DNA of 44,387 nucleotides from positions 1 through 44,387 of IMG/VR virus record IMGVR_UViG_3300044621_000786, one strand, 5' to 3'. Below are positions 1-44,387 of the stretch, piece after piece. The translations under genes were made by a program, and so were the position numbers. The notes beneath the pieces were generated by a model. That model made no database searches. It saw nothing but the letters and a program-made list of their open reading frames with translations, and was not told the origin of the DNA. Origin of the DNA: a virus. Numbering within the stretch: the first letter of the stretch is position 1; the number at the start of each line of letters is the position of its first letter.

Positions 1-128
1 AGTTTCTGTTTGCCCTCTTCGTCCTCGCGAGCAGCGAGCCGCGCCATACCGAGGCGCGGAAACTTTCTGTTGAAGTCGTCGTAGTACATCTTTGTCCACT
101 GACGACCTTTTGCCAAAGGCTTCTTCAT
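1..128 (-). CDS. Partial small phage protein, N-terminus only
   Basis: The reading frame starts with ATG at 126-128, preceded by a good ribosome binding site (AAAGGAG six bases upstream), and runs off the left edge after 42 codons. The visible part begins MKKPLAKGRQW and is basic and aromatic at first, then becomes charged (AAREDEEGK). It follows the DNA polymerase gene after a gap of about 50 bases, so it is probably the next gene of the leftward replication operon. I do not recognise the family. The strong ribosome binding site and unbroken frame support a real gene; its function cannot be read from this fragment. Confidence 0.6.
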   Translation of the reverse strand, partial: MKKPLAKGRQWTKMYYDDFNRKFPRLGMARLAAREDEEGKQK

Positions 129-179
129 CCCGTTCTCCTTTCTTGGGCCAAATGTAGCGCAGCAGCTATGCCAGTGCAA
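129..179 (-). other. Short intergenic gap after DNA polymerase
   Basis: About 50 bases separate the polymerase stop from the next leftward gene. It holds the ribosome binding site of the downstream gene. I see no convincing promoter or terminator, so the two genes are probably co-transcribed. Confidence 0.4.
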
Positions 180-2048
180 CTACCCTTTGGCTTCGCCCCA
201 CGACGGGCCGATCTCGGTATCCACTTTTGAGGGGACTTCGAGCTGCACGGCGTTGCGCATGATCTCGGCGGCGGCCAAGGCTTCTTCCTTGTTGTTCACG
301 CTCACGGCCACTTCGTCGTGTACCTGGAGCAGCAAGCGGAAGCCGGCTTTGTTGAGCGCGACCATCGCGGCTTTGGTCTGATCGGCAGCGGAGCCTTGGA
401 TCAATCGGTTCAAGCCCTTGTACGTCATCGCACGCTTGATCCGTGGTCCGTATTCCACGATCGCTTGCTCGCGAGGGAGTGCCTTGTTGATGCCGTACTC
501 CACCGGTTCCCAAAGCGGGAAGCGGCATTTACGGCCCAGGAGCGTACGGATCGAGCCACCCGAGGCGGGGTGGTCGATTCGCTTCATGACGGAGTTCACC
601 GTGCCCTTGAGGAAGGGGACTTTGAGGTGGAACGTATTGATGAGCTCCGCCGCTTCATCGAGCGGGAGGTCCAAGGAATTGGCGAGCTTCTGCTTGCCCA
701 TTCCATACATCAATCCGAGGCCAATCGTCTTGGCGGCTTTGCGTTTGATCCCCGCCATATCTGCCACCATTTGGTGGAAGTCGGTGTTGGGGTCGTTTCG
801 ATATGCCTCTGCCATGCGCTCTGCGCCTGGGAGATCGAGTAGGGTTGCGTAATGGACGAGAAGCCGAGGCTCCTGTGAGCTGAAGTCATTCGCTGCCCAG
901 AGCTGTCCTTCTTCAGGCAGGAAAAGCGAGCGTACCAGGGGGCCGATGATTTCATGGCGAGCAGGGACCTGTTGCAGGTTGGGGTTGTTCATCGAGAGGC
1001 GGCCCGTGACTGTACCACCGTCTTCTGAGCGCATCTGGTTCACGTGCGGGTGGATGCGTCCGTCGGCCGCGCTATGGCGCAGGTAGGGCTCGAGGAAGGT
1101 GCCGTGAGTCTTGTTGAACTCACGCGCTTCGATGATGAGCTTGGCGATCTCGTGCGGGTGGCCATCGAGGAAGGTCTTCGTGAAGCTCGGCAAGCCGGTC
1201 GTGGTCTTCGGGTAGGGGATCCCGAGTTTGTCGAAGGCCTTGGCGATGCTGGCGGCTGCCCATATGTCAATTTTTTCGCCAGAAATTAACTTGATCTGTT
1301 TGATATGTTCGTTTTCTTTACGTTTGAAATCGTCGATCAGCATCTCGCACTTGTTGCGATCGAAGCGGATGCCTTGGAACGTCAGATCAATCAGCACCGG
1401 CAATAGCTCGGTTTCGAGCGTGAAGATGGACTCTACTTCGTCCTTCTTGATCAGCGCCTTCAGGTGGTGCCAGAGCTTGAGCGTAAGCGCCGCGTCCTGC
1501 TCGGCGTAGTCGCCGACGTACATGGCCGGGAGCTTCCAGAGTTCTTTCTTGGCGTGCACACCGAAGTCGGAGGCCGCGTCCTTAAGGCCCTGCTCGGACT
1601 TCACTTCTTTGAGATAGTCGAAGCCAAGGCTATTGAGCGCGTAGCTGAAGCGGTTCTCGTCGATGAGCGGAGCCGCGAGCATGGTGTCGTAGATAGTCCC
1701 GTTGACCGTGAACCCTGATGCTCGAAGCCAGCCCAAGTCATAGGCGGCGTTGTGCATGATCTTGTCGCACGGTAACTCGAGAACCTTCTTCATCCAACGG
1801 TTCACGATGCGCTCATCGAGGTTGCCCCCGCCCTGGTGGGCAATCGGGTAGTAGCCCTTCCAACCGTCTACGGCGACGGCGTAGCCGACGATGAACCCGT
1901 CCTTCCGGGGCCATCCTGGCCCCATCGACTCCATGTTGGGGTCACATGTTTCCAAGTCGATCGCAATCTCCGTTGCGCCGGAAAGGTCTGGGAAAGACGA
2001 AGGGGGTACCCATTCAGATGGGCGGTCAAACATGGGAACAGTTCTCAT
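180..2048 (-). CDS. Family A DNA polymerase with 3'-5' exonuclease domain (Leu762 type)
   Basis: This 622-residue protein is the phage replicative polymerase. The N-terminal proofreading exonuclease shows Exo I D31/E33, Exo II N100 and D104, and Exo III Y181-x3-D185. The polymerase domain shows the TVTGRLS box near 346, motif A with D388 in DFSSQEPR (E393 matches the steric-gate Glu), motif B from R436 to G449 with K440 and Y448, and motif C H577-D578-E579. There is no 5' nuclease domain, as is usual in phage PolA. The residue matching E. coli Phe762 is Leu444, a substitution known to be frequent in virioplankton PolA. The start overlaps the helicase stop as ATGA, showing translational coupling. 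Codons for about residues 242-262 (near 1261-1325) are AT-rich compared with the rest. Identity is very secure. Confidence 0.97.
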   Translation of the reverse strand: MRTVPMFDRPSEWVPPSSFPDLSGATEIAIDLETCDPNMESMGPGWPRKDGFIVGYAVAVDGWKGYYPIAHQGGGNLDERIVNRWMKKVLELPCDKIMHNAAYDLGWLRASGFTVNGTIYDTMLAAPLIDENRFSYALNSLGFDYLKEVKSEQGLKDAASDFGVHAKKELWKLPAMYVGDYAEQDAALTLKLWHHLKALIKKDEVESIFTLETELLPVLIDLTFQGIRFDRNKCEMLIDDFKRKENEHIKQIKLISGEKIDIWAAASIAKAFDKLGIPYPKTTTGLPSFTKTFLDGHPHEIAKLIIEAREFNKTHGTFLEPYLRHSAADGRIHPHVNQMRSEDGGTVTGRLSMNNPNLQQVPARHEIIGPLVRSLFLPEEGQLWAANDFSSQEPRLLVHYATLLDLPGAERMAEAYRNDPNTDFHQMVADMAGIKRKAAKTIGLGLMYGMGKQKLANSLDLPLDEAAELINTFHLKVPFLKGTVNSVMKRIDHPASGGSIRTLLGRKCRFPLWEPVEYGINKALPREQAIVEYGPRIKRAMTYKGLNRLIQGSAADQTKAAMVALNKAGFRLLLQVHDEVAVSVNNKEEALAAAEIMRNAVQLEVPSKVDTEIGPSWGEAKG

Positions 2049-3544
2049 AAACGAAAGCCTTTGTACGAATTCTTAGGTAATACGAAATGCAGCGACTGCT
2101 TAGCGCGGGTGATCCCGACGTAGAGCAATCGGTTGATGTCATCGGAGTTCTTGTCGTACTCCTGCGCGAACTTGGTCGAGAGGTCGCCGATCAGCAGGAC
2201 GTTATCCGCCTCGCCGCCCTTCGCACCGTGGATGGTGGAGAGCTTGATCGGAACCTTGCCCGTGATCCGTGTTCCTCGGCGCAGCAGCGCGATCAGGTAG
2301 TTGCGCTTGTCCTCGCCGATCTTGGTCAGCGCTTCGTGCCAAATCGCATCGGTCAGTAGGCCGTGGTCCTTGGTCAGTGATTCGTGTGTGTACATCCGAT
2401 CCACATCAGCCGTCTTCAAGCCCTTGTGTCCGTGCTTGACGAACTCGGTGCCGAGATACTTGTAGATCAGCTTCACGACCGGGAACGGCACGTCACCGCC
2501 TTTGCGTAGTCGCTCCCATCCCATGACGGCGGTCAGCATCGACTCTGGAACGCTCCGTTGTCCGTGACGCTCGAAGAGTAAGCCTTGCGACTTCAGCCAC
2601 TCGTGCATCTCGGTGAGCATGTAGTTCGTAGCGGCAAGCACGAGCCACTCGCCCTGTGTGATGTCGACGTGGTGAAAGTCGTTGTAATAAGTGATCGCAC
2701 CGCCTTCGGTGCGTGGCTTCCAGATCTTGGGCTGCCGCTTGCGGATTCGGTTGACCACTTGGTCGGCGAGCGCGTGGATCTTTGACGGTACTCGGTAGGA
2801 CTGGTCGAGGACTTTGATATCGCCCTCTAACGTCAGGAACGAGTCGACGTCCGCACCGGCCCAGGTGTAGACCGCCTGGTCGTCATCGCCTGCGATGAAC
2901 GTGCGTTCAGCACGGGCAATGAGTTCCTTGACTATCCGCCACTGTAATTTTGATAAATCCTGAGCCTCGTCAATAATTAATGTTTTTAATGACGGAAATC
3001 TATCAGGCTCATCTAAAACTCTCTCCAACAAGTCGGTGAAGTCGAGCAGGCCACGCGAGGCCTTGAAGTGTCGATACGCGCGATCGACGTACTCGAAGTG
3101 ATGCCACTCGATGGTCATCTGACTTTCGTTGTAGTGCTGCCGCAGGTCCTTGCCCTTGATGCGAGCGATGTTGACCTCGTTCAGGATCGGATGGTCGGCC
3201 TTGATGGCAAACTCTTCCTCACCCTTCTCGACGCCAAGCTCGATGCCGGCCTCCTTGGCAAACTCTGCGTAGTGCTCTGGCCCCATCATGTCCTTCGACG
3301 TCACGCCGAGGCAGTGATAGGCGAGCGAGTGCAGCGTACGGAACCACGGGAAGTCCCGATCTGGATTCAATGCCGGGAACTTCTGTATGGCACGATCGCG
3401 AGCTTCCGTTGCCGCCTTGCGCGTAAACGCGAAGTAGCCGATCTGCATCGGATGCACGTCGGCCTCAAGCTCACGCTCGACGACAGAGAGCAAATAGGTT
3501 GTCTTGCCGGCCCCTGGAGGGCCGAACACCTTCTCGACACTCAT
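2045..3544 (-). CDS. UvrD/Rep-like superfamily 1 DNA helicase
   Basis: A 499-residue ATP-dependent helicase, expected to unwind DNA ahead of the phage polymerase or act in recombination. All SF1A motifs are visible: Walker A GPPGAGKTT (8-16, K14), motif Ia around AFTRKAATEAR (39-49), motif II IDEAQD (191-196), motif III/Q-like GDDDQAVYTWAGAD (219-232), motif IV near DQSYR (247-251), motif V STIHGAKGGE (436-445) and motif VI LLYVGITRAK (473-482). It is shorter than cellular UvrD (about 700), as phage versions often are. It is coupled at both ends by ATGA overlaps. DNA encoding the Walker B block (2941-3000) has only 18 G/C in 60 bases, against 35 in the preceding 60, an odd compositional patch. 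The helicase call is secure; its exact role is inferred from its place beside primase and polymerase. Confidence 0.95.
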   Translation of the reverse strand: MSVEKVFGPPGAGKTTYLLSVVERELEADVHPMQIGYFAFTRKAATEARDRAIQKFPALNPDRDFPWFRTLHSLAYHCLGVTSKDMMGPEHYAEFAKEAGIELGVEKGEEEFAIKADHPILNEVNIARIKGKDLRQHYNESQMTIEWHHFEYVDRAYRHFKASRGLLDFTDLLERVLDEPDRFPSLKTLIIDEAQDLSKLQWRIVKELIARAERTFIAGDDDQAVYTWAGADVDSFLTLEGDIKVLDQSYRVPSKIHALADQVVNRIRKRQPKIWKPRTEGGAITYYNDFHHVDITQGEWLVLAATNYMLTEMHEWLKSQGLLFERHGQRSVPESMLTAVMGWERLRKGGDVPFPVVKLIYKYLGTEFVKHGHKGLKTADVDRMYTHESLTKDHGLLTDAIWHEALTKIGEDKRNYLIALLRRGTRITGKVPIKLSTIHGAKGGEADNVLLIGDLSTKFAQEYDKNSDDINRLLYVGITRAKQSLHFVLPKNSYKGFRL

Positions 3545-3819
3545 TCGTCTTTCTCATCGGCCATATCAGTGATGGATTTCATCGTGCATGGCCAGACGAT
3601 AACCGGCGTGTTCTCGCCGACGTACACGCCTTCGATTCGATAACTGATGTACTCGATCGCCTCTTCTTCGGACATGCCTGATTGGTGCATGAGGATCGTG
3701 ACGATCACATCCCCGTCGTAGATCAGTGTGTCCACGCGCTTTGCGTTGCCGTCAGCCACGCGCTGCCACACAGTCGAGATGCCAATCAAGGCCGAGTCAA
3801 ACCCGTCAATCTTCAACAT
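3541..3819 (-). CDS. Small conserved phage protein of unknown function
   Basis: A 92-residue acidic protein between primase and helicase. I choose ATG at 3817-3819 because it overlaps the primase stop as TAATG. A longer frame exists upstream but would lie inside the primase gene. The sequence opens MLKIDGFDSALIG and ends with a run of acidic and lysine residues (ADEKDE). The motif YISYRIEGVYVGENTPVIVW resembles a small protein common in replication regions of aquatic phages. No catalytic motif is visible. Its ATGA overlap with the helicase start implies coupled expression. Real gene: likely. Function: unknown. Confidence 0.8.
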   Translation of the reverse strand: MLKIDGFDSALIGISTVWQRVADGNAKRVDTLIYDGDVIVTILMHQSGMSEEEAIEYISYRIEGVYVGENTPVIVWPCTMKSITDMADEKDE

Positions 3820-5351
3820 TAGAACGGACTCCCATTTTTCTTTTGTTCCGGTGTCTCGAACGGCGAATCCTGCCGCTCGAATCTGGGGATGCGCCAACAA
3901 CGTGTCGCACGGTTCTTGAGGAACAGACTAATCGGCTCGCCACCGATCTCGCGGATGCGCTGCGCAATCTTCGGGAGCGTCATGCCCTTGAAGTTGTTGC
4001 GGTTCAGGTGCGCCTCGAGATCCTTCATGCGGAAGTACGTGCGACCTTCGTCGTCATTGGTCCACGGGCGACCAAGCAGAAGCTCGTCACGATCGAGCGC
4101 CTGCTGCAAGTGCGTGCAGAACTCTTCGAGCAGGTCATTGAAGCGACCGGTGACTGTCGTGTCCTCGCTCGCAACGGTGATCTGCTCCGTCTCGACCATC
4201 TCGGTGAGCAGCGCATTCAGCATCTGCTCCCAGTCCGCCTTCTTAATGGCCGGCGGCAATACGTTCAGCTTCTCGACGCAGGACTTCTGGAAAGCCATCT
4301 GGTTAAAGAGGCTCTCCGTGTCGAGCTCGATACGCTTACCGTTTACGTCGAGAAACCAAAGCGGCGGCTCGCTCGCATATTTTGAGAGCGCGGATAGCTG
4401 CGGTGAATCTGGCCCATGGGCCCCGATCCCGTATTTGCGAGTCCTGCACAGGCCGCTGTTGCAGAAGCTGTTCAGCGGCGCGTCCTTGCACTTGTACCGG
4501 TACTCCTTTTTGTTTATCTGCTTTATGAGCATTTGCACTTCGTTGTTTGGCAGCGGAGGGCTTACGTACTTGTAGTTGTATTCCACTAGCACGTTGTCCC
4601 ACGTCGCTGGGTGCGCCCTCTTCAGATAAAGGCCGATGTTGAACAGCGCGTTGTTTCTTGTCCCCTCGGGGACGCCTTGAGCGCAGATGGCCTGTAGGCA
4701 TGGTGGTCCGTCCTTTATAGGTGACTCAGGGGCCTTCGGTTCCTCGGGGAACTTCAGGTCTTTGTCCTGCACGAACGTGTCGTACAGCACATAGAACTCC
4801 TCCAACGTGGCGGCCTTGCCGTCATCGTTAAAGGCGTAACGCATGGTGTCATCGCCGCCAAAGTACGGCAAGTTGAGGAAGTTACCCGTGTCGCCACGGT
4901 CCACCAGAATCTCCGCCTGCTTCGGGAAGATCTCGCGACCGGCCTCACCCAGAAGCGCAGCAGCGCCTTTGAGGTAACGCTGCATCTCGGCAGCGGGGAT
5001 CGGTTCTTTGACGAACAGGAACACGTGTGCGCCGCCTGACTTGCTGCGGCACACGACAAGGGGCAGCTCAAGGCTGCGAATCTTTTTGATTAGGCCGGCA
5101 TGATCCAAGGGGTACTGATCAATATCAATACATCCCCAAATGCAGGAGTTATCGGCACGAATGGGAATGATGCCAAGCGACGGCTCGACACCTTCCAGAT
5201 GCTTGTGCCAAAGATCATCGGTCGGGGGCTTTCGAACGACGACGGCTTTACCGGCTTGCTTGCCATTGCCCTTCTCGCCTTCGATTTTGTAGGTCCCATA
5301 GGCGATATCTAAGCCCGTAAATATCGCTTTGAACCGTGTGATGTCGGTCAT
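3819..5351 (-). CDS. Archaeo-eukaryotic-type (AEP) DNA primase
   Basis: A 510-residue primase or primase-polymerase that would make primers for PolA. Visible AEP features are the catalytic pair D76-x-D78 in CIDIDQY, the SGGAH box (105-109) as the sGGxH motif, and a likely third metal ligand D151 in ILVDRGD. A PriCT-like helical segment follows, with EGTRNNALF (229-237). A cysteine cluster C288, C297, C302 before RKYGIG suggests a metal-binding knuckle, a layout I associate with phage AEP primases. The C-terminal 200 residues hold no helicase motifs that I can see, so unwinding must come from neighbouring helicases. The start is ATG at 5349-5351; only a weak GAGAAAG lies upstream, and that sequence can pair in the leader. 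Confidence 0.88.
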   Translation of the reverse strand: MTDITRFKAIFTGLDIAYGTYKIEGEKGNGKQAGKAVVVRKPPTDDLWHKHLEGVEPSLGIIPIRADNSCIWGCIDIDQYPLDHAGLIKKIRSLELPLVVCRSKSGGAHVFLFVKEPIPAAEMQRYLKGAAALLGEAGREIFPKQAEILVDRGDTGNFLNLPYFGGDDTMRYAFNDDGKAATLEEFYVLYDTFVQDKDLKFPEEPKAPESPIKDGPPCLQAICAQGVPEGTRNNALFNIGLYLKRAHPATWDNVLVEYNYKYVSPPLPNNEVQMLIKQINKKEYRYKCKDAPLNSFCNSGLCRTRKYGIGAHGPDSPQLSALSKYASEPPLWFLDVNGKRIELDTESLFNQMAFQKSCVEKLNVLPPAIKKADWEQMLNALLTEMVETEQITVASEDTTVTGRFNDLLEEFCTHLQQALDRDELLLGRPWTNDDEGRTYFRMKDLEAHLNRNNFKGMTLPKIAQRIREIGGEPISLFLKNRATRCWRIPRFERQDSPFETPEQKKNGSPF

Positions 5352-5430
5352 TTCTGCTTTCTCGAAAGATGGGGCCTACTTGCATAGGGTGGATGGATCG
5401 TCGCCTGTAATTGCTTTCGGCCCCAAGACA
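5352..5430 (-). promoter_or_regulatory. Primase leader with two competing pairings
   Basis: This 79-base gap precedes the primase. Two inverted repeats share it: 5371-5376 (GGGGCC) pairs with 5419-5424 (GGCCCC), and 5363-5368 (CGAAAG) pairs with 5414-5419 (CTTTCG). The two pairings cross each other and overlap at 5419. A short local hairpin at 5357-5368 would cover the weak ribosome binding site. These could be alternative folds affecting primase translation. Chance cannot be excluded. Confidence 0.3.
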
Positions 5431-6204
5431 TTAAAACGGTGCAGCGGCAGAAGCAGCGTCACCTTCGCTCTCGTGCTTCCCACGTACTGCACCCGAAGAT
5501 ACAGACAGTGCGAAGGATTTGCACGCGGCGTAAACGTCGTCTCGATCGATTGTACCAATACGCTCAACTTCCCAACCGAACCACTTACCCTTGTCGTTCG
5601 ACTCAGGCTGCGTAGTCAATCGGTACATTTGGCTGTACATCGGCGGGGTGAACAAACCGTTCTTACCCTGCAACTTCACCGACTGCATCATGCTGTTCCA
5701 CTTGCGGCTCTTCTTGAGCTGCGTGGACTTCATGACGATCATCGCCGGAGACGGCGTACCGTCTTCGTCAACCACCATCACGTAGTGGTTGGCAGTGTTC
5801 TCGATGTAGTTACCGTTGTCGAGGTAGTCCTTGTTCTCGCCCGGTTCGCGATGCGTACGGGAGAGGATGTCGGACGTGGCCGGGTAGATGTGGATCGGCG
5901 CACCGGAGCCGCTCCCACGGGGAGCCCACTCGATGTACTGACGCACGTATGCGCACGGAACCACCACAATGCCCTTCTTACCATCGTAGAGCTGACCGGT
6001 GACGCTGTTGAAGATCATGCCGGGGAGTGCCCCGTCGACCTCACCAACTTCCGGTGACGTGTTGGTCAGGAGTCGCAGGAACGGCAGGGCGAAGTCGTCC
6101 TGGTTCATTCCGGCAAAACTGCTGCTGGCATCCTCTTCGAATGCCGTAGCAATCGCCAACGCGGTGGATGATTCGTTCTTCTCTGCTAAAGCTGTTTTAG
6201 CCAT
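5431..6204 (-). CDS. Conserved phage replication-region protein, possible single-strand DNA-binding protein
   Basis: A 257-residue protein of a type often seen in aquatic phages. The conserved core starts near FALPFLRLLTNTSPEV and continues through GMIFNSVTGQLYDGKKGI and VVPCAYVRQYIEW, then an aromatic-rich region MYRLTTQPES to GWEVERIG. It ends in an acidic tail followed by small residues and a terminal Phe (HESEGD to AAPF). Such a tail recalls phage SSBs like T7 gp2.5, which use an acidic C-terminus with a terminal Phe to contact replication partners. It sits between the primase and a coiled-coil protein in the replication operon. The SSB reading is inference from tail and position, not from a recognised OB-fold motif. 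Ribosome binding site AAAGGA lies upstream. Confidence 0.75.
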   Translation of the reverse strand: MAKTALAEKNESSTALAIATAFEEDASSSFAGMNQDDFALPFLRLLTNTSPEVGEVDGALPGMIFNSVTGQLYDGKKGIVVVPCAYVRQYIEWAPRGSGSGAPIHIYPATSDILSRTHREPGENKDYLDNGNYIENTANHYVMVVDEDGTPSPAMIVMKSTQLKKSRKWNSMMQSVKLQGKNGLFTPPMYSQMYRLTTQPESNDKGKWFGWEVERIGTIDRDDVYAACKSFALSVSSGAVRGKHESEGDAASAAAPF

Positions 6205-6220
6205 GATTCGTGGTCCTTTG

Positions 6221-6775
6221 TTAAGCTGACTTGATTACGGCCTTTTTACCGATGTACGCGCCGAACAGTTCCGTTGGGAACTCCTCGCCACGTGTCACCC
6301 GTTCCTTGACCCAGGCCTTCAGGGTCGAGGGTTCTACTTTCTCGGACTGCTCGGCAGGGAAACCCTGCTGACCAAGCATGCCGAGGAGACGGTTGCACAA
6401 CTCGTCCTCGCCGCGCCCGAAGCGCACGCTGACGGTGTTTTTGATGATGTCGTCAAAGCCATGATCCCGGAGCCACTGGAAGGCTTCGGCACGTCGGGCT
6501 TCGCTAATCGAGGCGCTGTAGAAGGGCTTCACGTCGATCGAGCTGCCATCTTCCATGCGGAAGGATGACATGCCTATCTCGGTGAGGGCTTCCGGGATAG
6601 CTTCCTCGGTCAGCTTGCGATACTGCTCTTTCAGTCCCTTGAGCGTCGTTTCCTCGTCCTCGATCTGCTTCTCGAGTGACTTGGCACGACGGGCTAGGGC
6701 TGCGATACCGGTGATCTGGTCGTCTTGGACGCGCAGCGCATCGGCTTCTTGCTCAAATAAGCTCGTAAGGCTCAT
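6221..6775 (-). CDS. Conserved phage protein with N-terminal coiled coil
   Basis: A 184-residue protein. Residues about 10-60 are rich in heptad-like charged/hydrophobic patterns (ARRAKSLEKQIEDEETTLKG) and should form a coiled coil. A mixed domain follows with SFRMEDGSSIDVKPFY, RAEAFQWLRDHGFDDIIKN, the short box VSVRFGRGEDE, and a C-terminal helix-rich part ending IGKKAVIKSA. I know this architecture from many phage replication or nucleotide-metabolism regions, but its biochemical role is not established. The chosen ATG (6773-6775) has AAAGGAG six bases upstream, inside the end of the preceding gene. A Gam-like DNA-end protector is an unproven alternative based only on the coiled coil. Confidence 0.8.
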   Translation of the reverse strand: MSLTSLFEQEADALRVQDDQITGIAALARRAKSLEKQIEDEETTLKGLKEQYRKLTEEAIPEALTEIGMSSFRMEDGSSIDVKPFYSASISEARRAEAFQWLRDHGFDDIIKNTVSVRFGRGEDELCNRLLGMLGQQGFPAEQSEKVEPSTLKAWVKERVTRGEEFPTELFGAYIGKKAVIKSA

Positions 6776-7103
6776 CTAGTTCTCCTTTCTTGAAAAGATC
6801 AACCTCTAACGGGATGTAGCGACGTTCGCGTTTGTCCCACTTGAGGCACTTGAATCGACCGTTGTTCTTAAATGCCGCTACCGCACAACAGATACCTATT
6901 GCAGACGGATCACCGATCAACAACAAATAATCGTTATCGGTGAACTTGTCCAGTTTGCGTTGAACCCGTCGAACGGTCGGGGCAACGGAAAACGCAATCT
7001 GAGCGTTAGGCGGCAAAATCGTCTCAATCTGGCCGTAATCCTGGGCACTTGCAATATTGTGTTGCAAGGTCTCAGAAACGACATAAACCTTGGGCACTGA
7101 CAT
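6753..7103 (-). CDS. Conserved phage protein of unknown function, first gene of the replication operon
   Basis: A 116-residue protein starting MSVPKVYVVSET. ATG at 7101-7103 sits only two bases after AAAGGAG. GTG two codons later (7095-7097) has a more typical spacing, so either may be used. The longer frame upstream would cross the promoter and palindrome and is unlikely. The core DYLLLIGDPSAIGICCAVAA looks like a beta strand followed by a helix, and FKCLKWDKRERRYIPLEVDL is also conserved in related phage proteins I recall. No catalytic motif is evident. As the first gene downstream of the divergent promoter it is probably expressed early. Confidence 0.75.
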   Translation of the reverse strand: MSVPKVYVVSETLQHNIASAQDYGQIETILPPNAQIAFSVAPTVRRVQRKLDKFTDNDYLLLIGDPSAIGICCAVAAFKNNGRFKCLKWDKRERRYIPLEVDLFKKGELDEPYELI

Positions 7104-7128
7104 TTCTCCTTTCTCAAAAACTGTGATC

Positions 7129-7157
7129 AGTGTAGACTCGCGTTTCAGGGATTGCAA
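7129..7157 (-). promoter_or_regulatory. Candidate sigma70-type promoter for the leftward replication operon
   Basis: On the minus strand, TTGCAA (7152-7157) matches the -35 box at four of six positions. After exactly 17 bases, TACACT (7129-7134) matches the -10 box at four of six. The predicted start lies about 20 bases upstream of the first replication gene. The -35 box forms the centre of the palindrome at 7146-7163, so a bound repressor would block it. This is sequence-pattern evidence only. Confidence 0.45.
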
Positions 7158-7163
7158 CCCCTG
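7146..7163. promoter_or_regulatory. 18-bp near-perfect palindrome, candidate operator
   Basis: The sequence CAGGGATTGCAACCCCTG is self-complementary at eight of nine base pairs; only 7151/7158 (A/C) mismatch. It is in the only divergent intergenic region of the window, between the leftward replication operon and the rightward helicase-nuclease pair, and it covers the proposed -35 box. A dimeric repressor or activator controlling both arms is the natural reading. No candidate regulator gene is present in this window. Confidence 0.5.
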
Positions 7164-7181
7164 CTAGAAAGCGAGATCAAC

Positions 7182-8633
7182 ATGAGCCAATTTTTACAGA
7201 CTTACCGATTCAAAAACAAGCCGTTTGCGCATCAAGCTGCTTACCTTCAACGCTTTTGGGATCACCAAGTAGCGGCACTGTTCGCCGATATGGGAACGGG
7301 CAAGAGCTTCATGCTCATCAATAATATAGCAATGCTTTACGACCAGGGCCGCATCAATGCTGTCCTGATCGTCGCACCAAAGGGCGTGTACCGCAACTGG
7401 GTAGACACCGAAATACCCAAGCACATGCCTGAACACGTGGTCTACCGTGTAGCGCTGTGGTCAGCAACGCCACGCAAGGCGGAGCAGCAGGCGCTTGATT
7501 CGATGTTCGAGATCACCGAAGACCTGAAGATTCTGGTGATGAACATTGAGGCCTTCTCAACGCCACGCGGCACGAAGTTCGCTCAAAGGTTTTTGTTCGT
7601 GCACAACGCGATGATGGCTATCGATGAGTCGACGACCATCAAAACGCCAAATAGCAAACGAAGCAAAAACACTGAAAAAACAGGCAAAATGGCAAAGTAT
7701 CGCCGCATCATGACAGGCTCTCCGGTGACCAAATCACCGATGGATCTGTACCAGCAATGCGCCTTCCTATCGGATGCCTGCCTCGACTCGCCTTCGTACT
7801 ATGCGTTCCAAGCGCGCTACGCGGTCGTCGTCGAGCGACGCCTGGCGAGCCACAGCTTCAAACAAATCGTCGGCTACCGAAAGCTCGATGAGCTCAAAGA
7901 GAAGCTCGACCGGTTTAGCTTCCGTGTTAAGAAGGAAGAGTGTCTGGACCTTCCAGACAAGTTATACGTGAAGCGTGAGGTCGATCTCACTGACGAGCAG
8001 GCTCGTGCCTATGAGCAGATGAAGGTCATGGCATTGGCGCAGTTCGAGCAGGGCATGATGTCCACAGTTAATGCACTGACGCAGTTGATGCGTTTGCATC
8101 AGATCACCTGTGGTCACGTGAAGCTCGACAACGGCACGATCATGTCCTTGCCGAACAAGCGAGTCGATGAGCTCTTGTCTATCGTCGAAGAGACCGACGG
8201 CAAGATGATTATTTGGGCTACGTACCGCCATGACATCGACGCCATCAAGATCGCCCTACAGAAAGACTACGGCATGGAGAGTGTCGGCACGTACTACGGC
8301 GATACCGAGGAAGACGAGCGGCAGCGGGTCGTGGCGGAGTTCCAGAACCCGGAGAGCAAACTACGCTTTTTCGTAGGCAATCCCAGCACTGGTGGCTACG
8401 GCCTGACACTGACAGCGGCCAACGTGGTCGTGTACTACAGCAATAGCTTTGACCTTGAGAAGCGGTTGCAGTCAGAGGATCGCGCGCACCGTATCGGCCA
8501 GACCAAAAACGTGACGTACATCGACTTGATCGCCGTCAAGACGATCGACGAGAAGATTGTAAAAGCCCTGCGAGACAAGATCGACATCTCGACGCAGGTG
8601 CTCGGAGAGGAGGTAAAGAAATGGTTGATCTGA
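7182..8633 (+). CDS. SNF2/DEAD-like superfamily 2 helicase
   Basis: A 483-residue SF2 ATPase of the phage SNF2-like type. Visible motifs: Walker A DMGTGKS (36-42), Walker B IDES (147-150) followed by TTIK, motif III TGSP (178-181), a long linker, motif V STGGYGLTLTAANVV (402-416) and motif VI QSEDRAHRIGQ (430-440). This DES-TTIK plus HRIGQ pattern is typical of phage and plasmid SNF2 proteins, which may remodel or unwind DNA during replication, recombination or repair. ATG at 7182 is preferred; the frame extends upstream only to a TTG inside the palindrome. The ribosome binding site is weak. It is the first of only two rightward genes and overlaps the next by 13 bases. Confidence 0.92.
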   Translation: MSQFLQTYRFKNKPFAHQAAYLQRFWDHQVAALFADMGTGKSFMLINNIAMLYDQGRINAVLIVAPKGVYRNWVDTEIPKHMPEHVVYRVALWSATPRKAEQQALDSMFEITEDLKILVMNIEAFSTPRGTKFAQRFLFVHNAMMAIDESTTIKTPNSKRSKNTEKTGKMAKYRRIMTGSPVTKSPMDLYQQCAFLSDACLDSPSYYAFQARYAVVVERRLASHSFKQIVGYRKLDELKEKLDRFSFRVKKEECLDLPDKLYVKREVDLTDEQARAYEQMKVMALAQFEQGMMSTVNALTQLMRLHQITCGHVKLDNGTIMSLPNKRVDELLSIVEETDGKMIIWATYRHDIDAIKIALQKDYGMESVGTYYGDTEEDERQRVVAEFQNPESKLRFFVGNPSTGGYGLTLTAANVVVYYSNSFDLEKRLQSEDRAHRIGQTKNVTYIDLIAVKTIDEKIVKALRDKIDISTQVLGEEVKKWLI

Positions 8634-9331
8634 TCCCCATCAAGCGTCTGTACCAGTACGAGCGCCTAAAGCGCATCGATAGCCCAGACGGCCGCAAGTA
8701 CGTCGACGGCAATGAAAACGCACTACCTAGCGTTACGACCGTGCTGTCGGCAACCAAAGACAAGAAGGCCCTTGATGCGTGGGCCGCGAGGGTTGGTGAG
8801 GCAGAAGCGAACCGGATCAAAAATGAAGCGGCCACGGTCGGCACCCACATGCACAACGTCATCGAGCGGATGATCGCGTACCGTGATCTGCCGCGCCCGA
8901 CCAACTGGCTCATGGTCAAAGGCTATGAGATGGGTTATCGGCTCGTGAACGAGTACTTCATGAATCTCGAGGAGATCTGGGGCTCAGAAGTACCGCTGTA
9001 TTACCCAGCTAAGTACGCCGGGACGACGGATCTTGTAGGGGTATACCGAGGCAACCCTGCGATTGTCGACTTCAAGCAATCGCTGAAGCCGAAGAAGCAC
9101 GAGTGGATCCAGGATTACTTTCACCAGCTTGCTGCCTATGCGCTCGCGCACGATGTGGTGCATGGCACCACAATCAGACACGGCTATGTCCTGGTCGCTC
9201 TCCAATCCGGTGGCACTCAGGAGTTCAGCACCACCGGATCAGAATTTGAGCGATACAAGGAAGAGTGGATGAAGCGCGTCGAGTGTTACCACTCGCCCGA
9301 GTGCGAACAGATGGCTAAGTACTTTAGCTAG
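8621..9331 (+). CDS. PD-(D/E)XK family exonuclease (RecB/Cas4-like)
   Basis: A 236-residue nuclease. The fold is shown by GTHMHNVIE (74-82, H76), D137 in GTTDLVGVY, the D150-F-K152 catalytic pair in IVDFKQS, and the QLAAYALA helix (169-176) typical of RecB-type exonucleases. It has no iron-sulphur cysteine set like that of Cas4. In phages such enzymes degrade DNA ends for recombination, replication or host DNA breakdown. Its start lies within the helicase gene behind a strong GGAGG eight bases upstream, so the two proteins are co-expressed and probably cooperate. Its stop overlaps the end of the opposing late operon by eight bases. Confidence 0.88.
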   Translation: MVDLIPIKRLYQYERLKRIDSPDGRKYVDGNENALPSVTTVLSATKDKKALDAWAARVGEAEANRIKNEAATVGTHMHNVIERMIAYRDLPRPTNWLMVKGYEMGYRLVNEYFMNLEEIWGSEVPLYYPAKYAGTTDLVGVYRGNPAIVDFKQSLKPKKHEWIQDYFHQLAAYALAHDVVHGTTIRHGYVLVALQSGGTQEFSTTGSEFERYKEEWMKRVECYHSPECEQMAKYFS

Positions 9332-12300
9332 GCATCGGTTGACCGGCGGCTACGCCGGCTGCACCGATGATCGCGTCGTTCGGGAAGAGCTGCTGCATCA
9401 TCAGTCTGCTCTGCGTCGGGCCACCCGTTGTCGGAGGCGGACCTCCGGCAGGAGCGCCGCCTTGCGGAGCAGGAGGCTTCTGCATGCCCGGCACGCCACG
9501 GGTGGTCGGGGCCGGCGGAACCGGCTTCGGACGCATGGCGTTGTAGACATCTTGAAGCGACCGGAAGTCTCGCGAAGCAGTCGGTCCCCCCGTCACTGCT
9601 TTCGCCTCGGGTGGCTCTTCGTAGTTCGCGTAGTTCAAGCCAGCAGCCAACAGATACGCGTGCATCGACTTTGCCAAGCGGAACTTCTCCTGTTCGGAGA
9701 GGTTGCGACGCAGCAGCATCGACATGAACGCCGGATCCTGCACGGCCTGTTGCATGGTCTTGCGGACCATCATCATCGGCATCTTGTCAAAGATTTGACG
9801 CACGGCCTTCGAACCGGCCGATGCCGCGATCAGCGAGCCAGGGCCGCCACCGGAGGCAGCCGTACCGATCCGCGAACCGACAACGCGCATGGCGAGCTCG
9901 CCGACGATATCCGCACCCTGTAAGACGTCCTCCAAGGCGCGTTTATTGGCCATCGCGTCTTCGACCATCATCATCCGGTCGGTCAGAGTGCGGATGTTGT
10001 TTAGCTCTTGCGGCGTCATGATGCCCTGCGTACGCAGGATGTCGGCAAGTGCAGGCTGGTCTAGCGCAGACTTCTTGAAGAACGCGTCACGGAACTTTTT
10101 CGGATCCAGCGTGTCCTTGCCGCCTGTCGCCTTCGTGAAGGCGTAGTCGTAGATGGACGCCTTCAGTCCACCCATCGCATCCGGACCACCGCGCTGCGCC
10201 AAACGCGCAATCTGCGCCATGCTGCGCATCGGAGTGCGGCTACGCAAAGCCGCCGCGATCGCATCCGTCGGGTTCTCAAACGGCAGTATTCGCGAGAACG
10301 CCATCTGTTTGCGAACCGTACTATTAAGCGCACTATTCTGTTCGATGACGCTACGAAGCAGGTTCTCGGCTTGCACGGCATTGGTCAGGTCGCCCGTGAT
10401 GCCCATCTGATCGAGCAGGGTTTTGTTCTCTGCTACGAATTTGTTGAGCTGACGTGTGTTGACGCGAAGCGAGTTGGTCTTCGGATCGGTGAAGAGTGCC
10501 TTAGAGGCCATCAGCCGCAATACGCGGTTCTGGGCGTCTTGGATCGACGCCACGCCGGCGGTGGAGACACCTGCGAACTCGCGAAGCATGTCCGCCTCTT
10601 TACGAAGCGACTCTGGCATCAGGCCCGGAGCAACCGGACCCGCTTCGGAAGCAGCCTTCGTCAGGCGATCGCGCATGAAGCCAACGGCCCCCTCGATCTC
10701 CTTCATGCGAAGGGCGACGAGATCCGAGCCCACGCCAAAGGCGTTGTCGACGAGCGTCTCTGCGGGATAACGTGCTCCGCCTGTGCGCGCCGTGCCGAGC
10801 ATTTCGTTCGCAAACGTACGCGTGAACGTGTCGTTCAGTGCGTTCGAGAACTCACGTGCCTTGTTGTAAGCCGGATTGTCGAGCTTGTTGAGATCCTGCA
10901 ACATCGCATCGGCAAGATACGTGTAGAAGCTCGCATCGGAGACTTCGCCGCGCGCCTTGGCCTGACGCGAGAGCGTCAAGAGGTTTGAGCGGTAGTTGAT
11001 TAGGTCGCCAGGCTTGGTCTTCTCAAGCGCCTTCTTGTCCGGCAGATATCGGTAGTGAACGATGCCGGTCTTGGCAAACTGATCCGTGGAGCGTCCACGT
11101 CGATAGAGCTCAATGGCGCTGTTGTTGACACCAAAGCTTTCCATGATCCGTCGCACATCAGGCGGGACCATTGAGTCAACAAGCGCAGGACCAATCTGAG
11201 CGACGCGCTCGAGATACGCACGAACGGTGTTCTCTGCTGTGAGCTGCCTCGGCCGTGGCACGAGCTTCTCGGTCGGACCCGGCAGTTCGTTCTGCGAAAC
11301 GTAGAAGCCGTCCTTGCCTTCCTTACGGCGCAGTTCGTCGAGCACTCGCGCACGGTTAGCAATCTGCTCCGCCGTCATCGTGGCATCAAAGCCCTCTGAG
11401 GCCCACGAGTCGAGCACTTCGCGCTCATTGATGAACGGATCCAACGCCGCACGGACATTCATCGTCCATACGCGCTCATCGCCTTGCAGGTCACGTGCGA
11501 TGGCGTCGTACAACTCCGAATCGCTGATGGCGTTGTAGTTGTCCTTCATCGGGAAGTAGCCGGCGTCAAAGACGCGCTGCTTCACCGCATCGATACTGGC
11601 GGTACCGCGCTCACCAAGGACGTTCTGACGAATGTTTTGACGAACAAGGCCCGGAAGCGACTTGTTCGTGATATCGCGAGCAAGGAGCTCACTGTCATTG
11701 GCAATACCGCCCGTGTTCTTGATGAACACAGACAGCGGGACCGCCTTCATCTTCGTGAGCCGTGAGACTTTATCCGGGTTCCTGAAGTCGATGTCGTTTG
11801 CACGCATGCGCTTCAGTTCAGGCAACAGACCGTTCGCCCAGTTCAAATAAGTACGATTGACCAACGTATCAGACGGCTGCACCTGTAGGCGCACCTGCCC
11901 TGCCGGCTTCATCGCTTCGCGATCTGCGAGATTCCAGTAGTAACGCTCGGCTTCGCGAGCGTTCTCAAGCGCCTGCTCTACTTCGTCACGGACGATGCGG
12001 CCGATCTCGACACGCGCCTGCGGTGAATCCTTGGTGATCTTTGAGATACGCTCTGCGGCACGTAGGTGCGCACGCTCAAGACGCGAGTTGATGGCGTTCG
12101 TGAAGAACTGCTCACGCATCTCCGCCGCAACACGTAAGGCCTCGGGAGACCCGGTGTCTTGCAGCGCAGCGATCGTCTTCGTAAATGCCGTGAGGGCTTC
12201 TTTGCCCTGCGCACGCAAGTTCTCAGAGAAGTTCGGATCCAGTGAGCCAAGCGCCGCTTCAAGCTGCGCCAGCGTCAAAGATCCCGTCTTTTGAGCCGCC

Positions 12301-13223
12301 GTCGGACCCGTCGGCGCGCCAGGCTGTCCCGGACGCGGATAGGTGACGGACACGCCCGGCAACTGCTCGTCGAGGGCCTTGATCAGCGCAGGGATGTCCT
12401 CGCCATTCTCTTCAAGGATCGTCAACAGGCGACGAGTGGCTTCGTCTTGCGCACGAAGATTGCCGCGCTCTTGTGCAGCGGCGCGACCTTCCGCATTGCG
12501 AAGCGACCAAAGTTCCTTGAGCCGTCGTCCACCGCCAGCGGTCAGTGTTGGCAGGACAAATAATGGGTTGAGCACCTTGGTGCCACCCGCCACTTCGGCC
12601 AGGAACCGAGTCATCGGATTGCCTGGGTCAAACTCCTCCGCAAGGACAGTGCCGACAGAGGAGCCGGCTCCGTACAGGGTTTCCCCCATCAAATACGACT
12701 TCGGAGCCTTGCGAGCAAACTCACCAATGGCAGTGACGTACTTGCCTACTCGATCTGCTGTGGCAACCGGGAGATAGAAAGCTGCCGGAGCAAAAGCGAT
12801 GCTGCTGCCGAGCGTCTTGCCGCCCTCAAAGTACGGCATCATCTGCTCGTTGGTCGGACCCCCAACGATAGCGTCAGAAAGCTGCTGTCCTGTCAGCATG
12901 CCAAAGCCAAAGCCGAGCACGCCACCAGCGACTGGAGGGGCGACTTTCAACTGCGGCGGCATGTAAGGAGACAAGCCCGCACCGTAGCGTGCGCCCGCAA
13001 TCATGCTTCCCACAGCAGGAGTGGTTTCGATGACGCCGGCTGGTAAGCCGCGCAGGAAATACTCCCCGGCAGCCTCCATAAACCCCGGTGTTTCTGACTT
13101 AACCGGCTTCGAAAGCTGATCTAGCTCTGCAATCTCAACGGGAACAGGAGTAGGAGGCGCAGCAGCTTGTCCGGCAGGCTTCGAAAGCTGATCAAGCGCT
13201 GACAGTTCATTTTCCTCTTCCAT
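9324..13223 (-). CDS. Very large putative internal virion (ejection) protein
   Basis: A 1299-residue protein, the longest in the window and the last gene of the late operon. The N-terminus carries two copies of LDQLSKP (10-16 and 34-40) separated by a Pro/Ala-rich linker, then a Gly/Ala-rich hydrophobic stretch (about 98-122). The remainder is mainly helical and charged, with a Pro/Gly linker near TYPRPGQPGAPTG and a C-terminal Pro/Gly-rich tail. Position and composition match large internal proteins of podoviruses that leave the capsid with the DNA. No lytic transglycosylase or polymerase motif is visible. ATG at 13221-13223 overlaps the upstream stop as TGATG, preceded by GAGG; a GTG one codon earlier is possible. 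Function is inferred from size and context. Confidence 0.8.
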   Translation of the reverse strand: MEEENELSALDQLSKPAGQAAAPPTPVPVEIAELDQLSKPVKSETPGFMEAAGEYFLRGLPAGVIETTPAVGSMIAGARYGAGLSPYMPPQLKVAPPVAGGVLGFGFGMLTGQQLSDAIVGGPTNEQMMPYFEGGKTLGSSIAFAPAAFYLPVATADRVGKYVTAIGEFARKAPKSYLMGETLYGAGSSVGTVLAEEFDPGNPMTRFLAEVAGGTKVLNPLFVLPTLTAGGGRRLKELWSLRNAEGRAAAQERGNLRAQDEATRRLLTILEENGEDIPALIKALDEQLPGVSVTYPRPGQPGAPTGPTAAQKTGSLTLAQLEAALGSLDPNFSENLRAQGKEALTAFTKTIAALQDTGSPEALRVAAEMREQFFTNAINSRLERAHLRAAERISKITKDSPQARVEIGRIVRDEVEQALENAREAERYYWNLADREAMKPAGQVRLQVQPSDTLVNRTYLNWANGLLPELKRMRANDIDFRNPDKVSRLTKMKAVPLSVFIKNTGGIANDSELLARDITNKSLPGLVRQNIRQNVLGERGTASIDAVKQRVFDAGYFPMKDNYNAISDSELYDAIARDLQGDERVWTMNVRAALDPFINEREVLDSWASEGFDATMTAEQIANRARVLDELRRKEGKDGFYVSQNELPGPTEKLVPRPRQLTAENTVRAYLERVAQIGPALVDSMVPPDVRRIMESFGVNNSAIELYRRGRSTDQFAKTGIVHYRYLPDKKALEKTKPGDLINYRSNLLTLSRQAKARGEVSDASFYTYLADAMLQDLNKLDNPAYNKAREFSNALNDTFTRTFANEMLGTARTGGARYPAETLVDNAFGVGSDLVALRMKEIEGAVGFMRDRLTKAASEAGPVAPGLMPESLRKEADMLREFAGVSTAGVASIQDAQNRVLRLMASKALFTDPKTNSLRVNTRQLNKFVAENKTLLDQMGITGDLTNAVQAENLLRSVIEQNSALNSTVRKQMAFSRILPFENPTDAIAAALRSRTPMRSMAQIARLAQRGGPDAMGGLKASIYDYAFTKATGGKDTLDPKKFRDAFFKKSALDQPALADILRTQGIMTPQELNNIRTLTDRMMMVEDAMANKRALEDVLQGADIVGELAMRVVGSRIGTAASGGGPGSLIAASAGSKAVRQIFDKMPMMMVRKTMQQAVQDPAFMSMLLRRNLSEQEKFRLAKSMHAYLLAAGLNYANYEEPPEAKAVTGGPTASRDFRSLQDVYNAMRPKPVPPAPTTRGVPGMQKPPAPQGGAPAGGPPPTTGGPTQSRLMMQQLFPNDAIIGAAGVAAGQPMPS
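9333..9369. terminator. Long hairpin at the convergent gene junction
   Basis: An imperfect inverted repeat starts one base after the nuclease stop codon. The outer arms 9333-9339 and 9363-9369 form seven pairs, and the inner arms 9343-9348 and 9353-9358 form six G-C pairs closing a GCTA loop, with small internal loops of three and four bases. It lies inside the last codons of the opposing gene. Neither side has a T-run, so it may be a factor-dependent stop, an RNA-stabilising 3' hairpin for the rightward transcript, or both. Confidence 0.5.
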
Positions 13224-15211
13224 CACTCCCTCACGCGGAAATTGGTGGCGTCTTTATAGAAGAACGGTGTGCCCGGAGGCAGCTTACGCACTTCTTCAAG
13301 ACTATACACCCTCACCGGAACTCCAAGCTTTTCTCGGAAGTTGACGATAGCGTCGATACTGTCAGAGGCAAACTTCTTGGCTTCCGGTGTGTTGGCCGGA
13401 TCCGACAAAACGGCTTGCGAGTCCTTGAGCTTGTCTTCGAGGAACTTATCGACGCCAACAAACGTATTGCGCAGCGCGTTCTCGTCTCGCATGAAGCGCG
13501 GAGAGAGGTCCAGCTCCTTCTCGATAGCAGCGCGTTCGCCTTCGGCAAATCGCGGGTTGTTCTGCAACACCTTGATGAGCTCGCGAACGGAATTCTCGAA
13601 GTACGTTCTGTCCTGCTGCGCCTGCTCGGCCATGCCGCCAGCCAGCGGCACGTTTTGCGCGATTCCTGCCGCAGCCGCTTGGACAAACGACAAGTTTGGA
13701 GCCATATCCCACAGCTTTCGCGTGCGACCGGCGACCGGAGCAGGGGCAGCCGGTGCCTCTGGCGCAACCGCCGCTTCAGGCGACACCGTGTTCGGACCTG
13801 CTGGCACAGTGCCTTGAGTCTGCGGACCAGGACGACCACCAGACGCATCCAACGCACGACGCGCGGCTAACGCATCCGTCAAGAATGGAAGGTTGTAGCC
13901 GGGGATCGTACGCGTGACCTTGTTACCAAGATCGTTCGTGTAGATCTCTGTCGACGGGCGAAGCAAACGCGAAGCCGCACTCGTGATGAGGTTGTCCTCT
14001 TCCGGAGTCGTCTCGCCATCGGCATAAGCCTGCAAGAGTCCAGGAGCATTGACCACGCTCCAGTCCCACGAGCCTTTGCCGAACATGCTGCTTGCGGATT
14101 TGCCAGAATTTTTGAGGATGTCGCCGAACGCCTTGCGCTGCGACTCGACGAGCTTGATATTGCCCTCGCGAACCTGCTCACGCTCCTTCTCGGCAGCTTG
14201 GATCGCCGCCATGCGGATCGCGCGCTTGTTCTTGTCCTCTTCAGCAATGAATTGACCCACTGCACCCGGAACCTCCGAGGCAACGGTCGCAAGACGGCTC
14301 AGTGTTGAACCGCGCAAAGGACGGCCCTGCGCATCGACGTTGCCGGCAAGCTGTAAGCCCTTCTGGCCGAGCATTAACAGCAACTGCGCCTGACGGGATT
14401 CTTTGTCCTCGCCAAGCAGATCGCGATACATCTGTTCGCGCTCCATCGTCGTTGCCTTAAGGTCAGGCATCGCAGAGGTCGGCTGCGTCAGCATCTTGGA
14501 GTAGCCCGTCCGGGCATACTCAAGAAGCTCTGGTGGCAGACGCATACCGAGGGAGGAAGTGTCCTCATCGTATGGGGTCACGCCTTCCTCATCGGACCCG
14601 TCCTGAAAACGTTGAACGTACCCACCATCCTTCATCTGGATCGGCGGCATGCCTTCCGGCGGGATCGGCTGACCATCAGGCCCCATCATCGGGCCAGGAG
14701 CCATACCGCCTCCGGGAGCAGGACCGGCGGCGGCAAGAAGCGCGGCCATATCGCCGGGTGGCGGCGCGGCTGCGCCAGGAGGAAGTGGCGGAGCGCCAGG
14801 AGGCGGAGCTCCCATGGCAGCTCCCGGAGGCGGCGGCATTGGAGGCTGTGGCCCTTGGGCCATGGGCTGTGATTGCGGCAACGCGCCAAGCCCAGCGCCT
14901 TGCGCCAGCACCGGCTGGAGCATCGCAAGCACAGAGTCGGGGGTCTCGGCAGCGGCCGGGTAGCCCACGAGGTCAGCCAATTCTTCGCGACGCGCATCGA
15001 CGGAGCGCATGTCGCCACGGAGATTGTTCATGAGGATCTCAGGCGAATTGGGACGGCGATCGAGGACCTTAGCAGCCGAGTTTTCCTCGTCCGCATCCTC
15101 CTCTTCCTCCATCTCGTCTTCCATCTCCACGGCATCGTCTGCCTCGTCGAGGAAGCCCTGCATGATGCCGACGTTTTCCACGTCGTCCAACATTTCTCTT
15201 GCCTTTGCCAT
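13223..15211 (-). CDS. Large proline-rich virion protein, putative internal/ejection protein
   Basis: A 662-residue protein. Residues 22-43 are almost all Asp/Glu. Residues 113-190 are extremely Pro/Gly/Ala/Met-rich and surely disordered. A KDGGYVQRFQDG box (194-205) follows, of a kind seen in internal proteins of aquatic phages. Then comes a long helical, charged part (EEDKNKRAIRMAAIQ and EKEREQVREGN) and a globular C-terminus ending in PPGTPFFYKDATNF. It lies between two other large structural proteins and overlaps the downstream one, so it is very probably a virion component. No enzymatic motif is seen. Calling it an ejection protein is inference from neighbours. Confidence 0.75.
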   Translation of the reverse strand: MAKAREMLDDVENVGIMQGFLDEADDAVEMEDEMEEEEDADEENSAAKVLDRRPNSPEILMNNLRGDMRSVDARREELADLVGYPAAAETPDSVLAMLQPVLAQGAGLGALPQSQPMAQGPQPPMPPPPGAAMGAPPPGAPPLPPGAAAPPPGDMAALLAAAGPAPGGGMAPGPMMGPDGQPIPPEGMPPIQMKDGGYVQRFQDGSDEEGVTPYDEDTSSLGMRLPPELLEYARTGYSKMLTQPTSAMPDLKATTMEREQMYRDLLGEDKESRQAQLLLMLGQKGLQLAGNVDAQGRPLRGSTLSRLATVASEVPGAVGQFIAEEDKNKRAIRMAAIQAAEKEREQVREGNIKLVESQRKAFGDILKNSGKSASSMFGKGSWDWSVVNAPGLLQAYADGETTPEEDNLITSAASRLLRPSTEIYTNDLGNKVTRTIPGYNLPFLTDALAARRALDASGGRPGPQTQGTVPAGPNTVSPEAAVAPEAPAAPAPVAGRTRKLWDMAPNLSFVQAAAAGIAQNVPLAGGMAEQAQQDRTYFENSVRELIKVLQNNPRFAEGERAAIEKELDLSPRFMRDENALRNTFVGVDKFLEDKLKDSQAVLSDPANTPEAKKFASDSIDAIVNFREKLGVPVRVYSLEEVRKLPPGTPFFYKDATNFRVRE

Positions 15212-15220
15212 ATCGACCCC

Positions 15221-16984
15221 TTAGAAAAGTCCGGCTTTCTTGGCACCCGCCAAGGTGCCTACTGCGCCAAGTCCAATGCCTACGGCTTGTTGGAACGGGC
15301 TTGCTGACGGAACACTGGAGACCTGCGTCGACATCTGCGTCGACGGTGCGCCGCGATAAACGTCGGACAAAAATCCAACCTGCTGGTACGGAGCATAGAT
15401 CTGCTGAAGCTGCGTTGCACGCTGCGCATCGATGCCCTGCTGCGCCAGTGCTTGTTGCGACTGACCAACGTTGTAGAGGAAGTTGATGTCGCCTTGGTTC
15501 ATGGCCTGCGCCGTCTGGCCCAAAGCCGCCTGTTGTACGCCAAGTTGGCCAAGCTGACCGCCCAACGCGCCAAGGCCCTGGGCCATGTTTTGGCCGATGC
15601 CGAACTGCTGGCCGGCCAACGCGCCGATGCCTTGTCCAAGGTTTTGATACGTGCCGGCCTGCTGGCCGTAAATGCCAGCAGCAGTCTGTGCGATCTGGCC
15701 ACGCTGTCCCGCTTGCGCCGCCAAAAGATTGGCGATGTTCTGCTGCATGTTGGCTTCTTGGCCAGCAAGCGCACCCGTTTGCGAAGCGAGGTTGCCGTAG
15801 TTTTGAGCGGCCTGTTGATAGAGTCCCGACGCCGATTGGCCAAGCTGTGCCTGCTGCACGCCTAACTGACCAAGGCCTTGGCCTGCGGCGACTTGGTTCT
15901 GCGCGAGATTGCCGTAAAGCCCTGCTGCGGCCTGTCCTAGCTGCGCCTGTTGCGCGGCCTGCTGACCGACCGTTTGACCGGCCTGCATACGACGCTGTTG
16001 CTGCTGCTCGAACGAGGCCATCGCATTGGCCTGCGCTTGGTTATAGCCCTGGTTCAAAAGATTGGCGATCGTGCCTGCCTTCTGCTCCATCAAACCGCGC
16101 TCAAGCTCGGCACGCTGCACGCCTTCGCGCTCGCCACCGAACGCACCAGAGCGAACGGCCTGCGCCGAAAGCCCCTGCTGGGCGATCTGGCCCTGCCGGT
16201 TGATCTGACGCATCGTCTCGTCGATCACCGACTGTTGATACGGGTTCATGAAGGCAGCGGTCTCTTGGCCAGGCTGGAAGCCGCCGATACCCGCACCTAA
16301 AAGCCCCTGTGAGCCAGCGAAGTCCGCACCGGCAGCGCCAAGCGCAAGCTGTTGCGCACCAGTCAGTCCCGCAAAGCCCTGTCCGATCGCGGCCGTGGCC
16401 GGTTGCAGGTCGGCTTGCGACGAAAGCGCCGCCATGTTCTGAGCCGTGGCCAACGCGCCGAGGCCCGTCTCTACGTCTTGGTACGCACCGCCGAGACGGC
16501 CAGAAACGTCCGACATCCCAGCACGGCGAGCCGCTTCGTCAAGGTACCCAAGGCCAACGCCAAGTTGGCCAACGCCAGAGGTGATGCCCTGTCCGGCCAG
16601 AGCGGCATTGCGCATGGCCTGCTGTGCATCGGTGAACTGAGCTCGGGTGTCCGCACCACGAAGAACGTCGGCAGCTTCGGCAGTGGTCTGCATGCCAGCG
16701 CCAACGCCTTGGTTGGCTGCCTGTATATACGGCATGTAAGAGCCAACGCCCTGTGCCTCGGCGGCACGCATCGCGGCCAACTGAGCAGGCGAGAAGCCAG
16801 CGACTTGATAGGCCGGAAGCTGCTGCGCGAGCGGGGTTGTCGTACCGATAACGTTGCCGGCTGCGTCGCGCTTGACGTTAAACGCCAAGTCCCGCGCCTG
16901 TTTCAACAGGTCAAGTTTATAGGCCTCGATCTCAGGAGCTTCACGTACGATTCCTTGTTGAACGTCACTTGCGGTAGCTGACAT
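15221..16984 (-). CDS. Gln/Ala/Gly-rich repeat virion protein
   Basis: A 587-residue protein dominated by Ala, Gln, Gly and Leu. From about residue 340 to 530 it consists of degenerate helical repeats around LGQLGVQQAQLGQ, GLYGNLAQNQ and IYGQQAGTYQNLG, suggesting a long repetitive helical rod or bundle. A conserved box FMNPYQQSVIDETMRQINRQ lies in the middle, and SGAFGGEREGVQRAELERG follows. The extreme C-terminus is hydrophobic and Gly-rich (AVGIGLGAVGTLAGAKKAGLF region) and may contact membrane. Such proteins recur next to internal proteins in aquatic podovirus-like genomes; their role is unproven. Candidate roles are an internal core or ejection-tube component. Confidence 0.75.
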   Translation of the reverse strand: MSATASDVQQGIVREAPEIEAYKLDLLKQARDLAFNVKRDAAGNVIGTTTPLAQQLPAYQVAGFSPAQLAAMRAAEAQGVGSYMPYIQAANQGVGAGMQTTAEAADVLRGADTRAQFTDAQQAMRNAALAGQGITSGVGQLGVGLGYLDEAARRAGMSDVSGRLGGAYQDVETGLGALATAQNMAALSSQADLQPATAAIGQGFAGLTGAQQLALGAAGADFAGSQGLLGAGIGGFQPGQETAAFMNPYQQSVIDETMRQINRQGQIAQQGLSAQAVRSGAFGGEREGVQRAELERGLMEQKAGTIANLLNQGYNQAQANAMASFEQQQQRRMQAGQTVGQQAAQQAQLGQAAAGLYGNLAQNQVAAGQGLGQLGVQQAQLGQSASGLYQQAAQNYGNLASQTGALAGQEANMQQNIANLLAAQAGQRGQIAQTAAGIYGQQAGTYQNLGQGIGALAGQQFGIGQNMAQGLGALGGQLGQLGVQQAALGQTAQAMNQGDINFLYNVGQSQQALAQQGIDAQRATQLQQIYAPYQQVGFLSDVYRGAPSTQMSTQVSSVPSASPFQQAVGIGLGAVGTLAGAKKAGLF

Positions 16985-16990
16985 ATTTTA

Positions 16991-19024
16991 TTACCCCTTC
17001 ACCGGTCCGCCTTCGAGCTTTTTCATCAAGGCGTACATGCGTTTTGCGCCTTTGCGGCGGCTACCGCCTCCGGCATTGCGAACGGCTTTAGCCGTAAATA
17101 CGAACTCACCATCCGACAACATCGCCGGAATCGAGTCAGAAGTGCCCGTTCCAGGACCGTTGATTGGGCCTGTTTTACGGGGGAAATGCGTTGGTTTCGG
17201 ATCGCCACCCTTTGCGTATCCCGGCACGGGATAGGTCGGCTGTTGCACGGGGGCCGACAGGTCAGGGACGCCATAAAGTCCTGCCACATTGTATGGCTGC
17301 GGGACGCCGGTGGGCATCATCGTAGCACCACGCGGCGTGTATATCGGGATCTGTGATCCGGGGGCCATGCTTGGTGATTGCGTGCGCACGAACGGATCGT
17401 ACGATTGCGGCATGCCCTCAACGCGACCCAATGTACCGCCGAAGAGGTTCGGGTTATCGCGGATGTAGTCCGCGCCAGTGTAATTACGATTAAAGAGCGG
17501 ATTTTCGTTTGCTGGAGTGGCTTTAAACCCACCCGTCAATGCGCCAACGCCCACTGTAGTGAGCGCGGCAGGGACAAACTTACCAAGCTCTGTTTTGGCG
17601 TACGGATTGACGAGGAACGCGTCCTTAAACGTCTGGAACGACGGCATGTTGGCAAATTCGTTCAACCGGCCCGTGAATGTTTGGGCAGGGTTAACGGGCG
17701 CACCTGTAGCCGCATCCACCGGATAGTCATCAGGGAGTTTGCTGAAGGGGTTTAGGCGATCTAAGAAGCTCTTGCCGGCCACCTCGCCAGAGGCAGCGGT
17801 GCCCACGGCTCCCGGAGCAGTCGTCGCAACCTGCTCCGGAGCGGCAACGTAGTCACTCGGTGGCAGTTCGCCAATGCCGCGTTGGATAGGAGCTTGTTGA
17901 CCCGGAGCCGCTTGTGTTGGTCCTTGGCCCGTGGCGCTTTCAACAGGAGTCTGCTCTGGCTTGTACGTGAGCCCCGTCATGACGCCTTGCTGGAGGCCCA
18001 TGCCCAACGCCTCTTCGGTGCTCATGCCCGAAGCCTTGCCGATCGCCGCGCTCGTCAAGCCAGAGCCAATGCCCTGCGCGAGCTTGCCGCCCTCGGTGAC
18101 GCCGGGGATGCGGCTTGCAAGCTTCGCAATGCTGGAGACAGGGTTCACGCCCCCGATCGTGCCGCCGGCACCGAAGTAACTCGTCGCGGCGTTGATCAGG
18201 AGGTTCTTGGCGTTGAGTTTCTCGCCGGCCATGGCGCTGACAGCAGCAGACGACGCCACCGAAGCGGTGGCCGTAGCGGCAGCGGTCGACATACCAATAG
18301 ACGCGGCTGCTGGGCCGAGGACCGTGGCCAATGCAACAGTGGCAATGACGCGGACGATTGGGTTCTTAAGGAGGCTCTTAACCGCCTTTTTGACCTTCTT
18401 GAAGATCTTCTTGAGGAAGAATTCAGGCAATCCCGTGCGGGGATTGATGGTGCCAGATCCGCCCATTGCCTTGAGCAGACGGGCTTCGGCCGGCGTGATG
18501 TGCGCCAGCATCGTGTCGCCATTGCGGCCCTGTGAGGCCAGATACGAGGCAACATCGGCCAGACCGCCTTCGGCCATGGGCATTGGTCCGAGGTTCTCGA
18601 CCTCTGGTGCCATCTGCATGGGCGCTTGAGCGCCAGCCGAACGCATGTCACGGTACTCGTTGAGCACCATGATCGCCATGCCGAGATACTCCGGATCGTA
18701 CGCCGGCGGCAGATCGTCATCGTCCATCATGCCCGAATCGATCAGGCGCTGACGGAGCTGCGGGTACTCGTCGGGGTTCTGCGACATGTACTCGAGGACA
18801 TCGAGCAGTGCAGCAACTTCACTCGCGCTTAGGTCGAGGTCCCCGATGGCGTCTTGAACAGCGCGCTTAACGTCTGAGACCTGGCCCGGACCGTTTTGCG
18901 ACAGGCCTAAACCAGAAAGAGCAGCGTCGTAGGAGTCCGCGCTGGATACCACAGGCTGCTGGGGAGGAGCCGGATTTTGCATGGCTTGCCCCGGAGGCAG
19001 GCCCATGATGCCTTCATCTTCCAT
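16991..19024 (-). CDS. Putative ejection protein with cationic and hydrophobic membrane-active segment
   Basis: A 677-residue protein. ATG at 19022-19024 is chosen because AAGGA lies just upstream; the longer frame lacks such a signal. Domains: a Pro/Gln-rich disordered start; a helical acidic part (50-130); a box with AEGGLADVASYL and GDTMLAHITPAEARLL (151-185) ending in GTINPRTGLPEFF; then a Lys-rich amphipathic helix (205-220, KKIFKKVKKAVKSLLK) directly followed by a hydrophobic stretch (222-242). The C-terminus has GPGTGTSDSIPAMLSDGEFV, a box common in aquatic phage virion proteins, and ends Lys/Arg-rich. Its mRNA leader can fold so that the ribosome binding site is hidden. The membrane role is inferred. 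Confidence 0.78.
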   Translation of the reverse strand: MEDEGIMGLPPGQAMQNPAPPQQPVVSSADSYDAALSGLGLSQNGPGQVSDVKRAVQDAIGDLDLSASEVAALLDVLEYMSQNPDEYPQLRQRLIDSGMMDDDDLPPAYDPEYLGMAIMVLNEYRDMRSAGAQAPMQMAPEVENLGPMPMAEGGLADVASYLASQGRNGDTMLAHITPAEARLLKAMGGSGTINPRTGLPEFFLKKIFKKVKKAVKSLLKNPIVRVIATVALATVLGPAAASIGMSTAAATATASVASSAAVSAMAGEKLNAKNLLINAATSYFGAGGTIGGVNPVSSIAKLASRIPGVTEGGKLAQGIGSGLTSAAIGKASGMSTEEALGMGLQQGVMTGLTYKPEQTPVESATGQGPTQAAPGQQAPIQRGIGELPPSDYVAAPEQVATTAPGAVGTAASGEVAGKSFLDRLNPFSKLPDDYPVDAATGAPVNPAQTFTGRLNEFANMPSFQTFKDAFLVNPYAKTELGKFVPAALTTVGVGALTGGFKATPANENPLFNRNYTGADYIRDNPNLFGGTLGRVEGMPQSYDPFVRTQSPSMAPGSQIPIYTPRGATMMPTGVPQPYNVAGLYGVPDLSAPVQQPTYPVPGYAKGGDPKPTHFPRKTGPINGPGTGTSDSIPAMLSDGEFVFTAKAVRNAGGGSRRKGAKRMYALMKKLEGGPVKG

Positions 19025-19092
19025 AGGTGTCCTTTCCGGTTTGTGCCAAAGACCCAACAAGGGGTCGCGCGCCGGGAAAGGACGCGGATATG
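19025..19092 (-). promoter_or_regulatory. Candidate structured leader RNA hiding the ribosome binding site
   Basis: In the minus-strand RNA the Shine-Dalgarno arm (19031-19039) pairs with 19072-19081 over nine base pairs with one bulged base (19076). Inside it, 19051-19055 pairs with 19062-19066 (GACCC/GGGTC) with a six-base loop. The fold covers GGAAAGG, the only ribosome binding site of the downstream gene, so translation would need the outer stem to open. The predicted transcript begins near 19092. Confidence 0.5.
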
Positions 19093-19098
19093 GCGGGG

Positions 19099-19128
19099 AT
19101 TATGAGCCAAGTTGTCAAGCGTTGTCCA
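19099..19128 (-). promoter_or_regulatory. Candidate sigma70-type late promoter
   Basis: On the minus strand, TGGACA (19123-19128) matches the -35 consensus at five of six positions and CATAAT (19099-19104) matches the -10 at five of six, with an 18-base spacer. It is one of few intergenic gaps in the late region and lies just upstream of the internal virion protein genes. Three GACAA copies occur in and beside it, which may be protein-binding half sites. Confidence 0.5.
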
Positions 19129-19132
19129 CTTG

Positions 19133-19459
19133 TCACGAGCGGTCAGTCTCCAAGTAGGACAGGTAAAAAGTAACGGCGGCTATGCTCGATTCGATCTGAA
19201 TCGAATCCCCTGCCTCAAGCACACAAGGGATGCCGTTAAACACGTCAAACGTGCAGTTCACCGAAAGCGATCGAGACTTCTGTAGGTAATAGGTTGTGCC
19301 AGTCCCAATGTGAGTCACCGTGATTGCGGCCACCCCGGTCCCGGCGTTAGTAACCCGCAAAGAACGAACGATCGTCGCATTAGCCGCCGGAACGGTATAT
19401 AGCGTCGCGGGGGTTGCGGCGGTTGGGATACTGGCTTTTCTAAAATACTTGTTGGCCAT
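19133..19459 (-). CDS. Small beta-rich virion protein
   Basis: A 108-residue protein starting MANKYFRKASIP. Its body alternates Thr/Val/Ala strands (LYTVPAANATIVRSLRVTNA and GIPCVLEAGDSIQIES), as in small jelly-roll or Ig-like decoration and tail proteins of phages. The pattern of a strand with VTNAGTG and a later EAGDSI turn resembles the small protein at 40569-40871, suggesting a similar fold. It is the last gene before the promoter at 19099-19128. It may be a minor tail or capsid-decorating protein; I have no specific family name. Confidence 0.7.
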   Translation of the reverse strand: MANKYFRKASIPTAATPATLYTVPAANATIVRSLRVTNAGTGVAAITVTHIGTGTTYYLQKSRSLSVNCTFDVFNGIPCVLEAGDSIQIESSIAAVTFYLSYLETDRS

Positions 19460-19468
19460 GGCTCACCC

Positions 19469-20884
19469 CTACTGCGTCAGATCCCAAAACGCGATGGTTC
19501 CGTAACACTCGCCCTGTGGGGTTGCTGAGTCCACCGTACGAATAGCCAGCGTTAACACGTCGCTTGCTCCGGCCAAGGACACGCCTAATTGCAACGCCCA
19601 GTTGTATCCGGAAGGATCAACGAGAGGCTGAATTCCGCCTGAGCCACTCGAGGTTACGTAGTCCGTTTGAACCAGAGTTCCTCCTGTCATGGCCGTGGCA
19701 GATGTGTCCATTTCTACGTTGGCATCTGTGTCAACAGCCGCCCATGAGGCTCCAGTCAATGTGCTGTTAAAAAAGAGCGCCACTTCGTAGGACTGGCTTG
19801 CAATAGGCAGCACCTGCATACGGCCCGGTACCACAACGGCTCCCAGCGCGGTTGAGGCCAGACGAATAGAGACAATGGGCTTAAAGGTCAGTTGGATGTT
19901 TGATAACTTAGTTGTGCGACGCGCCAAATGACTTGGTGAATATTGCTCGTATCCGCCTTCCGACATAACGCTTGAGCAGATCTGCTTCATGCTCGCCGTT
20001 GTGGCGTTAGACAGGTTCTTGAGCTCATAACGCACCGGCAGAATGGCGGTGGTCATGTAGGTCGTCGTCTTGTCGTTAGCGTTATCGAACGTATGGCAGA
20101 CGATGTATTGGCCGTTGATCACGAACCCAGTGCGGACAGAACCAACACCGAGCCACTCAAAGTCGCACCAAAAAATCTGTGTTTTGGACACATCGAGCGT
20201 GATACCGGACGGGCCAGTGCCGTCTAACTTATCGCCATTCCAGTTAGCCTGGGTAATCGTACGAGCATCGCTCGGCGTGCCTGGCGTCGGGATGGAATTA
20301 GATCGCAACACCATCGACTTTGTAGTGCCGTCAACTTGGAAAAACACGCCATTTTGGGTGTTAAAGTAACCGACTCTCTGACGAATATTCGCCGTCGGCG
20401 TATTCATGGCAAACGTGGCAAGCACCAACAGCCCCTTGCCGGGCTGGTAAGACATAGAACGAAACGACTGCCGTACCACCTCTGAGTTGGTGGTGCTATC
20501 TACCGACATCAGAAGAGCAGACTCATTGGTTAGGTACGACGTTGAAGCACCGTTCACAGTGCTTGTGTCGAACTGGTTGTCGGCCGCGAACCGCTGCTGT
20601 GAGTCAAAAAGAGTGTATGGCTGACTGACACGCAACCGACCGAAGGCGTCTAGGTTCGTTCCACCAAGTGAAACAGGGACCGGTGTTCCGCTCATGTCTG
20701 TAAATCCTCCACCATCGCCATACCAGGCATAGGCTGAATCTTTGTCTTCGGTAACGGCTGGCGAATAGGTGTTATTAAGCTGAAAAATGACCTGTTCGAG
20801 CGAACGCACGAGCTGGTCGAACGACTCCGCGCTGTATTGAACCGGCGCGGCGTTCGGCAGACGTACGTTAGTGATCTTGCTCAT
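19469..20884 (-). CDS. Virion structural protein, probable tail component
   Basis: A 471-residue protein beginning MSKITNVRLPNAAP. An early helix (FDQLVRSLEQVIFQLNN) is followed by a Gly-rich box with AWYGDGGGFTDMSG, then GTNLDAFGRLRVSQPYTLFDSQQR, a segment often found in large phage fibre or needle-like proteins. The rest is beta-rich with little charge. It overlaps the tail hub gene as ATGA, so the two are co-translated and may sit together in the virion. No enzymatic motif is seen. A tail-spike or tail-needle role is possible, but the sequence does not decide. Confidence 0.72.
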   Translation of the reverse strand: MSKITNVRLPNAAPVQYSAESFDQLVRSLEQVIFQLNNTYSPAVTEDKDSAYAWYGDGGGFTDMSGTPVPVSLGGTNLDAFGRLRVSQPYTLFDSQQRFAADNQFDTSTVNGASTSYLTNESALLMSVDSTTNSEVVRQSFRSMSYQPGKGLLVLATFAMNTPTANIRQRVGYFNTQNGVFFQVDGTTKSMVLRSNSIPTPGTPSDARTITQANWNGDKLDGTGPSGITLDVSKTQIFWCDFEWLGVGSVRTGFVINGQYIVCHTFDNANDKTTTYMTTAILPVRYELKNLSNATTASMKQICSSVMSEGGYEQYSPSHLARRTTKLSNIQLTFKPIVSIRLASTALGAVVVPGRMQVLPIASQSYEVALFFNSTLTGASWAAVDTDANVEMDTSATAMTGGTLVQTDYVTSSGSGGIQPLVDPSGYNWALQLGVSLAGASDVLTLAIRTVDSATPQGECYGTIAFWDLTQ

Positions 20885-22734
20885 CGCAAGCCGTCCGGCT
20901 GGATATCAACGCGCATGGTGCCGAAGCGCCAGTTTGTGCCTACGGCATCGCTCTCGATCTGCAAACTAATCTGCCGTCCACGCGCCCGAGTGTCGACTTT
21001 ATCCGTCGTAGGAGTGATCACATAAGGATCCAAAGAGCTCGGGACAGCAGAAGATTGCGGATAGGGGCGCAATAGCAATCGGACCGTGAGGTCTCCTACC
21101 TGATTCTTAAAGTCTGGGATAAATCGGCGCATGTACAGCATCTGATCGCCGTCGCCGATGTCAAAGTAACCCGATTTAATGTACGCCAGGATCGCTGATC
21201 CGTTGGCATTGACGCCATCTTCTTGGTTGTACAAAACGGCTCTGCCGGCAGTCAGGCCGTAGATCGTCGAAATGGTCGCCGCAGTGCTTGTGGGGTCGTA
21301 ATCCGAAGCAATTGGCTTGGCGTACACGCCAAGATCCTGCCACGCAGTGCGAGCCATAGTGCCCACGGACCACACGTTCTCAAGGTAGTTGTACGTCACA
21401 AAGCGGTTGATGAAATTGCTGTTAGCAGTGCAATACCACCACGTTACTTCGTTGAACTGGGTGTTAATGCCAACATGCACCTTTTGAGACTGAACCGTGT
21501 TCAAGTCCTTAAACACGTAGTCCTGCACGCTACACGGTAACTTCTTAACAGTACCGTCGAACACGAAGAACGCGTCCTTGCTCATCCAATACGCCACGCC
21601 GTTCACGTCGGCAGAGGCATGGGGGCCGATCAGGCCGCAGTTAGCCCCCAACTGCTGGAAGCCAAAGGTATACGGGGGACCGACGTACTGCATACCGTGC
21701 AGCGACGTGTCCGTCCAGATCAGGATCTGACCACGTGAACGCAGCGCAGAGATGATCTCGTTACCGTCCGTGAGCCGTTGTCCACCGGCCGTGTTCGTAG
21801 CGGTAGCGACAAAGGTGTTGATGTCCTCTTGGTTAGAAAACCGCACAAACATCGGATCCTGTGTTGCAGGAGTTCCGATAGTGCCTTCCGTTCCAAAGCA
21901 GACAAGATGGCGATCGGGAGTCGACACCAGAGCGTAATTGCTCTTGGTCGGAGCGCCACTAATGGCCGTAGCACGAGTGGTCAGATTGAGCGGATCGGGA
22001 TCCCATTGATAGATCCCGCCATTGACGAGCTGCATGATGAGCTTCTCGCCAAAGCTGTCGAACTGCCACACTCGCGAGTACAACGCGATGCCGACACCAG
22101 AGGTACGTGGCGTGCCCCACGTGCCAAGGCCCCAGGCACCGACACCCCAGCCGTAGTCGAAATAGCTGATATCCGAACCGACGTTGATCTGATAGGCCGC
22201 AGTCGCACTACCAGCACCGCTTACGGTTGATGTAGCCGGGGTTGGGACAGTAATTTGGTAACTGTTGGGGTTAATGACCTGTCCTACCTCAAACTCGTTG
22301 TTCAAGGTCGCATTGGTCACGCCACCGGGGTTTCCCGTGGCGCTACTAAAGGTCACAAAGTCGCCTTCGATGGCCCCGTGGGCGACGTCGTTGACTACGA
22401 CGGTCGTACTGCCGTTGGTTGTACTAAAGGTAACCGTACCAGTGTCTCGAATCGGGGTGATATCGCCCCAACTACCGCCGTACGAGATATAAACCTTCTT
22501 CGAAGTGCCCACCACGAGGTACGGAGCGCCGTCCAGGCTGTTCCACGAGAACACTTCACTTGGCATACCGACCAAGTAGGTCAACGAACCGCCAAACGCG
22601 GTCCATCCGCCGATCTTTTCAGGCAGGCCATACCGAAAACGGATGTAATCGCTGTCGATCCACCCGCCTTCTGCGCCGTACTCGGTGTTTTGCTTGTCTA
22701 CACCGGGCTTGAGAAAGAGTCTGAAGTATGCCAT
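20881..22734 (-). CDS. Tail hub protein, P22 gp10-like (DNA stabilisation) candidate
   Basis: A 617-residue beta-rich protein starting MAYFRLFLKPGVDKQNTEYG. The opening LKPGVDKQNT, followed by GGWIDSDYIRFRYGLPEKIGGW, is typical of large phage proteins of the gp10-like stabilisation family, whose members form the tail tube below the adaptor in short-tailed phages. Aromatic blade-like repeats (YFDYGWGVGAWGLGTWG, GEKLIMQLVNGGIYQWD, VAYWMSKDAFFVFDG) suggest a beta-propeller. It is placed with other tail genes but separated from the adaptor genes (37.9-39.6 kb) by the fibre and lysis genes. The family assignment is from remembered pattern; the structural role is likely. Confidence 0.7.
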   Translation of the reverse strand: MAYFRLFLKPGVDKQNTEYGAEGGWIDSDYIRFRYGLPEKIGGWTAFGGSLTYLVGMPSEVFSWNSLDGAPYLVVGTSKKVYISYGGSWGDITPIRDTGTVTFSTTNGSTTVVVNDVAHGAIEGDFVTFSSATGNPGGVTNATLNNEFEVGQVINPNSYQITVPTPATSTVSGAGSATAAYQINVGSDISYFDYGWGVGAWGLGTWGTPRTSGVGIALYSRVWQFDSFGEKLIMQLVNGGIYQWDPDPLNLTTRATAISGAPTKSNYALVSTPDRHLVCFGTEGTIGTPATQDPMFVRFSNQEDINTFVATATNTAGGQRLTDGNEIISALRSRGQILIWTDTSLHGMQYVGPPYTFGFQQLGANCGLIGPHASADVNGVAYWMSKDAFFVFDGTVKKLPCSVQDYVFKDLNTVQSQKVHVGINTQFNEVTWWYCTANSNFINRFVTYNYLENVWSVGTMARTAWQDLGVYAKPIASDYDPTSTAATISTIYGLTAGRAVLYNQEDGVNANGSAILAYIKSGYFDIGDGDQMLYMRRFIPDFKNQVGDLTVRLLLRPYPQSSAVPSSLDPYVITPTTDKVDTRARGRQISLQIESDAVGTNWRFGTMRVDIQPDGLR

Positions 22735-22743
22735 GACCGCATG

Positions 22744-23181
22744 TTACTTGATTGGGCCGCCGACGAGCCACGCGTCACACGTCCGGTCGCCAGCGCACTT
22801 GAAGTGAAAGAGCTCGCAGTAGCCCAAATTGGCTGCCGCGACCACATCCGGGGCATAGTTTTCGTGTTCCTCGCTGGGGTCTTCGATGCCGTTCTCGATA
22901 CAGGTCAGCATCTTCGGGGTTTGGATGAACGCGGCGCAGTTGCCACAGCGTGCCTTCTTGGCTTCCCGCACTGTGGTCGACCAGAGTTCGGCCTTCTTGT
23001 CCCAAAACGCACGCGACTCGGCCTCTGGGTTCAGCGGACCGTACCCATACTCCTTGATCGCATTGTTTCGGTTCTTGAGATTGATGTGGATGTCCATCGT
23101 CGCTTCCGGGCAGCCCTTCTGGCCGCGCTCGTACGACTTGCGGATCTCCTGCCCAATCGCATCCTTCTTAACGCTGGCCAT
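22744..23181 (-). CDS. Cysteine-rich conserved phage protein, possible metal or iron-sulphur binder
   Basis: A 145-residue protein with seven cysteines: C24, C79-x2-C82 (RCGNCAAF), C94, C122, C129 and C135. The C-terminal box GYCELFHFKCAGDRTCDAW is highly characteristic of a small protein common in aquatic phage genomes. The cysteine number and spacing suggest a zinc or iron-sulphur site, somewhat like small HiPIP-type proteins, but this is inference. The N-terminal half is charged and helical (EIRKSYERGQ, HINLKNRNN). It lies just upstream of the tail hub gene and downstream of the lysis cluster. It may be a virion protein or an intracellular factor. Confidence 0.72.
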   Translation of the reverse strand: MASVKKDAIGQEIRKSYERGQKGCPEATMDIHINLKNRNNAIKEYGYGPLNPEAESRAFWDKKAELWSTTVREAKKARCGNCAAFIQTPKMLTCIENGIEDPSEEHENYAPDVVAAANLGYCELFHFKCAGDRTCDAWLVGGPIK

Positions 23182-23184
23182 GAC

Positions 23185-23418
23185 TCACCTGTACTGCGCT
23201 GTCTTGCGAGCAATCGACTTCGGCTGCTTTACGAATTGCTTCCCTTTAGCTTTGCCACGGCGCTTCGCAGCCGTTGTACGAGCGTATTCTTGAGGGCTGA
23301 GACTCTTGATCGCAGCTTCTGGAAGGTATCGCTCACCAGTTTTGCTAGACGGTTTACCACTTTTTGTCCTCCACTTTTGAGCGGTCCAGTTCCTCAGTGA
23401 CTGTTGCGGGGCCTTCAT
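23185..23418 (-). CDS. Small very basic conserved phage protein
   Basis: A 77-residue protein rich in Lys, Arg, Gln and Thr. Conserved boxes are MKAPQQSLRNWTAQKWRTKS, then GKPSSKTGERYLPEAAIKSL and KRRGKAKGKQFVKQPKSIA. Its strong positive charge suggests nucleic-acid binding, perhaps in the virion or in DNA packaging, but no defined motif proves this. I remember close relatives in many aquatic phages, always short and uncharacterised. Its start overlaps the holin-like gene as ATGA. Confidence 0.72.
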   Translation of the reverse strand: MKAPQQSLRNWTAQKWRTKSGKPSSKTGERYLPEAAIKSLSPQEYARTTAAKRRGKAKGKQFVKQPKSIARKTAQYR

Positions 23419-23828
23419 CGCTTGGCCTGCACAACGTCATCGCCCTTGGTCACAGTCACGTGGTCGCCTTCGACATCCACGCGCATGGGCTGTTCTTTAC
23501 GATCGAGCTTGTCGAGCTTCGCGATCAAATCCTTGATCACGCCAAACTCAGGCTTCTCTTCCTTCTCGCTGGCACCAGCGATGCTGGCCAGCATTGAGAT
23601 AAGAGCCGTGAGCGACGCGCCAAGAAGGCCCATCACCGCAGCGATCTTCTCCCCGTCAAGCGCAAGGCTCGACAGCACACCGATCACGACAATCGCCGTG
23701 ATGTACTTCAAGCCGTCCTTGCCGATGGCCTTTCCGGCCACTTCCTTGGCAGACGACTTGGCTTCAAGCCGATTCAGTTCGGCTTGGACCTGTGCCTTGA
23801 ACAATTCGAGATCAGTCCCGGTATCCAC
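23415..23828 (-). CDS. Two-helix membrane protein, holin candidate
   Basis: A 137-residue protein with a charged N-terminal helix (8-38), two hydrophobic segments (about 41-57 YITAIVVIGVLSSLAL and 62-85 IAAVMGLLGASLTALISML), and a charged C-terminus ending in KGDDVVQAKR. The two transmembrane helices, small size and nearness to the lysozyme gene fit a holin, which would release the endolysin into the periplasm. GTG at 23826-23828 is the start; AAGGAG lies seven bases upstream within the end of the preceding gene. The protein at 24694-25179 is a second membrane candidate in the same cluster, so which one forms the lethal hole is open. Confidence 0.65.
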   Translation of the reverse strand: MDTGTDLELFKAQVQAELNRLEAKSSAKEVAGKAIGKDGLKYITAIVVIGVLSSLALDGEKIAAVMGLLGASLTALISMLASIAGASEKEEKPEFGVIKDLIAKLDKLDRKEQPMRVDVEGDHVTVTKGDDVVQAKR

Positions 23829-23997
23829 CGCCCTTCTCCTTGTACTTCTTCGCTAATAGCTGTGCCTTGCGCGCGGACCACTGGCCTGCTTTGGTGCCCT
23901 GAACCGCACGCGCCTTGATAGATTCGAACAACTGCTTACGCATGCTCGGCTTCGAGTAGTTGCCGGCAGCGTTCACTTTGCTCTTGGCCTTCTTCAT
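23812..23997 (-). CDS. Small basic conserved phage protein
   Basis: A 61-residue Lys-rich protein. ATG at 23995-23997 overlaps the preceding stop as ATGA; a longer frame upstream lies inside that gene and is rejected. The conserved pattern is KKAKSKVNAAGNYSKPSMRK at the start and GQWSARKAQLLAKKYKEKGG near the end. It is found in similar small-gene clusters of aquatic phages, without known function. It might bind nucleic acid. Its end overlaps the start of the holin candidate by 17 bases. Confidence 0.7.
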   Translation of the reverse strand: MKKAKSKVNAAGNYSKPSMRKQLFESIKARAVQGTKAGQWSARKAQLLAKKYKEKGGGYRD

Positions 23998-24209
23998 CGC
24001 AACGTCGCTCCCGTGGCAGCAGGGATCGTTGTGACCTGAATGGACACATGCTGCTTCAGGTTCAGCGGCTGCCCACAGTCGGAACACGTGTCGGCGCTGA
24101 GTTCTGCCTCATCCAGATCGTACCCGCAGGACCCGCAGTAGACTTCTACGGTGTGCGCAGGCTCGACCAGTCCAAGGTCCGTGGTCCGTGGTTCAAGGGT
24201 AACTTTCAT
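23994..24209 (-). CDS. Small zinc-ribbon protein
   Basis: A 71-residue protein with a classical zinc ribbon: C25-x2-C28 and C42-x2-C45 (YCGSCGYDL and TCSDCGQPL). The remainder is beta-prone (EPAHTVEVY, HVSIQVTTIP). It overlaps both neighbours as ATGA and sits directly after the lysozyme in the operon. Zinc ribbons of this size in phages can be minor virion parts or regulators; the sequence does not decide. Confidence 0.72.
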   Translation of the reverse strand: MKVTLEPRTTDLGLVEPAHTVEVYCGSCGYDLDEAELSADTCSDCGQPLNLKQHVSIQVTTIPAATGATLR

Positions 24210-24697
24210 TGATGCACTCCTGATAGGTACATGGCGCGCTCATCATTGCGCCGTTTGACCAACCCAGGTAGCACACGACCACCAGCCTTGGTCCATTTCA
24301 AAAACTCATCAGCGGCCTCTTCGAGATCACCTCGGTTCGTCTTCATCCGAAGGGAAGAGCGTTGGAGATTGCCGAGGCCCACGTTGAAGGCAAAACTAAC
24401 GAGACTATCGAAGATTCCTTGACGGCCAACAGCAGCAGGGCAAAGTCGAACCACGCCACGCTCAAACCGACGAAGGTCTTCAGCAAGTATCCGGTCCACC
24501 TCGTCCATCGTGAGAGTGCGATCCCACCCTGCGGGTATCGGTAAATGGCGACGTTCCTCATACTTCACCGCAGTGTGAGTCGGCTCGATGACATGTCCAA
24601 CGCCCACGGTCCACAACAAGGCCGGACACCGATAAGGGCGCGTTCTGACGCCCTCATGATGTTTGATCATCTCAATGGCGGCCTTGGAGACTTTCAC
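24206..24697 (-). CDS. Endolysin, glycoside hydrolase 24 lysozyme
   Basis: A 163-residue T4/P22-type lysozyme that cuts the glycan strands of peptidoglycan. The catalytic set follows the E-x8-(D/C)-x5-T pattern: E15 in HHEG, C24 and T30 in TVGVGH. C24 replaces the Asp of T4 lysozyme, as in P1 Lyz-type enzymes. FAFNVGLGNLQRS corresponds to the conserved family helix in this region. There is no signal peptide or SAR segment, so release depends on a holin. The start is GTG at 24695-24697, overlapping the upstream stop as GTGA. Length is usual for the family. Identity is secure. Confidence 0.93.
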   Translation of the reverse strand: MKVSKAAIEMIKHHEGVRTRPYRCPALLWTVGVGHVIEPTHTAVKYEERRHLPIPAGWDRTLTMDEVDRILAEDLRRFERGVVRLCPAAVGRQGIFDSLVSFAFNVGLGNLQRSSLRMKTNRGDLEEAADEFLKWTKAGGRVLPGLVKRRNDERAMYLSGVHQ

Positions 24698-25179
24698 TTC
24701 TTACCGAATGCCTGCGTTCCAAACCAGAAGGCGATGATCGAGGACAGGATCAGCATCTCGTCCTCAGAGAACACCTCCGCCATGGCAGCCGCAAACGGTA
24801 CGCCCGTGTTATAGGCGTACCAGACTCCGGCGATGTTGATAGCGACCAGTTCCAGAACAAAGATGTAAGTCACAACCGGACGCACCGAAGCGCGCAGGTT
24901 GATCATCCACTGGCTTGCGCCTTTGCCGATCTCCATGTCGTGCTGGTACAGCGCCACACGCTCTTCGGCTGCGGTCTGCGTTTGGATCTGCTCTAGCTTG
25001 ATCTCCTCCACGCGCGCCTGCGCGAGAAAGCCCCGCTCGGCCAAAGCGAGCTCACGCTCCTTTTGCGCTGCCACAAGGGCCAACTCATGCTTCTTGTCCT
25101 GCCGATCTTGGAAGATCTGAAGGATCTTTGGCAGTCCGCCTGCGAGGAAGGACAGGAAAGTACTGACCATTGTCATCAT
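24694..25179 (-). CDS. Coiled-coil membrane protein of the lysis cluster, holin or spanin-like candidate
   Basis: A 161-residue protein. A hydrophobic or amphipathic start (5-22, VSTFLSFLAGGLPKILQIF) is followed by a long charged coiled coil (24-85) with heptads in ELALVAAQKERELALAERG. Two hydrophobic helices follow (about 100-122 and 141-156). It lies immediately upstream of the lysozyme, coupled by GTGA. The layout suits a holin-like or lysis-accessory membrane protein common in aquatic phages. It could also be a tail-associated membrane protein, so the role is inferred from context. ATG at 25177-25179 is used, overlapping the fibre stop; a second ATG follows immediately. Confidence 0.65.
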   Translation of the reverse strand: MMTMVSTFLSFLAGGLPKILQIFQDRQDKKHELALVAAQKERELALAERGFLAQARVEEIKLEQIQTQTAAEERVALYQHDMEIGKGASQWMINLRASVRPVVTYIFVLELVAINIAGVWYAYNTGVPFAAAMAEVFSEDEMLILSSIIAFWFGTQAFGKK

Positions 25180-27203
25180 GGGTGCGTCCTCTTGTACTCA
25201 TCGAACTCGGCCTTGAGCTCTTGGATAGCCTTGATCAACGGGGCAATCATCTCTTCATAGCCCAGCGACAAGACATCCTCTCCGCCCTTGACCTTGTGAT
25301 CCTGATAGCCGCCAAAGTCGATGCCCATCGCGTCCATCGTAGCTTTGACTTCTTGCGCAACCAGGCCCTGGTGGAAACGATTACGCTTGTGCGTGCCGTC
25401 ATGCTGCAGGTTGCTAAACTTATTGGCCTCGATCCACGCATCAAGGACGTCCTTCGGAGCATCCGGCGGCGGACGCGGAGTGCGGTAATCCTCGCGCATG
25501 TCCCATCTAAATTTACGGGGACGAAGAGCAAGGACAAAGTTCAACCCAAGATCCGTGTCTTGGATGTCCGTCTTGTCTCGTGCGTCCGAGCGATCCTGCA
25601 CTGACCCATATACGTAGGTCGTTACTGACGAGTTGCCTAACTGAAGCTGATCACCTCCGGTGATCTGCGAGCTATATCCGATGCACGTGGAGTTGTTGTA
25701 TGCGCCGCCTCCCGCATATGCCCCGGATCCAATAGCCGTATTAAAACTTCCAGTGCTGATCTGAATTCCAGCCCATTTGCCAAGACAAGTGTTGTCGCTA
25801 GAGGATGACGCCTGATCACCAGCGCCATAACCAACAAACGTATTGTCTTCTCCGCTAGTAACAGCGGTACCTGCGTCGACACCGACAAAAGTGTTCTGCC
25901 TGCCGGTCGTCATGCTGTCGCCAGCGGTCGCGCCGATAGCGAGGTTGCTTGTGCCGGTGCCTGTTCCCTTGCCGATCGTAACGCCATTGACTGAAACGTT
26001 AGCGGTCGTCGTTAACACGCCGCCATCGGTGATGGTGACGCCGGAGTTTTGAATAAGCTTTCCAGTTGTTCCGTCAAAACGAGCAATAGCGTTATCCGTT
26101 GCCGAGCCGGGACCCGCAACATCTCCAGTGCCAGCGGCGGAGATCGTGATTGAGCCAGCGCCATTGGTAATAGTGATGCCTGTGCCTGCGGTCAACGTCG
26201 CCTTGTTCAGCGTATTGCCGGTCGTGTTACCGATCAGCAACTGACCGTTGGTATAGCTCGTTTGGCCCGTACCGCCGTTGGTCACGGCCAACGTTCCGGT
26301 GACGCCCGTCGAGAGCGGCAAGCCCGTCGCATTGGTCAGCGTTGCCGCAGACGGCGTGCCGAGATTTGGAGTCGTCAAAGCAGGGGACGTGGAAAGCACC
26401 ACGCTGCCAGAACCAGTGCTGCTCGTAACGCCAGTACCACCATTGGCAACAGGTAGCGTGCCCGTCACGCCCGTGGTCAACGGCAATCCAGTGGCGTTCG
26501 TCAGAGTCGCCGCAGACGGAGTGCCGAGGTTCGGAGTCGTGAGCGCGGGAGACGTAGAAAGCACCACGCTTCCTGATCCGGTGCTGCTCGTAACTCCCGT
26601 GCCGCCATTGGCTACCGGCAGTGTACCGGTGACACCCGTAGTAAGAGGCAGCCCCGTCGCGTTCGTGAGCGTCAAAGCCGACGGCGTGCCTAGATTCGGC
26701 GTTGTCAGTGTCGGCGAAGTCGAGAGAACGACGTTGCCCGTACCGGTGCTCGTCGTGACGCCTGTACCGCCGTCTGTCACCGCAACCGGCGTCGTGGGAT
26801 AGCTCGTCGCAAGCTCCACGTCCGTGCCGTCACAGACCAGAATGACTTTCTTGCCATTGGCCACAGAAACACCCGTCTGGCCCGACACCTTGACGGTGAC
26901 CTGCCCAGAAGCGGTGTTGTTGTAGATGAAGTACAGCTTTCTCTTGGCCGGAACAATCAGGTTTGTGGCCGCACCGCCCGTGCCCGTGAGCTCGATGTAC
27001 ATGTTTCGAGCAACGCCAGTCGAACCATCCGGGATGGTGATCGTCGTGTCCGTTCCCGTGGCAACCGCCTGCGTGACGTAGCCCGATACGGCCTGCTCCA
27101 GCAGCGTTCCGAGGTTACTATTGGTAATGTCGCCCCAAGTGTCGGACTTCTCGCCCGTCACCATGAGCTCCAGGCCAAGGTTTGTGCTGTAACTACTAGG
27201 CAT
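25176..27203 (-). CDS. Tail fibre with 55-residue repeats and S74 self-cleaving chaperone domain
   Basis: A 675-residue fibre. ATG at 27201-27203 gives MPSSYSTNLGLELMV, a known fibre N-terminal anchor type. The longer frame starts inside the preceding gene and lacks this fit. After a beta domain come three tandem 55-residue repeats (NGGTGV..STSPALTTPNLGTPSA), then trimeric-adhesin-like hexad repeats (NTFVGVDAGTAV, NTFVGYGAGDQ). The C-terminus is an intramolecular chaperone of peptidase family S74: S539 and K544 in SDARDK are the expected catalytic dyad, with GLVAQEV and a final coiled coil. Self-cleavage would release the chaperone after trimer assembly. Only 11 bases separate it from the upstream repeat protein. 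Confidence 0.88.
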   Translation of the reverse strand: MPSSYSTNLGLELMVTGEKSDTWGDITNSNLGTLLEQAVSGYVTQAVATGTDTTITIPDGSTGVARNMYIELTGTGGAATNLIVPAKRKLYFIYNNTASGQVTVKVSGQTGVSVANGKKVILVCDGTDVELATSYPTTPVAVTDGGTGVTTSTGTGNVVLSTSPTLTTPNLGTPSALTLTNATGLPLTTGVTGTLPVANGGTGVTSSTGSGSVVLSTSPALTTPNLGTPSAATLTNATGLPLTTGVTGTLPVANGGTGVTSSTGSGSVVLSTSPALTTPNLGTPSAATLTNATGLPLSTGVTGTLAVTNGGTGQTSYTNGQLLIGNTTGNTLNKATLTAGTGITITNGAGSITISAAGTGDVAGPGSATDNAIARFDGTTGKLIQNSGVTITDGGVLTTTANVSVNGVTIGKGTGTGTSNLAIGATAGDSMTTGRQNTFVGVDAGTAVTSGEDNTFVGYGAGDQASSSSDNTCLGKWAGIQISTGSFNTAIGSGAYAGGGAYNNSTCIGYSSQITGGDQLQLGNSSVTTYVYGSVQDRSDARDKTDIQDTDLGLNFVLALRPRKFRWDMREDYRTPRPPPDAPKDVLDAWIEANKFSNLQHDGTHKRNRFHQGLVAQEVKATMDAMGIDFGGYQDHKVKGGEDVLSLGYEEMIAPLIKAIQELKAEFDEYKRTHP
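26272..26775 (-). repeat. Three tandem 165-bp (55-residue) fibre repeats
   Basis: The fibre gene repeats a 165-bp unit about three times, plus a partial fourth beginning. The two downstream copies (26482-26615 and 26317-26450) encode the same 44 residues or so, but the DNA differs at 25 of 134 positions, all silent. Confidence 0.85.
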
Positions 27204-27214
27204 TTCTCGATCCT

Positions 27215-28306
27215 CTATGCCGCTATCGGCGTCCAAATATTCGGTTGCGAATCATCCACGGGCGTCCAAATACCGCCCTGCGCGTCATCGACCACGGTCC
27301 ACGGGCCGGTCGGGCCAGGGATAATATTACTCCAAACAGTGACCTGTCCGACCTGTCCGACCGCTTGTACGCCAGTTACGAAGACGTCGGCGTTTGCAGC
27401 GACGGCCACCGCACCCACGGCACCGGTAGCCGAAACCCCGGTGACGAAGACGTTGGTGACAACTTCGACGTCGACGGTGCCGACTTCGCCGGTGGCCTGA
27501 ACCCCAGTCAGAAGAACATTCGCCGTTCCTGTAACAGCAGCAGCCCCGACCTGTCCCGTTGCAGATACGCCGGTAACTAGTACGTTGGTGCCTGCCGTAA
27601 CAACAACCGAGCCGACTTCGCCACTGGCGAAGACCCCGGTGACGAAGACATCCGCATTGGCGGCGACGGCAGCAACGCCAACCTGTCCAGTGGCTTGAAC
27701 CCCGGTAACGAAGACCTCGACCGACGGAAGCACCGTAACAGAGCCAACTTCGCCGGTGGCCACAACGCCGGTGACAAGGACGTTGGCGTCGCCCGTAACC
27801 GCTGCAACGCCAACCTGACCTGTTGCAAAGACTCCGGTGACAAGAACATCTGCGTTTGCTGCAACGACGACGGTGCCAACCTGTCCCGTAGCCGACAGCC
27901 CGGTGACAGGGACCTCTGCTCCCGCCGCCACAGCGACGGTGCCGACCTCTCCGGTACCGAACACCCCCGTAACAAGAACGTTCGCGGTACCGGTGACGGC
28001 AGCGGTGCCGACCTCTCCAGTTCCGAAGACACCGGTAACAAACACGTCGGTTGACGCGTTAACGGCGACCGATCCGACCTCGCCAGTGGCAAAAACTCCG
28101 GTGACCGATACGTTAGCCGCGCCAGCGACAGCTACGGTACCAACTTGCCCCGTTGCCTGAACGCCAGTAAGCGTGACGTTTGCGGATCCTGTGACCGCAG
28201 CCGCGCCCACCTGGCCGGTAGCTTGTACCCCAGTGAGGCTGACAGCAACGTCGACTGCCCCTGCGGATGCAAAGGGAGCCGATGCAAATGGGGTAAAGCC
28301 GAGCAT
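27215..28306 (-). CDS. Phage protein made of fourteen 22-residue repeats
   Basis: A 363-residue protein. After a 21-residue hydrophobic start (MLGFTPFASAPFASAG) it has thirteen complete and one partial copy of a 22-residue unit close to VFVTGVQATGQVGVAAVAAN (residues 22-324). The key pattern is V-x-V-T-G-V-x-A-T-G-(Q/E)-V-G-x-V-x-V. The C-terminus holds two shorter WTxVDDxQ motifs and a final WTPIAA. The regular Val/Gly/Thr alternation predicts a stacked beta structure such as a beta-solenoid. Related repeats occur in aquatic phages, with unknown function. It lies between a sulfotransferase and a self-cleaving fibre, so a role in receptor binding or the fibre surface is plausible. Ribosome binding site AAGGA overlaps the preceding stop region. 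Confidence 0.78.
   Translation of the reverse strand: MLGFTPFASAPFASAGAVDVAVSLTGVQATGQVGAAAVTGSANVTLTGVQATGQVGTVAVAGAANVSVTGVFATGEVGSVAVNASTDVFVTGVFGTGEVGTAAVTGTANVLVTGVFGTGEVGTVAVAAGAEVPVTGLSATGQVGTVVVAANADVLVTGVFATGQVGVAAVTGDANVLVTGVVATGEVGSVTVLPSVEVFVTGVQATGQVGVAAVAANADVFVTGVFASGEVGSVVVTAGTNVLVTGVSATGQVGAAAVTGTANVLLTGVQATGEVGTVDVEVVTNVFVTGVSATGAVGAVAVAANADVFVTGVQAVGQVGQVTVWSNIIPGPTGPWTVVDDAQGGIWTPVDDSQPNIWTPIAA
27335..28243 (-). repeat. Fourteen tandem 66-bp units encoding the 22-residue repeat
   Basis: Each DNA unit is 66 bp with no length variation. Units vary at the residue after TGV (Q, F, S or V) and at the Q/E position before VG, while the T-G and V-G positions stay almost fixed. 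Confidence 0.85.
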
Positions 28307-28309
28307 TCG

Positions 28310-28873
28310 CTAGTATTCCTTACCTAGTGTCCTCTTCGCAAACTCGTAGTCGGCAGCGTAATAGTCGCGGACAAACTCGATGACTTCTGGAGTAGCTTCT
28401 GCGACCCCTCGACCAGCATTAATGTGCATAACCTCGTGGCCCGGATCGTCGTAGTTGCTTCCAATCGCCTTTAACTCAGACGAAAAATTATCAAAATCCA
28501 AAACAGTCATGTTTGGGACATCTAGCCACTCAACCTGCCTGGCTTTTAGGATATAAGCGAGCTGGATGTTATCGGCGACACTGCTGTCGGTTATGTGTGC
28601 TGGTGTTACCCTCTGACCAAATCGATTGAACATCCTGCAAATACTTAAATAACGATCTAGTGGATTTCTGAAAAACCCGTATAGCTTGTAGGCTTTTAGG
28701 TTAGGAAATACATCGAACGCCTCGGTCGGAAACATGTGATGCATTCTCGGTTCTGTTGTATTTAAGTACGGAACATACTTAAAACCGAGTGCAACCAAGT
28801 AATTGCAAGTGCTTGTGCTTCCCGTTCGGGTTGGCAGTACAAACGCTGTTTTGGTGGGCTTGTGAAAAAGCAT
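28310..28873 (-). CDS. Sulfotransferase-family protein
   Basis: A 187-residue protein with the hallmarks of PAPS-dependent sulfotransferases: a phosphosulfate-binding loop PTRTGSTS (14-21) after the first strand FVL, and the 3'-phosphate motif FFRNPLDRYLS (67-77) with R69 and S77. The protein is at the short end of the family and may lack part of the acceptor pocket. ATG at 28871-28873 is chosen, overlapping the previous stop as TAATG; the longer upstream frame is a Arg/Gly-rich artefact. Its DNA is less GC-rich than its neighbours (about 40-45 % in the sampled 60-base lines), suggesting later acquisition. It could sulfate a host or virion glycan; the substrate is unknown. Confidence 0.75.
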   Translation of the reverse strand: MLFHKPTKTAFVLPTRTGSTSTCNYLVALGFKYVPYLNTTEPRMHHMFPTEAFDVFPNLKAYKLYGFFRNPLDRYLSICRMFNRFGQRVTPAHITDSSVADNIQLAYILKARQVEWLDVPNMTVLDFDNFSSELKAIGSNYDDPGHEVMHINAGRGVAEATPEVIEFVRDYYAADYEFAKRTLGKEY

Positions 28874-29412
28874 TACGGCTCCTCCCCGCCCTCGCCTGCG
28901 GACGGAACGTAAATCCACTCCTGAAGAGCCTCGTTCCATTCATACCGCTTGTTTCCAAAAGGTATTCGATCAGGGGGAAACGGCTTTGGTGGCATCCACG
29001 TTGGTGGATCCTGGGACGGATCAAAATACCAAGAGGGGTATGGTTTTGGCACACTTACCCAAGAAACAGTTGACTCGTCCCAGCGATACACGGAATCAGG
29101 GGGCCTAGGAATAGGAGGCTCCCAAAGAGCAGTTGTTGGACTTACCACCCATGACGGATATCTAATTGGCCGAGGCGGAACAAATGCATCTATGTCCTGG
29201 CGGTAACTAAACCCGGCACCGGCGAAGTTTTTCCTGAAAGATCCGTTGTAGCTTGTTTGTTTCCAAGCAGTGCTGTCCCCATACAAGGCTCTACAAAAAG
29301 CAACCCCGACGGGCTCCGACTCTGGAAACGGAAGCTCTTCGATTGCATCGTTACTAATAGCAACAACGTCAACGACAAGGTTGTTTTCGTCAATTCTTGC
29401 AAAATGAGCCAT
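28873..29412 (-). CDS. Conserved small tail-region protein of cyanophage-like type
   Basis: A 179-residue protein. ATG at 29410-29412 gives MAHFARIDENNLVVDVVAIS, a start shared by many cyanophage and other aquatic phage proteins. The middle has GDSTAWKQTSYNGSFRKNFA, then repeated Pro/Trp motifs (PYPSWYFDPSQDPPTWMPP and WDESTVSWVSV), and an acidic Gly/Glu-rich end. It lies between a glycine-rich adhesin and the sulfotransferase, coupled to both. It is thought of as a virion or fibre-associated protein, but its exact function is unknown. Trp/Pro-rich strands suggest a surface or carbohydrate contact. Confidence 0.78.
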   Translation of the reverse strand: MAHFARIDENNLVVDVVAISNDAIEELPFPESEPVGVAFCRALYGDSTAWKQTSYNGSFRKNFAGAGFSYRQDIDAFVPPRPIRYPSWVVSPTTALWEPPIPRPPDSVYRWDESTVSWVSVPKPYPSWYFDPSQDPPTWMPPKPFPPDRIPFGNKRYEWNEALQEWIYVPSAGEGGEEP

Positions 29413-29414
29413 GA

Positions 29415-30416
29415 TCAAGAGTTCCAAACAACAGAACCAGATCCGTTGAACACATAAATTTTATATCCACCGCTCGTCGTTATAGACGGGGACCCCGTAG
29501 TGGTTCCGGTTGTGTAAGTATCCGCATGTCGAATGATGACAACACCAGACCCCCCGTTTCCTGTGTTTGGAGGGCTATATTCACGGCCGCCACCACCACC
29601 ACTGCCGGTGTTAGCTGTAGCGGAACGAGGACTATATGGGTAAGCATTACCCGCGCCACCGCCACCGCCAAAGCCGCCATACGCTGCTCCACCACCACCT
29701 GCTCTGGCAACAGAGGCTCCGGTTATTGAAGAAGATGCGGGTGCGCCTCCCGTCGCAACACCGCCAGCGCCTCCTGCGCCACCGCCTCCACCGGCATCTT
29801 GTTGCGGACAGCCGTATCCGGTGCCACCGTTGTTTCCTTGGCCGGCAGTTCCCAAGCCGGCCGCTGTCTGGCCGCACTTATACATGCCGTAACTAAATAT
29901 ATACCACTCGACAGAGTTACCACCGCCAGAGCCGCCGCTTCCGCCGTTTGATATTAAGTTGAAGTCATCTGTAGAACCGCCGCCTCCGCCGCCTGTCGAA
30001 ACAATGCCGCCAAATGCCGAATTGCCCCCGTTACTGGCTGCGCCGTAAAAGGGTGCACCAGCGCCTCCGCCGCCAACAGTTATTGTGTATGTTGTTCCCT
30101 GCGATACCGCAGTTGAACTTGTCCGGTATCCGCCTGCGCCACCACCACCAGAGTTTCCAACGCCATATTCGCCGGGTCCGTAATAAGCGTATCTACCGTA
30201 TCCTCCGCCACCGCCACCGGCAATAACTAGGTATTCAACGGTGGGAGGCCCGTTATAAGCGGACTTGCCAAGTAGATTGCTCATCGATATCTGCCCACTC
30301 GGAACACCGGCAAGCGTGCGCACGTTCGCTTGGTTAAGCGAGATCTGCGTAGTCGCTGCCAACCCAAGTTCAACGTTCACTTGGGACATCGATAGGTTAT
30401 TAACCGGAAGTGTCAT
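29415..30416 (-). CDS. Glycine-rich tail adhesin
   Basis: A 333-residue protein. A short helical anchor (MTLPVNNLSMSQVNVELGLA, 1-20, continuing to about 50 with ISMSNLLGKSAYNG) is followed by VEYLVIAGGGGGGYG and a long chain of Gly-rich blocks (GGGGAGG, GGGGGGS, GGGGAAYGGFGGGGGAG). These resemble Gly-rich fibre-tip domains where polyglycine II helices pack side by side, as in T-even-like gp38 adhesins. Tyr and Ser between Gly runs would face the receptor. The end GVVIIRHADTYTTGTTTG to NGSGSVVWNS is a beta closure. It follows the S74 fibre at 30420 and may sit at its tip. This structural reading is inference. Confidence 0.8.
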   Translation of the reverse strand: MTLPVNNLSMSQVNVELGLAATTQISLNQANVRTLAGVPSGQISMSNLLGKSAYNGPPTVEYLVIAGGGGGGYGRYAYYGPGEYGVGNSGGGGAGGYRTSSTAVSQGTTYTITVGGGGAGAPFYGAASNGGNSAFGGIVSTGGGGGGSTDDFNLISNGGSGGSGGGNSVEWYIFSYGMYKCGQTAAGLGTAGQGNNGGTGYGCPQQDAGGGGGAGGAGGVATGGAPASSSITGASVARAGGGGAAYGGFGGGGGAGNAYPYSPRSATANTGSGGGGGREYSPPNTGNGGSGVVIIRHADTYTTGTTTGSPSITTSGGYKIYVFNGSGSVVWNS

Positions 30417-30419
30417 GGC

Positions 30420-32417
30420 TTACTTCGCGGCCTTGAGTGCTTCGACCTCCGCCTTCAACTCCTTGATGGCTTCGATCAAGAGCGGCACCAACTTCTCGTA
30501 CCGGACGGTCATGTAGTCCTCACCAGACTTGCTCTTGTTCTCTGCATCCATATCAAACGGAGCAGGAGCAATAACTTCTGGCAGGATCGCTTTCACTTCC
30601 TGCGCCGAGACACCAACTTGGAGTTCCTTGTTGTTAAACCCGAACTCTTCGGCCTTCTCGTTTTCGGTGTAGTAGTAACCGTTTAACTGGCTGACTTTGT
30701 ACAGCGCATCACCGATCTTGCCCTTGAAGTCTTTGAGGCGAGCGTCGGAGTAGTAGGCCGTGACGTTGTTAGTTGCGCGAATTTCGCCGGTCGTGCCTGA
30801 CGCGGCAGTGCCAACACCAAGGCTATTGCACTTGAAATTGGAAAGTGCAGCGCCAGAACTCCAACCACCAACAGCGAATTGGTTATCAGTATCAAGACCG
30901 AAATACGCAGCGAACGCACCAGCGCGGTGGAACGACATAAATGCAGCATTAGCACCGCCCGGATTTACAGCCTCAAGGCCACCAAGACTGCCTGTTGCAG
31001 TCAACATTGTTCCTACGTTTTGACTTGCAGAGAACAACTTTCTCCCAGTGGATGTTTGATTTGAAGCCAAATACATCCCGTCAGTGACGGTTGCGGCGTT
31101 GCCAGAGATGCTTCCGTTGATCGTATTGCTAACGGTCAAGCCGGTCGTAGTGATTGTGCCGCTGACTTGGAGAGCGGTGCTGGGCGAAGTTGTGCCAATA
31201 CCGACGTTACCGGCGGAGGTAATACGCATCCGTTCGGCGCTGTTAGTGCCAAATACAAGAGGGGTTGTTGAAACCGTTGAAAGAAGCGTTGCATAAGCAG
31301 CGCCGGTTCCAATAATTCCAGTGCCGGAACTTGATTCAATACCAAAATAAGTTTGGTTTGCAGCGCCGTTATAAAAAGTCTGATAAATCGGCTGTCCCGT
31401 TGAACTGCTTTCAACCCTTAATGCAGCAGCCGACGAGTAAACATGAAGTTTTACAGCAGGCGAAGCCGTCCCAATGCCGACGTTGCCGGAGGAGTCAATG
31501 CGCATCGTCTCCGTGGTTCCGCCACTGCCTCTGTAAAACGCCAGCGTTTCTGCTGCTGGCTGGCGAATGGCTGCGTATGTAGTTCCGTCTATCTGTAACT
31601 CAACACCACTGCCAGAGGTGTTAGCGCCACCGCCCCCTCTGTTAGCAATAAAATTTCCGGTGTTGCAGTAAACATTTCCGCCTACCACAAGTTTTTGGTT
31701 CGGCGAAGCCGTCCCAATGCCGACGTTGCCGGAGGAGTCAATACGCATCCGTTCGCCGTTGTTGGTATACAGCGCAAGAGGGTGGTTTGTAACCGTTCCT
31801 ACAACACCAATGCCACCTGACTCATTTGCCCAAATTCCCTGCGTAACCGACGCAGTTTTCATCAATATATCGGCAAAATTTCCCGACGATGAAACCCCCA
31901 GTTTTGATGTAGGCGAAGCCGTCCCAATACCGACGTTGCCCGACGTATCTATCCTGACCCTCTCGCTGCCTCCGGTGTAGAAGGTCATCGGGAGGTAGGA
32001 GCCGGTGCCGGTTAGCACTGACGCAAGCCTAGCCTCACTCAAAGACGTTGATGACAGTATTGCAAAAACGGACGTATTTGCGGGGTCAGAACTCCCATAC
32101 AGATTTAGTTGCCCCGTCTGCCCTGTTCCGTTTGGAAGAACGCCAATTGTGGTGTTACTGTTCGCCGTACTCGTTTGAAACGCCAAGCGATTGCTCAACG
32201 TCGCATTGCTCATGTCGCCCGTGATGCGCTGGGCGGTGCCGGAGAACGTGAGGTTGCCGGACGAGATGGTGCTTCCGGTAGTGGTAAGGCTGCTGATGGT
32301 GGTAGCCCCACCAGCAGCGATTTGAATGGCATTAACGCCGCCAGACTGAATGTTCAGGGCGGTAGTCGCATCTGCGGTCAGTTCGATGCCGTCTACGGCG
32401 GCGTTAATGGTTCCCAT
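30420..32417 (-). CDS. Tail fibre with S74 self-cleaving chaperone domain
   Basis: A 665-residue fibre. The N-terminal module (MGTINAAVDGIELTADATTA, then GGATTISS and QRITGDMSNAT) is shared with the fibre at 34045. The shaft contains repeated RIDSSGNVGIGTASP boxes. The C-terminal S74 domain has S557 and K562 (SDARLK), VGVSAQEVKAILPEV and a coiled-coil end; the chaperone is expected to cut itself off after trimerisation. DNA boxes encoding the SGNVGIGTASP turns are identical over 41 bases within the gene (31459-31499 and 31702-31742), and 32 of these recur in the fibre at 35226. Recognised as a fibre with high confidence; the receptor is unknown. Confidence 0.88.
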   Translation of the reverse strand: MGTINAAVDGIELTADATTALNIQSGGVNAIQIAAGGATTISSLTTTGSTISSGNLTFSGTAQRITGDMSNATLSNRLAFQTSTANSNTTIGVLPNGTGQTGQLNLYGSSDPANTSVFAILSSTSLSEARLASVLTGTGSYLPMTFYTGGSERVRIDTSGNVGIGTASPTSKLGVSSSGNFADILMKTASVTQGIWANESGGIGVVGTVTNHPLALYTNNGERMRIDSSGNVGIGTASPNQKLVVGGNVYCNTGNFIANRGGGGANTSGSGVELQIDGTTYAAIRQPAAETLAFYRGSGGTTETMRIDSSGNVGIGTASPAVKLHVYSSAAALRVESSSTGQPIYQTFYNGAANQTYFGIESSSGTGIIGTGAAYATLLSTVSTTPLVFGTNSAERMRITSAGNVGIGTTSPSTALQVSGTITTTGLTVSNTINGSISGNAATVTDGMYLASNQTSTGRKLFSASQNVGTMLTATGSLGGLEAVNPGGANAAFMSFHRAGAFAAYFGLDTDNQFAVGGWSSGAALSNFKCNSLGVGTAASGTTGEIRATNNVTAYYSDARLKDFKGKIGDALYKVSQLNGYYYTENEKAEEFGFNNKELQVGVSAQEVKAILPEVIAPAPFDMDAENKSKSGEDYMTVRYEKLVPLLIEAIKELKAEVEALKAAK

Positions 32418-32420
32418 GAC

Positions 32421-32567
32421 TTACTCTTCCTCGGGCTTCGGTACCTGCGCTTCAGCCTGCTCCTTGATCTTCATCACCAAGGGCCATGCTCCGGATGACG
32501 TCGGGAGCTGCCCAAGCACTTGCAGGATAGCGTTCACTTCTTCAATGGATAGGTCTAGTTTGATCAT
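32421..32567 (-). CDS. Small conserved phage protein (48 residues)
   Basis: A 48-residue protein, MIKLDLSIEEVNAILQVLGQ at the start and QVPKPEEE at the end. ATG at 32565-32567 overlaps the preceding gene's stop as ATGA, and the stop lies a few bases before the next fibre gene. The LSIEEVNAIL helix followed by a Pro turn and an acidic end matches a very short protein often found beside fibre genes in aquatic phages. It may be a fibre chaperone or helper; this is inference. Helix-turn-helix-like length, but no DNA-binding motif. Confidence 0.75.
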   Translation of the reverse strand: MIKLDLSIEEVNAILQVLGQLPTSSGAWPLVMKIKEQAEAQVPKPEEE

Positions 32568-32878
32568 GTTGCGCTCCAGGGCAGCGGCAACGTAACGATC
32601 GGAGGATTAACGAGCGCATTCAACTCCTGCGTCACGTTCGCCTCAACCGCGTCTTTGTCCACGCCGTTCGCCCACACCCAACCAAGAACCTCGTCTTCCG
32701 TCAGATCTTGATAAGGCACGAAGCTGTCGCCGGGGCCGACAAAGCCAACGCTGCCGTAGTTGCTGGCGGTGAACTCACCACTGCTGTCGATGCAGCGCCA
32801 GGCGGCAGTCACCACAACGTCCGTGTACGAGCCCTCTTGGGGCTTGACACTCATGCTTTCAATTTTCCAAGTGATCAT
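32564..32878 (-). CDS. Conserved fibre-region protein, DUF7936-like
   Basis: A 104-residue protein starting MITWKIESMSVKPQEGSYTD. Its layout, with TDVVVTAAWRCID early, YQDLTEDEVLGWVWANG in the middle and NPPIVTLPLPWSAT at the end, matches a small family common in cyanophages and other aquatic phages that I associate with DUF7936. It is placed upstream of the 48-residue protein and the S74 fibre. Function is unknown; a fibre-assembly factor is one possibility. The family label is from memory and moderately sure. Confidence 0.75.
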   Translation of the reverse strand: MITWKIESMSVKPQEGSYTDVVVTAAWRCIDSSGEFTASNYGSVGFVGPGDSFVPYQDLTEDEVLGWVWANGVDKDAVEANVTQELNALVNPPIVTLPLPWSAT

Positions 32879-32888
32879 TAGTTGCTTC

Positions 32889-33305
32889 CTATGGTATTTC
32901 GTTAGGTTGTACAGGATCGTTCAGTATCTCGTTAGCGCGCGATTCTGTTAGTAACGACTTACTAACTAACTTCTCAACGCCACTCTTCGTACGCTGATCA
33001 TCGAGGTTGATCGTAGAAACCATGTTAAAGGTTTCGACCCATGCGGCGACCTCAACGTCCGTTTTCGCTGCGGACAAAATTTCGACGTATTCATCGTCGG
33101 TCATCCGAAACCGAAAAGCCGCCTTGGTAATGATGTTCGGGAGCAACGGCGGAACATATTTTGTAAACGTAGCCCCGTCATACAGATCTAACGGTCCTAC
33201 ATTCATTCCGGTTACTTCGACCCAAGTTCCAGGCAGCACAGGCGTGTCGTCTTGTTCAACGATCAAATCAACGCTGCCGTTTTTAATTAGTGCGTACCTG
33301 TTCAT
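32889..33305 (-). CDS. Putative fibre-assembly or tail accessory protein
   Basis: A 138-residue protein opening MNRYALIKNGSVDLIVEQDD, then GTWVEVTGMNVGPLDLYDGA, a beta-rich N-terminal part, and a helical C-terminal half (DDEYVEILSAAKTDVEVAAW and VSKSLLTESRANEIL). The split of a small strand domain that reads like a label for the fibre plus a helical part recalls fibre chaperones (Tfa-like) in layout, though I see no specific Tfa motif. It overlaps the glycine-rich adhesin as ATGA, so is co-translated with it. Confidence 0.68.
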   Translation of the reverse strand: MNRYALIKNGSVDLIVEQDDTPVLPGTWVEVTGMNVGPLDLYDGATFTKYVPPLLPNIITKAAFRFRMTDDEYVEILSAAKTDVEVAAWVETFNMVSTINLDDQRTKSGVEKLVSKSLLTESRANEILNDPVQPNEIP

Positions 33306-34048
33306 CCTTCCAGATACTCCTCAATAATAATGATTCCGCCAGATCCTGCGCCGCTGCTGCCCCCTGCTCCACTAGCATTGCCACCGCCACCGCCGCCGCC
33401 AGAGCCATACCCACTTCCGGCAGTCCCATTTCCTGCGGGAGCGTTGCCACCGTTTCCGCCTCTTCCGTATGCGCTGTCACCACCGCCGCCGCCACCAGAT
33501 TCTGACCCAGTGGACGAACCCGCTGACGATGTGCCGGTGCCGCCACTGCTGCCAGCAGCAGGAAATCCAATAGCAAATCCGGGATGGCCTACAGCCGACG
33601 CGATTCCTCCACCACAACCGCCACTGTCCCCAGAAGCTCCAATTCTTACGCCGTCTCCTGATGTAACGCCGCCACCCGTTCCGCCCTGAACGGTACCTCC
33701 CCCGGACCAACCGGGACCAGCCCCACCGTTTGCAACGATAGAGCCAAAAACAGACTTCGAACCGTTATTTCCAGCTATTTGAGTGCCAACAGCAGCACCA
33801 CCTGCCCCAACACTGTACGAATACGATGCTTCAGTTAGCTTTACCCACATCTCTTTGGTTGCACCGGCACCGCCGCCAGCGCCGCCATTGAAGCTACCGT
33901 TTGCTCCACCAGCACCACTTGCGCCACCGCCCACTACCGTGACGCGAGCAAACGACTTCGTTGTACTAAGCGGCGTGAATGTCCCACTACCGCTGGTGTA
34001 AGTGGTTACTCGGGCAGGCCCACCTACAAATTGACTCAATGTACTCAT
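33302..34048 (-). CDS. Second glycine-rich tail adhesin
   Basis: A 248-residue protein. ATG at 34046-34048 gives MSTLSQFVGGPARVTTYTSG and overlaps the upstream stop as ATGA; an earlier in-frame start lies in the preceding gene. A beta domain with SFARVTVVGGGASGAGG and EMWVKLTEASYSYSVGAGG leads into long Gly/Ser/Ala runs (GGGGGDSAYGRGGNGGNAP, GSGGGGGGGNASGAGG) and a short acidic closure ending EEYLEG. It is of the same general type as the adhesin at 29415 but differs in sequence, so the phage may carry two alternative fibre tips. Confidence 0.8.
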   Translation of the reverse strand: MSTLSQFVGGPARVTTYTSGSGTFTPLSTTKSFARVTVVGGGASGAGGANGSFNGGAGGGAGATKEMWVKLTEASYSYSVGAGGAAVGTQIAGNNGSKSVFGSIVANGGAGPGWSGGGTVQGGTGGGVTSGDGVRIGASGDSGGCGGGIASAVGHPGFAIGFPAAGSSGGTGTSSAGSSTGSESGGGGGGDSAYGRGGNGGNAPAGNGTAGSGYGSGGGGGGGNASGAGGSSGAGSGGIIIIEEYLEG

Positions 34049-35196
34049 GTGAACACCCAACCTCTTGTTGCGTCAGCATAGCGAAGCTGTACGCCTGCAT
34101 ATGCGCTATCAATAGTCATGTTTTCAGCAAGACTATTAATGTTTGACCCGTTACGAGCGATTACGTTGTCTACCCGCCCGTTTGCTACGGTTACCCATAC
34201 CACGGCTCCGGCGGATGGAGAAGCAGGCAAGGTTACGGTAGTAGCCGAAGCGTTCGTCAAAACATAATGGTTATTGGCAACGGCGGCCTGCGTAGTGCCG
34301 CTGACAATGTTCATCGTCGGAAGGCCAGCCGGCAACTGCCAAGTCGGGGGCGCATTACCGTTAGACGTTAGTACCTGCCCGGAAGAGCCGTAATTAGTTG
34401 AGCCATTAAAGGCTAAAGCGCCGGTAGAGGTCAGACGCATTACCTCAAATAAAGCGCCTCCAGAGCCACTGGCGGTGGTACGGAATTGGATATCAGAGCC
34501 GTGGTTTGTAGTTGACCAGCCTTCGGCAGCTCGGAAGTTAAGTGTTCCGGCAGCAAAGTACGTAGAGCCGTCAAACCCCCAGCCGTCTATACCAGCAAAA
34601 CTTGCCGTATTTACAGGAATGGTTGACGTCGCGATCGTGATAGAACTACTAGCAGACCTTAGAACCTGTAGGGTAGCGTTGGATGTTCCAATAGTTGTGG
34701 AAGTACCGACAAGCAGGTTTCCAGACGTATCTAGCCGAACCCTCTCGCTGCCCCCTGTGTAGAAGGTCATTGGAAGGTAGGAGCCAGTACCGCGAATGGT
34801 TGAGTTAATGATTGCTTCTGACGAAAGCGCGCCAACTAGCATCAACCCGGAGTTTGTAGGGTCACTGTTATTGTAGAAATTAGCATTTGATCCGGTGGCA
34901 GTGCCGTTTGGCAGTGCCGATATTGATGTGACTCCGTTTGTCACGGTTGTCTGAAACGACAAACGATCCACAAACGTGGTCGTGCTCATGTCGCCCGTGA
35001 TCCGTTGTCCTGTGCCCGTGAAGGCCAGGTTGCCGGACGAAATGGTGCTGCCCGTGGTACTGAGGCTGCTGATCGTGGTCGCGCCGCCCGAAGAGATCTG
35101 AATAGCGTTTGACCCACCAACTTGCAGGTTTAATGCGCCACTAGAGTCGCCAGTGATAACTACACCGCTGCCAGTGGCGTTGATGGTACTAGCCAT
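34045..35196 (-). CDS. Tail fibre paralogue without S74 domain
   Basis: A 383-residue protein, MASTINATGSGVVITGDSSG, with the shared module GGATTISSLSTTGSTISSGN and GQRITGDMSTTT seen also at 30420. The SYLPMTFYTGGSERVRLD box is common to all three fibres. The shaft has small strand-turn repeats; the end (PSAGAVVWVTVANGRVDNVI, then YAGVQLRYADATRGWVFT) is a beta domain instead of a chaperone. It lacks the S74 dyad, so it must fold alone or with the help of other proteins. It is followed by the glycine-rich adhesin at 33302, which may be its tip. Confidence 0.82.
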   Translation of the reverse strand: MASTINATGSGVVITGDSSGALNLQVGGSNAIQISSGGATTISSLSTTGSTISSGNLAFTGTGQRITGDMSTTTFVDRLSFQTTVTNGVTSISALPNGTATGSNANFYNNSDPTNSGLMLVGALSSEAIINSTIRGTGSYLPMTFYTGGSERVRLDTSGNLLVGTSTTIGTSNATLQVLRSASSSITIATSTIPVNTASFAGIDGWGFDGSTYFAAGTLNFRAAEGWSTTNHGSDIQFRTTASGSGGALFEVMRLTSTGALAFNGSTNYGSSGQVLTSNGNAPPTWQLPAGLPTMNIVSGTTQAAVANNHYVLTNASATTVTLPASPSAGAVVWVTVANGRVDNVIARNGSNINSLAENMTIDSAYAGVQLRYADATRGWVFT

Positions 35197-35225
35197 TTAT
35201 AACTCCTAATTACCTACAGCAGCGC

Positions 35226-36653
35226 CTAATCAAAGATCACGTAAAACGAAACGTTGTACGTGATGGCGGCCGTGGGAACTACCGTCTGATGCCATCCGAT
35301 GGTATCTCCTGCGGCAAACGTCAGTGGAGAACTGCTCCAGTTCTGCGTGACTCCTACATCGGCAGCGCCAACGTTGGTTGCTGTCAAGCGGTAGCTGGTG
35401 TTCGTAGCACCGTTCTTGTAGACATCAATGGTTACAGTGCCATCAATGCCGGTACCTGCTAACGTCGCCACTAACACCTTGCCAGCAAATGGCATTCGAA
35501 GACCTTTACCGGCCGCTGCACCGTTACCGAAAGACATTACCTGACCAGAAGCGCCCGTGCCGCTTCTCTCACAAGCAAACGACTGGACAACTCCGCCGAG
35601 CTTTCCAGCAGAACTGTTAGTTCCGTCCCATCCGCCCGTTGCGACCACAGAGCCAGCAACGCTTAACTTTGCACTGCCGTATTGACTGGCGGTGCCGATC
35701 ATGGCGTTGCCGGAGGAGTCAATGCGCATTGCCTCTGCCCACGTTATGGCGTTTCCGGCCGTACCCGACGCGGCATAGCGCCAAATATGCGTGTTGCCGT
35801 TGATGTTGTAGTTACCTGCTGCGGCAGTTTGCAAGTAAATCCAACCACTACCGGTCCAGTATCCGTTATTAGTTAGTTGAGTTGTGCTTTGCAGATCGGA
35901 TAAGGATGTCCTATTGAAGATCTGCAGTGCCCGAGTGTCGCTGCCCCACGCACTTGGCGTTCCGCCGATCGCGACGTTGCCGGAAGAGGCAATGGTTACG
36001 CGAGTATTCGCACCACCGTTTGTCGTAATAAATTGATGGCCGTTGAATCCGTAATACTCCATTGCGCCAGAGACGGAGTTTGCTTTTATTAGGCTGTTAG
36101 TGTCTCCAAACGAATTAAAGTTAACGCCGTTATCAAGGGAAACACCGACTGCGGTTGATCTAACGCTGCCACTAACATCTAATTTTACACCCGGCGAAGC
36201 CGTCCCAATGCCGACGTTGCCGGATGAGTCTATCCTTACCCGCTCACTGCCCCCGGTGTAGAAGGTCATCGGGAGGTTACTGCCGGTACCTTGCAGTCCA
36301 GAACGAATTGAAAAGTCACTCGTTCCAGAAAACATTACCTGACCGATTGAGCTGTTATTTGGATCGCTTGTTGAATAAACGACAAAACGCGATTCGTTGC
36401 TTGTGCCGTTAGGAATCGCTCCAACAACCGTTGCGCCATTTGTGGTGCTGGTTTGAAACGCAAGGCGATTGGCGGTAGTGGCGTTACTAAAGTCGCCCGT
36501 GATGCGCTGGCCAGTACCCGCAAAGTTCAGGTTGCCGCCAGAGGTCAGCGTCAAACGAATCGTACCGCCGGTCGCAAAATCAAGCGTACCGTCAGTGTTA
36601 CCCGTCAGCGTGAGCGCTGTTGGTGTCGTAGAGCCTGCGTTAATCGTACTCAT
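35226..36653 (-). CDS. Tail fibre paralogue with beta-sandwich C-terminus
   Basis: A 475-residue protein starting MSTINAGSTTPTALTLTGNT. It shares NLNFAGTGQRITGDFSNATT with the other two fibres and carries RIDSSGNVGIGTASP and MRIDSSGNAMIGTASQ turns in its shaft. The C-terminal 110 residues (MPFAGKVLVATLAGTGIDGT, VTIDVYKNGATNTSYRLTAT, SPLTFAAGDTIGWHQT) look like a compact beta-sandwich, probably a carbohydrate- or receptor-binding tip. It has no S74 dyad. ATG at 36651-36653 overlaps the fibre-anchor gene as ATGA, suggesting these two work together. Confidence 0.82.
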   Translation of the reverse strand: MSTINAGSTTPTALTLTGNTDGTLDFATGGTIRLTLTSGGNLNFAGTGQRITGDFSNATTANRLAFQTSTTNGATVVGAIPNGTSNESRFVVYSTSDPNNSSIGQVMFSGTSDFSIRSGLQGTGSNLPMTFYTGGSERVRIDSSGNVGIGTASPGVKLDVSGSVRSTAVGVSLDNGVNFNSFGDTNSLIKANSVSGAMEYYGFNGHQFITTNGGANTRVTIASSGNVAIGGTPSAWGSDTRALQIFNRTSLSDLQSTTQLTNNGYWTGSGWIYLQTAAAGNYNINGNTHIWRYAASGTAGNAITWAEAMRIDSSGNAMIGTASQYGSAKLSVAGSVVATGGWDGTNSSAGKLGGVVQSFACERSGTGASGQVMSFGNGAAAGKGLRMPFAGKVLVATLAGTGIDGTVTIDVYKNGATNTSYRLTATNVGAADVGVTQNWSSSPLTFAAGDTIGWHQTVVPTAAITYNVSFYVIFD

Positions 36654-37165
36654 ATCACTACCCAGCGCTGGCCAGCAGCGACCGTGATGGCCACTCCAGA
36701 GGAGACGGTGTGCGGACCGACGGTCAAGCCGTTGTAGTCAGCGGGAAACGTATAGTTGCTGGCAGAAATGTCTTTGTTGAGCACAATGCCGTTAGAGGCC
36801 AGTAACTCCTCGCCCGTGATCGAGCCAGCTACCGTGACGTCGCCCAGCAGATCCTCGTTGACCGACTTCTCAGACGGATAGGTGACGAAGACGTTCTTTA
36901 CGCCGGCAGAGAAATCCACCAGCGAACCGGAGTTACTGGACGACAGCACCGTGGTTCGCGACAGGGTAGTACCTGACGACGTATACGTGCCCACGCCCAC
37001 TTCCCACTGACCGCCCGTCTGAGCGGCAATGACGTAGTAGGTCTCGTTGCCGTTACCAATAGCAGCGAACGACTGAAAACCGGTGACAGCACCGGCCAGG
37101 GTTATTGTTCCCGTGCCAGTGCTAGTCGTGGTCTCCTGAACGCGATCCTTAAGGACAAGGGCCAT
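36650..37165 (-). CDS. Fibre anchor-type protein, stand-alone N-terminal module
   Basis: A 171-residue protein beginning MALVLKDRVQETTTSTGTGT, then GAVTGFQSFAAIGNGNETYY and GVGTYTSSGTTLSRTTVLSS. This sequence is the typical N-terminal domain of long tail-fibre proteins in aquatic phages, which docks the fibre to the tail. Here it ends after 171 residues with VSSGVAITVAAGQRWVVI, instead of continuing into a shaft. The next gene starts at its stop (ATGA). It may be a separate adaptor to which the three TINA-type fibres attach. Confidence 0.8.
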   Translation of the reverse strand: MALVLKDRVQETTTSTGTGTITLAGAVTGFQSFAAIGNGNETYYVIAAQTGGQWEVGVGTYTSSGTTLSRTTVLSSSNSGSLVDFSAGVKNVFVTYPSEKSVNEDLLGDVTVAGSITGEELLASNGIVLNKDISASNYTFPADYNGLTVGPHTVSSGVAITVAAGQRWVVI

Positions 37166-37176
37166 GTCGACCCCCG

Positions 37177-37614
37177 TTAAGCGATACGGATAATTGCGTT
37201 CGTCGCGTCAGCCGTCGGGAAGATGATCGTGAACGTGCCGTTGGTCGAGGTTTTCGCACCACCGAAGTCCAGTACACACACCGCCGGATCGCCAGCCGCC
37301 GTGTCGTTGTAGATCAACGCACCGTAAGCAGTGATGGTCGCACTCGTGAACGACAAATCCGCGAAGTCCGTGAACGCCGTCGTGCCACTCGAGGTCGGCG
37401 TGACGTTCGTCAACGTACCGCCACCGGCCGTGTACGAACCTGAGTTCGCCACTTCGTTTGTTGCGGTGTAAGCGGTAGTCGCCGCCGTGAACGACGCACT
37501 GTTGTCGTACAGCGCGAGCTTGAAGGTGTTGCCCGTGCTTGCAGTAAAGTTGTGCACGGCCTGCATCAGCTCCACCTTGAAGCTGGTGCACATAAAGTTG
37601 CCTGAAAATGCCAT
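37177..37614 (-). CDS. Conserved virion protein, beta-rich
   Basis: A 145-residue protein, MAFSGNFMCTSFKVELMQAV at the start. The sequence TFKLALYDNSASFTAATTAY and the GSYTAGGGTLTNVTPTSSGT turn are common to a small virion protein family seen in aquatic phages near the fibre genes. The end IFPTADATNAIIRIA completes a beta-sandwich-like layout. It has AGGAG seven bases upstream. It is probably a tail or head-surface protein; its precise place is unknown. Confidence 0.75.
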   Translation of the reverse strand: MAFSGNFMCTSFKVELMQAVHNFTASTGNTFKLALYDNSASFTAATTAYTATNEVANSGSYTAGGGTLTNVTPTSSGTTAFTDFADLSFTSATITAYGALIYNDTAAGDPAVCVLDFGGAKTSTNGTFTIIFPTADATNAIIRIA

Positions 37615-37616
37615 CT

Positions 37617-37904
37617 CTATTCTCCTAACAAATGGACCAGCTCTGGGTGTCCCGCCTCACGGAGCTTATTGGCTACCGTGATTCGGTCCTGCTCGACGGC
37701 CTCCTTCAAATAGAAGGCGACCACCTGTCTCACGCTCTCTTTGAACGCTATCGCCTGCTCCCGAATGGCTGGGTGAGACTGATCGCCAACATAGACGATC
37801 TTGTCAGCCGCTCGCTGGGCAAGCTCTTCCGCCGACCACCCACGGAACTGGGTAGTTTGGACTTGTACTCCGCCGACTAGGACGGGCGATGAAACATTGA
37901 TCAT
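37617..37904 (-). CDS. Small conserved phage protein
   Basis: A 95-residue protein starting MINVSSPVLVGGVQVQTTQF. The core AQRAADKIVYVGDQSHPAIREQ and the helical end VANKLREAGHPELVHLLGE recur in small proteins between adaptor and fibre genes of aquatic phages. A charged helix dominates. Its start overlaps the connector gene as ATGA. Function is unknown; a tail-assembly or connector helper is a reasonable guess from position. Confidence 0.7.
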   Translation of the reverse strand: MINVSSPVLVGGVQVQTTQFRGWSAEELAQRAADKIVYVGDQSHPAIREQAIAFKESVRQVVAFYLKEAVEQDRITVANKLREAGHPELVHLLGE

Positions 37905-38557
37905 GGACCGGGCGACTCCGATTTAAGCGGCATACGAATCATACCATCGCGGTACTCGTCGCGGCGGCGGCGTCCCTGCTGCTCGATGCCCAGGCCCTGT
38001 ATCGCTTCGCGATACGAATTGCGGAAGTACTGGAGCATGTTGTCCGGGCCCTTGGTGTAGCTGTAGGCCTGAATCAAACAGGAATAAAGCAGGGCTTCCG
38101 GAGCATTCGTGCTGATCCAGGTCGTCGGGGTCGCCGGCGACAACTGCGCCGGGCGGTAGATGTAGCCTAGCTCCACCACGTAGTTTAAGTTTGGAGTGGG
38201 CGCGATGTAGAACGTGTTTTGATCCCACACCGAGTAGTACTTGGGCACGCCAGTCGTGTTGCCGTTCGGCCAGTATTCCTTCATGAACGACGTATCACGG
38301 AAATCCAGGAAGATCTGGTTGTTGTTCGACGTGATCATCATGTACCGATGGGTCAGGATGTCACTCGGGGCAGACAGGAACTTGTTGCCCGATGTCATGT
38401 TGGCGGTGGCTTCGAGCTTGAATACGTCAAGGTCGATCTCGCGAAGAATCTGGTTCTCCGCCATCGTGATGAACGTATTGATCACCGCATTGGTGAACAC
38501 GTTAGAGTTCACCTCGGTGTAGTTCCGAATGTTCGTGACTAATTCGTCGTACGTCAT
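37901..38557 (-). CDS. Head-tail connector / tail adaptor protein
   Basis: A 218-residue protein, MTYDELVTNIRNYTEVNSNV, with helices followed by strands (FKLEATANMTSGNKFLSAPS, DILTHRYMMITSN and YSVWDQNTFYIAPTPNLN) and helical APEALLYSCLIQAYSYTKGP. This helix-strand-helix plan with the YIAPTP strand is typical of gp4/gp11-type adaptor or tail-tubular proteins in short-tailed phages. The basic end (EQQGRRRRDEYRDG) is also usual. With the protein at 38905 it probably forms the ring between portal and tail. The family call rests on pattern and position. Confidence 0.75.
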   Translation of the reverse strand: MTYDELVTNIRNYTEVNSNVFTNAVINTFITMAENQILREIDLDVFKLEATANMTSGNKFLSAPSDILTHRYMMITSNNNQIFLDFRDTSFMKEYWPNGNTTGVPKYYSVWDQNTFYIAPTPNLNYVVELGYIYRPAQLSPATPTTWISTNAPEALLYSCLIQAYSYTKGPDNMLQYFRNSYREAIQGLGIEQQGRRRRDEYRDGMIRMPLKSESPGP

Positions 38558-38904
38558 GATGTAGCCACCAGAACTGACCCCACTACGCCTTGAGCGATCA
38601 AAGCCTGGCCCTCGATGTAAGGCCGCATATCGTTCGTGTTACGAGCAGAGCCGTAACTCTGAAAAGCCGTAAAGCCGGGCGCGCCAACGTACACGGAAAC
38701 AGGTTCAATGCGATCGGGCCTCGGATCGCGCAGAGCGATCGCGTCACCACGGTAACGCAACGGCTCAAGCTGCGGCTCTTTCGGCTCGTAGTCGTCCGGA
38801 CAAACCATGTACCCCTGCCAGTTCTTGCGCAGGGTGTTGTAGGCATATCGCTGCCCACAATAGTCGCACAGACCGTAGGAGAATTTGCCGGTTGCGTAGG
38901 CCAC
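38554..38904 (-). CDS. Small protein with incomplete zinc-ribbon start
   Basis: A 116-residue protein. The N-terminal zinc-ribbon-like element has C13-x2-C16 (LCDYCGQRY), but the second half shows only C35 (MVCPDDYEP), where relatives usually have CPxC. The rest is Pro/Arg-rich with an alternating tail (FTAFQSYGSARNTNDM). It starts with GTG at 38902-38904, straight after the TAA of the upstream gene. It lies between two connector genes, so it is likely a small virion or assembly protein. Whether it binds zinc is uncertain because of the missing cysteine. Confidence 0.68.
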   Translation of the reverse strand: MAYATGKFSYGLCDYCGQRYAYNTLRKNWQGYMVCPDDYEPKEPQLEPLRYRGDAIALRDPRPDRIEPVSVYVGAPGFTAFQSYGSARNTNDMRPYIEGQALIAQGVVGSVLVATS

Positions 38905-39570
38905 TTAGACCCCCATGTCTGGGATGAACTGCACACTGGCAGTATCCCGATCTTCCATGGCGGCGCGGTTGAAGTCCTCTTCGTAAATCGCCTTGAGTGC
39001 CGCCGTACGATCCGGCGCAAACTTCAACGACAACTGGTAAGCCAGTCCCGACGCAAGACACGGCAGGAAGCGAAAATTAATGTCCGCATCATTGGTGTAC
39101 GCGCCAGCGTCTTGAATCCGACGAATCCGATAGTAGACAAAGGTGTATGTCTGGTCGGCCGCCGGGTAGAAGAACACTTTAGGGATGTTGGTGCGTTGGA
39201 CATAGAACTGTGCCGGACGAGCTTGTGTTGTCTTGTCAGGGACGTTCAACCAGTCTTCTCGGCTGATACGCTCGATGTACACATCGGTGTTAATGCCTTG
39301 GTTGTTTTGGCGAATAATCGCCTCCAAGACATTGACCGTATCAGCCGCCAGAGCGATCTCATTGGTGCCTTGAGTCAGGGTGTACGTGGCCTGCTCAATG
39401 GTCCAAAGATTCAAGCCACGATTGGCCCAATCCAGAAACAGCAAATTGAGCGAGCGACGTGCGGAGTTGAGCTGATAGCCGCTCGTCGGCCGCATGCCGC
39501 AACGCTCAAATGCTTCTTCAACCAAATCATCAATCGATAGGTTGAAGTCTGTTGTGCCGGAGGTAGGCAT
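38905..39570 (-). CDS. Tail adaptor protein, P22 gp4-like / tail-tubular candidate
   Basis: A 221-residue protein, MPTSGTTDFNLSIDDLVEEA. The boxes CGMRPTSGYQLNSARRSLNL, LFLDWANRGLNLWTIEQATY, then ADTVNVLEAIIRQN and FVYYRIRRIQDAGAYTNDAD are highly characteristic of adaptor proteins in aquatic podovirus-like genomes. The family resembles P22 gp4 and T7 gp11 in position and size. It would form the ring that closes the portal after packaging. The C-terminal end (EDRDTASVQFIPDMGV) is also typical. High confidence as a connector/adaptor, moderate for the exact family. Confidence 0.78.
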   Translation of the reverse strand: MPTSGTTDFNLSIDDLVEEAFERCGMRPTSGYQLNSARRSLNLLFLDWANRGLNLWTIEQATYTLTQGTNEIALAADTVNVLEAIIRQNNQGINTDVYIERISREDWLNVPDKTTQARPAQFYVQRTNIPKVFFYPAADQTYTFVYYRIRRIQDAGAYTNDADINFRFLPCLASGLAYQLSLKFAPDRTAALKAIYEEDFNRAAMEDRDTASVQFIPDMGV

Positions 39571-39573
39571 CGA

Positions 39574-39825
39574 TTAGCCGCAAGATCCGCCGTAGCGCAT
39601 CTTTTTGACCTTCTTCTTGGCCATGCCGCCCTTCTTGTAGCCGCGAGCCATGCCGCCGCCCATCATGCCCATGGCCATCTCTTTGTGCTGGTTGATAGCA
39701 CCGCCCTTAGAGGCCATGACGACCTTACCGGTCTTCATGCTGGGCTCCGACACCATGTGGTTTTTGGGACCTTTTCCAACAGCGCCACCACCGCGAACGG
39801 CTGCGCCCATGCCACGTCCGGCCAT
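39574..39825 (-). CDS. Small Met/Gly/Lys-rich basic protein
   Basis: An 83-residue protein with many Met and Gly and a strongly basic C-terminus: AMGMMGGGMARGYKKGG, then MAKKKVKKMRYGGSCG. This MARGYKKGGMA motif is known from small proteins of aquatic phages. It may bind nucleic acid or be a disordered minor virion component. It is followed by two further basic small proteins in the same direction. Confidence 0.72.
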   Translation of the reverse strand: MAGRGMGAAVRGGGAVGKGPKNHMVSEPSMKTGKVVMASKGGAINQHKEMAMGMMGGGMARGYKKGGMAKKKVKKMRYGGSCG

Positions 39826-39826
39826 G

Positions 39827-39991
39827 TTACTTACCCCGCATCGCGCGACCGCGCGCGTCCTTGCTGTTGCTCTTCATGGCACGGCCTTTCTTATCGGCCA
39901 TACCACCCTTCTTCATCTTACCGACGCCATCAGCAGCGAAAGAAGGAACCTTCTTACCGCCCTTCATGACCATCTTGAGTTTGCCAGGCAT
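39827..39991 (-). CDS. Small very basic protein (54 residues)
   Basis: A 54-residue protein, MPGKLKMVMKGGKKVPSFAA, then GVGKMKKGGMADKKGRAMKS and a basic end (KDARGRAMRGK). The KKGGMA motif links it to the neighbour at 39574. ATG at 39989-39991; stop TAA at 39827-39829, one base before the next start. About a third of residues are Lys or Arg. No known motif; disordered and probably nucleic-acid associated. Confidence 0.7.
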   Translation of the reverse strand: MPGKLKMVMKGGKKVPSFAADGVGKMKKGGMADKKGRAMKSNSKDARGRAMRGK

Positions 39992-39993
39992 TG

Positions 39994-40242
39994 TTAATCC
40001 CTCGTAGTACGAATTTCGTCAAGTTTAGCTTCAAGACGATTGAATCGTTGGTCAACATGCGCGACAAACTTCTCGATTCTATCGTCCACTTCTCTGCGAG
40101 TAATGTGATCTCTCGCAATCTCCTCACGGGTCCGGTTGAGCAAAATATTCAGCCGAGCCAGTTCATCAAACTTACCCTTTAGCATGAATCCCATCCCGGT
40201 CACTATCGCTGACAGGATGATGTTCCAGATCATGATTTCCAT
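39994..40242 (-). CDS. Membrane-anchored coiled-coil protein
   Basis: An 82-residue protein with a hydrophobic helix (4-20, MIWNIILSAIVTGMGFML region) and then an uninterrupted charged helix (22-80, ARLNILLNRTREEIARDHIT and DDRIEKFVAHVDQRFNRLEA), predicted to be a coiled coil. The N-terminal membrane anchor plus coiled coil resembles a small i-spanin or a tail/membrane accessory protein. It is far from the lysozyme, so a lysis role is uncertain. Confidence 0.7.
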   Translation of the reverse strand: MEIMIWNIILSAIVTGMGFMLKGKFDELARLNILLNRTREEIARDHITRREVDDRIEKFVAHVDQRFNRLEAKLDEIRTTRD

Positions 40243-40245
40243 CGA

Positions 40246-40569
40246 CTAACACTTCCATCGCCGACGGGCCTGCCGGATCCGGCTGTTTGGATCCTTGGCC
40301 GCTTCTGGGTACATCTTCATCTGGCCGGCGGAACGTGCACAAAACGACTTACGTCGCTTTGCCCGAGCAGGGCCCGGATTCGATTCCGTCACGGCCGTCT
40401 GAAGTTTGCTGCCGGGATTGGCTTTGCGATAGGCGGCAACGCCTTTTTTGGTCATGCCGGCACCTTGCTTCGTCGGGCGGAAGTTACCGCTCTTGACCGA
40501 AGTTTTGATGCCCATGCCCTTGCGTACAGCGCCGCCGCCACGCATAGCCACCCCCATGCAACCAGGCAT
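40246..40569 (-). CDS. Basic cysteine-containing conserved protein, DUF6321-like
   Basis: A 107-residue protein, very basic. The conserved core GAGMTKKGVAAYRKANPGSK, then RRKSFCARSAGQMKMYPEAA and the end SRIRQARRRWKC, matches a small phage family I associate with DUF6321. Two conserved cysteines (in SFCARS and at the final residue) might form a redox or metal pair. It is coupled by TAATG to the gene upstream. Possible nucleic-acid binding virion or packaging protein; function unproven. Confidence 0.72.
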   Translation of the reverse strand: MPGCMGVAMRGGGAVRKGMGIKTSVKSGNFRPTKQGAGMTKKGVAAYRKANPGSKLQTAVTESNPGPARAKRRKSFCARSAGQMKMYPEAAKDPNSRIRQARRRWKC

Positions 40570-40871
40570 TAGGCTGGCGCTCCACCCACGTACAGCACGG
40601 TGACGCTCAACACTTGCGCATCGGCAAGCGTTACGTACACGCCGTCGGTGGCGAGGATCCCGTCATCTGGAATGATGAGGTCATAGGCTCCGGCAGATGC
40701 CGGAGTCTTGATGTCAAGGATCGTCGTGCCACTGACCCCACCCGTCTTAAGGGTGAAGCCTGATGCCGTACCTGTGTTGGTGAAGTACACGCCTTGCACG
40801 CGTGTGCGGCCATTCACCGCGTCGCCGGTAGCGACAACGGTTTTTGCCTTAACGTCACTAGCGAAGCTCAT
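40569..40871 (-). CDS. Small beta-rich head protein
   Basis: A 100-residue protein, MSFASDVKAKTVVATGDAVN. The strands GRTRVQGVYFTNTGTASGFT, ILDIKTPASAGAYDLIIPDD and QVLSVTVLYVGG look like a small Ig-like or jelly-roll domain, similar in pattern to the protein at 19133. Located between the decoration-like protein and the basic proteins, it is probably a capsid decoration or connector-near protein. Confidence 0.72.
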   Translation of the reverse strand: MSFASDVKAKTVVATGDAVNGRTRVQGVYFTNTGTASGFTLKTGGVSGTTILDIKTPASAGAYDLIIPDDGILATDGVYVTLADAQVLSVTVLYVGGAPA

Positions 40872-40884
40872 GGCGAGCCTCCTA

Positions 40885-41226
40885 TTAGGCTACTTTGAGA
40901 ACGGTGACTCGGAAGGAGCCAGAGGCCGGGTCGATCGGAGAAGCCGTCACGTTAGCAACGCGAACCTTAACGGTGTTCGCAGCAGAGACGTAGCCCGTCA
41001 CAACAAGGCCCGACTCGATTGCAGCCGGAGGGCCGACCATCACGACGTCGCCCACGGCCGCGCCAGTCACGGTGATGCCAGACGAGTCAGCGGTGGTGTT
41101 GGCCGAAAGAGAAGTAAAGTCGATCGTCGAAGTCGCCGTCAAAACAGCGGTAACGACGGTGGTACCGGAACCGGCGATGAAGCCATTGGTCGAGATTACC
41201 GGACCGGAAAAAGTTGTATTCGCCAT
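40885..41226 (-). CDS. Small head decoration-like protein
   Basis: A 113-residue protein, MANTTFSGPVISTNGFIAGS. It is nearly all Thr/Val/Ala/Ser strands (TSLSANTTADSSGITVTGAA, VGDVVMVGPPAAIESGLVVT) with a C-terminal FRVTVLKVA. This layout is common for small proteins next to the capsid gene in aquatic phages and suits a capsid decoration or stabilising protein. Its mRNA carries a structured leader (41251-41298), with GAGG eight bases before ATG. Confidence 0.74.
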   Translation of the reverse strand: MANTTFSGPVISTNGFIAGSGTTVVTAVLTATSTIDFTSLSANTTADSSGITVTGAAVGDVVMVGPPAAIESGLVVTGYVSAANTVKVRVANVTASPIDPASGSFRVTVLKVA

Positions 41227-41250
41227 CGAATTGTCCTCACATGCGAGTTC

Positions 41251-41298
41251 GGTGCGGCTGTCTGCATGTCGTCAGCCGGGGAGGCTGTCAGACGCACC
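41251..41298 (-). promoter_or_regulatory. Candidate structured leader before decoration gene
   Basis: In the minus-strand RNA, the contiguous stretch 41289-41298 (CAGACGCACC on the plus strand) pairs with 41251-41256 (6 bp) and 41261-41264 (4 bp), leaving a four-base bulge, and encloses a five-pair hairpin (41273-41277 with 41283-41287, loop of five). In all about 15 pairs are nested. It lies between the candidate promoter and the ribosome binding site, so it may stabilise the mRNA or bind a protein. Confidence 0.45.
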
Positions 41299-41318
41299 GG
41301 AATATCCCCGGAAATTTG

Positions 41319-41324
41319 ACTATA
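41319..41324 (-). promoter_or_regulatory. Candidate -10 box after the capsid gene
   Basis: TATAGT on the minus strand matches the -10 consensus at five of six positions. At a 17-base spacing the -35 box is poor (TTTCTC). A promoter here could restart transcription after the capsid terminator. Weak evidence. Confidence 0.3.
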
Positions 41325-41340
41325 CGTGAATAACGTGCAT

Positions 41341-41369
41341 AGAGAAAGGGGGCCTTGCGGCCCCCTCTC
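41341..41369 (-). terminator. Terminator directly after the major capsid gene
   Basis: In the minus-strand RNA, eight pairs (41347-41354 with 41359-41366) close a GCAA tetraloop, followed by UUCUCU; three more pairs can form after a two-base bulge (41342-41344 with 41367-41369). It starts a few bases after the capsid stop codon. The U-tract is interrupted, so it may be partial and set capsid mRNA far above downstream genes. Confidence 0.65.
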
Positions 41370-41378
41370 GTCTGCTTT

Positions 41379-42287
41379 TTAGGCAGCGCCAGGCGATCCG
41401 AAGATGCCACGCGGGTCGCTGAAGCCGAAGCTGTAGCGCTCGCGAGCCTTGTACCGCACGTTGCCGGTATCGAAGTCGCCCTCGAAACCAGTCTTGATGG
41501 CAACACGCTGGAACATCTTCATGCCGTTCGGGGCGTCGGTCTTGATGAACCAAGCGTCCGGGTCGGTCAAGAAGTGGTTCACGGTGTAGCCCTGCGGCAC
41601 CATGCCCATGTTCTTCACGGCGTTGATGTCGTTATCCGCAGTGCCAACGCGCAGCGTCGACTTGAGGATACGGTCAGCCGTAAACATGAGTTCCTTCGGG
41701 ATGATGAGCTTCAAGCCCTGAACAGCGATCTTCAGGCCGCGCTCGTCGATGAACGCAGCGATGTCGATCAAAGCCTGCTCAAGCGAGGTCTCGCTCAGGT
41801 CAGCAGCCGTGGTGAGCTCGTTCTTCAGATCCGGACCCGAGAGGGTCGGGTGATCGAGCGCACACAGCGGCTTTCCGTCGCCGCCGATCGAGGTGTCGAA
41901 CGCGCCGTTGAGCACGCTGGCAGCCTTGATCTGCTTCGTCTGAGCCATCGAACGAGCCAGCGCCTTGGTGTAACGCGCCGAGAGCTTGTCGTAGAGGTTG
42001 TCCTCAACGGCTTCCTCGGTGAGCGAAAACGCCAGAGCGACGGTCTCGTGGGTGTAGCGCGAGGTGTAGACTTCCTGCGCCTGGTCGTATGCAACGCCAG
42101 CGCCTTCCGTCTTCACCGGAGCTTCACCGAAGCCCGACTCCATGACCTCTTCTTCGAACGCACGATCCGAGGTCTCCACCGAGTAGATCTCGGCGTGCTC
42201 GTTTTCGTAGTTCTTGTACTCAAGGCCGAACAGAGCATTCAAGCCCGGCTCGAGTTCCTTGACTAATTGTGCACGTGAAATAGCCAT
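41379..42287 (-). CDS. Major capsid protein
   Basis: A 302-residue protein, MAISRAQLVKELEPGLNALF. The box ETSDRAFEEEVMESGFGEAP, then YTSRYTHETVALAFSLTEEA and VEDNLYDKLSARYTKALARS are typical of the Mu gpT-like, HK97-fold major capsid proteins of aquatic phages. The C-terminal ARERYSFGFSDPRGIFGSPG is also conserved. It is followed by a hairpin terminator, fitting very high expression. No cleaved delta domain or protease is visible; a scaffold-like protein is encoded separately at 43392. High confidence. Confidence 0.9.
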   Translation of the reverse strand: MAISRAQLVKELEPGLNALFGLEYKNYENEHAEIYSVETSDRAFEEEVMESGFGEAPVKTEGAGVAYDQAQEVYTSRYTHETVALAFSLTEEAVEDNLYDKLSARYTKALARSMAQTKQIKAASVLNGAFDTSIGGDGKPLCALDHPTLSGPDLKNELTTAADLSETSLEQALIDIAAFIDERGLKIAVQGLKLIIPKELMFTADRILKSTLRVGTADNDINAVKNMGMVPQGYTVNHFLTDPDAWFIKTDAPNGMKMFQRVAIKTGFEGDFDTGNVRYKARERYSFGFSDPRGIFGSPGAA

Positions 42288-42305
42288 TTTTTATGCCCCT
42301 ATAAA

Positions 42306-42884
42306 TCAGGTTACGGCCTTGACGCCGGTGCTGCCGTACAGGTGCTCGTTGATTTTCACAACGACCACGGCAAAGTTCCCCAGCTCGTTGCCCGGAACAT
42401 TCCAGAGACCAACGATCTTGAGGTTGAGTGCCGCCGTATCAGCGATGGTGGACGAATCCAATTCCATCGTCGACACGCCCGTGGTGGTGCTGCCGCCCGT
42501 TCCAACGACGTCAGCGTTCTTGCCGATATCGGCCTGCTCGATGTCCTCGTCGGCCTGGACAATGAACAACTGACTCGGGTCGTCAAGCACGTCGGCAACG
42601 ATCTTGCCGGAGGTGATGTTGACGCTGCCCGGATAGTAGTTCTTCCAAGTCGGCTTGCCCGTGGTCGGGTCGACATAGAAGCAGCCGTTGAACACCCCCA
42701 GCGCCGCAGCGTGCGTAGCCGGAGCGAACTTAACGACATAACCGTTCACGATCGTCACCAGGTCGCCCTGGAAAATCGCACCTGATTGATTGTCCGCAAT
42801 CTCGTAACCGTACTGCTTCTGGGCTCCAGTCGCAGACAGATTGCCGAGAGGACGGAAACCAAAGGCTTTATCTACGTTTGCCAT
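42306..42884 (-). CDS. Head protein upstream of the major capsid gene
   Basis: A 192-residue protein starting MANVDKAFGFRPLGNLSATG. The sequence QYGYEIADNQSGAIFQGDLV and then ALGVFNGCFYVDPTTGKPTW and FIVQADEDIEQADIGKNADV is widespread next to capsid genes in aquatic phages. A beta-rich fold is likely, perhaps a head decoration or stabilising protein. It is one of the genes between the scaffold-like and capsid genes, so head localisation is well supported; the exact role is not. Confidence 0.76.
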   Translation of the reverse strand: MANVDKAFGFRPLGNLSATGAQKQYGYEIADNQSGAIFQGDLVTIVNGYVVKFAPATHAAALGVFNGCFYVDPTTGKPTWKNYYPGSVNITSGKIVADVLDDPSQLFIVQADEDIEQADIGKNADVVGTGGSTTTGVSTMELDSSTIADTAALNLKIVGLWNVPGNELGNFAVVVVKINEHLYGSTGVKAVT

Positions 42885-42905
42885 TTGATTAATCCTCTGA
42901 AAAAG

Positions 42906-43385
42906 TTATTCACTGGTTCCTTTGGAACCGCCGAATGAAACACGGGATCTGCGATTCGGTCGCTCAATGACCATGCTCGAATGAGCATTGCTTTTCATGA
43001 GCTCGTTATCAGCAGCCTGCATTTGGTCGCTCGCCTTGCCTCGGTAATGCGCATTGCGCTCTTCGACCGTTTCCTCGGGAATACGAGCAAGAAGAAGGCC
43101 TCCCACGCTGATCACGCCAGCATGTCGACCATCGTCCGACGTTGGAACCGGGAAGTCAGGGTACTCATCCGCACGAACCAGCTCGTACCCCTCACGGAGA
43201 CGACCTGCGATGTTCGTACGATCTTCTACCCCACCTGCCGAAGCTCGGATCCAGCGGTGCTTGTAACCTACAGGGGCCGGAGGCGCATCCAAGCGAGAAG
43301 GCGGAGCCCATGGCTTACGTCGCGCAGACTTTCCACGAGCATCAGCTTCTCGGGAAGTGCGATTAAGGGTTTTAACGTCGCTCAT
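42906..43385 (-). CDS. Conserved head-region protein of unknown function
   Basis: A 159-residue protein, MSDVKTLNRTSREADARGKS. It starts strongly basic and Pro-rich (ARRKPWAPPSRLDAPPAPVG), has a beta-like middle (YKHRWIRASAGGVEDRTNIA and HAGVISVGGLLLARIPEETV), and a charged helical and basic end (MVIERPNRRSRVSFGG). The HRWIRAS box and the GGLLLARIP segment recur in proteins upstream of capsid genes in aquatic phages. Its function is unknown; it may be a head-assembly or DNA-contacting protein. Confidence 0.72.
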   Translation of the reverse strand: MSDVKTLNRTSREADARGKSARRKPWAPPSRLDAPPAPVGYKHRWIRASAGGVEDRTNIAGRLREGYELVRADEYPDFPVPTSDDGRHAGVISVGGLLLARIPEETVEERNAHYRGKASDQMQAADNELMKSNAHSSMVIERPNRRSRVSFGGSKGTSE

Positions 43386-43391
43386 AGTTCC

Positions 43392-44297
43392 TTACTCCTT
43401 CACGTACTTGGCGTATTCCTCAAGGGGAACGCCCAGCTTTTTAGCAATTGCCACTTGACTAGGGGTCAACTTGACAGTGCGGCGTGCAGCATTGTTTACC
43501 CCGGTTGAACGGGAGGCGGGTGCTACGGTCTGCACGGATCTCGTAGCCCTCTGCGTACCAGCATTGTTTTCCGCAAACTTATGCGGAAACGACTCTCTGA
43601 TACGTTTGTCAAGTTCATCATAGTACTCGTCCGAGCTCGGGTCAAATCCCTCAACTTGGATCAACTGACGATGAATTCCCCAAGCGGCGTGGGTCATGAC
43701 GTTATCTCGCCCGTACCACTTGTTTCTCTCAGCCCACTCCTCGACGCGAGGATCGACCTGACGCTGCTGTTGCTGGACAGGTTGTTGAGCCGGCTGCTGG
43801 GCAGCCGCTTGTTGCTGCGCGGCCCACGCTGCGCGCTCCTGATTGGCGCGATCGATCTGGTTCTGCTCGTACGTCAAAGACGCCAGGCGCTGCTGGGCTT
43901 CGGTCTCCGTATCCACGTCGCCCTCTTCACGGGCCTTGCGGATAATCTGCTTGAGCGCCACGACCTGCGTCTCAACGCGGCCCTTGGCCTCCGTCAAACG
44001 CTCTTCGTCACTCTTGAGATACTGCTGCTCAAGCTGCTGCGCACGAGATTGCACCTGCTTGGCATACTCCAAGGCTGCCTGCTCACGGCGCTGCGTCTCG
44101 CGCAGGCGCGCGGTCAGCTTGTCGATACGCTTCTTGACGTTATCGCTGTACTGATCGAGCTCTTTCTCCGGGGCGGCCGACTCGGCTTTGACCGGCTCGG
44201 ACGTTTCTTCAACGACCTTCGCCTCGCCTGTCTCAGCCACTTCCACGGTGGCAGGAACTTCGTCCTCGCCAACGTTAAATTCTAGCTGTTCGTTCAT
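43392..44297 (-). CDS. Scaffold-like head assembly protein
   Basis: A 301-residue protein. The N-terminus is acidic (1-50). A long coiled coil follows (52-160, VKKRIDKLTARLRETQRREQ and KGRVETQVVALKQIIRKARE), then a Gln/Ala-rich linker (160-182), a small domain with AWGIHRQLIQVEGFDPSSDE, and a basic C-terminal end (RRTVKLTPSQVAIAKKLGVP). Coiled coil, acid start and basic capsid-binding end, and its position upstream of the major capsid gene, fit a capsid scaffolding protein. No protease motif is seen. Confidence 0.75.
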   Translation of the reverse strand: MNEQLEFNVGEDEVPATVEVAETGEAKVVEETSEPVKAESAAPEKELDQYSDNVKKRIDKLTARLRETQRREQAALEYAKQVQSRAQQLEQQYLKSDEERLTEAKGRVETQVVALKQIIRKAREEGDVDTETEAQQRLASLTYEQNQIDRANQERAAWAAQQQAAAQQPAQQPVQQQQRQVDPRVEEWAERNKWYGRDNVMTHAAWGIHRQLIQVEGFDPSSDEYYDELDKRIRESFPHKFAENNAGTQRATRSVQTVAPASRSTGVNNAARRTVKLTPSQVAIAKKLGVPLEEYAKYVKE

Positions 44298-44309
44298 ACG
44301 ATCTCTCCG

Positions 44310-44387
44310 TTACCACATGTGAAGGACGTCTTCGGGATCGGCAACCTTGCCGAGCACCTCGTCGTCGTTGATCAGGCGAATCTCGCC
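44310..44387 (-). CDS. Partial gene, C-terminus only, probable head gene
   Basis: Twenty-five codons before a TAA (44310-44312) are visible: GEIRLINDDEVLGKVADPED followed by VLHMW. The frame enters from the right edge. Its place just upstream of the scaffold-like gene is where a portal or a small head protein would be expected, but the fragment is too short for identification. GGAGA five bases before the next start serves as ribosome binding site of the scaffold-like gene. Confidence 0.55.
   Translation of the reverse strand, partial: GEIRLINDDEVLGKVADPEDVLHMW

Follow-up and report, generated by a model that had tools for sequence, protein, structure and literature searches.

Sulfotransferases encoded by phages have been described before. 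Those of OM43 phages and of glacier viruses (PMC10580990, PMC8290583) are treated as auxiliary metabolic genes, and their role in phages was called unclear by the authors (PMC10580990; also PMC8290583). In the cyanophage ACG-2014f the sulfotransferase gene belongs to a cassette of nucleotide-sugar and glycosyltransferase genes, and a tail fibre gene follows about 2 kb downstream. Roseobacter phage SIO1 carries, near its tail fibre gene, a gene annotated only as gp5.1. Receptor-binding tips can be glycine-rich proteins with hypervariable loops, as in T2-type gp38 (PMC12892980). The locus described here belongs to a phage represented solely by environmental DNA, in a viral record of 44,387 bases (the window, meaning the whole stretch analysed). 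Unlike that of ACG-2014f, its sulfotransferase gene lies between phrog_7759 and fibre-region genes, and no sugar cassette was recognised.

A small sulfotransferase gene among tail genes

The earlier note had named one ORF a sulfotransferase gene with 5'-PSB-like and 3'-phosphate motifs, placed inside the tail-fibre cassette, and this reading holds: the ORF stands with its strand, length and start (Table 1), both motifs are present, and Peptidase_S74 fibres and a Gly_rich_2 protein lie around it. In 200,000 shuffles of the protein the two motifs never occurred together at plausible spacing. The identity is well supported by these motifs, the phrog_3347 profile, the predicted fold and relatives that match Sulfotransfer_2. 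The window protein itself has no Pfam match, so it does not rise above the curated Sulfotransfer_2 (PF03567) cut-off, and its profile match to phrog_3347 ('Galactose-3-O-sulfotransferase', E 1.9e-5) covers residues 8-80 only. Across 15 distinct family members, phrog_3347 is matched by 11 (best 2.9e-10) and Sulfotransfer_2 by five (best E 1.1e-5); the member L196 exceeds the Pfam cut-off, with 26 bits against 22.

The AlphaFold model of the window protein, built from 15 sequences, has a pLDDT of 85.6 and a pTM of 0.85. All 50 PDB fold matches listed for it are sulfotransferases (best E 5e-4, top-match TM 0.5-0.57), headed by heparan sulfate 3-O-sulfotransferases and the bacterial 3RNL (E 5e-4 to 9e-4, prob 1.00), and among the viral fold matches are proteins annotated as sulfotransferases in P-SSM7, S-T4 and ACG-2014f, along with SIO1 gp5.1. 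A profile search of PDB sequences returned no significant sulfotransferase. Predicted fold and conserved residues thus support a small, putatively PAPS-dependent sulfotransferase as the product of this gene.

Table 1. Positions of the sulfotransferase gene, its motifs and the neighbouring tail genes in the window.
Feature	Position	Strand	Remarks
Tail fibre or spike protein with S74 domain	25176..27197	-	Pfam, PHROGs
Repeat protein directly downstream of sulfotransferase	27215..28306	-	
Sulfotransferase gene	28310..28873	-	187 aa, ATG at 28873; ORF, profile match and predicted fold
Conserved C-terminal segment FVRDYYAADYEFAKRTLGKEY, residues 167-187	28313..28375	-	Tyr172 and Asp175 invariant
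3'-PSB motif FFRNPLDRYLS, residues 67-77	28643..28675	-	Arg69 and Ser77 invariant
His46	28736..28738	-	Same in 25/25 clusters; candidate catalytic residue
5'-PSB motif PTRTGSTS, residues 14-21	28811..28834	-	Arg16 where most relatives have Lys
TAATG stop-start overlap with upstream gene	28871..28875	-	Junction present in nearly all relatives
phrog_7759 protein	28873..29412	-	Directly upstream of sulfotransferase in most relatives
Gly_rich_2 protein, probable tail-tip or receptor-binding protein	29415..30416	-	PF21722 E 2.6e-13; model pLDDT 77.7; Bxb1 tail tip fold match
First hypervariable loop of Gly-rich protein, YGRYAYYGPGEYGVGNS	30150..30200	-	
Tail fibre protein, C-terminal S74 chaperone domain	30420..32417	-	Pfam, PHROGs

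Two further claims of the earlier note, translational coupling to fibre-region genes and a base composition richer in AT than that of the neighbours, agree with the sequence. The start codon shares one base with the stop of the upstream gene, after a GGGGAGGAG stretch, and the junction recurs among the relatives. The GC content of the gene, 0.456, is the lowest among 37 window genes tested (mean 0.564, z -3.5). GC3 deviates by only z -1.6 and is similarly low in the adjoining tail genes (0.43-0.56); part of the GC deficit therefore falls in codon positions 1-2 and reflects amino-acid composition. The sulfotransferase genes of relatives are also AT-richer than the rest of their own contigs, by a small margin in L029 and L030 (L numbers denote loci or contigs with relatives or comparable genes). 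Low GC is therefore a family trait and not evidence of recent acquisition, and a recent transfer read from it was rejected.

The genes of this region run in the order S74 fibre, Gly-rich protein, phrog_7759, sulfotransferase, repeat protein, S74 fibre, holin-/spanin-like gene (named from sequence features only) and endolysin. The repeat protein consists almost entirely of imperfect VTGVxATGQVGxVxV-type repeats and matches no family. The holin-/spanin-like gene (24694-25179) encodes a protein 96-100% identical across many contigs with widely differing tail genes, and forms a sharp conserved edge bordering the variable fibre region. Elsewhere in the window, two very long ORFs of 1300 and 662 aa (9324-15211) have no Pfam or PHROGs match and adjoin a weak match to a DNA-ejection protein, and two adjacent proteins at 5431-6775, next to genes for DNA polymerase, helicase and primase, match cyanophage Pam3 gp33-like and gp34-like families (PF23984, PF23977).

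Relatives, conservation and predicted activity

Scans of viral contigs gave 34 loci with relatives of the sulfotransferase, and a scan with the neighbouring holin gene brought in more; clustering all of these at 90% identity gives 25 clusters, of which one is a fragment. No bacterial relative appeared in two scans covering the genomes of 84,980 species, although these scans need peptide-pattern matches and distant relatives may escape them. The window protein has no match among 50,697 records of isolated phages. When relatives were tried against isolated phages, L018, L033 and L010 gave no matches, L004 and L028 only weak partial ones, and L005 alone reached cyanophages. The most divergent relative, the 252-aa protein of L033, lies directly downstream of two 2OG-Fe(II) oxygenase-like genes (L033:6709-8759) on a contig of about 0.37 GC; L034 and L035 have the same sulfotransferase.

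His46, Gln113, Tyr172 and Asp175 are identical in 25/25 clusters, and Arg69, Pro71 and Ser77 (RxPxxRxxS context) in all 24 clusters that span them. At the 5'-PSB position (K/R x G [ST]), all 24 spanning clusters have Lys or Arg. The PAPS-binding residues are thus retained in the motif alignment; the sole change is in the 5'-PSB, where the window protein and two other clusters of the 25 have Arg for Lys. Certain sulfotransferases, the tyrosylprotein and GlcNAc-6-O enzymes among them, use Arg at this site. A dN/dS of 0.058-0.073 in the closest informative pairs of the family is a sign of purifying selection. Together with the invariant Arg and Ser of the 3'-PSB and the invariant His, this makes an active enzyme the most likely reading of these sequences. 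The scans of window genes recognised none for making PAPS, so PAPS would have to be host-derived.

A recurring place behind genes for a probable Gly-rich tip

In fold comparison the model of the Gly-rich protein matches the tail tip of Bxb1 (E 4e-4 and prob 1.00, though at a TM of 0.3-0.4) and, less strongly, the fibre of Pam3, which suggests that it is probably a tail-tip protein; gp38 is absent from its fold matches. The sulfotransferase gene lies almost always downstream of such a gene, usually via phrog_7759, in at least three architectures. In the first, the order Gly-rich, phrog_7759, sulfotransferase is kept among contigs that differ in their remaining tail and lysis genes. In a second, a small protein other than phrog_7759 stands between a Gly-rich protein and the enzyme (L211, L175, L194, L217); in L211-type loci the Gly-rich protein also differs from the window type (PF21722 shown for L211). 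In a third, the enzyme comes directly after the Gly-rich gene and has a small gene and then a 2OG-Fe(II) oxygenase gene downstream of it (L028, L031). A Gly-rich gene stands directly upstream of phrog_7759 in 19/19 distinct phrog_7759-linked enzyme loci versus 38/82 phrog_7759 occurrences without enzyme. The Fisher p of this comparison, 4e-6, is inflated, because the loci share ancestry and family members served as seeds for the searches. On the Gly-rich protein tree, about 8 changes are required to account for the members with the enzyme, which suggests that the pairing with the tip was probably not a single event; the tree is poorly resolved and its well-supported branches force only 2.

The place behind the tip genes is not reserved for sulfotransferases. 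Locus L204 shares the near-identical holin-like gene and has, behind phrog_7759, a pair of 2OG-Fe(II) oxygenase genes in place of the sulfotransferase (L204:5204-6425). This, with the recurrent gene order, suggests a slot for enzymes whose target would be the tail-tip module or whatever this module contacts. As separate observations, genes with 2OG-oxygenase-like C-termini often precede phrog_7759 in loci that have no sulfotransferase, and one phage has two pairs of Gly-rich and phrog_7759 genes with a sulfotransferase after the first only (L005:1926-7163). The conserved linkage favours a role tied to the Gly-rich tip, and as a pattern of gene order it would fit either a fibre role or a host-glycan role.

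What could the enzyme sulfate?

The explanation that we lean towards, by a modest preference, is a tip-linked PAPS-dependent sulfotransferase acting in the receptor-binding step, on the phage's own tip module or on the host receptor. The enzyme would be made together with the tail-fibre genes, as operon position and the TAATG overlap suggest, and would transfer sulfate from host-made PAPS to the Gly-rich tail-tip module or to a host surface molecule recognised by the tip, thereby acting in receptor binding. Between these two acceptors the balance would incline slightly to the virion module. Several points weigh against this explanation: Pfam gives no match for the window protein itself, a late operon position may be merely a tolerated cargo slot, the L033 relative sits beside 2OG oxygenases with no recognised tail gene, and the linkage statistics suffer from the relatedness of the loci, the inflated Fisher p and the poorly resolved adhesin tree.

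Could the slot simply hold cargo? A gene for an enzyme with an unrelated substrate (a host metabolite or lipid), lodged in a variable region downstream of the tail tip, is the best surviving of the alternatives, if an unlikely one. Other unrelated genes follow phrog_7759 in other phages and the slot is shared with 2OG oxygenases, but the repeated pairing with Gly-rich genes across architectures exceeds what random cargo would give, relatedness allowed for.

Next in standing, and rather doubtful, is modification of the virion only, in which the Gly-rich tip or phrog_7759 would be sulfated during assembly, for example on loop tyrosines, with altered charge and receptor binding. The enzyme gene is directly linked to the tip gene in several architectures, and scans of window genes with Pfam and PHROGs recognised no glycosyltransferase, which leaves sulfation of the phage's own fibre glycans, one suggestion of the earlier note, with no visible source of glycans. 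The window tip protein has a long aromatic loop with an acidic-Tyr pair, and [DE]Y pairs number 5 versus 1.9 expected in the loop (p 0.019, uncorrected). The first loop of enzyme-linked Gly-rich proteins is usually long and aromatic, with a median of 18 aa versus 4 aa otherwise, and Tyr makes up 5.2% of enzyme-linked proteins versus 3.6% of those without enzyme. However, loci of the same backbone that have no enzyme (L202, L204, L165, L169) also have long or aromatic loops, so at least part of the loop signal goes with the lineage, and tyrosine sulfation is not established by it. The L005 paralogues, one with and one without enzyme, are the same in loop and Tyr, and the best 50 fold matches include no tyrosylprotein sulfotransferase. 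A Tyr-rich adhesin loop as the substrate thus fails the within-backbone control and was kept as a lead only.

Modification of the host receptor ranks just behind it and is likewise rather doubtful. Here sulfation of a host surface glycan would keep progeny or rival phages from binding, by receptor masking or superinfection exclusion. Most of the closest solved folds and profiles belong to carbohydrate sulfotransferases, the ACG-2014f relative lies in a sugar-modifying cassette, and an adhesin and such an enzyme would be expected to travel together, which predicts the same linkage. Yet the gene is in the tail-fibre cassette and not among genes for replication, the window contains no further gene recognised as surface-modifying, and a cytoplasmic enzyme would need precursors inside the cell as its targets.

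A more specific form of virion modification, in which the enzyme would sulfate the receptor-binding tip of its own tail (e.g. loop tyrosines) and sulfotransferases and 2OG-Fe(II) oxygenases would interchange in tip-modification slots, is less probable again. A catalytically dead sulfotransferase-like protein serving as a binding module, which a short protein, the Arg in place of Lys in the 5'-PSB and the miss by Pfam would fit, is very improbable given motif residues constant across 24-25 clusters, a dN/dS of 0.06-0.07 and an Arg variant found again in two other clusters.

For the favoured tip-linked enzyme, the recurrent company with one kind of tail-tip gene narrows the question of the acceptor to two candidates, the tip and the receptor that it binds. 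Should the tip turn out to be sulfated, phages would have post-translational modification, besides variation of their loops, as a means of tuning adsorption.

Comparison with known sulfotransferases

No description of this tail-tip-linked sulfotransferase family was found in the open-access papers searched. Its nearest described relatives are the phrog_3347 proteins (e.g. that of ACG-2014f), which have the same motifs and predicted fold as the window protein at about 23% identity; tblastn matches the ACG-2014f sulfotransferase to the L005 relative at E 8e-3 over 98% of that relative's length. SIO1 gp5.1, similar in its nearness to a tail fibre gene, is a structural match (E 1e-4) at 12% identity to the window protein. 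The OM43-phage enzymes differ from the window family in being reported as Sulfotransfer_3 (PF13469). Pfam Sulfotransfer_2 shares the order of 5'-PSB and 3'-PSB, in a model of 252 positions against the 187 aa of the window protein, and the heparan sulfate 3-O-sulfotransferases and 3RNL share a fold (TM 0.51-0.57) at 11-16% identity, the phage protein being shorter. The window family is a divergent member of the known phage sulfotransferases. Such enzymes as such were already known in phages; what is new is the recurring place in a tail-tip operon.
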